NCBI GenBank assembly: GCA_031266175.1 | Contig: JAISBN010000099.1 | Coordinates: 1 to 43,835, forward strand | Length of the DNA: 43,835 nucleotides | Reading direction: 5' to 3' | Source of the DNA: Treponema sp. | GTDB taxonomy: Bacteria > Spirochaetota > Spirochaetia > Treponematales > Breznakiellaceae | In this document: positions 1 to 43,835 of the stretch, one piece after another | How the letters are laid out: every line of letters starts with the position of its first letter | Position numbering within the stretch: the first letter of the stretch is position 1 | Notes under the pieces: model-generated | The model's input: the letters and a program-made list of their open reading frames with translations, nothing else | Database searches by the model: none | Told to the model about the DNA's origin: nothing | Position numbers and translations under genes: made by a program

Positions 1-610
1 CAATCTGCTCGTTCAGGGTCTGCTCCGAAATTGAATACAGCACATAATAGTAATACTGTTCGGTTTCGGTTTTCTTTCCGCGGTCAATGGTACGCAGCTT
101 AACCCAGTATTCCCTTTCCCTGGTAAGGCCGTTGATCTCCACCCGGGAAAACGTGGCGACCACATCTTCCACAAAGCTCCTGTTTTCCGTGGTATTTTTA
201 TCCCCCAGCTGCTCGCCGCCGAAATTCGCCTCCACATAGTTGCTGATTCGCCGGGCTACCGACGCCTGGACATTAAAATTATTCACCAACGAACGCAGCA
301 GCTCCAGATTTTGACCAACCCCGTAGTCGACAACGGCTACTTTACCTTCAAAGCCGGGTAATTTTTGCAGGGCCTCCGTGTCAAAGTCGATTGCCGCCTG
401 CACCCAGGCGGGAATTTCCGATCCGGTCACCGCGCCCTGGTAATCCACCCGTACCCGCTCAATGTTATGTGCCGTTTTCGGCGCCTCGGCGCCGGTTCCC
501 GCGATGGTACCGGTGGGAGCGTCCCTCCGTGTCGAAGAACCGGCGCAGGAAGCCAGCGCCGCAAGCGCCCCAAGAATTCCAACTACCCGAATCCAACTGT
601 TTTCTTTCAT
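1..610 (-). CDS. Partial lipoprotein, LPP20-like in feel, function unknown
   Basis: The reading frame is open from an ATG at 610 to the window edge (203 complete codons), so the 3' end is missing. The N-terminus has a short basic-hydrophobic signal sequence followed by the lipobox LASC at about residues 19-22, so the mature protein should be lipidated and envelope-anchored. The mature part begins with a Ser/Thr/Gly-rich linker, then a region with IPAWVQAAIDFD and a later stretch VEINGLTREREYWVKLRT. The proline-tryptophan IPxW motif followed by alternating polar/hydrophobic strands is seen in spirochaete LPP20-type lipoproteins, but I cannot assign a family with certainty. It lies downstream of the Crp-like gene on the same strand, separated by 134 bases that hold a terminator-like hairpin, so it is probably a separate unit. 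Confidence 0.75.
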   Translation of the reverse strand, partial: MKENSWIRVVGILGALAALASCAGSSTRRDAPTGTIAGTGAEAPKTAHNIERVRVDYQGAVTGSEIPAWVQAAIDFDTEALQKLPGFEGKVAVVDYGVGQNLELLRSLVNNFNVQASVARRISNYVEANFGGEQLGDKNTTENRSFVEDVVATFSRVEINGLTREREYWVKLRTIDRGKKTETEQYYYYVLYSISEQTLNEQI

Positions 611-629
611 CTTCCACTCCTATAAAAGA

Positions 630-659
630 CTTGTTCAATACCTGAAGGTACTGAACAAG
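630..659 (-). terminator. Hairpin downstream of the Crp-like gene
   Basis: Bases 630-643 pair with 646-659 (14-base arms, one mismatch). Read on the minus strand, the stem is followed by TCTTTTATA, a weak U-rich tail. It fits an intrinsic terminator for the two cyclic-nucleotide-domain genes transcribed leftwards. The tail is short, so efficiency is uncertain. It ends 19 bases upstream of the lipoprotein start. Confidence 0.5.
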
Positions 660-744
660 CCCAATCACGAACTTCGTGAAACCCCGCCGGCACGTTCGCA
701 AGCCGCGCCCGCGGCGGGGCATTAGACCCCGAAAGGCCGGGCCC
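660..744. other. Short intergenic stretch with two palindromes
   Basis: Directly after the Crp-like gene stop there are two more inverted repeats: 665-679 (7-base arms around a single C) and CCCCGCCG at 682-689 pairing with CGGCGGGG at 712-719. Together with the 630-659 hairpin they give three stem-loops in 115 bases of 3' region. No ORF is supported here. Confidence 0.4.
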
Positions 745-1386
745 TTACACCTTATTCCTTCTGGAATTAACAAGCCGGGAAAAATCGTTGATATTCCTAA
801 CTACGATACGGTCGGAGTATATTTCGATCCGGTGCTGGGAAGCAAAGTGCTGCAGAATATCGCGGGCCGTTCTGGCGTCCATGGCCGCCCATTGGGCGAT
901 ATTATCTACCGTGGTCTCAAATTCCCGCCTCTCCGTGGTCTTATCAATGTTGGACTGGGTTTCGTCAAACATCAGGAACACGTCGGCGACCTTGGCCTGG
1001 GGATCTTCCAAAACAAGGGTCATAAAACGCCGCTTGGCATCGTAGATCCGCTTACAGAACATCCGCAGAAGCCGCAGGGCGATCTGCGGATTCCCCAGGA
1101 GGAGGACCTCAAAATTCTGGGCGGTAAATTCCAGCACCGTTACCCGGTCCAGGGCAATCGCGGTGGCGGAACGGGGGGAATTTTCCAGAATTGCCATTTC
1201 GCCGAACATATCCGAAGGGCCGATAATATCCAGGGTCTTTTCTATTTCGCCGATAACCTTTACCAGATGTACCCGGCCGGACTGGATAAGGTAAAAGGTA
1301 TCGCCGGGTTCAAATTCCGAAAAAATGATCTCCCCCGGTTTGAAGGTCCGCGCGAACCTTCCAAAGGCCGCCATATCGCCGGCCAC
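745..1386 (-). CDS. Crp/Fnr-family transcriptional regulator
   Basis: A protein of 213 residues with an N-terminal cyclic-nucleotide-binding domain and a C-terminal winged helix. The phosphate-binding cassette is canonical: FGEMAIL at about 61-67 followed by PRSATA at 71-76, with the Glu and the Arg-Ser that contact the cyclic phosphate. The C-terminal part (about 145-205) contains TTVDNIAQWAAMDARTARD, a Crp-type helix-turn-helix. The predicted role is a cyclic-nucleotide-responsive DNA-binding regulator. The start is a GTG at 1386, preceded by GGGGG with 6-base spacing; an ATG four codons later is the alternative. It begins one base after the stop of the upstream cyclic-nucleotide-domain/TPR gene, so the two are surely co-transcribed. 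The ligand (cAMP or another nucleotide) cannot be read from sequence. Confidence 0.88.
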   Translation of the reverse strand: MAGDMAAFGRFARTFKPGEIIFSEFEPGDTFYLIQSGRVHLVKVIGEIEKTLDIIGPSDMFGEMAILENSPRSATAIALDRVTVLEFTAQNFEVLLLGNPQIALRLLRMFCKRIYDAKRRFMTLVLEDPQAKVADVFLMFDETQSNIDKTTERREFETTVDNIAQWAAMDARTARDILQHFASQHRIEIYSDRIVVRNINDFSRLVNSRRNKV

Positions 1387-1387
1387 G

Positions 1388-2356
1388 CTAAGCCCCCAGC
1401 CCGTCCAGGGCCCGCTTCGCCTTCACGGTAACTCCGTCCCCGGCGGAAGCGGGCATGGACAGAACCCGCTGATACAGAGCCAGGGCCCGGTCCTTCCGTC
1501 CCTGCCGTTCGTTGGACTGGCCGATAAAAAACACCACCTCCCGCAGATCCGGGTGCCGGGGGTACTTGTTCAGCATACCGGAATAGTACTGGATGCACTC
1601 CTCAAATTTATTAAGGATGTAAAGACAGCGGCCAATCTCGAAGGCGCTTTTAGCGGCCCACTCGGTTCCGCCGTAGGTATCCTCGATCTGTTTGAAGGTC
1701 ATATAGGCCTGCTGGTACTTTTCCTGGGTCACCAGGTTAAGGGCCTGGTAATACGCCTTGGCGGGGTCCGCGGATCCGGAAGGGACCGCCGGCGGAGGGG
1801 CCTTTCCGGCATCGGCAGTATCCACAGCAAGGGAACGCTCCGCCAGTTCCAACTGCACCCCCGCCTTACCGGCGTTCTTCCCCGAAGGATAGTAGGTCAA
1901 ATACCGGTCAAAGGCATACCGGGCGTACTCGTACCGTTTTTGTTTAAGGTAATATTCCCCCAGGCTGAACAGCCCCGCCTCGGGGTTCTGTTCTTCGGTT
2001 TTCAACTGGATAGCAAGCCGCTGGTGGACCCGCCGCAGCTGGGTAGAAAAAACCGTGAGCATTTTCATGATAATCCGGACGTTGGCCGTGGCGAATCGCT
2101 CAAATTCCGGTATCGAAAAGGCCACCACGGTAGAATTTTTAAGGGCCACGGCGTTTTCTTCCCGGGCGTAACGGCCCAGGGCAGACTTTACCCCGAAAAA
2201 TTCCCCCTGCTGAACCATGTCGTGCAGATCGTCCCCGGTTTCCATGTCCTGGTAGACCAGATTCACCATGCCGTTTTGGAGGATAAACACCTTCTCCGCG
2301 GGATCTCCCTTAAAGTAGATTACCGATCCCGCCCCAAACTGAAAGGTCTTTGGCAT
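1388..2356 (-). CDS. Cyclic-nucleotide-binding-like domain fused to TPR-like repeats
   Basis: A protein of 322 residues. Residues 1-115 have the cNMP-binding beta-roll (EKVFILQNGMVNLVYQ), but the phosphate-binding cassette at 51-70 reads GEFFGVKSALGRYAREENAV: the conserved Glu after FFG and the Arg-Ser pair are missing, so nucleotide binding is doubtful. Residues about 125-320 hold tetratricopeptide-like helical repeats (RYEYARYAFDRYLTYYP, FEECIQYYSGMLNKYP, ALALYQRVL) split by an Ala/Pro-rich linker at 180-200. There is no DNA-binding domain. The start at 2356 is chosen because the domain begins there and a G-rich ribosome site precedes it; the frame stays open upstream to 2497 but that part is Arg/Gly-rich shadow sequence. 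Its stop lies one base from the Crp-like gene start. A partner or scaffold role for that regulator is inference. Confidence 0.82.
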   Translation of the reverse strand: MPKTFQFGAGSVIYFKGDPAEKVFILQNGMVNLVYQDMETGDDLHDMVQQGEFFGVKSALGRYAREENAVALKNSTVVAFSIPEFERFATANVRIIMKMLTVFSTQLRRVHQRLAIQLKTEEQNPEAGLFSLGEYYLKQKRYEYARYAFDRYLTYYPSGKNAGKAGVQLELAERSLAVDTADAGKAPPPAVPSGSADPAKAYYQALNLVTQEKYQQAYMTFKQIEDTYGGTEWAAKSAFEIGRCLYILNKFEECIQYYSGMLNKYPRHPDLREVVFFIGQSNERQGRKDRALALYQRVLSMPASAGDGVTVKAKRALDGLGA

Positions 2357-2568
2357 TACCGCCCCCCGGCCCCGTTCCCCGCCGGAACCACCGTACCGCG
2401 GGACCCGATCCGAACCTTCCCGGCCGCGGCGGACCGATTCGGAAAAGCGCGAAGCCTCCCCGCCACGCCGTAACCGGCGGCGGCAACCCGGGGACAACCG
2501 GGAAAACCAACACTCTCGTCTTTCATTGAGCAGAACACCGTTATCATTCCTTACGATTTAGGGCCATA

Positions 2569-3453
2569 ATGACCGCGATGATAGATTTACACACCCATTC
2601 AACCGCTTCAGATGGCAGCCTAAGCCCCGTATCCCTCATAAGGGAAGCGGCCCGTCTTGGCATTTCCGCAATTGCCCTTACCGATCATGATAGCATTAAG
2701 GGACTTAAGTATGCAAGAAACGAGGCTCTGGCGCGGGGTATCCACTTTATTCCGGGGATTGAGATTGAAATAAACCATCCCTATCCGGGCCAGTTTCACC
2801 TGTTGGGCCTGGGGATCACCCGGCCAAGCCCCGCCTTTAACAACGCGGTAGATACCCTCTCCCGGCTGCGGGAGGAGCGGAACCGGGAAATATTGGACCG
2901 GATGGTCGAAATGGGCGTCCCGGCGGAGTGGGAGGAACTTTTGGAACTGGCCCGGGGAAATTCCAGCGGCAACCCGGAAGAGGGGGATTATGCCCCCGTC
3001 CCCTCGGTGGGGCGGCCCCATTTTGCCGCCCTGCTGGTCAAACGGGGAATAGTAAAGGACCGGGAACAGGCCTTTATCCGCTACCTGAAAATAGGGAAAC
3101 CCCTGTATGTCCCCAAGGCCGGGCTGGATTTTGATACGGCCCAGGCGCTGATCCGGGAATCCGGCGGCTTACCGGTGTTGGCCCACCCCATGTCCCTCTA
3201 CGTATCCTGGGGCCGGCTTCCGGCGCTGATTGAGGACCTTAAAAACCGGGGCCTGGCGGGCATTGAGGCATGGCACCCCACCACCAAACTGCGGGAATGC
3301 CGCCGCCTGGAGGAAACGGCCCGGAAACTGGGGCTGTACGTCACCGCCGGGAGCGACTTCCACGGCGAAGTCCGGCCCAACCGCAGCCTGGGTCATACCT
3401 GCGCCGGCCGGGTCATTGAGGATTCGATACTGGAGGCCATACCGGAGCTGTAG
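2569..3453 (+). CDS. PHP-domain phosphoesterase, TrpH/YciV type
   Basis: A protein of 294 residues of the polymerase-and-histidinol-phosphatase superfamily. Metal-binding motifs are all visible: DLHTHSTASDGSL at the N-terminus, LTDHDS at about 38, GIEIE at about 63, VLAHPMSLY near 205 and AGSDFHGE near 263. Length and motif set match the YciV/TrpH group, some members of which hydrolyse nucleoside 3',5'-bisphosphates (pAp) or trim short RNA 5' ends; this substrate is family knowledge, not shown here. The start at 2569 follows AGGG with 5-base spacing; a second ATG three codons later is possible. It is divergent from the cyclic-nucleotide-domain genes and appears monocistronic. Confidence 0.87.
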   Translation: MTAMIDLHTHSTASDGSLSPVSLIREAARLGISAIALTDHDSIKGLKYARNEALARGIHFIPGIEIEINHPYPGQFHLLGLGITRPSPAFNNAVDTLSRLREERNREILDRMVEMGVPAEWEELLELARGNSSGNPEEGDYAPVPSVGRPHFAALLVKRGIVKDREQAFIRYLKIGKPLYVPKAGLDFDTAQALIRESGGLPVLAHPMSLYVSWGRLPALIEDLKNRGLAGIEAWHPTTKLRECRRLEETARKLGLYVTAGSDFHGEVRPNRSLGHTCAGRVIEDSILEAIPEL

Positions 3454-3792
3454 GTACCCCCGCCGATCGGGGTTTCCGGGGAACCGTTTCCGCGGCGCCT
3501 TGCCCAATACGGCCAAATGCCGGATAAGAGGGGGGGCCCGCTACCACGGACAATTCCTCCGCAATCGCCCCGCTCCGCGGGGACGCGCCCTCTTTGGCCC
3601 CCCCTACGTCCAAGCCTCCTCACCACGCTTCGCGCGGCTCCGGGGTCTTGGCCTACCCCCCAGCCATGCGCCCGCTCCGCGGGCGCGAAACCGCGGGGAG
3701 GGCCCCATGTTCCCGCTGACAGGGGCCGCGTTTGTTTCGGCCTGTTTACGGCAAGGAGCGCAGTGGACCCTTAATTTGGAACTGCCGCCCGC
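3454..3792. other. GC-rich non-coding gap with small palindromes
   Basis: No convincing gene is present in this 339-base gap between two convergent genes. It is strongly GC-rich and contains at least two compact hairpins with the same core: CCCCGCTCCGCGGGG around 3579-3593 and GCGCCCGCTCCGCGGGCGC around 3668-3686, both with a TCC loop. It may be a degenerate mobile or REP-like element, or a small structured RNA. ORFs in all frames here lack ribosome sites and recognisable protein character. Confidence 0.5.
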
Positions 3793-5535
3793 TTAAGCCT
3801 CCGCCAATATGTCATAGGGATCATCCCCCCGGCGGCGGTGTTCCACCGCTTCCAGAACGTGAACCGTGTCGAGGGTATCCCGGCCTTCCAGGTCCGCGAT
3901 GGTCCGGGCAAGGCGGAGGATGCCATGGTAGGCCCGGCCGGAAAGCGCGAGCTTTGCTATGGCGCTCTTAAGGGCCAGTTTCCCCCGGCCGGAGAGGGGG
4001 CAGCAAGATTCTACCAGCCCCGCCGGGAGCCGGGCGTTGCGGCGGTACTGTTCCAACGGATCGCCGGATTCCCCCGCTTTCCCACCGGAAAAGAGCCCGC
4101 TTAACCGCTCCCGCTGAATCTCCACCGCCCGGGCGACCCGCCGGGCGATAAGGGCGCTGCTTTCCCCCGGAGTTCCCGTCATTTCCTCCAGCCGGGGGGA
4201 AACCACCGGGACCCGGAGTTCAATCCGGTCTAAAAGGGCCGATCCAAAGCGGCGCCAGTACCGGTTCACCTCTTCGGGACTGCAAAAACAGCTTACGGAG
4301 CCGGCGGCGGCGCGGGCGCGGTCCCAAACTTCGACCAGGGCCGGATCCCGGCTATTCTCCGGCCGCCGGGAAGGTTCCTCTTCCGGGGGGAAATCCGTCT
4401 CCCGTACACCAAGCCTGCCGCAGGGACAGGGATTGGCCGCCATAATCAGTTGAAAGGCGGCGGGAAGCCTGACCGACGATTCCGCCCGGGAAATGGTGAT
4501 TACCTGATCTTCCAAGGGCTCCCGCAGGGCCTGGAGTACATGGGTCCGGAATTCCGGGGCCTCATCCAGGAACAGAACCCCCAGATGGGCAAGGCTTATT
4601 TCCCCGGGCCGTACGGTCCTGCCGCCCCCCATAATGCCTTCGGTACTGGCGGAATGGTGGGGGGATCGAAAGGGCGGCCGGGTGATAAGGCCGAAGTTCT
4701 CCGACCCCTGGGATTTTCCGTCAAAAAGCCCCGCCAGGCTGTAAAGCCGGGTCACCTCCACCGCCTCTTCCCCGGTCAACGGGGCCATAATCGTGGGCAG
4801 CCGCCGGGCAAGCATGGTTTTACCGGCCCCGGGGGGGCCAAAAACCAGAAGGTTATGCCCCCCGGCGGCGACAATTTCAAGGGCCCGTTTGTACCGATCC
4901 TGTCCCCGCACTTCGGAAAAATCCCCCAGCGCCGGGATACCCGCCTCCCCGCCGGTATCCGCCCCGCCTTCCCCGCCGGGAGCGTCGAAGGAAAACCCCG
5001 AAACCGGCAGAATCCCGGTTTCCGAGCGGACCACCAGGGCATGCACGGCCTCCCGCAGGGTAGCCGCGGCGGCCACCCGGGCGGTCGTATGCTCCTTTAC
5101 CAGGATCATCGCCTCCCCGGCGTTCTCCCGGGGGACAATAAAATCCCGGATTCCCTCCCCAAGTCCCGCGGCCACCGCCGCCAGCACCCCCCGTACCGGC
5201 CGGACATTGCCGGAAAGCTCCAGCTCTCCCAGGACCATCAGGGCCTCCGTTTGGGGAACCAGCCCGGCGGAAGACATCACCGCCAGGGCGATAGGCAGGT
5301 CCAGGGCGGCCCCGTCTTTCCGCAGTCCCGCGGGGGCCAGGTTGATAAGGACCCGGTCCAGGGGGAATTGATATCCCGAATTCCGGAACCCCGCCCTAAC
5401 CCGTTCCCGGGCCTCCCGTACCGCCCCCTCCGCAAGACCGGTGATATCGATTCCCGGAATACCCCGCCGTATATCTACCTCTACCCTGATCACGATCCCC
5501 GAAGCCCCAAAGGGCGCGTAGCTGAACACCTGCAT
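3793..5535 (-). CDS. comM: ComM/YifB family AAA+ ATPase (Mg-chelatase-like)
   Basis: A protein of 580 residues. It has the N-terminal Lon-protease-like/ChlI fold (about 1-170), an AAA+ core with Walker A GPPGAGKT at 233-240, Walker B LGVLFLDEAPEF near 320, the NPCPCG cysteine motif typical of YifB, and a C-terminal Mg_chelatase_C domain (GKLALKSAIAKLALSGRAYH). In naturally competent bacteria ComM is a hexameric helicase that promotes branch migration during recombination of incoming DNA; the same role here is inference. The family is usually about 500 residues. The excess is in a Gly-rich linker near 186-200 and an insertion of about 33 residues between NPCPCG and the next cysteine pair (CFC). 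It is convergent with the PHP gene and divergent from the DRTGG gene. Confidence 0.93.
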   Translation of the reverse strand: MQVFSYAPFGASGIVIRVEVDIRRGIPGIDITGLAEGAVREARERVRAGFRNSGYQFPLDRVLINLAPAGLRKDGAALDLPIALAVMSSAGLVPQTEALMVLGELELSGNVRPVRGVLAAVAAGLGEGIRDFIVPRENAGEAMILVKEHTTARVAAAATLREAVHALVVRSETGILPVSGFSFDAPGGEGGADTGGEAGIPALGDFSEVRGQDRYKRALEIVAAGGHNLLVFGPPGAGKTMLARRLPTIMAPLTGEEAVEVTRLYSLAGLFDGKSQGSENFGLITRPPFRSPHHSASTEGIMGGGRTVRPGEISLAHLGVLFLDEAPEFRTHVLQALREPLEDQVITISRAESSVRLPAAFQLIMAANPCPCGRLGVRETDFPPEEEPSRRPENSRDPALVEVWDRARAAAGSVSCFCSPEEVNRYWRRFGSALLDRIELRVPVVSPRLEEMTGTPGESSALIARRVARAVEIQRERLSGLFSGGKAGESGDPLEQYRRNARLPAGLVESCCPLSGRGKLALKSAIAKLALSGRAYHGILRLARTIADLEGRDTLDTVHVLEAVEHRRRGDDPYDILAEA

Positions 5536-5672
5536 AATAACCCCTATGTTATATAGGGCGCGGCCGTGTAAAACACTTTAGGGTTGTAGAAATTTGTAGG
5601 AAGAATGTACAAAAAAGGCCGGTTTCAAAACCCGCCGCCGGTTCACAATCGCCGATTCCATACCCGCAATTC

Positions 5673-5701
5673 TTGCTTCTCATACGGCTATGTGGTATCC
5701 T
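5673..5701 (+). promoter_or_regulatory. Candidate sigma70 promoter for the DRTGG gene
   Basis: TTGCTT at 5673-5678 and TATCCT at 5696-5701 are 17 bases apart. The predicted start of transcription is about 5708, giving a leader of under 20 bases that includes the ribosome site GGGGGA. The match to consensus is moderate. Confidence 0.4.
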
Positions 5702-5724
5702 TAAACCAATGAATGGGGGAAAGC

Positions 5725-6081
5725 ATGACCGTAGCGGATGCCGTTAAACTCTTGGAAGGACAGTTCTTCACAGGGGAGGAAAAGGCAGACCTGGAAATAG
5801 CCTCCGCCTGCGGGGCGGATCTTATGAGCGATGTGATGGCCTTCGTAAAAGATCGGGTATTGCTCCTTACCGGCCTTGTGAATCCCCAAGTTATCCGTAC
5901 GGCGGAACTGCTGGATATTCATGGCATTATTTTTGTACGGGGAAAAAGTCCCAGCCGGGATATGATCGACATGGCCGAAGACGCCGATATCATCCTGGGG
6001 GGCACCAAGCTTCCCATGTTTCTTGCCTGCGGTAAACTTTACGAAGCCGGTCTTAAAACCGGCGGTACCCGCCCTATCTAA
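5725..6081 (+). CDS. DRTGG-domain protein
   Basis: A protein of 118 residues that consists of essentially one DRTGG domain. The characteristic segment is LLLTGLVNPQVIRTAELLDIHGIIFVRGK followed by MAEDADIILGGTKLPMF, given here in two parts of one fold. Such domains are found alone or fused to CBS and kinase/phosphotransacetylase domains and are thought to bind a nucleotide or act as regulatory modules; no reaction is established. The start at 5725 is preferred over an upstream codon at 5713 because GGGGGA lies 7 bases before it. It is followed after 6 bases by the 5-formyl-THF cyclo-ligase gene, so the two probably share a transcript. Confidence 0.75.
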   Translation: MTVADAVKLLEGQFFTGEEKADLEIASACGADLMSDVMAFVKDRVLLLTGLVNPQVIRTAELLDIHGIIFVRGKSPSRDMIDMAEDADIILGGTKLPMFLACGKLYEAGLKTGGTRPI

Positions 6082-6087
6082 GCCGGG

Positions 6088-6807
6088 TTGCGGTACGCCG
6101 GGCTGTCCCCTAACCAAACCCCTAAACAGAAGCTGCGTTCCCTGCTAAAAAAGCGTCTTGCCGTTTTGCCCCCCGGTGAGTTTACCGCCCGGGGAGAAGC
6201 CGCCGCCGCGCTGCTTCGGGAACGTTCCCTCTGGACCCGGTATGAAACCCTGCTCCTCTTTCTTTCGCTGCCCCATGAAATTGATACCCGCCCCCTGTTG
6301 GAACTGGCCCTGAAAACAGGAAAGCGGGTCTTCGCGCCCCGTGTTACCGGACAGGGGGAACTACGGTTTCACCGGGTCCTTTCCGCGGCCGGTCCCTGGG
6401 CGGAGGGGCCCTTCGGGATTCGGGAACCCCCCGCGGAACCGCCGCCTGACGGAGATCCGGCCGCGGGATCGCCGGGGGCGGAACCGGTCATGGGAGAAGC
6501 CCTGGGGCCGACGCATTTCCCCGTCCTGGTTATAGTCCCCGGCCTGGCCTTTGATACCCAAGGTCACCGCCTGGGCCGCGGGGGGGGCTACTACGACCGC
6601 TTCCTTGCGTCCCCGGAATTCCAGGGGATGCCGGAGGCCACGGGATCAACAGACTCCGTACCGATTCGATCCTCCAGGGCCGTCGGCAAAGCCGTCGGCC
6701 TTTGTATGCCCCTCCAACTCCTGCCGGAGATTCCCACGGAACCCTGGGACAAAACGGTGGACGCCCTTTGTACCGGGGAACGGTTTTTTAAAATTCCGCG
6801 GTCTTAG
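6088..6807 (+). CDS. 5-formyltetrahydrofolate cyclo-ligase family protein
   Basis: A protein of 239 residues. It belongs to the 5-FTHF cyclo-ligase (MTHFS) family, which uses ATP to turn 5-formyl-THF into 5,10-methenyl-THF and so salvages folate in the one-carbon pool. The diagnostic C-terminal motif is present: PGLAFDTQGHRLGRGGGYYDRF at about 151-172, quoted as its key elements GLAFD and LGRGGGYYDRF. The N-terminal basic segment KQKLRSLLKKRLAVL with a Phe/Arg-rich helix fits the substrate-binding half. The segment 116-138 is a Pro/Gly-rich insertion. The likely start is TTG at 6088, six bases after the DRTGG stop, with only a weak ribosome site. Its last 20 bases overlap the 3' end of the convergent symporter gene. 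Confidence 0.85.
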   Translation: MRYAGLSPNQTPKQKLRSLLKKRLAVLPPGEFTARGEAAAALLRERSLWTRYETLLLFLSLPHEIDTRPLLELALKTGKRVFAPRVTGQGELRFHRVLSAAGPWAEGPFGIREPPAEPPPDGDPAAGSPGAEPVMGEALGPTHFPVLVIVPGLAFDTQGHRLGRGGGYYDRFLASPEFQGMPEATGSTDSVPIRSSRAVGKAVGLCMPLQLLPEIPTEPWDKTVDALCTGERFFKIPRS

Positions 6808-8353
6808 CCTTTTCAAATTCCGCTTCAATTTCCGCGGAAGGTTTTTTCGTCAAAAGGCTTACCACGAAAATTACCAGGGCGGAAATAACAAAGGCCGGGA
6901 GCAGTTCGTAGATGGCGAACAGGCCGCCAAGTTTGCTGATGGCGTTCTTCCACAGTATTACTACCACCCCGCCCGAAAGCATTCCCGCCACCGCCGCGGG
7001 TAAGGTAGTCCGCTTCCAGAAAAGACTGAACAGCATGAGGGGGCCGAAGGCGGCGCCGAAACCGGCCCAGGCGTAGGAAACGATGCGGAAGATGGACTCG
7101 TTGTCCGAAAGGGCCAGAAACACGCCGAACACCGTTACCGCCAGCATGGCGATCCGGGCGACCCACATGACCAGGGCTTCATCGGCGTCCTTTTTGATAA
7201 TTCCCTTCATAATATCGCTGGACACCGCCGAAGAGGCGATGAGCATATAGGAATCGGAAGAACTCATGGAAGCCGCCAGGATGCCCGAAACAACAATGCC
7301 CGCGATAAGGGGCGGGAAAAACCGGGTACCCAAATGAATGAAAATAGTCTCCGCCGTTCCCGCGCTGGTGAGGAGGGCGGGCAGATAGGCCCGGCCGATA
7401 AGACCGATGACAATAGCCGCGAACATGGAGAGGAAACACCAGACCACCGCGATATTCCGGGACTTGCGAATATTGGAGGTCCTGTTGATGGCCATGAAAC
7501 GGAGCAGCACCTGGGGCATACCGAAGTAACCCAGCCCCCAGGCCATGGTGGAAACGATAGTAAGGAAACCGTAATTGGCCCCGGGCCCGAAAAGGGGAAG
7601 GCCGTTCGTTATTTTTTGGACGCCCCCAACGGTATCGGGGGTTGCGATGCCGAAAATATCCAGAAACCGGGGGAAATCCTTGAGGTTTTCCGTTATTCCC
7701 CCGAAACCGCCGGCATGGACGAAGCCGAAAACCATCACCAGGAGCAGGGCACCAATCATCAGGAAGCCCTGGATCAGGTCGGTCATGCTTTCGGCCAGGA
7801 ACCCTCCCAGGAGGGTGTAAAGGGTAACCAGCACCGCCCCCAGGATCACCATGGCGGTAAAATAATTCTCCGCGCCGAACACATAGCCGAAGAGTTTGCC
7901 GAAGGCCACAAACTGGGAACTGGCATAAATCGAGAAGAACACGATGATGATCAGGGCGGCAATGGCCGTAAGGATACGGCGCTTGTCATGGAACCGTTTG
8001 CTGAAAAATTCGGGCAGGGTGATGGCGTTATCGGCGATCTCCGAATAAGTACGCAGCCGTTTGGCCACCACGGCCCAGTTGATCCAGGTGCCGATAAAGA
8101 GCCCCAGGGCGGTCCAGAAGGCTTCCCCCAGGCCGGTAAAGTAGGCCACGCCGGGCAGGCCCATGAGGAGCCAGCCGGACATATCCGAAGCCTCGGCGCT
8201 CATGGCGGCCACCCAGGGGCCGAGCCCCCGTTTCCCCAGGAAATATTCCTCGGGGTTGCTGTTGCTCCGCCGGGCGTACCAAAACCCGATGACGATCATC
8301 ACCAGAAGATAGGCCCCCATTCCGATGAGGGTTTGCGCGTTTGCGGCAGACAT
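6788..8353 (-). CDS. putP: Sodium/proline-type symporter (SSS family)
   Basis: A protein of 521 residues with about 13 transmembrane segments and the solute:sodium symporter signature. Residues typical of PutP are visible: YFLGKRGLGPWVAAMSAEAS with DMSGWLLMGLPG just after, the SSSDSYMLIASSAVSSD sodium-site region, and the Gly-rich loop FGPGANYGFLTI. It should import proline or a related solute together with Na+ at the cytoplasmic membrane. Substrate specificity is inferred from similarity to PutP. The start at 8353 is fixed by a strong AGGAGG 5 bases upstream; the frame is open further upstream but that is shadow of the divergent PHP gene. The C-terminus is a charged tail (EIEAEFEKAKTAEF). 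Confidence 0.92.
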   Translation of the reverse strand: MSAANAQTLIGMGAYLLVMIVIGFWYARRSNSNPEEYFLGKRGLGPWVAAMSAEASDMSGWLLMGLPGVAYFTGLGEAFWTALGLFIGTWINWAVVAKRLRTYSEIADNAITLPEFFSKRFHDKRRILTAIAALIIIVFFSIYASSQFVAFGKLFGYVFGAENYFTAMVILGAVLVTLYTLLGGFLAESMTDLIQGFLMIGALLLVMVFGFVHAGGFGGITENLKDFPRFLDIFGIATPDTVGGVQKITNGLPLFGPGANYGFLTIVSTMAWGLGYFGMPQVLLRFMAINRTSNIRKSRNIAVVWCFLSMFAAIVIGLIGRAYLPALLTSAGTAETIFIHLGTRFFPPLIAGIVVSGILAASMSSSDSYMLIASSAVSSDIMKGIIKKDADEALVMWVARIAMLAVTVFGVFLALSDNESIFRIVSYAWAGFGAAFGPLMLFSLFWKRTTLPAAVAGMLSGGVVVILWKNAISKLGGLFAIYELLPAFVISALVIFVVSLLTKKPSAEIEAEFEKAKTAEF

Positions 8354-8416
8354 AGTTCCTCCTTTTGTACAAGCTGCAGGCTGTCTGATAATATGATAAA
8401 GTAGTATAGTGTGGCT
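8354..8416. promoter_or_regulatory. Divergent promoter region between the symporter and PHP gene
   Basis: Sixty-three AT-rich bases separate two divergent starts, so both promoters must lie here or inside the genes. On the plus strand TTGTAC (8365-8370) and GATAAT (8387-8392) are 16 apart, and a second -10-like TATAGT (8405-8410) lies just ahead of the start codon at 8417. No ribosome site precedes the plus-strand start. Which element is used cannot be decided by eye. Confidence 0.4.
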
Positions 8417-9190
8417 ATGGCCCTGTTGGCGGATCTGCACAATCACTCCTGTCTCTCGCCCTGCGGTTCTCTGGACCTGTCGCCCCGGGTCCTGGCGGAA
8501 GCCGCCGCGGCCAGGGGAGTACAGGTACTGGCCCTGACGGATCATAACACAAGCCGTAACTGCCCGGCCTTTGCCTTTCACTGCCGGCGGCTGGGGATCA
8601 TTCCCCTCTACGGTTTGGAGGTAACCACCCAGGAAGAAATCCACATGGTTACCCTTTTTGCCTCCCTTAAGGCGGCGCTGGAATTCGGGGATTATATTTA
8701 TTCGATCATCACACCCTTTCCCAATGACCCGGAAAAAACCGGGGATCAGGTCTATGTGGACGCCGACGACAATATCGAGGGGGAGCTGGAATACTTCCTC
8801 CCCAGCGCCGCGGATATAGGGGTGGACGCCCTGGGGGCCCGGGCCGCCGGATACGCAGGGTTTGTTATCCCCGCCCACGTGGACCGTCCGGCGTTCTCCA
8901 TGTCCAGCCAGCTGGGGGTGGTGGTTCCCGGCCCTTGGGCGGCGGTGGAGTGCGTCCGCATTCCCCCGCTTTCGGAAATGGGAAACCCCGCATCGCCGCC
9001 CCTGGATACCCTGGGCTTCCCCCTGGTTACCGCTTCCGACGCCCACTATCCGGAACACGTGGGCCGCCGGCCCTTCAAGCTGGACAGTACCCCGGAAGAA
9101 CTGCTCCCCGGCGGCCCGGGCGGCGATGTGGACCAGGAAGCGTTCATCCGCGCCCTTTCCCGGCGGCGCGGCTTGGCGGACGACTTATAA
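8417..9190 (+). CDS. PHP-domain protein
   Basis: A protein of 257 residues, the second PHP-superfamily member of the window. It has the metal motifs DLHNHSCLSPCGS at the N-terminus, ALTDHNTSRN near 40, YGLEVTTQEEIHMV near 70, PAHVDRP near 153 and TASDAHYPEHVG near 208. Its motif set differs from that of the gene at 2569 (the long EExHM element and PAHVDRPAF), so the two are distant relatives with different likely substrates. This group is often labelled PHP-associated or histidinol-phosphatase-like; the reaction is not known. The start is placed at ATG 8417; a GTG two codons earlier is possible. It is 12 bases ahead of the TPR lipoprotein and likely co-transcribed with it. Confidence 0.8.
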   Translation: MALLADLHNHSCLSPCGSLDLSPRVLAEAAAARGVQVLALTDHNTSRNCPAFAFHCRRLGIIPLYGLEVTTQEEIHMVTLFASLKAALEFGDYIYSIITPFPNDPEKTGDQVYVDADDNIEGELEYFLPSAADIGVDALGARAAGYAGFVIPAHVDRPAFSMSSQLGVVVPGPWAAVECVRIPPLSEMGNPASPPLDTLGFPLVTASDAHYPEHVGRRPFKLDSTPEELLPGGPGGDVDQEAFIRALSRRRGLADDL

Positions 9191-9202
9191 AAGGAGTTTT
9201 CC

Positions 9203-10036
9203 ATGAAGAACATAAAGCGAGTGATTGTTCCGGCGGCGCTGTTGCTTGCCGCGGCGCTGTGTTCCTGCGCCACCGCGGGCGGCACGGGCGGGAAACCGGA
9301 GGATACGGAGGCGGAAGCGTATTACAACCGGGTCATTACCAACTTTACCCAGGTAATACAGCTGTACCCGGAGGATGCGGCGGCGTATTACAACCGCGGC
9401 CTTGTGTATGACGCCAAAGGGGACTATGACAAGGCCATTGCCGACTATACCCAGGCGATCCGGCTGTACCCGGAAGATGCGAAGGCGTATTTCCACCGCG
9501 GTATTGTGTATTACAGCAAAGGCGACTATGACCGGGCCATCGCCGGCTACAGCGAGGCGATCCGGCTGTACCCGGATTATGGCGATGCGTATTACAACCG
9601 CGGACTTGCGTATAACGCCAAAGGGGACTATGACAAGGCCATTGCCGACTATACCCAGGTGATCCGGCTGAACCCGGATGACGCGGAGACGTATTACCGC
9701 CGCGGCTGGGTGTATTACCACCAGGGAGACATAGACGGGGCTGTTGCCGGCTACAGCGAGGCGATCCGGCTGAACCCGGATTATGCGGAGGCGTATTACA
9801 ACCGCGGCATCGTATATATCGAGAAAGGTGACTATGACCGGGCCATCGTCGATTTTACCCAGGCGATCCGACTCGCCCCGAATCATATGCCGGCGTATTA
9901 CAGCCGCGGACGTGCGTATTACTCAAAAGGAGACTACAACCGCGCCCGGGCGGACTGGGAACAGGTCCTGCGAATTGATCCTGATAATGCCGATGCGCAA
10001 TCCTTTCTCGAACTCCTGCTACAGGCGGGGTATTAG
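9203..10036 (+). CDS. TPR-repeat lipoprotein
   Basis: A protein of 277 residues starting with a signal sequence (KRVIVPAALLLAAALCSC) that ends in a lipobox with Cys at about 23. The remainder is a run of tetratricopeptide repeats of 34 residues each, with the pattern AYYNRG..Y..KGDYDKAIADYTQAIRL-P. Six full repeats follow a shortened first one that keeps only the second helix (YYNRVITNFTQVIQLYP). It should form a superhelical protein-binding scaffold on the periplasmic side of the inner membrane or on the outer membrane. Repeats are very similar at the DNA level. A good ribosome site AAAAGGAG precedes the start. Partner proteins are unknown. Confidence 0.88.
   Translation: MKNIKRVIVPAALLLAAALCSCATAGGTGGKPEDTEAEAYYNRVITNFTQVIQLYPEDAAAYYNRGLVYDAKGDYDKAIADYTQAIRLYPEDAKAYFHRGIVYYSKGDYDRAIAGYSEAIRLYPDYGDAYYNRGLAYNAKGDYDKAIADYTQVIRLNPDDAETYYRRGWVYYHQGDIDGAVAGYSEAIRLNPDYAEAYYNRGIVYIEKGDYDRAIVDFTQAIRLAPNHMPAYYSRGRAYYSKGDYNRARADWEQVLRIDPDNADAQSFLELLLQAGY
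9317..9994 (+). repeat. 102-base in-frame TPR DNA repeats
   Basis: The motif GCGTATTACAACCGCGG or a close variant recurs at 9383, 9485, 9587, 9689, 9791 and 9893, exactly 102 bases apart. A first copy at 9317 is only 66 bases from the next, i.e. 36 bases (12 codons) are missing from that unit. Several units share stretches of 60 or more nearly identical bases, which is what recent duplication or gene conversion would leave. Confidence 0.85.
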
Positions 10037-10094
10037 GGTGAATAAACGTTTTTTGGGAAGAAACTGTATGTTTATACAGCTATAGCGCGATACA

Positions 10095-10123
10095 TTGCAT
10101 AAAGATTGAAATTTTTCTATACT
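10095..10123 (+). promoter_or_regulatory. Sigma70-type promoter for gltB
   Basis: TTGCAT (10095-10100) and TATACT (10118-10123) are separated by 17 bases. Transcription from about 10130 would leave a leader of about 60 bases with an imperfect hairpin (CCGGTCC/GGAACCGG) and a strong ribosome site AAGGAGG at 10179-10185. The same hexamers occur ahead of the response regulator at 17307. Confidence 0.6.
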
Positions 10124-10191
10124 AAACCGCCGTTACAGATTATACCCGGTCCTTTCATTCGGAACCGGCGGCGCTTGTAAGGAGGCCTTCC

Positions 10192-13100
10192 ATGGGCCAT
10201 GGCGAAGAAGTATCTGACCAGCGCTGCCGGCAGCAGGGTCAACAAGGTCTCTATAGAGAAGAAAACGAACATGATTCCTGCGGCATAGGGTTTGTGGCGG
10301 ATATCCGGGGCCGTCCTTCCCACAAAATTCTTACCCGGGGCCTGGAAGTCCTGGAACGGATGGAACACCGGGGCGCGAAAAGCGCGGATAACAAAACCGG
10401 CGATGGTTCCGGGGTACTGCTGCAAATTCCCCACGGCTTTTACGCGCGGCAGATTCCCGGCCTTCCCGGGCCGGGAAACTACGGTACGGGGCTGATGTTC
10501 CTCCCCAAAGACAGGGACAAGCGGGCTCCGGTGGACGAGGCGCTGGAAGAAACCGCCGCCGCCCTGGGGCTCACAATATTTGCCCGGCGGAAAATTGCCG
10601 TGGATTCCGCGGTGCTGGGCGCCATGGCCGCGGCGGTGGAACCGGACATAGAACAGCTGGTGCTTGTTCCCGGGGTGGACGGAACGGCGGCCGCCGGATC
10701 CGCTGCCAATGGCGGCGCCGCGGCCGCTGACGGGGCAAACCTGGAAATGGCCCTCTACATCTTTCGCAAAAAACTTGAAAAGCGTCTGGGGGAAGCGGGG
10801 ATTTCCTGGTATATGCCCTCCCTTTCGTCCGGAACAATCGTGTACAAGGGGATGTTTATGCCCGGCCAGCTCCGGGGCTATTACCGAGAACTGGAGGATG
10901 AATCGGTGGAAACCGCCGTGGCCCTGGTACATTCCCGGTTTTCCACCAATACCTTCCCCGACTGGCCCCTGGCCCAGCCCTTCCGTATAGTTTCGCATAA
11001 CGGCGAAATCAATACCATCACGGGGAACCGTTTCTGGATGGCCGCCCGGGAAGCGCTCTTTGCCCGGGAACTACGGGGCCTGCTGCCCGTCATTGAGCCG
11101 GGCCGCAGCGATTCGGCCAGCTTCGACAATGCCCTGGAACTGCTGGTCATGTCCGGCCGGACCCTTCCCCACGCGCTGATGATGCTGATCCCCGAATCAT
11201 GGAACGATAAAAACCCCATCCCCGGCGAACTCAAGGCGTTTTACGAATACCACGCCTGTCTTATGGAGCCCTGGGACGGGCCGGCCTCCATGGTGTTCTG
11301 CGACGGCCGTTATGTGGGGGGTACCCTGGACCGGAACGGCCTTCGCCCCTCCCGGTACACAATCACCAGGGACGGCCTGATTGTGATGGCCTCCGAAACG
11401 GGGGTCCAGGATTTTGCCCCCGGCGAGGTACAGTACAAAGGCCGCCTCCAGCCGGGAAAGCTGCTGATGGTGGACCTGGCGGAGGGCCGGATTATTCCCG
11501 ATACCGAGGTCAAGGACAGGGTCTGCAGGGCCAGGCCCTACGCGGAGTGGGTGAGGAATAACGTGATCACCCTGGATCAGGATGCGCCCGGTGTACCGGG
11601 GGACGCGGCGGGGCCGGGCTTAAGCGGCCGGGATCTTCTTTTTATGGAGCGGGCCGCGGGCTATACCAGGGAGGACCGGGAACGGCTGCTCCTTCCCATG
11701 GCGGAGACAGCCCAGGAACCCGCCAGCTCCATGGGTACCGATACGCCCCTGGCGGTTTTTTCCGCCAAGAGCCAGCTGGTGTATTCGTATTTTAAGCAGG
11801 TCTTCGCCCAGGTGACCAATCCCCCCATCGACCCGATCCGGGAAGACCTGGTTATGACCCTGACAAGTTTTGCCGGCGGCCAGCAGAATCTGCTGGAAGA
11901 AACCGAAGCCCACTGCCGGCGGATCAAGATTTTCAGTCCCATCATGACCGGGGACGATCTGCGCCGCCTCCTTGCCATACCGGGCTTTAAAGCAAAAACC
12001 CTCGACGCCGTGTTTGCGGTAAAGCCCGGAAAGACCGGAAACACCGCCCTGCTCTCCGCGTTACATGCCTTAAGCTCCCGGGCAATTGAAGCGGTACAAG
12101 CCGGCGTATCCCTGCTGGTGCTGTCCGACAGGGCGGCCCTTAATCCCCGGCCGCCCGGACCAGCTCTCTGCGGCATTCCGGCCCTGCTTTCCGCGGGAGC
12201 GGTGCACCATGCCCTTATCGCCGCGGGGCTTCGCATGGGAACGTCGATCATCGTTGAATCCGCCGAACCCAGGGAACCGATGCACTTTGCCCTGCTCTTC
12301 GGATACGGTACGGACCTTATTGTTCCCTACGGCGCGCTGGCGTCCCTGGAATCGTTATGCGCAAGCCAGGAGGGAAAACGGACCGGCGGCTTTGTTCACG
12401 CCCGGAAAAACTATATCAAGGGCCTTAACAAGGCGATGCTCAAGGTAATGTCCAAAATGGGGATTAGTACCCTCCGTTCCTACCGGGGAGCCCAGGTTTT
12501 CGAGGCGGTGGGCCTGGCGAAGGAAGTGATGGACACCTGTTTCCGGGGTACCCCAAGCCGCATTGCCGGAGCGGGCTTTGCCGAACTGGAAGCGGAAACT
12601 CTGGCCCGGTACAACGCCGCCCTGGACGCCTGGGACCGGCGGCCCGAACCGGACGGCGCGGACTTTCTGCTGGAAGGCGCGGGCCAGTACCGGTGGCGGA
12701 AAAACGGCGAACGCCACGCCTGGAATCCGGAGGCCGTCTATCTGCTCCAGTGGGCCGCCCGGACCGGGGATTACGGCAAATTCAAGCAGTTCAGCGCCGC
12801 GGCCGACGCGCTTAACCAAAGCCCCCATGTGATCCGGGGACTGCTGGATTTCGTCTACCCCGGCGCCTCTCCGGTGCGGGACCGGCCCGCCGCGGCCGTT
12901 CCTTTAAGCGAGGTAGAAAGCGCGGAAGAGATCATGAAACGCTTTACCACCGGCGCCATGTCCTTTGGGTCTATTTCCAAAGAAGCCCATGAAACCATCG
13001 CCGCCGCGATGAATTCCATCCACGGACGGAGTAACTCGGGGGAAGGCGGCGAAAGCCCGGAGCGTTTTATCCCGCAGAGCGACGGCCGGTGGCTGCGGAG

Positions 13101-14961
13101 CGCCATTAAGCAGGTAGCCTCCGCCCGGTTTGGCGTAACCAGCCACTACCTGGCTAACGCGGTGGAACTGCAGATCAAAATCGCCCAGGGGGCCAAACCC
13201 GGCGAGGGGGGGCAACTTCCGGGCCACAAGGTAGACGGGATGATCGCCAAAACCCGGCACTCCACTCCCGGGGTTACCCTGATCAGCCCGCCGCCCCACC
13301 ATGACATCTATTCCATTGAAGATCTGGCGGAACTGATCTTCGACCTGAAAAACGCCAACCCCGAAGCGGGGATCAGCGTTAAGCTGGTATCGGGAAGCGG
13401 CGTCGGCACCATTGCCGCGGGAGTTGCCAAGGCCCACGCGGACAAGATCCTTATTTCCGGGTATGACGGCGGAACCGGGGCAAGCCCTCAGTCCAGCATC
13501 CGCCACGCGGGGCTTCCCTGGGAGCTGGGCCTGGCGGAAACCCACCAGGTGCTGGTACGGAACGGGCTCCGGGGCCGGGTCCGGCTTCAGGCCGACGGCC
13601 AGCTCAAGACGGGCCGGGACATTGTTATCGCCGGCATGCTGGGGGCGGAAGAGTTCGGCTTCGGTACGTCGACCCTTATCGTGATGGGCTGCGTCATGAT
13701 GCGCAAATGCCACGAAAACACCTGTCCCATGGGAGTCGCCACCCAGGACCCGGAACTGCGAAAACGGTTTGCGGGCAAAAGCGAACACCTGGTACATTTT
13801 TTCCGTTTCCTCGCGGAGGAAACCCGGGAAATCATGGCCTCCCTGGGGTTTAGGAAATTCGACGACCTGGTGGGCCGTTCCGACCTTTTGGTTCAGCGCA
13901 AAATCCTTCCAGGTAAAACTCTGCCGCCGGGTGACGGACCGGACAAGCCGTTTCCCGGGCCGGGAGAAGCCGGACCGGAAAAGGCACTCTCCGCCGCCAA
14001 AGCCGCGGGCATCGATCTTTCGGCGATCCTCCACAAAGCGGAAGGTCCCGGCGACATCCCCGGCGGCAGGGCAATCCGCAACGATACGGATCAGATCCAC
14101 CGGATAAAGAACGTGCTGGACCGGACCCTGATCGACAAATGCGCCCCTTCCCTGGACAAAAAAACTCCCACCTCCTTCGGCCTTCCCATCAAAAATACCG
14201 ACCGGGCCGTGGGGGCCATGCTCTCCTGGGAAGTAAGCCGGCGTTTCGGCGGTTACGGGCTTCCGGAAAACTTTATCACCGTGGACTTTAGCGGTTCGTC
14301 GGGACAAAGTTTCGGCGCTTTTCTGGCCAAGGGCATTACCTTCCGGCTTGCCGGCGATTCCAACGACTACCTGGGCAAGGGCCTTTCCGGCGGCCGCATT
14401 GTGGTCTTTCCTCCCGGGGGATCAGGTTTTGCATCCAGCGAAAACATCATCCTGGGAAACACCGTACTCTACGGCGCTACTTCCGGTGAACTGTACGCCG
14501 CGGGAATCGCCGGGGAGCGGTTCTGCGTCCGCAATTCCGGCGCCACCGCGGTGGTGGAAGGGACCGGGGACCACTGCGCCGAGTACATGACCGGCGGACG
14601 CCTGGTGGTGCTGGGTAAGGTGGGCAGGAATTTTGCCGCGGGCATGTCCGGGGGCATTGCTTATGTGCTGGATCAGGAAGGGAATTTTGAGTACTTCCTT
14701 AACAGGGGAATGGTAGAACTTTCCGGTCTGAATAACGAGGAAGACGAAAGCTTTGTAAGGGACACGGTGTCCAAGCATGTGTACTGGACCGGCTCCGCCT
14801 ACGCCAGGGACATCCTTGACCGCTGGGCGGAGTTCCGGCTCCGCTTTATCAAGGTTCTGCCGGTAGAATACAAGCGGGCTCTCCAGCAAATGAAACTCGC
14901 CGAACTTGACAAAAAGCTCTACGAAATCCGGGAGCGGGAAGAACTGGAAGTGAAGAACTAG
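10192..14961 (+). CDS. gltB: Glutamate synthase large (alpha) subunit
   Basis: A protein of 1589 residues covering the whole alpha subunit. It has an N-terminal class-II glutamine amidotransferase domain whose nucleophile would be Cys30 in DSCGIGF after removal of a propeptide, the central domain, the FMN-binding synthase domain (GKPGEGG-type loop AKPGEGGQLPGHKV, ISPPPHHDIYSIEDL), the [3Fe-4S] cysteines C1167, C1173 and C1178 in the CxxxxxCxxxxC pattern, and the C-terminal beta-helix GXGXG domain. It converts glutamine and 2-oxoglutarate into two glutamates. The beta subunit (GltD), which feeds electrons from NADPH, is not adjacent: the next genes are on the other strand. It is somewhat longer than usual because of Ala/Gly- and Pro/Gly-rich insertions near 164-180 and 1243-1270. 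The start is fixed by AAGGAGG. Confidence 0.95.
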   Translation: MGHGEEVSDQRCRQQGQQGLYREENEHDSCGIGFVADIRGRPSHKILTRGLEVLERMEHRGAKSADNKTGDGSGVLLQIPHGFYARQIPGLPGPGNYGTGLMFLPKDRDKRAPVDEALEETAAALGLTIFARRKIAVDSAVLGAMAAAVEPDIEQLVLVPGVDGTAAAGSAANGGAAAADGANLEMALYIFRKKLEKRLGEAGISWYMPSLSSGTIVYKGMFMPGQLRGYYRELEDESVETAVALVHSRFSTNTFPDWPLAQPFRIVSHNGEINTITGNRFWMAAREALFARELRGLLPVIEPGRSDSASFDNALELLVMSGRTLPHALMMLIPESWNDKNPIPGELKAFYEYHACLMEPWDGPASMVFCDGRYVGGTLDRNGLRPSRYTITRDGLIVMASETGVQDFAPGEVQYKGRLQPGKLLMVDLAEGRIIPDTEVKDRVCRARPYAEWVRNNVITLDQDAPGVPGDAAGPGLSGRDLLFMERAAGYTREDRERLLLPMAETAQEPASSMGTDTPLAVFSAKSQLVYSYFKQVFAQVTNPPIDPIREDLVMTLTSFAGGQQNLLEETEAHCRRIKIFSPIMTGDDLRRLLAIPGFKAKTLDAVFAVKPGKTGNTALLSALHALSSRAIEAVQAGVSLLVLSDRAALNPRPPGPALCGIPALLSAGAVHHALIAAGLRMGTSIIVESAEPREPMHFALLFGYGTDLIVPYGALASLESLCASQEGKRTGGFVHARKNYIKGLNKAMLKVMSKMGISTLRSYRGAQVFEAVGLAKEVMDTCFRGTPSRIAGAGFAELEAETLARYNAALDAWDRRPEPDGADFLLEGAGQYRWRKNGERHAWNPEAVYLLQWAARTGDYGKFKQFSAAADALNQSPHVIRGLLDFVYPGASPVRDRPAAAVPLSEVESAEEIMKRFTTGAMSFGSISKEAHETIAAAMNSIHGRSNSGEGGESPERFIPQSDGRWLRSAIKQVASARFGVTSHYLANAVELQIKIAQGAKPGEGGQLPGHKVDGMIAKTRHSTPGVTLISPPPHHDIYSIEDLAELIFDLKNANPEAGISVKLVSGSGVGTIAAGVAKAHADKILISGYDGGTGASPQSSIRHAGLPWELGLAETHQVLVRNGLRGRVRLQADGQLKTGRDIVIAGMLGAEEFGFGTSTLIVMGCVMMRKCHENTCPMGVATQDPELRKRFAGKSEHLVHFFRFLAEETREIMASLGFRKFDDLVGRSDLLVQRKILPGKTLPPGDGPDKPFPGPGEAGPEKALSAAKAAGIDLSAILHKAEGPGDIPGGRAIRNDTDQIHRIKNVLDRTLIDKCAPSLDKKTPTSFGLPIKNTDRAVGAMLSWEVSRRFGGYGLPENFITVDFSGSSGQSFGAFLAKGITFRLAGDSNDYLGKGLSGGRIVVFPPGGSGFASSENIILGNTVLYGATSGELYAAGIAGERFCVRNSGATAVVEGTGDHCAEYMTGGRLVVLGKVGRNFAAGMSGGIAYVLDQEGNFEYFLNRGMVELSGLNNEEDESFVRDTVSKHVYWTGSAYARDILDRWAEFRLRFIKVLPVEYKRALQQMKLAELDKKLYEIREREELEVKN

Positions 14962-14979
14962 ACCCCTGTCTTCGCGGTT

Positions 14980-15822
14980 TTACGGTCCCCAGAGACCCCG
15001 TTTTTCCCGCCGGGCTTCCTGCTCCAGGCTGCGGAATTCGTCCATAAAACGGAAACTGTATTTGGTATAGGCATGGCCGTACCCTTCCCGGATAAGTTCC
15101 GCGTTGTGGCAGCGCCGGTCTTCGGTATACACATAGGCTAGGAGCCGGCCATAACGGTCCCGAAGGTCCCAGTCAAAGGCCAGGAACACGGTTTTACCCA
15201 GAAGCCGCCCTTTGGTAAACGCGCCGGCCTCCGCGCCGAAACGCTCCACCTCCCGCCGGGGGTGGACCGTTTCCGGCGTATCCACCCCGATAAGCCTGAC
15301 CGTTTCCACCACCCCCAGGCCCGCGGGCGGATTGGGTATCCGCACCCGGATGGTATCGCCGTCCACGGATTCAACAACCTCCGCCCTGGCAAGCCGGGCA
15401 AAATCCACCGCGGCAAAACCCGGGGGCTCTTCCCGGTTAACCCGGTAGATCCCGGAACCGGCGGCGGCAGGGCGGGTATCCGCTTCCCGAAGCTGCGGCG
15501 GCTTACAGATCAAACAGGGACCGTACCCGGAACGGACCGCGTCGCCAAGGGTTACCTCAATACGGGAGGATCTGAGGGTACCGCAGTCCGCCCGGTGATA
15601 ACGCCTTCCCTGACCGGTGATATACACAACGGCATCCTGATCCGCGGGCTGCGCAAAGCCGGTAACGGAAACCAGAACAAGAAAAACCGCATAGGGGCAC
15701 AAGAAAAGGAAACGCCGGAGAACAGAGAGATATACCCTGACAGGGATAGCCGCATCCATGGCGGCGGGGCTGTCCGCCATCCGGCAGCTTTTAAAACAGC
15801 CGGGCCCCGCGGGCAAGGTCAT
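14980..15822 (-). CDS. Exported thermonuclease-like (SNase) protein
   Basis: A protein of up to 280 residues. The C-terminal 150 residues are a staphylococcal-nuclease domain with SVDGDTIRVR, VRLIGVDTPETVHP and DRYGRLLAYVY, retaining the catalytic Asp, Arg, Glu and Arg expected for Ca2+-dependent cleavage of DNA and RNA. Before it lies a small Cys/His segment, YHRADCGTL followed by GYGPCLICKPP, a likely zinc-binding module often found in exported nucleases. The hydrophobic stretch FLFLCPYAVFLVLVSV with a signal-peptidase-like FAQ site points to export. The ATG at 15822 overlaps the thrC stop (ATGA), suggesting translational coupling; an internal ATG at 15759 would give a more normal signal peptide. 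The link with threonine synthase is probably only positional. Confidence 0.85.
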   Translation of the reverse strand: MTLPAGPGCFKSCRMADSPAAMDAAIPVRVYLSVLRRFLFLCPYAVFLVLVSVTGFAQPADQDAVVYITGQGRRYHRADCGTLRSSRIEVTLGDAVRSGYGPCLICKPPQLREADTRPAAAGSGIYRVNREEPPGFAAVDFARLARAEVVESVDGDTIRVRIPNPPAGLGVVETVRLIGVDTPETVHPRREVERFGAEAGAFTKGRLLGKTVFLAFDWDLRDRYGRLLAYVYTEDRRCHNAELIREGYGHAYTKYSFRFMDEFRSLEQEARREKRGLWGP

Positions 15823-17261
15823 GAATCACCCAGCAGAAAATCCCGCAGCGCCGCCAAATCGTTGGGAAGCGCCGCCGCCCGGGCATCCCGCTCCAGGGCC
15901 CGCCGGATTGTTCCGGGGACGGGGACCGGCCCGGTAAGGCCTTCCACGGTTTCGGAAAATTTTGCCGGATGGGCGGTGGCCAGTACCGCGACAGGCCCCG
16001 CCGCGGCGGCGCCCGGAAAACCGGAATCCGCCAGCTTCCGTACCGCCGTCCAGCCCACTGCCCCGTGGGGGTCCAGATAATAGCCGTGATTCCGGAAAAC
16101 CCCGGCAATGGTACTGCGGGTTTCGTCATCGCTTACCCAGGCGCCCCGGATCACGCGCCGCATTTCCTCGCAGCTCCAGTGGGCGGCCATGCGTTCAAAG
16201 TTACTGGGCGCTCCCACATCCATGGCGTTGGAAATGGTGGCCCGGGAAAGCCGGGGCTTGTAATCGCCGCTTTCAAGATACTCCGGCACGGTTTTGTTGA
16301 CATTGGTGGCGGCGATGAACCCCGCAATGGGCGCTCCCATGGTCATGGCATACAGGCCCGCGGTAAGGTTCCCCAAATTGCCGCTGGGGACACAGAACAA
16401 AACCGGGCCGCCCTTAAAGTCGGCGGGTTCGGAGAATCCGGCCAGTTCGACAGATCCGGCCGGACCTGCCGTTCCTGGCGGATTCGCCGAACCTGTTTTC
16501 CGGGGCGTGGCCTCGCCGTCGCCGTCGCCGCGGCCCGCAAGGGCCTTTCCCGCCGCGGCGGCATAGTATACCGCCTGGGGAATAAGCCGGGCGATGTTGA
16601 TGGAATTGGCGGAAGACAGCGCCAGTTTTTCCCGTAAAAGGGCGTCGCCAAAAGCCGCCTTAACCAGGGCCTGGCAGTCGTCAAAGCTGCCTTCCACGGC
16701 CAGGGCGGAAATGTTACCCCCCAGGCCGGCTATTTGCTTTTCCTGCAGATCGGTCACCCGGCCCCTGGGATACAGTACGGTAACGGAAATTCCTTCCACC
16801 TTATAAAAGCCGTCCGCCACCGCTCCGCCGGTATCCCCGGAGGTTGCCACCAGGATATGCAGGGGCCGGTCTTCTCCCCGGCGGAGCCAGGAAAAAGACC
16901 GGGCCATAAAACGGGCGCCAAAGTCCTTAAAAGCCGCAGTGGGGCCGTGAAACAGCTCCAGAACCAGCGGGACCGCGGCGGAAGAGTCCCCGGATACCGG
17001 AACTAGGGGCGCGGTAAAGGGAAAAGCCCCGGCGCAGATTTCTTCCAGGACCGGATCGGGTATATCCTCCGTCACATAGGGTTTAATCGTTTCAAAGGCT
17101 ATGTCCAGAAAAGACATGGTTCCCAGCGAATTTTTAACCGCCCCCCTGTAGAGGGGAATCGCCTGGGGAATAAAAAGCCCCCCATCGCCCGCCAAACCCG
17201 CCAGGGCGGCTTTTGCGAAGGAAAGCGAAATACTTTTATCTCTGGTACTGTAATAGATCAT
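15819..17261 (-). CDS. thrC: Threonine synthase
   Basis: A protein of 480 residues, PLP-dependent, converting O-phosphohomoserine to threonine. It begins with MIYYSTRDKSISLSFAKAA, the typical N-terminal domain of the bacterial ThrC class. The PLP lysine is in FHGPTAAFKDFGARFM, and the phosphate-binding loop is SGNLGNLTAGLYA. SGDTGGAVADGF and the KTVPEYLESGDY element also match. Residues about 250-290 are a Gly/Pro/Ala-rich insertion (GDGDGEATPRKTG and following) not usual for the family and probably a surface loop. The start at 17261 has no clear ribosome site. It is divergent from the response regulator and coupled to the nuclease gene downstream. Confidence 0.94.
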   Translation of the reverse strand: MIYYSTRDKSISLSFAKAALAGLAGDGGLFIPQAIPLYRGAVKNSLGTMSFLDIAFETIKPYVTEDIPDPVLEEICAGAFPFTAPLVPVSGDSSAAVPLVLELFHGPTAAFKDFGARFMARSFSWLRRGEDRPLHILVATSGDTGGAVADGFYKVEGISVTVLYPRGRVTDLQEKQIAGLGGNISALAVEGSFDDCQALVKAAFGDALLREKLALSSANSINIARLIPQAVYYAAAAGKALAGRGDGDGEATPRKTGSANPPGTAGPAGSVELAGFSEPADFKGGPVLFCVPSGNLGNLTAGLYAMTMGAPIAGFIAATNVNKTVPEYLESGDYKPRLSRATISNAMDVGAPSNFERMAAHWSCEEMRRVIRGAWVSDDETRSTIAGVFRNHGYYLDPHGAVGWTAVRKLADSGFPGAAAAGPVAVLATAHPAKFSETVEGLTGPVPVPGTIRRALERDARAAALPNDLAALRDFLLGDS

Positions 17262-17268
17262 AATGAGC

Positions 17269-17298
17269 TTGCATAAAATAGGATAATGCCACTATACT
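17269..17298 (+). promoter_or_regulatory. Promoter of the response regulator, apparently leaderless
   Basis: TTGCAT (17269-17274) and TATACT (17293-17298) are 18 bases apart. The ATG at 17307 lies 8 bases after the -10 element, so transcription should begin at or within two bases of the start codon, and no ribosome site precedes it. The opposite strand of the same spot reads TATAGT, which could be the -10 of thrC. Confidence 0.55.
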
Positions 17299-17306
17299 AA
17301 TATTCT

Positions 17307-17699
17307 ATGGCAAATACAAGTACAAAAAAGGTTGTCCTCGCAGTTGACGATATGGCTGTAAGTCTTACGACGATCCGTACTATCCTTCAGCATGAGTATG
17401 ATGTCCGCCTGGCAAAGTCGGCGGCCCTGGCACTGGAAATGCTTAAACAGATCAAGGTGGATCTTATCCTGCTTGATATTGAAATGCCTGAAATATCCGG
17501 TCTGGAATTTGTCGGTCTCCTGAAAAAAAATCCCGAGTTAAAAAACATCCCCGTTATTTTTGTGACCAGCCACGCCAATCCCCAGTTTATCGACCAGGCC
17601 ATGGCCTTTGAGGCGGAAGGGTATATTGTAAAGCCTTTTATTCCCGAAGCGCTGATTAAGCGGGTTAAATCGGTACTGTGCGAAGAGAGCGGGGAATAA
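17307..17699 (+). CDS. Single-domain response regulator (CheY-like receiver)
   Basis: A protein of 130 residues made up of one receiver domain. The acidic pocket is D14-D15 (AVDDM), the phospho-acceptor is D57 (LLDIEMP), the switch Thr is T87 (VTSHA) and the invariant Lys is K109 (YIVKPF). There is no output domain, so it must act by protein contact, as CheY or as a relay for a separate kinase. No histidine kinase is nearby. It is monocistronic, transcribed divergently from thrC, and followed by hairpins. Target (motor, c-di-GMP enzyme or other) is unknown. Confidence 0.88.
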   Translation: MANTSTKKVVLAVDDMAVSLTTIRTILQHEYDVRLAKSAALALEMLKQIKVDLILLDIEMPEISGLEFVGLLKKNPELKNIPVIFVTSHANPQFIDQAMAFEAEGYIVKPFIPEALIKRVKSVLCEESGE

Positions 17700-17700
17700 C

Positions 17701-17731
17701 CCCGCCCGGAAACTTCCGGGTAAGCGGGTTT
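17701..17731 (+). terminator. Terminator-like stem after the response regulator
   Basis: CCCGC (17701-17705) pairs with GCGGG (17724-17728), and inside it CCGGAA (17706-17711) pairs with TTCCGG (17714-17719), leaving a small bulge. The stem is followed by TTT. It begins two bases after the stop codon. Confidence 0.5.
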
Positions 17732-17745
17732 CGGACAATGAACCG

Positions 17746-17772
17746 CCCCGCCCAAAGAGCCCAGAGGCGGGG
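17746..17772. terminator. GC stem-loop between convergent genes
   Basis: CCCCGCC at 17746-17752 pairs with GGCGGGG at 17766-17772. It lies between the response regulator and lgt, which converge, and has no T-run on either side. It could block read-through in both directions. Confidence 0.35.
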
Positions 17773-17819
17773 TATCAGGCCCACTACGAATAGACCCGCG
17801 GACGGAATAAACGGCTTCG

Positions 17820-18851
17820 TTACCGGAGCTTTTTCCTGAGTTTCCGCCGGTTTCGGCGGTCCTCTTCTTTCTTTTCCTCCCTGGAGAGTTCCCGTACGGG
17901 ATACACCCTAACCGGTTTGGAATCAGGAAGCCGGGCAGCAATTACAAGCCACAGCAATCCCGCCAGGATCATAATAAAGCTGAATACCTGGCCGGTGGAA
18001 AAATTAAAAGGCGAAATAAAGAGGGCTGGGGGAATATCGGTTTTAACCAGGGTGATCCGGTAGCCCAGGCCGGCGTCCGGTTCCCGGAAATATTCGATCA
18101 TAAAGCGGAAAAAACCATAGCCGATAAGGTAGATACCCGTTAGAAATCCCTTAAAGGGCTTTTTATTCCTCAGCAGCCAGATGATAAGCCAGAGTACGAC
18201 CCCCTCGAACAGCGCCTCGTAAAGCTGTGAGGGATGGCGGGGCAGGTTAACAAAGCCGTTTACCGCCGCGGCGCCGGTCTTTTCCGTAAGGGTCCGGACC
18301 CATTCTTCCCCCAGGGAAAGTTCCGCCCCGGGAAAAACCATCCCCAGGGGTCCCGTTGTTACCCGGCCGTAGAGTTCGCCGTTGATAAAATTGCCAAGTC
18401 TCCCCGCGGTATACCCTAGGGGAATGCTGGCGGCAAACATATCGGCAATTTCCCGGGGGTCAAAACGATGGCGGAGGGAATAGATAAGGATTGCCAGGGC
18501 GCCGCCGATAACCCCGCCGTGGTAGCTCATCCCCAGCAGTCCGGTAAAGCGGCCGTTTCGGAAAGGCCACAATACCAGCCAGGGTTCCCGGCGGTAAATG
18601 GGGCTGGTCTCGTAAACGATGGTGGCAAAGATCCGTGCCCCCAGCACCAGGGCAAGGATCCCCCAGAAAAAGAGCCCCGAAAGTTCATCGCCGCTCATGG
18701 GGAAATTCCGTTCCCGTACCTGCCTGCGGTAGAGCAGCCAGGCAATGCCAAAGGCCACCAGGTACATCAGGCCGTACCATCGGAAAGGGAGCCCGGGAAT
18801 GATTTCCGGCTTAAGCCATTCAGGAAATTTAACAGCCAATAACATTGTCAT
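17820..18851 (-). CDS. lgt: Prolipoprotein diacylglyceryl transferase
   Basis: A polytopic protein of 343 residues from the chosen start. Lgt moves a diacylglyceryl group from phosphatidylglycerol to the lipobox cysteine of prolipoproteins at the inner membrane, the first step in making the many treponemal lipoproteins. Diagnostic motifs are present: SYHGGVIGGALAI, the signature GRLGNFINGELYGR, and HPSQLYEALFEG near the C-terminal third. An extended basic tail (SREEKKEEDRRNRRKLRKKLR split after 20) ends the protein. Starts at 18851 or 18845 (MTMLLAV) fit the family best; the frame is open up to 18899 but that part has no membrane character. No clear ribosome site is seen. Confidence 0.93.
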   Translation of the reverse strand: MTMLLAVKFPEWLKPEIIPGLPFRWYGLMYLVAFGIAWLLYRRQVRERNFPMSGDELSGLFFWGILALVLGARIFATIVYETSPIYRREPWLVLWPFRNGRFTGLLGMSYHGGVIGGALAILIYSLRHRFDPREIADMFAASIPLGYTAGRLGNFINGELYGRVTTGPLGMVFPGAELSLGEEWVRTLTEKTGAAAVNGFVNLPRHPSQLYEALFEGVVLWLIIWLLRNKKPFKGFLTGIYLIGYGFFRFMIEYFREPDAGLGYRITLVKTDIPPALFISPFNFSTGQVFSFIMILAGLLWLVIAARLPDSKPVRVYPVRELSREEKKEEDRRNRRKLRKKLR

Positions 18852-18892
18852 ATCATACCCGGCGGAGGCTTTCTCTGACCAGCCCCGGCGCA

Positions 18893-18921
18893 TTGACAAA
18901 TCCCCCGGAATCCGGAATACT
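18893..18921 (+). promoter_or_regulatory. Promoter for the exported protein at 18943
   Basis: TTGACA (18893-18898), a 17-base spacer, then AATACT (18916-18921). The leader of about 15 bases ends in GGGAGG, 6-7 bases ahead of the ATG at 18943. Confidence 0.55.
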
Positions 18922-18942
18922 TAACTTAACCGGGAGGTTCCA

Positions 18943-19518
18943 ATGGCATACACCTTTACCAGGCAGGGCATTTTACGGGGCGGCGTATTTTTCCTTTTCT
19001 TTTTGATCCTCTGTGCCGCCGGGAATGCCCAGAACGAAGGCTGGCGGCCCATACAACCCGCCGACAATCTACTTGGCGCCTGGGAAGGAACCGACATCCT
19101 GGCGATCCCCAAAAACGAAGAGGCCTTTATTCCCGATTCTTCCTTAACGGTTACCATCCGGCTGGTGTATGCCCGGACGGGGGAACAAAAAACCACCACG
19201 CTCGTAGTAGGCATGAATTTTGAACAGCTCCTGATCGACTGGCTTGCCATGCCCCAGGTAAAGGAACAGGGGATCACCAAAGATCAGCTTTGGGGTTTGC
19301 TGGTCGACCAGATGCAGGTAATGCTTCCCGGGGTAACCTTCCAGGGCTATTCCCTGAGCTTTGAAATGTCCCAGGCCGACGAATTCTTTGGCGCCGACGA
19401 TGACTCCCTGGAAATTAACCGGCGGAGGAACAAGATAAGGGTTACGTTTCCGGAACCTCTCAGCCTGGGACTGGGGGACGAGGGGCTTTCCCAAATGGTC
19501 CTTACCAAAAAACGTTAG
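18943..19518 (+). CDS. Exported protein of unknown function
   Basis: A protein of 191 residues with a clear signal peptide (GVFFLFFLILCAAGNAQ, cleavage after about residue 29). The mature part begins with WRPIQPADNLLGAWEGT, resembling the opening of small lipocalin-like or extracellular beta proteins, and contains several alternating strands (LTVTIRLVYARTGEQKTTT, NKIRVTFPEPLSL). Nothing identifies a catalytic site. It is probably a small periplasmic or outer-membrane-associated protein. It stands alone with its own promoter and converges on the next gene. I do not recognise the family. Confidence 0.75.
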   Translation: MAYTFTRQGILRGGVFFLFFLILCAAGNAQNEGWRPIQPADNLLGAWEGTDILAIPKNEEAFIPDSSLTVTIRLVYARTGEQKTTTLVVGMNFEQLLIDWLAMPQVKEQGITKDQLWGLLVDQMQVMLPGVTFQGYSLSFEMSQADEFFGADDDSLEINRRRNKIRVTFPEPLSLGLGDEGLSQMVLTKKR

Positions 19519-19651
19519 AGAGTGCCGGGGAGCCATGGGCGTTTATTGATACGGTGTATTCTTATGAGGCATCCGGCCTTTCGGTAAGATTTTATTTTGG
19601 GGCATCATGGGCCGCCTTACCAGTCCTCCGGGCGGGGTGGTTTTGCGCCTT

Positions 19652-21265
19652 TCACCGCTGAAGCCTCCAGCTTACCGTATATTCCCACGTTCCCGGCAGT
19701 TTGGAGGCGGCCGCCGTCAGGCCCAGGCGGCTTTGTTTTCCCCGGACCGCGGCGGAAAACGAAGCGTTCCAGAAGCCATCTTTGCCCGCGGTTTGTTCAT
19801 ATCCCGCCTTTGCGGAAAACCGGACCGCCAGGGTCCGCTTTTGTGTCCCCCGCCGCCAGGTCCAGGAAAGGCTTTGGGAAACACGGCCCGATACAAAGTC
19901 ATGGCCGTCTCCGGCCCTGCCGGTGATTTTTCCTTGGCTTACCGAATCGACCGGCCCCAGCTTAAGGGCCGCCAGGGCTCCCGCGCTGTCCAGTACCTTT
20001 TCCCTGTCCCTGCCGTCCCGGTCCAGGGACAGGGAAAAACGGCTCAAGGCCAGGGGAGCGGATGACGCGGGAAGCCGGCAGTACAATTCCAGGGACCGGC
20101 GGTTAACGCTTCCGGCCATCGAGGCAAAATCCCAGATCGGCCCGGTATCCGGCTCCTCCGGTCCTGAACCCCGGACCAGGCCGCTGAGCCGGAACAGGCT
20201 GGACCTCCGGCCCCGCCTTTCCAGCCGGACCGCGCCCCGGACCCCCGCTCCGGGAACAGCGCCGGAGGAATCCACATAACGGCTCCCCGCCCCGTCCGCG
20301 GCCAGGGAAAGCCGCCAGGGCCTGTCGCCGAAACGGAGGCCCAGGTTGCCGTAATAGTCCCTGCCAAAGCCGAAGGTTTCCGACCGGGCAAAATCCGCGG
20401 CAAAACCAAAGCCGGGGATATTGAAAATCAGGGTTCCCGCAAAGAGCCGGGTATCCCGTCCGGGCAGGGACGGAGCCGTACTAAACCAGGCCGAAGCGGT
20501 CCGCTCGGGCAGCTCCCGCCGGGTATAGAAGCCTTCCAGCCGGACCAGGCCCGCTTTCCCAAAGTGATAATCCGCCCCCGCCGTTCCCGCGGGGATCCGT
20601 TCTTCACCGGCGCTGACCGCGGCGGATACAAACCCCCGGAACCGTCCCGCCCCCGTATTCAGCAAAGGGGTTCCCAGATAGGCGTAACCCTGGGGAACCG
20701 CCGTAGAAGCGGGGGCGGTTTTCAGGTCCGCCGAGGAAGGGGCGTGGACTTCCGCGTAGGGCGCGCCCCTGATCCAGATATTACGGACCCTGGCCGCAAG
20801 ACCATAGCTGTCCAGGACTCCGTACAAAATCCGGGATCCCGTGGGAATATGGTACAGCCCGGCGCCGGGCTGGGTAACGGTTTTGTCCGCCGAATCGCCG
20901 CCGAAACTCCCGGTAAAACCGGCCCAGCTTGACGCGGGCCGCCTGTCCAGAAGCTGGAACCGGAGTTCCAGGGCCGGTCCGGGAATATCAAGCTGAATCT
21001 CAAAACGGCCGGTAAGGTTTCCCCCGCTTTCCCATGAACCGGACCAGAGAAATCCGGGCAGCAGAGCGGGCCCGGCCCGGGCGGGTTGAGCCGCGGCGGC
21101 GGTTCCGGGCTTCGCCATATCCGCAGCCGTTGGCCCATTCGACGCAGTCGTATCAACCGGTATCGCCGTACCACCCGTATTAAGCGGCACACGAAATACC
21201 GTATCCGGCGCTGCCGGATCAGCCGCCATACCAAGCGCCGCAAGGACACAAAAGAGGCCGTTCAT
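19652..21265 (-). CDS. Probable outer-membrane beta-barrel protein
   Basis: A protein of 537 residues with a short signal sequence (MNGLFCVLAALGMAAD), then an Ala/Thr/Pro-rich linker of about 55 residues, then a long body of alternating amphipathic strands with many Gly, Ser, Arg and aromatic residues (GLVRLEGFYTRREL, GFGFAADFARSETFGF, WRLSLAADGAGSRYVD). The C-terminus ends in a strand-like TVSWRLQR. This pattern fits a treponeme-specific outer-membrane barrel, but no known family is recognised. It lies 23 bases downstream of the phosphate-binding-protein remnant on the same strand. The start at 21265 follows a run of G. Codon use is like its neighbours. Confidence 0.65.
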   Translation of the reverse strand: MNGLFCVLAALGMAADPAAPDTVFRVPLNTGGTAIPVDTTASNGPTAADMAKPGTAAAAQPARAGPALLPGFLWSGSWESGGNLTGRFEIQLDIPGPALELRFQLLDRRPASSWAGFTGSFGGDSADKTVTQPGAGLYHIPTGSRILYGVLDSYGLAARVRNIWIRGAPYAEVHAPSSADLKTAPASTAVPQGYAYLGTPLLNTGAGRFRGFVSAAVSAGEERIPAGTAGADYHFGKAGLVRLEGFYTRRELPERTASAWFSTAPSLPGRDTRLFAGTLIFNIPGFGFAADFARSETFGFGRDYYGNLGLRFGDRPWRLSLAADGAGSRYVDSSGAVPGAGVRGAVRLERRGRRSSLFRLSGLVRGSGPEEPDTGPIWDFASMAGSVNRRSLELYCRLPASSAPLALSRFSLSLDRDGRDREKVLDSAGALAALKLGPVDSVSQGKITGRAGDGHDFVSGRVSQSLSWTWRRGTQKRTLAVRFSAKAGYEQTAGKDGFWNASFSAAVRGKQSRLGLTAAASKLPGTWEYTVSWRLQR

Positions 21266-21288
21266 GCCCCCCTATAGGGCGCAGCCGT

Positions 21289-21678
21289 TCAGGGCGCTTG
21301 TTTACGGATCGGTATATAGCCGGTTTTTTCAACCAGGGTCTGTCCCTGGGACGACAGCATCCAGTCGATAAATTTCCGGATGTTTGGTGTTTCGTTTCCC
21401 GCGGTAACCGCGTAGAAGGGCTGAACAAAGGGGTAGGTTTTGTTTTGTATGTTTTCCTGTGACGGGTAGATCCCGTCAACGGACAGTATTTTTATTTCGC
21501 TGCTGTTGACCATATCGTTGGTATAGAACCGGAAGGAATAGCCGATGGAATTTTTATAGTTTGTATAATCGGAAACCGCCTCCACCATGTCGCCCATGCC
21601 GTAGGGTTGAAGCCATGTTACCGGTTTCATGATGGGGGTATCACAGGAGAAACCGCTTGAGCGGTTCGGCTGGATTTC
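21289..21678 (-). pseudogene. Remnant of a phosphate-type ABC substrate-binding protein
   Basis: The frame is open from just after a TAA at 21679-21681 to the stop at 21289, about 129 codons. The longest ATG-started part (21630) gives 113 residues that match only the C-terminal lobe of PstS-like proteins: AVSDYTNYKNSIGYSFRFY, then GIYPSQENIQNKTYPFVQPF, then RKFIDWMLSSQGQTLVEKTG, with GYIPI at the end. The upstream codons (IQPNRSSGFSCDTPIMKP) still resemble the preceding loop, so the homology runs into the stop and then ends. The signal peptide and first lobe are missing. It is most simply a 5'-truncated gene; a functional short protein is unlikely. Confidence 0.75.
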
Positions 21679-21755
21679 TTAATTGTGGCGCACACTTTTT
21701 TCACTTAGATTTTATTTTGGCGCAATACGGACAGTTCCTGTCAAGGGCGGGTTCC

Positions 21756-21784
21756 TTGACAGAAAGCTTCCGGGGGCGTATGGT
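21756..21784 (+). promoter_or_regulatory. Promoter for the 21830-23400 unit
   Basis: TTGACA (21756-21761), 17-base spacer, TATGGT (21779-21784). The leader of about 40 bases is AT-rich and ends in AAGGAGAGG (21818-21826), a strong ribosome site for the ATG at 21830. Confidence 0.55.
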
Positions 21785-21829
21785 TTGTACATTGTAGTTA
21801 TATTTTATTTTCCAAAGAAGGAGAGGTGT

Positions 21830-22921
21830 ATGAATTTACGTGAACGGTTTTTGCTGGTTCTGGCTTTGATGTGTTTTGCCGGGTTTCAGGCTTTCGCCCT
21901 GGAAGTTACGGGTTCTCCCCCAGGGGGTGAGGGTCTAAGTACTGCCCAAACTAATGATATTGAGGATGCATTTTGGGGCATTGTAGGTGACATCAATGAT
22001 GAGATTAAGAACATCGACGCCAATCCGGAAAAGCTGATCAAGGGCTTTGCCGACGCTTCAACCTTTTCCGCCCTGGGGGCAACCCAGCGGGCCTATGGGG
22101 AATACAAGCTGTGGGCCTTTACCATCGGCCCCATGGTGGGGATCCGCCTGCCCGGCAGCAATATCTCCGGCGCAATCGACGAGATTCAAAATGTGGGGGA
22201 TACCCTGGAGGAAGACGGCGACATTAAGGCGGGGCTCAATATCCAGGGGATCACCGGCCAGTTCAGCCTGAATACTTCCAAATTCCTGCTGGACAATCTC
22301 TATCTGGGAATACGGTTCGGGTACTTTAACCTAAAAGCCGTTGAAAATCTGGAATTCAAAACCTTCCATATCGGCTTAACAGGGAATTACCAGCTGCTTA
22401 AGGGGACTAATGTGGTATCAGGGCTTTTCCGCTGGCGGGGCGTCAATGTGGGGGCGGGGCTTATTTTCCAGAGAACCACCCTAGGCTATACCTATGAACT
22501 GGACCGACAGGAAGGAGATATAAGTGGCGGCAGTGGCGGCCGTCTTTATGTCGATCCGGCAATTAACTTTGACATGAAGATCAATACCTTTATCATTCCC
22601 CTAGAGGTAAATACCTCGGCCCAGCTTTTATGGGTCCTTAACCTGAACCTGGGTTTGGGGGTGGACGTGGCCTTTGGTAAAAACACCACTACCTTAAACA
22701 TGTCCGGCGATATTAACGGCGACACGGCCTCCGGTATTACCACACCGGGATACCTGACTGTGGACGCCGGCGGATCCATGGGCCCCACGATCTTCAACCC
22801 CAAGGTTATGGCAAACATCGGCTTTAAATTTGGCCCGGTGATTATCGACGTACCCGTTACCTACTACTTTGTGGGGGGACCGGGGTTCAGCGTCGGCATC
22901 ACCCTGGGGGCCGTCTGGTAA
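21830..22921 (+). CDS. Exported beta-barrel-like protein, treponemal
   Basis: A protein of 363 residues with signal peptide RFLLVLALMCFAGFQAFA. After a polar N-terminal segment (residues about 30-70, rich in Asp/Asn), it shows repeated amphipathic strands separated by Gly/Asn turns: LYLGIRFGYFNLKA, FHIGLTGNYQLLKG, VNVGAGLIFQRTTLGYTY, TFIIPLEVNTSAQLL, and a terminal strand GFSVGITLGAVW that ends in an aromatic residue as outer-membrane barrels do. This suggests an outer-membrane porin-like protein of the treponemal type; the family name is not certain. The start is chosen for its ribosome site and signal peptide, rather than an upstream in-frame ATG at 21683. The next gene overlaps it by one base. 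Confidence 0.75.
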   Translation: MNLRERFLLVLALMCFAGFQAFALEVTGSPPGGEGLSTAQTNDIEDAFWGIVGDINDEIKNIDANPEKLIKGFADASTFSALGATQRAYGEYKLWAFTIGPMVGIRLPGSNISGAIDEIQNVGDTLEEDGDIKAGLNIQGITGQFSLNTSKFLLDNLYLGIRFGYFNLKAVENLEFKTFHIGLTGNYQLLKGTNVVSGLFRWRGVNVGAGLIFQRTTLGYTYELDRQEGDISGGSGGRLYVDPAINFDMKINTFIIPLEVNTSAQLLWVLNLNLGLGVDVAFGKNTTTLNMSGDINGDTASGITTPGYLTVDAGGSMGPTIFNPKVMANIGFKFGPVIIDVPVTYYFVGGPGFSVGITLGAVW

Positions 22922-23400
22922 TGAAGCGGCTTATCCTCCCGGCCCTGCTGCTGGTTCTGGCGGGGCTTGGCTACAGCCAGCCCCGGCTTCTTCCCCAAAG
23001 CGCCGGGACCGCTCCGGTTTCGGGGGAATCGGTGCTGGTTATCGCCAACAGACTGCGGGACGACAGCGTCGTCATTGCCGTGGACGGCGTCAGGAAAGCC
23101 CATCTTATGAAGGGCGAAACGGCAAGCATCGTTGTCCCCAACGGCAGACGGGCGGTACAGGTGATCCAGCTCCGCTGGAACAGCGGAAAAAACAGCTGGG
23201 AAGAACGGGGCGATGATACCAGGCACATAAACTGCAAGAACCGGACAATCGCCCTGGACGTGGAATCCGGCCCCGATATTACCGTCGGGGGGAAATCCCC
23301 GGTCCGTTACGGAACAACCGGCACCGCGGAAGCGGCGGCCTCCGCGGCCAGGGAAGCCGCCGGCCGGGCTTTCGAGGATGTTGAGGATCCGGGGCAATAA
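22921..23400 (+). CDS. Small exported protein, partner of the barrel gene
   Basis: A protein of 159 residues with a signal peptide (LILPALLLVLAGLGYSQ). The mature part contains a beta-rich core (VLVIANRLRDDSVVIAVDG, ASIVVPNGRRAVQVIQLRW) that looks like a small periplasmic domain carrying one stalk, then an Ala/Glu-rich helical tail (AEAAASAAREAAGRAF). The start codon overlaps the stop of the preceding gene (TAATG), so translation of the two is coupled and they probably act together. No known family is recognised. A hairpin follows 22 bases later. Confidence 0.7.
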   Translation: MKRLILPALLLVLAGLGYSQPRLLPQSAGTAPVSGESVLVIANRLRDDSVVIAVDGVRKAHLMKGETASIVVPNGRRAVQVIQLRWNSGKNSWEERGDDTRHINCKNRTIALDVESGPDITVGGKSPVRYGTTGTAEAAASAAREAAGRAFEDVEDPGQ

Positions 23401-23421
23401 ACTTCCCCGCCCTGAAGCTCC

Positions 23422-23440
23422 CCCGCGCAAGCGGGTTCTT
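23422..23440 (+). terminator. Hairpin after the barrel operon
   Basis: CCCGC (23422-23426) and GCGGG (23431-23435) enclose a GCAA tetraloop and are followed by TTCTT. It lies between two convergent units: the exported-protein pair and the end of the flagellar operon. The GNRA-type loop makes it a stable, likely bidirectional, stop signal. Confidence 0.45.
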
Positions 23441-23467
23441 GGGATATTAGAGCCGCTGCGAATAACG

Positions 23468-24058
23468 TCATTTGGGCGGCGTTACCATGGCGATGTAAAG
23501 TTCCGTCTCTCCCACGGTCAGCCCCAGCCGCTCGGCTATTAATTCAGCGGAAAAACCGGCGTGGTGCAGTTCGGCTATCCGCTCCTTTAAAGGGGGCGGT
23601 TTGGGCGCAAGTTCCCGGGAAACGGTAATTTTGGGCGGGGGCTTTTTTTCCGGTCCGGTAATTTCCAGCTTTTCCAGCAGGGAATGTTTTCCCCGGCTGC
23701 CCGCGGCATAGGCCGCCGCCGCGGGAGCGGCGGTTCTGTCCAGGGATACAAAAGCCTGGCTTTCCGTTTTCCGCCGTTCCAGTTCCCTGCTTAAAACAAC
23801 AATGCGCCGTTCCGCTTCGGCACAGGCCTTGTCCGCATCGGCGCAGGCTTCCCTAAGCTGGCGGATCTTTTCTTCCAGCAGCTGAAGATCCTGTTCGGTC
23901 TTTTCGTCAATGTCCGCTTCAAGCTGCCGGACTTCTTCCCGCAGGATGGTCAGGACATGGTCCGGATCGGTCCTGCGCCGGACATAGGATTTAAGGTAGA
24001 GGAGGGCAAAAAACCACAGCGCCAGAATCAGGGCAAAGCCCGGAAAAAACCAGTTCAT
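23468..24058 (-). CDS. SwrB-like membrane coiled-coil protein, last gene of flagellar operon
   Basis: A protein of 196 residues. It has one N-terminal membrane helix (FALILALWFFALLYL), a long charged coiled coil (about 35-95, e.g. EVRQLEADIDEKTEQDLQLL), a Pro/Lys-rich linker, and a C-terminal helix-turn-helix-like segment (ERIAELHHAGFSAELIAERL followed by GLTVGETELYIAM). This is the architecture of SwrB of Bacillus subtilis, which also sits at the end of the fla/che operon after sigD and helps FliP-dependent assembly of the export gate. Homology is suggested by architecture and place, not proven. The start at 24058 lies 15 bases after the upstream stop. Its C-terminal module is more likely a protein-binding helix pair than a DNA binder. 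Confidence 0.7.
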   Translation of the reverse strand: MNWFFPGFALILALWFFALLYLKSYVRRRTDPDHVLTILREEVRQLEADIDEKTEQDLQLLEEKIRQLREACADADKACAEAERRIVVLSRELERRKTESQAFVSLDRTAAPAAAAYAAGSRGKHSLLEKLEITGPEKKPPPKITVSRELAPKPPPLKERIAELHHAGFSAELIAERLGLTVGETELYIAMVTPPK

Positions 24059-24073
24059 CCCGGATACGATACC

Positions 24074-24400
24074 CTAGAGGGTAACGTCGATGTTTCTGCC
24101 CAAATCAGGATCGCTGATAACTGTTTTGTCTTCGGCCGGAGGCTCTTCCTCCCGGTCCCTGCGGCGGTCTTCCGCCTCCTGCCCCTTTCTGCCGCCGTTT
24201 TTGTCCTTTATCTCTTCGGCCCCGTCCCCCATATCCTGGGCTTCGTTCACCGCCCTGATCCGCTCATCGGTATGCCGCTGTATCTGGGACTGCTGAATGG
24301 CCTGCTGAATTGCCGCCCCTTCGCGCTGGGCCGCTTCCTGCTTCCCCACCTTGTCGGCCTGGGTAAACAGCGTCTGAAGGTCAATTGGAGAAATAGCCAT
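24074..24400 (-). CDS. Small hydrophilic protein in the flagellar operon, unknown
   Basis: A protein of 108 residues, without signal or membrane segment, almost all polar: a Gln-rich helix (KQEAAQREGAAIQQAIQQS) then a Lys/Arg/Glu/Asp-rich part ending in DPDLGRNIDVTL. It begins with MAISPIDLQTLFTQADKVGK, which looks like a conserved N-terminal helix. Start 24400 is chosen because AAGGG precedes it; it overlaps the end of fapA by 20 bases, implying translational coupling. The charged body could be largely disordered or coiled coil. I do not recognise a named family. Its place between fapA and the SwrB-like gene suggests a flagellar assembly accessory role. Confidence 0.7.
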   Translation of the reverse strand: MAISPIDLQTLFTQADKVGKQEAAQREGAAIQQAIQQSQIQRHTDERIRAVNEAQDMGDGAEEIKDKNGGRKGQEAEDRRRDREEEPPAEDKTVISDPDLGRNIDVTL

Positions 24401-26342
24401 CGGGACCCTTCTTTGATTCTTCATCGGGTTCTTCATACTTGGTCACCCGCACCAGGCCGTTTTCAAGAATAAAGGTTACCGCCCGGTATTCGTTGCGGAC
24501 ATCTTCTTTGGCATCCCGGATCAAGATCTTTACCCCCGGATATACCTTGGAAGAAGCGGAAACCCTTCCCCGGGCTTTAAGGGTGGCAAGGAAGGTCTGT
24601 ATTTTTTCCGTTTCCTGTTTGTTTTTCCGCAGATCTTCGGTTACCTCCTGCCGCTTGTCCATCAGCTCGGTAAGGTACGCTTCTTTGTCCTCGGGCAGGC
24701 TTTTCCGCTGTTTTTTTATGTTAATCAGGGTCTGGATATTGAGCTGGATTTCTTCCAGCTGCTTGTCGCCTTCCGCTTTTTTTATTTCCAGAATTTCAAG
24801 CTGTTCCTTGCTCTTCGGATCAAAACCTACCTCGCAGATCGTTTCGGTTCCGCTGGTGGGGCTTCCGATGCTTTTGGCGTTAATCTCTTCGGTGGCCCGC
24901 AGCCGCCCCCCTACGATGGAAGCCCGCTTTCCCTTGCAGACAATCCGTTTAAAGGCGTCTACCCGGGAATTGATAATGCCGTCGGAAACAACCACCATAT
25001 TGCCCGCTTCCACCTGGGCGTTTTCTATAAACCGCGCCCAGATAGAACGTCCGGCACGGATAATACCGGTACTCTTCCCCGTAATTCCCTGGTGAACGAT
25101 GATGTCCCCTTCCGCGTCCAGTTCCGCCTTTTCCACGGTACCGTCCACTTCGATATTGCCCGCGGCTTTGACCGAATACCCGTCCTCCACGGTGCCGGAG
25201 ATAACTACGTTCCCCAGGAAAATAATGTTTCCGGTTTTGATATTGACATTCCCCTGGACGGTGTATACGGGCTCCACATTGATCTTGCTCCCGGAAAGCA
25301 CCACCTGGCCGTTCATGTCCGCCACAATGGTAACGCCGTCGTCCGCGACATGGACATTCTTGCCCAGCGGCAGAACGATGTCCCTGCCGTTTTTGGCCGG
25401 AAGTACCTTGCCCGTTACGGTCCGGCCCACGGTCCCGTCTTCCGCGGGAATTTTAACCGCCAGGGGCTGGCCCTCCACCACATTCTGGATAATGTTCAGA
25501 TCCTTAAAGTCAACCCGGCCGTTGGACCCTTCCCGGAGCCTGACCTTGGACTGATCTGTTTCAAAATTATACTGGATATAGGCATCCCTGCCGTCCGCGG
25601 GCCTGATTCCCGCCGCCACCTGTACCGGCTCCTTATAGGAAGGCCTGTCGGCATACTCGGAGAGTACTTCCTCATCGACCCCAAAAATAACCTTATTGCT
25701 CCGCAGAAATGCAAGCAGGGTTTCCATGGCCAGATCACAGCCGCCAAGCCCCGGCGGGGTCATGATAACCGAAACTTTCATTTCGTCGGCGGTAATGTCC
25801 GCGGAAACCATGGCGTCATTCGCCGGCTGCCGCTGGAAGCCGCCTATCCGTTCATAGATTCCCGCTTCCGCCCCGATAATTTCCTGGACCTTTTCAAGGT
25901 CGTAATCCGAAATTCCCCGGGCGGCGATAAGCTGGGTTACCGCCGCGGGATTAACCTCTTTCCCCCGGCCCACGGGGGGCGTCACTTTCAGAAACACCCC
26001 GTCATAGAGAAGGTGCAGGCAGGCTTCCCCGTCCCTGTTCACGGCCATCCTGGCGGTTTCCGTAGCAGCCTCCGCAGCGGCTTCCTTTTCTTCTTCGATG
26101 GTTTCGGCGGTTACCCGTTCATAGGCCTTTATTTTCCAGTTTTTTGCGCCGCTGCCAAGCAGCCCGGAAAACCCCCGGACCGTCACTTCGTACTCAATGC
26201 GCCGGACGGGAAGATTGAGCAGCACCGCCGCCTCCGCCGCCGCCTCTTCCAGCGTGGCCCCCTCGGCTTCCACGGCATGGATAGACCTGTCCCGCTCCAA
26301 ACGATCCTTCATTGCGTGCTGGAGCTGAACAAAATCAACCAT
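24381..26342 (-). CDS. FapA (DUF342) family protein
   Basis: A protein of 653 residues. It begins with a Jag-N-like segment (HAVEAEGATLEEAAAEAAVL; VRGFSGLLGSGAKNWKI), followed by the FapA domain: a long right-handed beta-helix-like region with repeated short strands (VDFKDLNIIQNVVEGQPLAV; GTVGRTVTGKVLPAKNGRD; SGTVEDGYSVKAAGNIEVDG). A C-terminal coiled coil follows (about 530-620, LEILEIKKAEGDKQLEEIQL). DUF342/FapA proteins are linked to flagella in several bacteria (e.g. polar flagellar placement in Vibrio), and in spirochaetes a copy sits next to the flagellar sigma factor. The precise role is unknown. It follows fliA after an 82-base gap with hairpins. Confidence 0.82.
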   Translation of the reverse strand: MVDFVQLQHAMKDRLERDRSIHAVEAEGATLEEAAAEAAVLLNLPVRRIEYEVTVRGFSGLLGSGAKNWKIKAYERVTAETIEEEKEAAAEAATETARMAVNRDGEACLHLLYDGVFLKVTPPVGRGKEVNPAAVTQLIAARGISDYDLEKVQEIIGAEAGIYERIGGFQRQPANDAMVSADITADEMKVSVIMTPPGLGGCDLAMETLLAFLRSNKVIFGVDEEVLSEYADRPSYKEPVQVAAGIRPADGRDAYIQYNFETDQSKVRLREGSNGRVDFKDLNIIQNVVEGQPLAVKIPAEDGTVGRTVTGKVLPAKNGRDIVLPLGKNVHVADDGVTIVADMNGQVVLSGSKINVEPVYTVQGNVNIKTGNIIFLGNVVISGTVEDGYSVKAAGNIEVDGTVEKAELDAEGDIIVHQGITGKSTGIIRAGRSIWARFIENAQVEAGNMVVVSDGIINSRVDAFKRIVCKGKRASIVGGRLRATEEINAKSIGSPTSGTETICEVGFDPKSKEQLEILEIKKAEGDKQLEEIQLNIQTLINIKKQRKSLPEDKEAYLTELMDKRQEVTEDLRKNKQETEKIQTFLATLKARGRVSASSKVYPGVKILIRDAKEDVRNEYRAVTFILENGLVRVTKYEEPDEESKKGPDGYFSN

Positions 26343-26364
26343 TACGTACCCCTAAATGATGCCT

Positions 26365-26424
26365 GGCATTACATGCCTGCATTATCTGCCGGCATGTAAT
26401 ACCGGGCACTGCAATGCCCGGTAT
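26365..26424 (-). promoter_or_regulatory. Two overlapping hairpins between fliA and fapA
   Basis: Read on the minus strand, a 10-base perfect stem (26415-26424 with 26399-26408) starts right after the fliA stop codon. A second stem pairs 26391-26403 with 26365-26377 (12 of 13). The two share bases 26399-26403, so both cannot be fully formed at once. No U-run follows, so a simple terminator is unlikely; processing, attenuation or mRNA protection are possible. Confidence 0.6.
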
Positions 26425-27240
26425 CTATACAATACCTTTTCGGATATTGGTCAGCTTTGACCGCAGGTGAAGTATGGCCTTGGTATGAAGCTGGGAAACC
26501 CGGGATTCGGTTACCTCCAGCACCTGGCCTATTTCCTTGAGGGTCAGGTCCTCGTAGTAATACAGGACCAGGATCTTTTTTTCCTTTTCGGGAAGATCGT
26601 TGATGGCGTTAACAATTACCCGGCGGATTTCTTCTTTTTCCACGATGATGTCGGGATTAAGGCTGGAGGGGGATTCGATGCTGTCGCCGATGGAAACTTT
26701 GTCGTTTTCGTCCCCGGAAAACCACACGTCGCTTAAGGAAAGAACCGACGTACTGGAAATCCGCTGCATGGTTTTAAGGTATTCCCCCTCGTCCATTCCC
26801 AGGGACCGGGCAATTTCCTGATCCGTGGCGGTCCGGCCCAGCTGGGCTTCCAGGGAACCGATGGCGTCTTCCACTTCCCGGGTTTTCTGCCGTACCGACC
26901 GGGGCACCCAGTCGATTGAACGGAGTTCGTCAAAAATAGCTCCCCGGATCCGGGTAACCGCGTAGGTCTTAAATTTTACGTTTTTTTCGGGGTCGAATTT
27001 GTCAATCGCGTCCAGAAGACCAAAGACCCCGAATCCTACCAGGTCGTCAAATTCCACATTATGGGGCATGCCCATGGCAACCTTTCCGGCCACGTATTTA
27101 ACCAGGGGAGCGTACTGTTTGATAAAAATTTCCCGAATTTGGGGATCCCGTTTTTTACGGTACTGAACCCAGAGTTCTTCTTCTGTTTTTTCTTCAAGGG
27201 CTTGATGGGGCTTATCGGAACCCCAGAAAGTCTTCCCCAT
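26425..27240 (-). CDS. fliA: Flagellar sigma factor, sigma-28 (FliA/WhiG type)
   Basis: A protein of 271 residues with sigma-70 regions 2, 3 and 4 and no region 1.1, the layout of sigma-28. Region 2 shows [20 protein letters not shown] and [20 protein letters not shown]; region 3 is about 100-160 ([20 protein letters not shown]); region 4 ends with [20 protein letters not shown], a helix-turn-helix reading -35 elements. FliA directs transcription of late flagellar and chemotaxis genes; in spirochaetes its regulon is partly different and an anti-sigma FlgM may be reduced, which this window cannot show. It sits three bases after the conserved unknown gene and has AAAGGA before the ATG at 27240. 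Confidence 0.94.
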
Positions 27241-27243
27241 AGC

Positions 27244-27909
27244 TTATCCTTTTTCGTCCTTTTTTAATACGGTTTGTATTGCCTGGGCCAGCTCTTTGGG
27301 ATTAAAATCCCCCTTCAGGGTTGTTCCCGAACCCAAAGAGGAACGGGGCCTCCCTGGTTCCGGCGTATCAAAACTAACAGCGCCCGCATCAAATTCCCCC
27401 GGCTGGGGAGTAAAGGTTTCCGAAAGGCCGTCCATGTCGGGAAAGGCCTCCGCCCCGGATGAAGCGGGGGAAGAACCGGCAAAACCGCCGGATGAAAGGT
27501 TCCCCGGGCCGTCCGAAATATCCTGAGTATCAGTATAATCTACCTTTTCTTCCTGGTCCAGTGGTGTATCCCCGGGATTTTGCCGGGTCCGGGCGCTGGG
27601 CCGTCCTCCGATATCATCCACCAGGTCGGAGCTGTCCTGGGGGAAAGCGCCCGCAACGGGCCCCTCCTGGATATTAACAATGGAACCCGATACGGGTATG
27701 CCCAGATCGTCCTCCGCCCCGCTTAACAATTCCGGCACATACTGGCCCAAAAGCCAGAAGATCAGGCAGGACAGGCCGAAAAACAGGGCCCCAAAGAACA
27801 GGGCCCGCAGCAGGAGGGCCAGAAAACCGGTTCCGCTGACAAGGCCGATAAGCAAAGAAAGGGCAAAGGCCGCCCCTGCGGCTATACCGCCGGCCTTAAA
27901 GTTAAACAA
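27244..27909 (-). CDS. Conserved flagellar-operon membrane protein, unknown function
   Basis: A protein of 221 residues. It starts with two hydrophobic helices in tandem (AAFALSLLIGLVSGTGFLAL and FGALFFGLSCLIFWLLGQY) close to the N-terminus, then a long Gly/Ser/Asp/Pro-rich and apparently disordered region, and ends in a short ordered motif (DFNPKELAQAIQTVLKKDE). Genes of this kind occur between flhG and fliA in spirochaetes; no function is known. The short C-terminal motif may dock onto a partner such as FlhG or the sigma factor. The likely start is TTG at 27909, four bases after the flhG stop. The start is uncertain because only a distant G-rich site precedes it. Confidence 0.72.
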   Translation of the reverse strand: MFNFKAGGIAAGAAFALSLLIGLVSGTGFLALLLRALFFGALFFGLSCLIFWLLGQYVPELLSGAEDDLGIPVSGSIVNIQEGPVAGAFPQDSSDLVDDIGGRPSARTRQNPGDTPLDQEEKVDYTDTQDISDGPGNLSSGGFAGSSPASSGAEAFPDMDGLSETFTPQPGEFDAGAVSFDTPEPGRPRSSLGSGTTLKGDFNPKELAQAIQTVLKKDEKG

Positions 27910-27912
27910 GGT

Positions 27913-28800
27913 TTACGATTCCCCCCTGAACATCCGTTTTAACATATTACCGAATCCTCCGTTATCCCGAACCTCGGTTTTGTCCATGCGGCCCATAATA
28001 TGCTGAACGCACTGCGAGGCCTTGCATTTCGGGTCCACCACCATAAAGGGCCGTTGTTTAAGTACCGCATGGGATACCGCGGTGTCATCATAGATAAAGC
28101 CCAGGTATTCCAGTTTAAGATTTAAAAACTGGCTGGTAATATTGATCATCCGGTCCGCAATTTTGGCGCCCTCCGCGGCATTTTTAACCCGGTTTACCAC
28201 CAGTTTAAGCCCCATATTAAGGCTGTTGATTTCCGTGGCGATGATCTTGATGATCCCGTAGGCGTCGGTAATCGCCGTAGGTTCCGGGGTGGTGATAATA
28301 ACCGAATCATCCGCGGCGGCTACAAAATCCAGCACATTGCTGGAAACCCCCGCGGAGGTATCGATGATAACGATGTCCGCGGAAGAAAGGGTCCCCAGCT
28401 CATCAATAAAGCCCTGCCGTTCGCTTTCGTTCAGGTTGGCTATTTTGGAAAATCCCGACGCCCCCGCCACAATAGAAATGCCGTATTCGGTCTCCACCAT
28501 GATTTCCTTCATGGTCTTCTGTTTGCGGATCACATGGTACAGGTTGAATTTGGGGATCATGTTCAGCATCACGTTCACGTTGGCAAGCCCCAAATCGGCG
28601 TCCATGACCACCACCTTCTTACCTGCCCGGGCATAGGCCAGGGCCAGGTTAACCGACACATTGGTCTTTCCCACGCCGCCCTTGCCGGAGGTAACGGTGA
28701 TGATCCGGGCCTTTTTTCCGTCTTTACCCTTGGAAGGTTTTTCGTAGGAACTGTTTTTTTGCCTCATCATCTCCCGCAGTTTTTCCGCCTGATCTTCCAT
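27913..28800 (-). CDS. flhG: FlhG (FleN/YlxH) MinD-like ATPase
   Basis: A protein of 295 residues of the ParA/MinD family. The deviant Walker A is [17 protein letters not shown], then [16 protein letters not shown] and the Walker B-like IVIIDTSAG with switch residues. The N-terminus holds the short basic segment [20 protein letters not shown], corresponding to the FlhF-activating motif of FlhG in other bacteria. FlhG limits flagellar number and activates the GTPase of FlhF; in spirochaetes it takes part in positioning the periplasmic flagella at the cell ends. Start at 28800 lies three bases after the flhF stop. The C-terminal membrane-targeting helix of MinD is replaced by [11 protein letters not shown]. 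Confidence 0.93.
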
Positions 28801-28803
28801 AGG

Positions 28804-30018
28804 TTACATCCCATCCTTTGAGCTGAAATAGTCCGCCAGGGCGTTCCGGTCCACCGTAAATCCGTCAAGCTTCATCAGCAGGCGGACTACCAGGGCCGGT
28901 TCTATATCCGAAGGAACGGTCTGGCCGGTGGTAACAAAAGAGATACCCTTGCCTTCCTCCGCCAAAACGCTGATTATATTGCCGATTCTGCCGGTTTCGT
29001 CCAGCTTGGTGATGATCACCGCCCTGTATTTAAAGGGTTCGAACTGTTTCAGGGTTTCCCGGACATCGCTGGCCTTGACGGCGGCGGAAACGCACAGGTG
29101 GACCTCCGTCCGGCCGGAGGGGCAGGCGTCCAGTACGGCCTTCATCTTTCCCAGCTCTTCCAGATTCCGGGGGCTCTTGCCGATGGTGTCGATCAGCACA
29201 AAGTCCACTCCCTCATGGTAATGGGACAGGGTCCGGCGCAGCATATCGTAACTGTCCACGGAACTCACGGGGATTTCCATGATTTCGCCGTACTTTTCAA
29301 TCTGCTGTTTTCCCCCGATGCGGTAACTGTCCAGGGTGATAAACCGCACCTGCTTTTTCCAGATCCCCTCGGTCCGATCCCCGTAAAAGGCGGCGAGCTT
29401 GGCGATGGTGGTGGTTTTTCCCGTTCCGGTGGACCCTACCAGCACAATGATCCGGGGCCGCTTTTTTGCCGGGGCGCCGGGCCGGGGTTCGCTTTCCCGG
29501 TAAATCGAAATCCGCTCCCCGATCCAGGGAACCACCCGTTTCTGCACTTCTTCATAGTTGTCCAGTTCTTCCAGGGGGAATTCCTTCCGGGCCCGGTCCA
29601 GGATGGTTTTGATAAAACCGGGGGAAAAATCGTTCTGGACCAGATCCTCTTCCAGTTTTACCAGGGAGGGGTGTTCGGTTTGTTCGGCGCTCCGGGGAGG
29701 AGCTTCGATCCTTGTTTCAATTTTTTCGTTAAGGGTCCGGAGTTCCTTTAAAACCGCCTGCATGGTTGTCTCCGGAACGGCTTTACCCGCCGCAGCCAGT
29801 ACCTGCCGTTTGGCGGTTTCCAGATCCGCGGCGGGAGCGGGCGGCGCCGTATATCCGTAGGTCCCGGTCATTTCCACTTCTTCATGGCTGCCGATGCCCA
29901 GGAAGCCCCCTTTCCGGACGGTTTTTTCAAGCATGACCTTGACTCCGCTCCCGTACCGGGCCTTAATCTTTTCCATACATTCAGTATAGGTCCGGGCCTG
30001 CTCGGTAAAATACGGCAT
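28804..30018 (-). CDS. flhF: FlhF signal-recognition-type GTPase
   Basis: A protein of 404 residues. FlhF is an SRP-family GTPase that marks the pole for flagellar assembly. It has a basic N-terminal region (about 1-90, KIKARYGSGVKVMLEKTVRK), a helical N domain and the G domain with G1 GSTGTGKTTTIAKLAAFYG, G3-like DTIGKSPRNL and G4 TKLDETGRIG. The DxxG motif is DTIG as in other FlhF proteins. The start at 30018 overlaps nothing; it lies 13 bases after flhA, and an AGGAG is 10 bases upstream. Its partner FlhG follows directly. In spirochaetes FlhF is required for subpolar positions of the two flagellar bundles (family knowledge). Confidence 0.94.
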   Translation of the reverse strand: MPYFTEQARTYTECMEKIKARYGSGVKVMLEKTVRKGGFLGIGSHEEVEMTGTYGYTAPPAPAADLETAKRQVLAAAGKAVPETTMQAVLKELRTLNEKIETRIEAPPRSAEQTEHPSLVKLEEDLVQNDFSPGFIKTILDRARKEFPLEELDNYEEVQKRVVPWIGERISIYRESEPRPGAPAKKRPRIIVLVGSTGTGKTTTIAKLAAFYGDRTEGIWKKQVRFITLDSYRIGGKQQIEKYGEIMEIPVSSVDSYDMLRRTLSHYHEGVDFVLIDTIGKSPRNLEELGKMKAVLDACPSGRTEVHLCVSAAVKASDVRETLKQFEPFKYRAVIITKLDETGRIGNIISVLAEEGKGISFVTTGQTVPSDIEPALVVRLLMKLDGFTVDRNALADYFSSKDGM

Positions 30019-30031
30019 TGCTTATCTGCTC

Positions 30032-32134
30032 CTACGCGGCGCTTTCAATTTTTATCTCGCCCACCGCATTAACGGTGATTTCGTCGGCGATTTCCGGCAC
30101 CGACAGCGCCACCAGATCGGGCAGTTCCCGGGAAACGGAAAGCTTGACCAGAAAACGGGCGGCTTCGGAACAGAGGATAACCGGTATCCAGCCCTGTTCC
30201 CGGACCGCCGAGATTGCCCGGGACAGGGCCTTGATCCAGTCCCGCTGTACCGGAGGATCCAGGGCGGAAATAACCCCCGAAGAGGTTTCCACCCTGCTGT
30301 CGACAATCTTCTGTTCCAGCCCCGGGTCTATGGTAAGGACCCGCAGAATCTTTTCGTCATCCGCGTACTGGAGGCAGAGCTGCCGGGACAGGGCCTGCCG
30401 GGCCTTTTCGGTCAGGAACTGAACGTCCCTGGTAGCCGGACCGTAATCCGCCAGGGTTTCCAGAATGGCCGTCATATTCCTGATAGAAACCTGTTCTTTC
30501 AGCAGATTCTGGATTACCTTCTGGATTTCGCCCAGGGACAGATGCTTCTGGACTTCCTCAACCACCGCCGGATAATTGGTCTTAAGGGCGTCCAGGATCC
30601 CCTTGGTTTCCTGGCGGCCCAGAACCTCCGCCGCGTGGCGCTTGATGATCTCCGTCAGGTGGGTGGCAATAACCGAAGGGGGATCCACCACCGTATATCC
30701 CGCCCGCTCCGCCTCGTCCCGTTTATCGGCGCTAACCCAGAGGGCGGGAAGCCCGAAGGCGGGGTCCTGGGTCTTTTCCCCGGGAAGTTCGTCTTTTACG
30801 CTTCCCGGGTTAATGCAGAGGAAGTAACCCATACGGATCCTCCCCCGGCCCACATCAACCCCTTTTATCTTAAGGCAGTACTCGCTGGGTTCAAGCCGCA
30901 TATTGTCGATGATCCTGATCGGGGGAATTACCAGCCCCAAATCCAGGGCCGATTCCCGGCGGATCCGCTGGACCCGTTCCAGGAGTTCCGCCCCCTTGTC
31001 CCGGTCCACCAGGGGGATAAGCCCATACCCCAGCTCCAGGGACAGGGGATCCAGGGGCACTACCGGGGACATTTCCGCCGCCTCTTCCCTGGGTTTGGCC
31101 GCATCCGCGGTTTTGGACATAACGGCCTCAAAGTCCCGCTTTTTCTTCCGGCTCAAGCGGAACGCAAGAAAACCCAGGAGCAGGGCCATGGGGATAAGCA
31201 CGTACCAGGGAAAACCGGGCAGTATGGAAAAGAGAAGCAGCACCCCCGCGCCTATCCAGTATATCCGGGCGTCCCGGGAAAATTCTTTGGTTACGTCCTC
31301 GCCGAAGGTTCCTTCCGACGCGGACCGGGTGACGATAATGCCCGTCGCGGTGGAAATCAGCAGCGCGGGAAACTGGGAAAGGAGGCCGTCACCGATGGAA
31401 AAAGAAATGTAGGTTCCCACCGCTTCGGCAATCGTTTCTCCGTGGAGCGCCGCTCCGATAATGATCCCCCCCAGGATATTTACCGCGGTAATAAGGATCC
31501 CTATCTTGACGTTGCCGGAGATAAATTTACTGGAACCGTCCATGGCGCCGTAAAAATCAACCGTCCGCTGGAGGTCGTTCTTCCGGGCTATGGATTCCTC
31601 TTCGGTAATGGCCCCGGAATTGTACTCCGCCTCTATGGCCATCTGTTTTCCCGGCAGGGCATCCAGGGTAAACCGGGCAGCCACTTCGGCGATGCGGGTG
31701 GCCCCCTTGGTAATAACCACCGCCTGGACGGCGATGATCACGATAAAGATCACAAAGCCCACTACCAGGCCCTCGGTACCGCCGGAACCTACCACAAAGG
31801 AGGAAAAGGCCCGGATCATCCTGCCGTTAAAGGCCGCCCCCTGGGTAAGGATAAGCCGGGTGGAGGAAACGTTCAGGGCCAGGCCGAAAACGGTGGATAC
31901 CAGCAGGACCGTGGGGAAGGAAGAAAAATCCGTGGCCTTTTTGGTATAGAGGACAATGAGCAGTATCAGCAGAGCCAGCACCAGGTTCATTGCCATCAGG
32001 GCGTCCAGCAGGACCGTGGGCATGGGAACTATCAGCATCACCACCACCGCGACCACCGCCACGGCGATGGCAATATCGCTGCGGTTTCCCAAAACACCCC
32101 TTACCGGAACGTTTACCGTTCTTGCGTCAGCCAT
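30032..32134 (-). CDS. flhA: FlhA, flagellar export gate protein
   Basis: A protein of 700 residues, with about eight membrane helices in the first 330 residues, then a large cytoplasmic domain that forms the nonameric ring for chaperone-substrate docking. The FHIPEP-family segment between helices is clear: MAIEAEYNSGAITEEESIAR after GATRIAEVAARFTLDALPGK. The cytoplasmic part includes LVPLVDRDKGAELLERV-type sequence (GLIPLVDRDKGAELLERVQR). FlhA couples the proton motive force to export. The start at 32134 is 19 bases after flhB. Full length, no defects seen. Confidence 0.95.
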   Translation of the reverse strand: MADARTVNVPVRGVLGNRSDIAIAVAVVAVVVMLIVPMPTVLLDALMAMNLVLALLILLIVLYTKKATDFSSFPTVLLVSTVFGLALNVSSTRLILTQGAAFNGRMIRAFSSFVVGSGGTEGLVVGFVIFIVIIAVQAVVITKGATRIAEVAARFTLDALPGKQMAIEAEYNSGAITEEESIARKNDLQRTVDFYGAMDGSSKFISGNVKIGILITAVNILGGIIIGAALHGETIAEAVGTYISFSIGDGLLSQFPALLISTATGIIVTRSASEGTFGEDVTKEFSRDARIYWIGAGVLLLFSILPGFPWYVLIPMALLLGFLAFRLSRKKKRDFEAVMSKTADAAKPREEAAEMSPVVPLDPLSLELGYGLIPLVDRDKGAELLERVQRIRRESALDLGLVIPPIRIIDNMRLEPSEYCLKIKGVDVGRGRIRMGYFLCINPGSVKDELPGEKTQDPAFGLPALWVSADKRDEAERAGYTVVDPPSVIATHLTEIIKRHAAEVLGRQETKGILDALKTNYPAVVEEVQKHLSLGEIQKVIQNLLKEQVSIRNMTAILETLADYGPATRDVQFLTEKARQALSRQLCLQYADDEKILRVLTIDPGLEQKIVDSRVETSSGVISALDPPVQRDWIKALSRAISAVREQGWIPVILCSEAARFLVKLSVSRELPDLVALSVPEIADEITVNAVGEIKIESAA

Positions 32135-32153
32135 ATTCTTTCATCCCCGCCTT

Positions 32154-33419
32154 TTACGCCCTCATGCCCTCGGTCACGCGGCGCTGTTCATCCATCTGCC
32201 TGATCCGGCCCAGAATTTCCGCAATGGCCCGGTAATAGGCTTCGGGCACATACTGCCCCACCTCCAGGTCCGCGTAGAGGGCCCGGGCCAGGGGTTTGTT
32301 TTCCACCACCGGCACGTCGTTGTCCCGGGCAATGCCCCGGATTTTAAAGGCCATTTCATCCGCACCCTTGGCGGTCAGGACCGGCGCGGCCATGGTATGC
32401 TCATCGTACTCCAGGGCTACCGCAAAATGGGTCGGATTGGTAATGACCACGTCGGCTTTGGCGACGTTAAGCGCCATGTTACGGGACATAAATTCCCTCA
32501 TCCGCCGCTGGATCCTGGCGCGCACCTGGGGATCCCCCTCGTACATTTTCCGTTCTTCCTTGACTTCCTGCCTGGTCATCCGCAGGGATTCCCTGAACTG
32601 CCAGCGCTGAAAGAGCATGTCCGGTATGGAAAGGACAAGCATCAGCAGGGCGGAAATGATCAAAAGCCTGGCCGCCAAGCCCGCAACGGTGGTAAGGCCC
32701 AGCAAGATTCCCGCGGTCTGAAGATTCATCAGCTTCTCTTTATTGCTGTAGATAAGCATAAAGGCGGTAACGCCGATGATCGCCATCTTAACAATCGATT
32801 TGACAAAGTTAAAAAGCCCCTCCATGGAAAACAGGGTCTTTTGAAAGTAGCGCCCGAACCGGGGCACGATCCGTGAAAAATCCGGGGTTATGGGCTTGGT
32901 GGTAAAAAGCAGTCCCACCTGGACCATATTGGAAAACAGCGCCGCCGCAAAAGCCGCCACGGCGATGGGCAGGGCAAGCTTTATAAAGTACCGGAAAAAT
33001 ACCCCCGCGGTAATACCGTCATGGGCAGGATCCAGTTCGTTTATCCGCTGGAAGAAAAAGCGGATCATTTCCACGCAGGTCCGGAGGATGTACGGGGCCA
33101 GGAAGAGGATCGTCACCGCGGGAAAGAGCAGCCCTAGGGCGGCGATAAGCTCCTGGCTTTTTGCCACCCTGCCCTCTTCCCGGGCCTTGCGGATCTTGTA
33201 CTCGGTAGGCTCCTCGGTACGGCCCTCGTCCTCCGCGGCGAACCATTGTAAATCCATCACTATCGTTCCGGATGTACATTGCAGGTCCATCACTGGCGTT
33301 CCGGACATGCATTGTAAATCCATCACTATCGTTCCGGATGTACATTGCAGGTCCATCACCGGCGTTCCGGGTGTACGCTGTAAGTCGTCCATGGATACAG
33401 GTTTTTCCGCGGCGCTCAT
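32154..33419 (-). CDS. flhB: FlhB, export switch protein with an N-terminal tandem repeat
   Basis: A protein of 421 residues. The body (from residue 55, MDLQWFAAEDEGRTEEPTE) is an ordinary FlhB with four membrane helices and the autocleavage site NPTH at about 328-331 followed by the conserved FAVALEYDE. FlhB forms the export gate with FlhA and switches substrate class from rod/hook to filament after self-cleavage. The first 54 residues are unusual: MSAAEKPVS then five units related to VMDLQCTSGTI/VMDLQCMSGTP, each with an in-frame ATG. The start at 33419 is supported by GGAGG with 6-base spacing and by ATGA overlap with fliR. Starts at residues 10, 22, 33, 44 or 55 would also be in frame. 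Confidence 0.93.
   Translation of the reverse strand: MSAAEKPVSMDDLQRTPGTPVMDLQCTSGTIVMDLQCMSGTPVMDLQCTSGTIVMDLQWFAAEDEGRTEEPTEYKIRKAREEGRVAKSQELIAALGLLFPAVTILFLAPYILRTCVEMIRFFFQRINELDPAHDGITAGVFFRYFIKLALPIAVAAFAAALFSNMVQVGLLFTTKPITPDFSRIVPRFGRYFQKTLFSMEGLFNFVKSIVKMAIIGVTAFMLIYSNKEKLMNLQTAGILLGLTTVAGLAARLLIISALLMLVLSIPDMLFQRWQFRESLRMTRQEVKEERKMYEGDPQVRARIQRRMREFMSRNMALNVAKADVVITNPTHFAVALEYDEHTMAAPVLTAKGADEMAFKIRGIARDNDVPVVENKPLARALYADLEVGQYVPEAYYRAIAEILGRIRQMDEQRRVTEGMRA
33244..33375 (-). repeat. 33-base tandem repeat in the 5' end of flhB
   Basis: Four units of 33 bases in the order A-B-A-B: 33244-33276, 33277-33309, 33310-33342 and 33343-33375. The two A units are identical; the two B units differ at four positions. 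So the higher-order unit is 66 bases. A further degenerate copy continues to about 33392. Each unit encodes 11 residues (VMDLQC-TSG-type) and keeps the reading frame. The motif copies the first codons of the normal FlhB coding region. Confidence 0.9.
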
Positions 33420-34222
33420 ATTCCGCCTCCGGCAATACTCCGCCCAATTTGGATGTACAGCTGCTCCACCGACGCAAAGCCCGAGTCCACCACCCGGCCG
33501 AACAATTCCGTCATAAAGGGCAGGGTGTAAAGGATCAACAAAAACGCGATGGTAATGGAAATGGGGAATCCCTCGGTCAGGATATTGATCTGGGGCGCGG
33601 CTTTGGAGATAAGCCCCGTGGCCAGGGAACTGAGAAAGAGGGTTCCCAGAATGGGGAGGGAGATCATCATAGCGTCCACGAAAAGCCGGGATAGTCCCGC
33701 CAGCAGCATGCCAATAACCGCTTCCCTTCCCGCGGCAAGGGAGGCCACGTTGATGGACTGGACGGAGCGCCAAAAGCCCCCCAGAAACAGTTCGCTGAAT
33801 CCGTCGAGGGACAAAAACACCAGCATGGCTACCAGGCTTAAGTACTGGCCCATCAGGGGGTTTTCTACCCGGGACAGGGGATCGAAGGTCTGGGAAGCGC
33901 TGAATCCCATGGGCAGGGCAAAGAACTGGCCCGCGGTGGAAAAGGCGGAAAAGACAATGGTAACAAAAAAGCCCATAATGATTCCGATGATCGCCTCGCC
34001 GGCGAGCAAAAACACAAAGCTTAAGGAAAAGATCTCCAGTCCCCGGAGGTTAAAAGCCTGGGCGGAGGGAAAGACCGCGTAGGCCGCAAAACCAGCCAGG
34101 GCGACCCGGGCAACCTGGGGATTGGATTCCGAGGAAAGCAGGGGCGCTGTTTCAATCAGGGCCAGCGCCCTGGCGGCGAGGAGAAGGAACAGCGGAGCCG
34201 CGGCAAGTATTTCCCGGATCAA
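33416..34222 (-). CDS. fliR: FliR, flagellar export protein
   Basis: A protein of 268 residues with about six membrane helices, the usual size for FliR. The N-terminus ILAAAPLFLLLAARALALIE and the region FALPMGFSASQTFDPLSR fit the family, and the conserved PLLG-type loop reads SLPILGTLFLSSLATGLISK. FliR with FliP and FliQ builds the conical export channel. The likely start is TTG at 34222: AAGGAG is 8 bases upstream, and the only nearby ATG (34229) is out of frame. The stop overlaps the flhB start by the ATGA arrangement. Confidence 0.93.
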   Translation of the reverse strand: MIREILAAAPLFLLLAARALALIETAPLLSSESNPQVARVALAGFAAYAVFPSAQAFNLRGLEIFSLSFVFLLAGEAIIGIIMGFFVTIVFSAFSTAGQFFALPMGFSASQTFDPLSRVENPLMGQYLSLVAMLVFLSLDGFSELFLGGFWRSVQSINVASLAAGREAVIGMLLAGLSRLFVDAMMISLPILGTLFLSSLATGLISKAAPQINILTEGFPISITIAFLLILYTLPFMTELFGRVVDSGFASVEQLYIQIGRSIAGGGI

Positions 34223-34251
34223 AAATCATTCTCCTTCATAAATTCGCTATG

Positions 34252-34267
34252 GACGGAATACTCCGTC
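34252..34267 (-). promoter_or_regulatory. Small hairpin at the fliQ stop
   Basis: GACGGA (34252-34257) and TCCGTC (34262-34267) form a 6-base perfect stem around a 4-base loop; the right arm covers two bases of the fliQ stop codon (34266-34268). Too weak for a terminator alone. Confidence 0.3.
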
Positions 34268-34535
34268 ACCTCGCCATATCCGGTATTCGCTCAAAGAGCT
34301 GCACCGTATAATCCCGCAGGGAAGAAAACATCCCCCCCCCCAAAAGACCCAGGATCACCAGGATGGCGATTACCTTGGGCACAAAGGTCAGGGTCTGTTC
34401 CTGTATGGAGGTGGTGGCCTGGAGGATCGCCACCACCAGGCCCACCACCAAGGCGGTAAAGAGCATGGGAGATGCCAGAAAGATCACCTCCCGAATACCT
34501 GCCTGCAGCAGGGATGTAACTTCGCCCAGGGTCAT
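34266..34535 (-). CDS. fliQ: FliQ, flagellar export protein
   Basis: A protein of 89 residues, exactly FliQ size, with two hydrophobic helices (REVIFLASPMLFTALVVGLV and KVIAILVILGLLGGGMF). The loop between them, ATTSIQEQTLTFVPK, is the most conserved part of the family and is present unchanged in type. FliQ lines the export channel in four copies next to FliP and FliR. A strong ribosome site AAGGAGAG lies 5 bases ahead of the ATG. The gaps to fliP (37 bases) and fliR (43 bases) are short. Confidence 0.95.
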   Translation of the reverse strand: MTLGEVTSLLQAGIREVIFLASPMLFTALVVGLVVAILQATTSIQEQTLTFVPKVIAILVILGLLGGGMFSSLRDYTVQLFERIPDMAR

Positions 34536-34572
34536 GTAAACTCTCCTTCAAAACGCCCGAACATTTTGGGTC

Positions 34573-35433
34573 TCATAAAAACGAACGGATCAGCTGACCC
34601 GTTAAAAGCCCCCAGCCGTCCACCAGGATAAAGAGGATCAGCTTGAAGGGCATGGAAATCATCACCGGCGGCAGCATGATCATCCCCATGGACATCAGCG
34701 CGCTGGCTACCACCATATCAATCACAATAAAGGGGATAAAGAGCAGTATCCCTATCTTAAAAGCCACGGTCAGTTCGTTCAGGATAAACGCCGGGATAAG
34801 CACATAGGTGGGCACGTCCGCCAGGGAATTGGGCCTGTCCAGCCCCCGCATGGACATAAAGAGCCGGATATTGCCGGGGTTCCCCTGCATCTGGCGGTAC
34901 ATAAAGAGCCGCATGGGACCCTCCGCTTCCCGGTACGCCTGTTCCACATTGATGTTCCCGTCCGCCAGGGGCCGGAAGGAATTCCGGTACACCAGATCAA
35001 AGGTAGGCCACATGATAAACAGGGTCAAAAACAAACTAATCCCCAGGATGACCTGGTTGGGGGGCACCTGCTGGAGGGACAGGGCATGCTTGATAAAATC
35101 CAGCACAATGGAAATCCGGAGAAAACTGGTCATCAGGATGATGATGCTGGGGGCCAGGGAAAGGACGGTGATAAGCAGCAGGAGCCGGAGGGAAAAGGCC
35201 ACTTCCTGGCTGTTTTCCGGATTCCTGATGGTCAGATCAATAAAGGGAATCAGGGCGCTTTCCGAAGGAGCGGGAATGGCCGCGGTTCCCTGGGCGGCGC
35301 TGGTACCGCTTAACGGCGGCTCCGTTTCCTGGGCGGACAGGACAGGCCCGCCGGCCAGGGAAGCCAGGAAAAGCAGCGCGGCCAGATACAAGCGGAAGTT
35401 TCCCGGACGGAAGAAATTAAAGCGTTTCATCAT
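34573..35433 (-). CDS. fliP: FliP, flagellar export protein
   Basis: A protein of about 286 residues. It has a signal peptide (LYLAALLFLASLAGGPVLSA), a Thr/Ser/Ala-rich link, and four membrane segments with the FliP signatures FLRISIVLDFIKHAL and SLQQVPPNQVILGISLFLTL, followed by the periplasmic loop and IMLPPVMISMPFKLILFILV. FliP is the core of the export-gate complex, five copies per basal body. The first two codons are ATG-ATG (35433 or 35430); the fliO stop overlaps (TGATGATG) and GAGG lies upstream, so translation is coupled. The frame is open far upstream but that part is shadow sequence. Confidence 0.94.
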   Translation of the reverse strand: MMKRFNFFRPGNFRLYLAALLFLASLAGGPVLSAQETEPPLSGTSAAQGTAAIPAPSESALIPFIDLTIRNPENSQEVAFSLRLLLLITVLSLAPSIIILMTSFLRISIVLDFIKHALSLQQVPPNQVILGISLFLTLFIMWPTFDLVYRNSFRPLADGNINVEQAYREAEGPMRLFMYRQMQGNPGNIRLFMSMRGLDRPNSLADVPTYVLIPAFILNELTVAFKIGILLFIPFIVIDMVVASALMSMGMIMLPPVMISMPFKLILFILVDGWGLLTGQLIRSFL

Positions 35434-36071
35434 CAGAACCTCTTGAACCTTTCCCGGCGCTGTTTTATGTTTTCCAGATGATTCTGCTCCCGGGGAGCCG
35501 CGCCCCCGGCAAATTTTTCCAACAGTTCCCGGAAGGCGGGTAAAACCGGCTTTTCGGCGTATTTTTTGGAAGCGTCCAGGGCCATCGCGTCCACCGCTTC
35601 CCGGTCCGTTATCTCCGCGATGGGGTTTATGCCCCCTTCCCCCGCGCCGACAAGCCAGGCCTTGGTCCCCACGGAAACCACATGGACATACCGGCCCCCT
35701 CCCAGATGGGTCGAGGCAAGAATTTTCAAGTGGGGACTTTGTTCCACCTGGGGACGGGAAAGCCGGCGCAGAAAAAACACCACCAGGTAGATAGAGGCCG
35801 CGACCAGGGCCAGGACCAGGACCATCCGCAGGATGGCCGGAAAGGGGGATATGCTTCCCTCCGCCGTTTCGGGAAGGTCGTCGGAGAAGAGCATCGCCTC
35901 CTCTTCGGGGCGGACCACCGGCCCGGCTCCGCCTGCCGCGGGCCCGGCCGGCGGCGCTGTAACGGCGGGCGGCGTTTCGCCGGGCGTAAGGGCGGACGCG
36001 GGGTCCGCCTGGGAAAAAATGCCGTACGGAAAAAGCAGCCCCAGCAGGGCCGCGGCAACAAATGGTTTCAG
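35433..36071 (-). CDS. fliO: FliO (FliZ-type), export accessory, probable CTG start
   Basis: A protein of about 212 residues if it begins at the CTG at 36071. This gives a signal-peptide-like N-terminus (KPFVAAALLGLLFPYGIFSQ), a Pro/Ala/Gly-rich spacer, one membrane helix (FPAILRMVLVLALVAASIYL), and the FliO cytoplasmic domain (ILASTHLGGGRYVHVVSVGT). FliO helps assemble the FliP ring; the spirochaete version is often called FliZ. No ATG, GTG or TTG exists in frame between the upstream stop (36087) and residue 52, while GGGAGGGG lies 4 bases ahead of the CTG. A GTG at 35918 would remove the signal sequence. The stop overlaps fliP. Confidence 0.82.
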   Translation of the reverse strand: MKPFVAAALLGLLFPYGIFSQADPASALTPGETPPAVTAPPAGPAAGGAGPVVRPEEEAMLFSDDLPETAEGSISPFPAILRMVLVLALVAASIYLVVFFLRRLSRPQVEQSPHLKILASTHLGGGRYVHVVSVGTKAWLVGAGEGGINPIAEITDREAVDAMALDASKKYAEKPVLPAFRELLEKFAGGAAPREQNHLENIKQRRERFKRF

Positions 36072-36112
36072 TTTTCCCCTCCCAAGTTAAACCGACAAGC
36101 AATTCAATATCC

Positions 36113-36150
36113 GGAGTTTACCGGCGGCCTTCAGACCGCCGGTAAACTCC
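36113..36150 (-). promoter_or_regulatory. Perfect 15-base hairpin between fliY and fliO
   Basis: Bases 36113-36127 pair perfectly with 36136-36150 around an 8-base loop. No U-run follows on the minus strand. It lies in the 110-base gap between fliY and fliO. Just upstream (towards fliY) a 12-base direct repeat occurs at 36161-36172 and 36178-36189, the second copy covering the fliY stop. Confidence 0.75.
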
Positions 36151-36181
36151 CGCCGCCAAATCCTTTAGGACTTAGCCTCCT

Positions 36182-37312
36182 TTAGGACTCAACCATACGT
36201 TCCATGGGGGATACAATTTCGGTAACCCGGACCCCAAAATTTTCATCAATAACGACAACTTCGCCTTTGGCGATAAGCTTATGGTTAACCAGAATATCCA
36301 CGGGCTCGCCGGCCAGTTTGTCCAGCTCAATAATAGTACCCTCCCCCATGCCGAGGATTTCCTTGATAAGCTTTCTGGTACGGCCCAGTTCGACGGTCAT
36401 TTCCATGTATACGTCCATGATAAGACCGATATTCCCCTGTTCCTGAACCGAGGCCTGGGGCATCAGATTGGGAAACTGCACCGACTGTACGCTGGCCCCC
36501 CCTGCCGGCATCATGCCCGCCATATTCTGCATTCCTCCCATGACGGGCATCGCGGGCATAGGCCCCATGCCCCCCATATTCATGCCGGGCATAGCTTCCA
36601 TACCCATGCCCATACCGGCAAAGGCCGGCTGCTGGGGCATCGATGCGGCGCTTTTTCCGGCAAGAGCCTGGGCAATGTCCGCGGAAACCGGGGGCCCGAA
36701 AACCTCCCACAACTGGTGGGTTTTGCCGTCCCCCAGGGTAAGCTGGTAGGTCGCGCAGATAAAGACGCCCCCCGGCAGGGCCACCACCGCTTTGGGAACA
36801 TTGGCCGCTTCGGGAGCAATCGCCGCGATGGACTTGTTGCCGGTTTTATCGGTCAGGGCGGTTATCTGGGATCCCACCATCTGGGATACCACTTCCCCCA
36901 GCACCGACATGGCCATTTCGTCCAGTTCGATGTTTTCTTCCTTGTTCATCAGCGCCGCGATGGCTTTGGCGGTATCTTCGGGAAACAAAAAACTGTGTTC
37001 TCCGGGAAAGCCGGAATTAAAATCAACCTTAACCGCCGTGACCATATCGGGAAGCTGCTGTAACAGATCATCCCGGCCCATGGGAACGACATTGGGCCCC
37101 CGGAAGCTCACATCCCTGCCGGTCATCATGGACAGGTTGGAGGACTGGGCGTCTACCGTACCGGCAAGAAAACCCTGCACCGCCTTCCGTTCATCCTCCG
37201 AACCGCCGGGAGCGGCCGCCGCCGGAGCGGGAACCGGTGAACCAAGGGCCTGAGAATCTACACCCGCCAACAGGGCATCTATTTCATCCTGAGAAAGAGC
37301 GCCGTCACTCAT
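36182..37312 (-). CDS. fliY: FliY, flagellar motor switch/phosphatase protein
   Basis: A protein of 376 residues. N-terminal DGALSQDEIDALLAG resembles the CheY-binding start of FliM. Residues 40-215 are a CheC-like domain (LDEMAMSVLGEVVSQMVGS) and 295-372 are the FliN/SpoA C-ring domain (MTVELGRTRKLIKEILGMG; LVNHKLIAKGEVVVIDENFG). FliY is part of the cytoplasmic C-ring and, in species where tested, dephosphorylates CheY-P; catalytic residues were not judged here. Residues 225-268 are a methionine-rich linker with 14 Met in 234-268. The start overlaps the fliM stop by one base (TAATG). Confidence 0.93.
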   Translation of the reverse strand: MSDGALSQDEIDALLAGVDSQALGSPVPAPAAAAPGGSEDERKAVQGFLAGTVDAQSSNLSMMTGRDVSFRGPNVVPMGRDDLLQQLPDMVTAVKVDFNSGFPGEHSFLFPEDTAKAIAALMNKEENIELDEMAMSVLGEVVSQMVGSQITALTDKTGNKSIAAIAPEAANVPKAVVALPGGVFICATYQLTLGDGKTHQLWEVFGPPVSADIAQALAGKSAASMPQQPAFAGMGMGMEAMPGMNMGGMGPMPAMPVMGGMQNMAGMMPAGGASVQSVQFPNLMPQASVQEQGNIGLIMDVYMEMTVELGRTRKLIKEILGMGEGTIIELDKLAGEPVDILVNHKLIAKGEVVVIDENFGVRVTEIVSPMERMVES

Positions 37313-38340
37313 TATAATTCTTCCCCTTCTGACGTGAGTTCCTCAAACTCTTCCTGTTCAAGCTCCGCCATTTTTTTAACAACCTGAACGGCTATTTTTT
37401 TGCCGATCACCCCGGGCCGGCACAGAAACTTTGTTTTGCTGCCTATGTTAAGCGCAAAGGGATCCCCCACCTGCACATTATAAAGCCTGACCACGTCCCC
37501 GGATCTGAGGGAAAGCACATCCCGAACGGGAACGTCTATTTTCCCTATTTCCGCCACCACATTAACATCAACGGTGGAAAGCTTGTCCTTTAACACCGCA
37601 AGATTTTCGGTGGTTGTCCCCCGGCGCACCGAAGAATACCAGAACTGGGCGGAAAGTTTACCCACGATGGGCTCTATGGTTAAGTAGGGAATGCAGAAGT
37701 TCATCATCCCCTCCACGTCCCCCACCTTGGTTTCCAGGGTTACCAGAACCACCATTTCCGTGGGGGGCACAATCTGGGCAAACTGGGGATTGGTGTCGAT
37801 CTGCCCCAGCCGGGGGCGAAGATCGATGACCTGGGACCAGGCTTCCCGCATATTCCCCAAAATACGGACGATGATCCCCTCCATGACGGCGCTTTCAATG
37901 TCGGTAAGCTCATGCTGGGCCTTGGTCCCCTCGCCGGTGCCTCCGAAAAGACGGTCGATAATGGAAAAAGTTACCGCCGGATCGATTTCCAGGATCGCGT
38001 TCCCCTTCAGGGGATCCATGTTGATAATCGCCAGGGTGGTGGGGGTAGGAATGGAACGGATAAATTCCTCGTAGGTCAGCTGATCCACCGAGGCCACGTG
38101 GACATGGACCATGGACCGGAGGTTTGCCGACAGACTCGTGGTGGTAAGCCGGGCAAAGGTTTCGTGCATGATTGACACGGTACGGATCTGTTCCTTGGAG
38201 AATTTGTCGGGCCGCTTAAAGTCGTAGATCTTGATCTTCCGGGTATCCGCCGCGGGTTTAAAAACCTCCGGCTCCGTATCCCCGGTATTGATCGCGGTGA
38301 GCAGCTGATCTATTTCATCCTGGGACAGAACTTCTGTCAA
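37312..38340 (-). CDS. fliM: FliM, flagellar motor switch protein
   Basis: A protein of 342 residues. The N-terminal TEVLSQDEIDQLLTAI is the CheY-P-binding helix of FliM; residues about 45-240 are the middle CheC-like domain including GGTGEG in LFGGTGEGTKAQHELTD, and the C-terminus is the SpoA domain (LAVLKDKLSTVDVNVVAEIG; LSLRSGDVVRLYNVQVGDPF). FliM forms the middle part of the C-ring and reverses rotation on CheY-P binding. The likely start is TTG at 38340 with GGGGGAG 6 bases upstream. It is separated from fliL by 66 bases with a hairpin and from fliY by none. Confidence 0.95.
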   Translation of the reverse strand: MTEVLSQDEIDQLLTAINTGDTEPEVFKPAADTRKIKIYDFKRPDKFSKEQIRTVSIMHETFARLTTTSLSANLRSMVHVHVASVDQLTYEEFIRSIPTPTTLAIINMDPLKGNAILEIDPAVTFSIIDRLFGGTGEGTKAQHELTDIESAVMEGIIVRILGNMREAWSQVIDLRPRLGQIDTNPQFAQIVPPTEMVVLVTLETKVGDVEGMMNFCIPYLTIEPIVGKLSAQFWYSSVRRGTTTENLAVLKDKLSTVDVNVVAEIGKIDVPVRDVLSLRSGDVVRLYNVQVGDPFALNIGSKTKFLCRPGVIGKKIAVQVVKKMAELEQEEFEELTSEGEEL

Positions 38341-38364
38341 TGAACACTCCCCCGTTATTTAGAT

Positions 38365-38383
38365 GAGTTTTCAACGAAAACTC
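38365..38383 (-). promoter_or_regulatory. Perfect 8-base hairpin between fliL and fliM
   Basis: GAGTTTTC (38365-38372) and GAAAACTC (38376-38383) pair perfectly around a 3-base loop. It lies in the fliL-fliM gap, 25 bases ahead of the fliM start. No U-run follows on the minus strand. Confidence 0.6.
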
Positions 38384-38406
38384 CGAAACTATATGTCCGC
38401 CGGGAC

Positions 38407-38955
38407 TTATAGTTCCATGACATCAAGCTTGATAAAATAAATTTCCCTTACCTTCGCGATGTCCAGGTAGTGGGTATTCAAAAGCTCCCGTATTTCCTGT
38501 TTGAGCTTTGCCTCGTTCTGGGGTTCCAGTTCCGTATAGTACTTGCCGGAAAAGTAACTTCTGGTAAAATCCCGGAGCTGTACTACCCTGGCGGTCAGTT
38601 CGGTGGACGCGGCATTGTTGTTCAGATCGTATCCGATAACCATGTCCACCACCACCGTATGGTTTTGGTCCCTGGTCCGGGCACTCATCTGTCCAATCAG
38701 GTTGAAGGTGGCATACTGGGGCCTGGTGCCCACATACTCGGAGGTCGGATCAATAACGGTTTGGGATTCACCGCGGCTGTTAAGGATATTATAGGTTATC
38801 ACCGCTACGGTGACGATAAAAATAAGGGCGCCCAGTCCGATGGCGACAAATTTAAGTAAATTGGGTAAAAAGCCGGGTAATCCGCCTGATTTTTTTCCCG
38901 CGTTGTCTACTCCGCCTACATCGTCGCCAAGACCCAGGCCGTCATCATCACCCAT
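38407..38955 (-). CDS. fliL: FliL, flagellar stator-associated protein
   Basis: A protein of 182 residues. It begins with a Gly/Asp-rich cytoplasmic segment (GDDDGLGLGDDVGG), one membrane helix (FVAIGLGALIFIVTVAVITY), then a periplasmic domain of the stomatin-like FliL fold (LIGQMSARTRDQNHTVVVDM; QEIRELLNTHYLDIAKVREI). FliL rings surround and support the MotAB stators; in spirochaetes it affects flagellar orientation. Start 38955 has GGGAGG 7-8 bases upstream; a GTG-type start at 38970 is less likely. It is the first gene of the operon here; motA and motB do not precede it. Confidence 0.92.
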   Translation of the reverse strand: MGDDDGLGLGDDVGGVDNAGKKSGGLPGFLPNLLKFVAIGLGALIFIVTVAVITYNILNSRGESQTVIDPTSEYVGTRPQYATFNLIGQMSARTRDQNHTVVVDMVIGYDLNNNAASTELTARVVQLRDFTRSYFSGKYYTELEPQNEAKLKQEIRELLNTHYLDIAKVREIYFIKLDVMEL

Positions 38956-38975
38956 TCTGGTACCTCCCACATCCC

Positions 38976-39015
38976 AGAGGTTTTTTCACAAGAACGAGGA
39001 ATGGAAAAAACCTCT
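38976..39015 (-). promoter_or_regulatory. 5' leader hairpin of the flagellar operon
   Basis: Bases 38976-38987 pair perfectly with 39004-39015 (12 bases, loop of 16). The predicted transcription start (about 39012) falls in the first arm, so the mRNA would begin with this stem, which ends some 10 bases before the fliL ribosome site. Confidence 0.55.
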
Positions 39016-39018
39016 TTA

Positions 39019-39047
39019 ATTGTACACAATATCAACAATTTGCACAA
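39019..39047 (-). promoter_or_regulatory. Sigma70-type promoter of the flagellar operon
   Basis: On the minus strand TTGTGC (39047-39042) and TACAAT (39024-39019) are 17 bases apart. This makes fliL the first gene of a transcript that can run 15 kb to the SwrB-like gene. Housekeeping-type control is consistent with the known sigma70 control of early flagellar genes in spirochaetes. Confidence 0.6.
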
Positions 39048-39262
39048 GCAATTTGTTTTGAATATCGGCGAAATTCGGGAAGGAAAGAAGGGATTTATAC
39101 ACAACGCCGGCCCGTGGAGAAACGCAGTTTCTCCCCTCTTTATCCGATTTTTTCTTTACCGCCCGGGACGGCGGGAATTTTGATCAGTACCAAAGGACGT
39201 TATCAAAAAGTTTCCGGAAGAAGTAATCGCCGGCATACAATGAACGCCGCTGTGCGTAACGT

Positions 39263-40414
39263 TTACCCCACCGCCGCCCGAAACAGGGCGGCGATTTCCG
39301 CCTGGGTGGGCTGTATATAGGTATTGGCGGCGTTTTTCATGGGCAGCGCGCCCCATTCGGCAAGTTCCGCTTCGGCCGCCCGTTCCCGGGTTCCCAAAAG
39401 CCGTTCTATGATGTCAAAGAACCGTTCCAGGTCCATCCCCAGGGCTTTTATCAGGGCGGGGATCCGGGGCTTTATGGAAGGATCGGCCCTTTCCCTGTTC
39501 AGGCACAGGGTAAGAAAGGGCTTCATGAGAAGGCCGTTGGCCCTGCCGTGATCCGTGCCCCAGTTAAGGGTAAACTGGTAACCCATGGAGTGGGGAACCG
39601 CCGTACCGGACTGGGCAATTGCCATCCCCGCTAGGGTTGATGCAAGGAGCAGCTTTTCCCTGATTTCCGGGGAAACTTCTGAAGGACTGCCGGGGAATGT
39701 GAGCAGCGGGTCAAAACAATCCCCCATGAGGGCAATGCTCTCTTTTGCCAGCATATCGCTTATACCGTTAGCCCGCAGGCACAGGAACCCTTCCACCGCG
39801 TGGGACAGGGCGTCCAGGGCGGTATGGACCGTAATGTTCCGGCTTAGGTTTTTCATGTACTGGGCGTCGAGAAAAGCGCAACGGGGAAAGAGCAGGGGCG
39901 AGCCCATGGAACGCTTTGCCGGCCCCCCCGGATGGGGCGTTTTCCCGTCGGGGCCGGTGGTATCCACCAGAACCGAATACTGGGTTACCTCCGAGCCCGT
40001 ACCGGCGGTGGTGGGTACCGCCGCAATGGGGAGGGCTGCGGTAAATTGCAGGTTAAACATTTCTTCCTTGGAAATATCGTTCACCGCCAGGACTGCCGCG
40101 GCCTTGGCGGCGTCCATGGGGGAGCCGCCGCCGATGGCCAGCATAAAGTCGCAGCCTTCGGACTTTGCCAGTTTTCCGGCTTCAAACACACAGGTATCCG
40201 TGGGGTTGTTCATTACCCCGTCGTAGAGGACATGTCCCTGGCCGTTGGCCTCCAGTGCTTCCACCACGTCGTCATAAGCGCCGTTTGCTTTGGCGGAGTG
40301 TTTCCCCGTAATAACGCAGGCTTTTTTACCCAGCCGGGCCAGAAATAAACGCTGCCCAAGGAGACAATTTTCGCCCATCAGGAGACGGGTGGGCATCAGG
40401 TAGTTAAGTTTCAT
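39263..40414 (-). CDS. Iron-containing alcohol dehydrogenase
   Basis: A protein of 383 residues of the group III (Fe-ADH) family. It has the NAD(P)-binding loop GGGSPMDAAKA at about 95, the VPTTAGTGSEVT motif near 136, and the metal ligands: Asp and His in TALDALSHAVEG near 198, then His in AVPHSMGYQF and DHGRANG near 266 and 280. It oxidises or reduces small alcohols/aldehydes, e.g. the last step of ethanol or butanol formation in fermentation; substrate is not determined. The start at 40414 has GGAGG only 4 bases upstream, partly within an inverted repeat. It is a separate unit next to the operon. Confidence 0.92.
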   Translation of the reverse strand: MKLNYLMPTRLLMGENCLLGQRLFLARLGKKACVITGKHSAKANGAYDDVVEALEANGQGHVLYDGVMNNPTDTCVFEAGKLAKSEGCDFMLAIGGGSPMDAAKAAAVLAVNDISKEEMFNLQFTAALPIAAVPTTAGTGSEVTQYSVLVDTTGPDGKTPHPGGPAKRSMGSPLLFPRCAFLDAQYMKNLSRNITVHTALDALSHAVEGFLCLRANGISDMLAKESIALMGDCFDPLLTFPGSPSEVSPEIREKLLLASTLAGMAIAQSGTAVPHSMGYQFTLNWGTDHGRANGLLMKPFLTLCLNRERADPSIKPRIPALIKALGMDLERFFDIIERLLGTRERAAEAELAEWGALPMKNAANTYIQPTQAEIAALFRAAVG

Positions 40415-40420
40415 GGAACC

Positions 40421-40467
40421 TCCGCCTTACCAGTGTATCAGCATTGTTGCGCGTGTGAAAAGGCGGA
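40421..40467 (-). promoter_or_regulatory. Inverted repeat that could mask the dehydrogenase ribosome site
   Basis: On the minus strand the arm at 40467-40460 (TCCGCCTT) can pair with AAGGCGGA at 40428-40421. The second arm runs into the GGAGG of the alcohol dehydrogenase ribosome site. The loop is 31 bases, so the structure is modest. Confidence 0.35.
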
Positions 40468-40481
40468 ACAGCCTTTGGGGA

Positions 40482-40802
40482 TTAGTCGTTTTCGTGCTTA
40501 TCAACCAGCGCTTTAACCAGTACCGCCACTACTTTACGATCTTTCTCTGTTAATTTAAATAAGTTCCGGTTTATTGAACGGATATCGCCGGGGAGTAATA
40601 CTTCCTTACCGGTTACCAGATACTCCACAGTTACTCCCAGCGTCCGGGCAATCTGAACAGCTATATCTGCCGAAGGGATAGATGCCTTTTCGCGTAAATA
40701 CGTATCAAGCGCCCTTTTAGGTACGCCGGATCTTGCGGCAAGCTCTTTTACCAACATACCGTTAAAACTTAACTCTTCTTTTAGGTTTGTCCGGAAACTC
40801 AT
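40482..40802 (-). CDS. XRE-family helix-turn-helix repressor
   Basis: A protein of about 106 residues. An XRE/Cro-type DNA-binding domain occupies residues about 5-65: the recognition part reads LVKELAARSGVPKRALDTYL and SADIAVQIARTLGVTVEYLV. The remaining 40 residues (INRNLFKLTEKDRKVVAVLV) look like a dimerisation helix. It resembles phage-type repressors. Start is ATG 40802; a TTG three codons upstream is possible. There is no clear ribosome site. It is divergent from the gtr-like operon with 113 bases between starts, and that gap holds paired half-sites, so it probably represses both itself and the operon. AT-rich compared with the chromosome around it. Confidence 0.85.
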   Translation of the reverse strand: MSFRTNLKEELSFNGMLVKELAARSGVPKRALDTYLREKASIPSADIAVQIARTLGVTVEYLVTGKEVLLPGDIRSINRNLFKLTEKDRKVVAVLVKALVDKHEND

Positions 40803-40813
40803 GGTTTTCAAAA

Positions 40814-40864
40814 ATTACACAAATATCCGTAATATTCCCTTGACAAAACTAATATATGTGTAAT
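40814..40864. promoter_or_regulatory. Inverted 13-base half-sites, likely repressor operator
   Basis: ATTACACAAATAT at 40814-40826 is matched in inverted form by ATATATGTGTAAT at 40852-40864 (12 of 13 positions). The centres are 38 bases apart, between which the rightward -35 element TTGACA lies. The left half-site is 12 bases from the repressor start and contains a minus-strand TGTAAT that could be its own -10. A further AATAT/ATATT pair (40822-40826, 40832-40836) lies between. Repressor bound at both would cover both promoters. Confidence 0.6.
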
Positions 40865-40867
40865 ACT
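40840..40867 (+). promoter_or_regulatory. Promoter of the gtr-like operon
   Basis: TTGACA (40840-40845), 16-base spacer, AATACT (40862-40867). The -10 overlaps the right half-site. Transcription from about 40874 would leave a leader of about 40 bases ending in GAGGGAAAAGG. Confidence 0.5.
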
Positions 40868-40915
40868 AATGTAAAATTTAGTGATATTTTAGTATCTGAG
40901 GGAAAAGGTTTGTTT

Positions 40916-41854
40916 ATGGTCAAAAATGTTTTGTCCCTCGTTATACCGTGCTATAACGAACAGGAATCCATCCCTGTTTTTTACCGGGAAACCTGTGCGG
41001 TTTTAGAAATGCTGGAACAAAAAAACCTCGGTGCGGAATTTATTTTTGTCGATGACGGCTCAAATGATGATACGGCGAATATCATTATAAATCTTAGCAG
41101 AAACGATGGGCGTATTTTTTATATGATTTTTTCCCGGAATTTTGGAAAAGAGGCGGCCCTTCTTGCGGGGTTACAAAAATCCCGGGGACAATTTGTAGTT
41201 ACCATTGACGCGGATTTACAGGATCCCCCTTCCCTTATTCCCCAGATGCTTGATCCGGTTATTTCCGGTGAATTTGACTGCGCCGGAACAAGGCGTGTAA
41301 CACGGGCAGGGGAACCGCCGGTACGTTCTTTTTTTGCCCGCCGGTTTTACCGGATCATGGATGTTGTGGCGGATATAAAAATTGTAGACGGGGCCAGAGA
41401 TTTCAGGCTCATGAACCGCGCGTATGTCAATGCGGTTTTGTCGTTATCGGAACGAAACAGATTTTCAAAAGGTATCCTGCCATGGATCGGCTTCAAAACA
41501 AAATGGCTGGAATATGAAAATATTCAACGGACCGTGGGAAAAACAAAGTGGTCGTTTTGGGATTTGCTGTTCTATTCGTTCAACGGAATTATTGCGTTTT
41601 CCACAAAACCCCTGGCGGCAGCTTCTGTGGCGGGTATATTGCTGTTTGTTCTGTCCATAGCATTTATCGTGTTTATTGTTGTCCGCCGTCTTGTCTGGAA
41701 TGATCCTGTGACGGGCTGGGCATCAACGGCCTGCATCATTTTATTCTGCGCCGGAATACAGCTTTTTACAACAGGTATTGTAGGCGCCTATCTTGCAAAA
41801 ACTTATACAGAGGTAAAGCAGCGCCCCCATTATTTGGTCCGGGAAGAAAACTAA
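40916..41854 (+). CDS. GtrB-like polyprenyl-phosphate glycosyltransferase (GT2)
   Basis: A protein of 312 residues. The GT-A fold is marked by LVIPCYNEQESIPVFY, EFIFVDDGSNDDTANI, the metal-binding DADLQDPPSLIPQM, and DGARDFRLMNRAYV; two membrane helices lie at the C-terminus (about 230-290). This is the GtrB/DPM1 family: it loads a sugar from a nucleotide donor onto undecaprenyl phosphate at the inner face of the membrane. Sugar identity is unknown. Start 40916 is chosen because AAGG lies 7 bases upstream and the domain begins there; an upstream ATG at 40856 lies in the operator. The stop overlaps the next start by one base (TAATG). AT-rich codon use. Confidence 0.9.
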   Translation: MVKNVLSLVIPCYNEQESIPVFYRETCAVLEMLEQKNLGAEFIFVDDGSNDDTANIIINLSRNDGRIFYMIFSRNFGKEAALLAGLQKSRGQFVVTIDADLQDPPSLIPQMLDPVISGEFDCAGTRRVTRAGEPPVRSFFARRFYRIMDVVADIKIVDGARDFRLMNRAYVNAVLSLSERNRFSKGILPWIGFKTKWLEYENIQRTVGKTKWSFWDLLFYSFNGIIAFSTKPLAAASVAGILLFVLSIAFIVFIVVRRLVWNDPVTGWASTACIILFCAGIQLFTTGIVGAYLAKTYTEVKQRPHYLVREEN

Positions 41855-42255
41855 TGATCGACAAAATTTTGGGGAAATTTGTTTTGGTTGGCCTGATAAA
41901 CACTTTAACAGGGGCGCTTATCATGTTTGGTTTATACAATCTTGCGGGATTCAACTATTGGATCTCGTCGGCGGCAAACTATTTTCTAACAAGCATTTTA
42001 AGCTTTTTTCTAAACAAGCATTTTACTTTTCAGTACAAAGGGTGGTCAATTTTTTTGGCTGCGGCATTTGTGGTAAACATCGCCCTGTCATATTTGCTGG
42101 CCTATGGTATAGCAAAACCCATGATGTACCGCGCCTTAATGAACCAGGGACAAAAAATCAGGGATAATTTTTCGCTCGTTACCGGCATGTGCCTGTTTAC
42201 CGGGTTTAACTATGTGGGACAGAGGCAGATTGTCTTTCGAGGGAGGGGAAAATGA
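41854..42255 (+). CDS. GtrA-like flippase/membrane protein
   Basis: A protein of 133 residues with four predicted membrane helices (FVLVGLINTLTGALIMFGLY, ISSAANYFLTSILSFFLNKH, FFLAAAFVVNIALSYLLAYG-type, FSLVTGMCLFTGFNYVGQRQ). The KFVLVGLINTLTGALIM start and SFFLNKHFTF are the GtrA (PF04138) signature. GtrA proteins are thought to flip the lipid-linked sugar made by GtrB to the outer face. Start and stop both overlap the neighbours (TAATG; 4 bases with the next gene), so the three genes are translated as a coupled set. Confidence 0.88.
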   Translation: MIDKILGKFVLVGLINTLTGALIMFGLYNLAGFNYWISSAANYFLTSILSFFLNKHFTFQYKGWSIFLAAAFVVNIALSYLLAYGIAKPMMYRALMNQGQKIRDNFSLVTGMCLFTGFNYVGQRQIVFRGRGK

Positions 42256-43634
42256 AAATATCCGATAGGAATTACAATTTCTTGCGGTTTTTAAAAATCC
42301 GGCTTTTGATGATAGTCTCTGTATGTACGATACTTTTATTCCTGGTATTAAACATATTTACCCCGCTAATTGCCGATGACTACAGCTATTCGCTGGGGAT
42401 ACAATCCGTATATGACATTCTTGTCTCCCAATATAACCAGTACTTTACATGGGGAGGAAGATGTGTCGCGCATTTTCTGGCTCAATTTTGGCTTCTTCTG
42501 GGAAAGCCCGTTTTCAATGCTGCCAACACGGTCGTCTATGTTTTTTTTATTTCCTTATTACAGTTTCACATAACCGGGAAAATAAAAATTAACCCCGCCG
42601 TATTCTTACTCATCAATATTTTTTTCTGGTTTCTTGTTCCGGCCTGGGGACAGAATTTTTTATGGCTTGATGGAAGTTGCAATTATTTGTGGACCACGGC
42701 GATAATTTTACTTTTCCTTGTACCCTTCAGGAAAAGGCAGGACAACAGCGGTTTTAACCTGCCTATGCCGTTATTATTCCCGTTTTTTCTTCTGGGCATA
42801 CTGGCAGGGTGGGGTAACGAAAATTCGGGCGCCGCTGTGTTGTTCCTGCTTATTGCATATTTTGCCGTAAAAATTGTTAAAAGGAAGCGGATTGTAGTAT
42901 TTGAAGTCCTGGGAGCCATAGGGTTTTTAATTGGGTTTTCACTGCTCATTGCCGCTCCGGGAAATTATATCCGCCTGGGAGTGATTAACAGCCGGCTGGA
43001 AGCAGTTGGTTCTATGGTAACACTAACGCGGGAACCTTTTATAAAAAGGCTCTTGGAACGGTTTTTTGATATCACCTTATTGTACTATAAAAATAAAGGA
43101 TTTGCGGTTATAGCTGTTTCGCTCTTTTTTGGTTTTGATCTGGTATACCATCAGAAACGCAGGCTTCATGCATTTGTATATTTCTATGCCCTTGCCGCTG
43201 TAGCGGCTTGTTATTCCATGTTAGCCAGTCCCAGTTTTCCAGATCGCGCCTTTTTGTCTGTGGTTGTTTTTTCCGCTATAACTTTAGGGAGTATTCTACT
43301 TCAGGTGGAAATACCTGAAATAATCAAGCGAAACGTGGTTATCTTTATTTTTCTTGCGTTAGCCGGAGTTTCTTTTTCGGTCTTAACAGCAGGTAAAAAT
43401 ATTATGGGCATATATTTGAAATGGCAAAACCGTAAAGAATATATCCTTTCAGAAAAAGAAAAGGGAAATCTGGACATTACGGTAAAGGCGCCAATCCCCG
43501 CAAGGGATAGGCATGCCGCTTTATATGGGTTAGCAGATATACTGGATGATAAAGATCTCTGGCCAAACACCTCTGTTGCACAGTACTTTGGTTTACGCTC
43601 CATCCAGGGACTGGATACCGGCGATCCCTGGTAA
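42252..43634 (+). CDS. Polytopic membrane protein, DUF6056-like; probable sugar transferase
   Basis: A protein of 460 residues with about 10-11 membrane helices. After the first helix it has a conserved-looking loop: FTPLIADDYSYSLGIQSVYD followed by YNQYFTWGGRCVAHFLAQFW. The acidic ADDY motif just after the first helix resembles the catalytic region of GT-C-type, lipid-linked glycosyltransferases, as in phage GtrC proteins. Such proteins move the sugar from the lipid carrier to a surface glycan at the periplasmic face. The DUF6056 label is from memory of the ADDYSY motif and must be checked. It ends three bases before the deoC stop codon on the other strand. Confidence 0.72.
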   Translation: MKISDRNYNFLRFLKIRLLMIVSVCTILLFLVLNIFTPLIADDYSYSLGIQSVYDILVSQYNQYFTWGGRCVAHFLAQFWLLLGKPVFNAANTVVYVFFISLLQFHITGKIKINPAVFLLINIFFWFLVPAWGQNFLWLDGSCNYLWTTAIILLFLVPFRKRQDNSGFNLPMPLLFPFFLLGILAGWGNENSGAAVLFLLIAYFAVKIVKRKRIVVFEVLGAIGFLIGFSLLIAAPGNYIRLGVINSRLEAVGSMVTLTREPFIKRLLERFFDITLLYYKNKGFAVIAVSLFFGFDLVYHQKRRLHAFVYFYALAAVAACYSMLASPSFPDRAFLSVVVFSAITLGSILLQVEIPEIIKRNVVIFIFLALAGVSFSVLTAGKNIMGIYLKWQNRKEYILSEKEKGNLDITVKAPIPARDRHAALYGLADILDDKDLWPNTSVAQYFGLRSIQGLDTGDPW

Positions 43635-43637
43635 AGA

Positions 43638-43835
43638 TTACCCCGCAAGCGCCGGTTCCAGCGCTTCCCCGGCTACGGCGATGGTGGCGGACATGCCGAT
43701 GCGGTCCGCTCCGGCGCCGAGGAGTTCCAGGGTCCGTTCCAGGGTTTTTACTCCCCCGTCTATTTTTATGCCCACCTTGCCGCCCACAATGTCCCGGACA
43801 AACCGGACATCCGCTTCTTCCGCCTTCTTTCCGGT
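43638..43835 (-). CDS. deoC: Deoxyribose-phosphate aldolase, C-terminal part
   Basis: Sixty-five residues and the stop are in the window; the rest lies beyond the right edge. The sequence TGKKAEEADVRFVRDIVGGK then VGIKIDGGVKTLERTLELLG and GADRIGMSATIAV is the TIM-barrel end of DeoC. The Schiff-base-related Lys lies in VGIKIDGG, and the phosphate-binding GADRIGMS replaces the common GATRIGAS. DeoC splits 2-deoxyribose 5-phosphate into acetaldehyde and glyceraldehyde 3-phosphate. It might share the acetaldehyde path with the alcohol dehydrogenase at 39263, but they are not adjacent in operon. The AT-rich island ends right at its 3' end. Confidence 0.85.
   Translation of the reverse strand, partial: TGKKAEEADVRFVRDIVGGKVGIKIDGGVKTLERTLELLGAGADRIGMSATIAVAGEALEPALAG

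Follow-up and report, generated by a model that had tools for sequence, protein, structure and literature searches.

A predicted gtr-type surface-glycosylation cassette with its own XRE regulator in a Treponema genome

A compact gtr-type glycosylation cassette with a regulator of its own is predicted near one end of the window, the whole 43,835-nucleotide stretch of Treponema DNA that was analysed. The block, with its glycosylation genes in the order B-A-C, is assigned to this type because the first gene product matches GtrB, the second carries PF04138 and the third falls into the family of the phage epsilon34 GtrC and has GT-C matches. As an account of the whole block, a chromosomal gtr-type surface-glycosylation cassette under its own regulator is considered quite likely, and the sequence-only reading, which had proposed a compact gtr-like cassette with a dedicated regulator and operator, is borne out in these respects. 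In the proposed mechanism GtrB would load a sugar, glucose being the subfamily default, from a nucleotide-sugar onto undecaprenyl phosphate at the cytoplasmic side, GtrA would flip the loaded undecaprenyl-phosphate sugar, and the DUF6056 GT-C enzyme would move the sugar onto a surface glycan outside. The XRE protein would bind a dyad that separates its start codon from the gtr promoter, and would repress both its own gene and the gtr genes. Membership of the GtrB, GtrA and DUF6056 families was computed, and it is from these families that we infer the reactions and the flipping.

The glycosylation genes and their acceptor

The four genes of the block stand where the sequence-only reading had placed them, with two starts refined. 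The gene of the XRE (Cro/CI-type) regulator, 106 aa, lies on the minus strand (40482..40802), and three genes run divergently from it on the plus strand: gtrB (40916..41854), for a polyprenyl-phosphate GT2 of 312 aa with two C-terminal TM helices; gtrA (41854..42255), for a small GtrA/DPMS-type membrane protein, the putative polyprenyl-P-sugar flippase; and, in the gtrC position, the gene for a 460-aa DUF6056 protein, a predicted GT-C-fold glycosyltransferase (42252..43634). Overlaps of 1 nt (gtrB/gtrA) and 4 nt (gtrA/DUF6056) make these three a contiguous operon. The XRE frame can be read from a TTG at 40811; its start is most likely the ATG at 40802, since family members open with MGF or MSF. 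For gtrB the ATG at 40916 is the most likely start rather than 40856, because 40856 falls within the promoter and matches to GtrB profiles start only around residue 25 of the longer ORF. Outside the cassette, the left flank is a chromosomal gene for an iron-containing alcohol dehydrogenase (PF00465; 39263..40414, minus strand) and the right flank is the 3' end of a DeoC-type aldolase gene (43638..43835, minus strand), about 80% identical to deoC of genome G006 and cut by the contig end. The host genome is a MAG, 84% complete, whose contig ends 200 bp beyond the right junction.

Profile searches confirm the GtrB-like and GtrA-like assignments made earlier. The GT2 matches phrog_841 (GtrB-like) at E 1e-99 and aligns with Synechocystis GtrB (5ekp; E 8e-69) over nearly its full length, including the DADLQD and DFRLM motifs, so that it presents the polyprenyl-phosphate GT2 domain, the C-terminal TM pair and the DxD/DFRLM motifs of a GtrB. 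In the Synechocystis enzyme, which makes undecaprenyl-phosphate glucose, D157 has been proposed as catalytic acid and the active site contains D94 and D96 (PMC4728340). The gtrA product matches PF04138 above the cutoff (E 9e-16).

The third protein belongs to DUF6056 (PF19528; E 9e-114), a Pfam family that also takes in gene 20 (gtrC) of Salmonella phage epsilon34 (E 4e-67). Epsilon34 GtrC and the window protein share 26% identity over 92% of its length, and the authors of the epsilon34 genome attributed its serotype conversion to genes 20-22 (PMC2629481). Each of the 13 viral contigs that carry a DUF6056 relative has a GtrB gene immediately upstream of it. A sequence search of the window protein against the PDB gave no match, and the fold was therefore searched by structure. 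The AlphaFold model (pLDDT 89, pTM 0.89) has STT3 oligosaccharyltransferase entries as its first eleven PDB matches, the next related ones being AftB and AftA, all of them GT-C proteins; these matches span E 6e-3 to 0.7 and probabilities of 1.00 to 0.51, at a TM of about 0.4. GT-C enzymes position their catalytic acids directly after the first helix, and in the DUF6056 protein the invariant D42 and D43 directly follow the first helix (5-35), as befits a GT-C member. Given the shared family with epsilon34 GtrC, the fold matches of the model and this invariant pair, the protein is very probably a transferase. The earlier view of a GT-C-like third gene, which would have fallen had that gene encoded no transferase, agrees with both the PF19528 family of phage GtrC and the predicted transferase fold. 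The lysogenic-conversion assignment in epsilon34 is the only function known to us for any DUF6056 protein, and the present results suggest GT-C glycosyltransferase activity as the family's likely role.

The acceptor is a separate matter. LpxC was found in 0 of the 20 relatives searched, 9 good genomes among them, while the E. coli control was detected, and an O-antigen ligase/polymerase domain (Wzy_C) was above the cutoff in 1 of 20 genomes. On these two grounds O-antigen is probably not the acceptor, as the sequence-only reading had suspected. Because lipid A synthesis and the O-antigen ligase are apparently missing, a non-LPS outer-sheath glycolipid or polysaccharide is the most likely acceptor, with a glycoprotein or lipoprotein as second choice. 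The presence of the phage serotype-conversion toolkit (GtrA, GtrB and a variable GtrC) in spirochaetes apparently without LPS thus poses a testable acceptor question.

That the cassette glycosylates proteins such as lipoproteins, the flagellar sheath or adhesins, in the manner of the Streptococcus mutans Pgf operon, rather than a glycan or glycolipid, is unlikely but has a precedent, since PgfS together with two multi-TM proteins modifies surface adhesins (PMC5856776). The window GT2 also has a match to PgfS, at E 6e-89 and below the curated cutoff, the lipid A pathway is apparently absent, and the XRE family mostly adjoins lipoprotein and other envelope genes. The GT2 match to the GtrB phrog is stronger, however, the DUF6056 family takes in a phage gtrC linked with O-antigen conversion (PMC2629481), and other genes linked to such XRE regulators are MBOAT acyltransferases, which are usual in polysaccharide modification.

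The regulator, its operator and its family

The regulator carries an HTH_3 domain (PF01381, E 8e-7, above the cutoff), and a predicted dyad operator lies between the divergent promoters, the arrangement of an XRE/Cro-CI autoregulator. The predicted gtr promoter (40840..40867, plus strand) consists of a -35 box TTGACA (40840-40845) and a -10 box AATACT (40862-40867) with a 16-nt spacer containing TG, 10 of 12 bases agreeing with the consensus. Operator 1 (40814..40833) is the palindrome ATTAC-ACAAATATCC-GTAAT, an ATTAC-N10-GTAAT dyad centred 16.5 nt upstream of the -35 box, exactly where the centre of the family-wide palindrome falls in related loci. A second half-site, ATATATGTGTAAT (40852..40864, core TGTGTAAT at 40857-40864), overlaps the -10 box and is an inverted copy of 40814-40826, complementary at 12 of 13 positions.

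Taken singly, the window palindrome is not significant (p 0.08), nor were other single loci in a per-locus search; significance was reached only by the position-fixed test over the family, for which about 70 XRE-family loci were retrieved for operator and neighbour analysis. Upstream of the XRE gene, 35 of the 70 loci have a TTGAC box inside a single 12-nt interval; the frequency in shuffled sequence is 0.8%. Among 40 loci with a box in this neighbourhood, 34 have it within five positions. Pairing of the palindrome centred 16.5 nt upstream of this box is 0.474, against a maximum of 0.404 at all positions of 50 shuffled sets. With near-duplicates and the window removed, pairing over 36 loci is 0.495 against 0.285 (sd 0.031), a value that 0 of 1000 dinucleotide shuffles reach; the centre was chosen on the same data, which the 50-set test allows for. 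The operator of the window, matching the palindrome of these 36 loci in position, is in this sense beyond chance. Loci with the same recognition-helix triplet share more operator words (permutation p 0.0005, by a statistic that ignores kinship). Putative operator types in the family include ATTAC/GTAAT, TACGA/TCGTA, TATGA/TCATA, TATCC/GGATA and TATGC/GCATA.

We infer the sign of regulation: the XRE protein most likely represses its own gene and the gtr promoter. Quite unlikely is the alternative that the XRE gene is an autoregulated passenger which does not control the gtr genes, or is their activator. Such XRE genes do stand beside many unrelated genes, some of the loci have no divergent gene and most GtrB loci have no XRE; against this, canonical loci show a constant placement of the operator relative to the TTGAC box of the divergent promoter, and the second half-site of the window shares bases with the gtr -10 box. 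The suggestion that a single repressor turns surface chemistry on and off is unsupported, because a lone autoregulated repressor gives no bistability by itself and because the Dam/OxyR signature of phase-variable gtr promoters is missing, there being no GATC between 40803 and 40915.

The regulator is, as far as homology searches and gene neighbours indicate, a member of a lineage-specific paralogous XRE family that stands mostly beside envelope genes and was overlooked in the sequence-only reading. Of 99 related genomes, 38 carry homologues, one of them 20 copies and another 10; homologues are also found in other spirochaete families. The divergent gene encodes a predicted envelope protein at 31 of 40 loci, compared with 101 of 231 other genes of the same stretches (p 6e-5), envelope proteins being classified by a crude hydrophobicity/lipobox rule, not SignalP. 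Among these divergent genes are those for lipoproteins, several MBOAT acyltransferases and, in three loci (the window, L006 and L265), a GT2. Classical serotype conversion proceeds by two reactions, glucosylation through gtr genes and O-acetylation, and it is therefore suggestive that gtr and MBOAT genes both occur beside one regulator family.

Since the regulator family in related spirochaetes mostly adjoins cell-surface genes, the cassette appears to be part of a wider scheme of surface control. In a tentative extension, which may well hold but which we stop just short of favouring, gut spirochaetes would carry dispersed small XRE repressors that have multiplied, diverged in operator specificity and become mutually insulated, each guarding one envelope unit and together giving combinatorial control of surface composition without LPS. 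The envelope unit in this scheme is a lipoprotein, an MBOAT acyltransferase or a gtr cassette. The family offers a first handle on surface-composition control in termite-gut spirochaetes, and its members with their differing operators make a natural series of related regulators.

Base composition, distribution and origin

The foreign base composition noticed earlier is evident within the window. GC in the cassette is 0.423, compared with a mean of 0.581 (sd 0.026, minimum 0.532) in equal-sized stretches of the remaining window, and GC3 is 0.43-0.52 in the cassette against 0.59-0.70 in neighbour genes. Relatives of the DUF6056 protein are patchily distributed, being found in 6 of 99 related genomes. 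An orthologue of the flanking alcohol dehydrogenase, 93% identical, is present in a genome of the same genus that lacks the cassette (G001, a MAG 68% complete). This genome was tried as an empty site; both neighbours of the dehydrogenase gene differ there, so that no clean insertion boundary could be defined. The block does not recur at this site across relatives; its presence at one site in all of them with a shared composition drift would have told against the sequence-only reading. No direct repeats of at least 7 nt were found at the cassette edges, and no tRNA or known RNA family at its site. The cassette was probably gained horizontally, given its low GC and patchy distribution, the different GT-C partners that a constant GtrB-GtrA pair has in relatives, and the XRE family's place beside envelope genes in these spirochaetes. 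The surroundings in the window are flagellar and metabolic genes. That the block is a phage moron left by a decayed prophage, with the XRE protein as phage repressor, is very unlikely: phages typically carry gtr genes and CI-like repressors, and the GC is low, but a non-exhaustive scan of the window showed no tRNA and no recognisable phage gene, the flanks are of the kind just named, and the retrieved XRE homologues adjoin envelope and housekeeping genes, not obvious prophages.

A second cassette in the same genome, overlooked in the earlier reading, lies on contig C113 (L133:8318-11188). There a different XRE gene points away from a gene for a GT2-GtrA fusion, and behind the fusion comes a gene for a 442-aa membrane protein with no Pfam match. 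Its GC is 0.35-0.43 and that of the surrounding genes mostly 0.53-0.60, and its TTGACA promoter has a palindrome on either side, GTCTAATAGAC and GTCTATCAGAC, which are nearly identical and are its putative operators. On this evidence gtr-like cassettes in this one genome appear to have acquired different regulators on at least two occasions.

Related loci and known systems

GtrB-GtrA pairs about 60-70% identical to the window pair in GtrB are accompanied by DUF6056 at two other loci (L005 and L006), by a GtrII-family gene downstream at a third (L215; PF14264, E 3e-38) and by other membrane proteins at a fourth (L218). A constant GtrB-GtrA pair with a variable GT-C partner, DUF6056 or GtrII, is on these predictions the same rule as in phage gtr operons. 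The order A-B-C, usual but not essential in phages, is replaced by B-A-C in the window, L005 and L006. The Treponema locus L006 repeats the arrangement of the window, XRE-GtrB-GtrA-DUF6056, with a TTGACA promoter and a dyad. An XRE gene of the window type stands beside GtrB only in the window and L006, of about 17 close GtrB loci, and the pairing is therefore not obligatory. A literature search found no paper on gtr cassettes in treponemes.

Among known systems, the gtrABC genes of epsilon34 (GtrC family VIII of PMC3688519) resemble the window in combining GtrA, GtrB and a DUF6056 GtrC in a tight operon without the Dam/OxyR phase-variation signature; they differ in their A-B-C order, their place in a phage genome, their O-antigen target and the lack of a dedicated divergent XRE regulator. 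The gtr operons of Shigella and Salmonella (GtrII, GtrV, P22) likewise pair a constant GtrA/GtrB with an exchangeable multi-TM transferase but act on LPS, use other GtrC families and in many cases are under OxyR/Dam control. The S. mutans Pgf operon shares a related GT2 (PgfS) with multi-TM partners, whereas it includes an epimerase, modifies adhesins, has no GtrA mentioned (PMC5856776) and belongs to a Gram-positive organism. For the regulator the nearest parallels are RstR and phage CI, likewise small HTH_3 proteins with a divergent promoter and a dyad operator, although the window XRE matches the RstR profile only weakly (39.7 bits, cutoff 80); unlike them, its family is chromosomal and paralogous, stands mostly beside envelope genes and has operators that differ between members.

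Regulator family and its divergent genes

Across about 70 loci (L194–L273) of gut spirochaetes, the paralogous XRE regulators homologous to that of the window share a fixed promoter/operator geometry, the operator sequence itself varying from subgroup to subgroup, and they diverge mostly from envelope genes. One related genome (G041) carries 20 copies, some of which have no recognisable divergent gene. MBOAT/AlgI-type acyltransferase genes are divergent from family members at five loci (L231, L238, L242, L243 and L244); at L242 a DUF1574-like gene lies upstream, followed by the MBOAT-like gene. The gene divergent from another member (L233:4574–5857) encodes a protein that has a caspase domain (PF00656) and a signal-like sequence at its N-terminus.

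Related cassettes and DUF6056 genes

The window's own genome contains a second cassette (contig C113, L133:8318–11188), also of low GC, composed of an XRE regulator, a GT2/GtrA fusion and a membrane protein, in which the TTGACA promoter is flanked by two palindromes. Elsewhere, an Acidaminococcaceae MAG harbors at least six DUF6056 genes in a tandem array following two GtrB genes (L021:2178–10807). The DUF6056 relative at L028 (G047:C138), with two in-frame stop codons within the matched frame, is possibly a decaying copy.

The deoC flank

The truncated deoC at the window's right end (43638–43835, minus strand) is approximately 80% identical to a deoC of a related genome, G006, and this G006 gene adjoins bacterial-microcompartment shell genes (PF00936) at L126:9113–10706; the window may therefore border a microcompartment operon.
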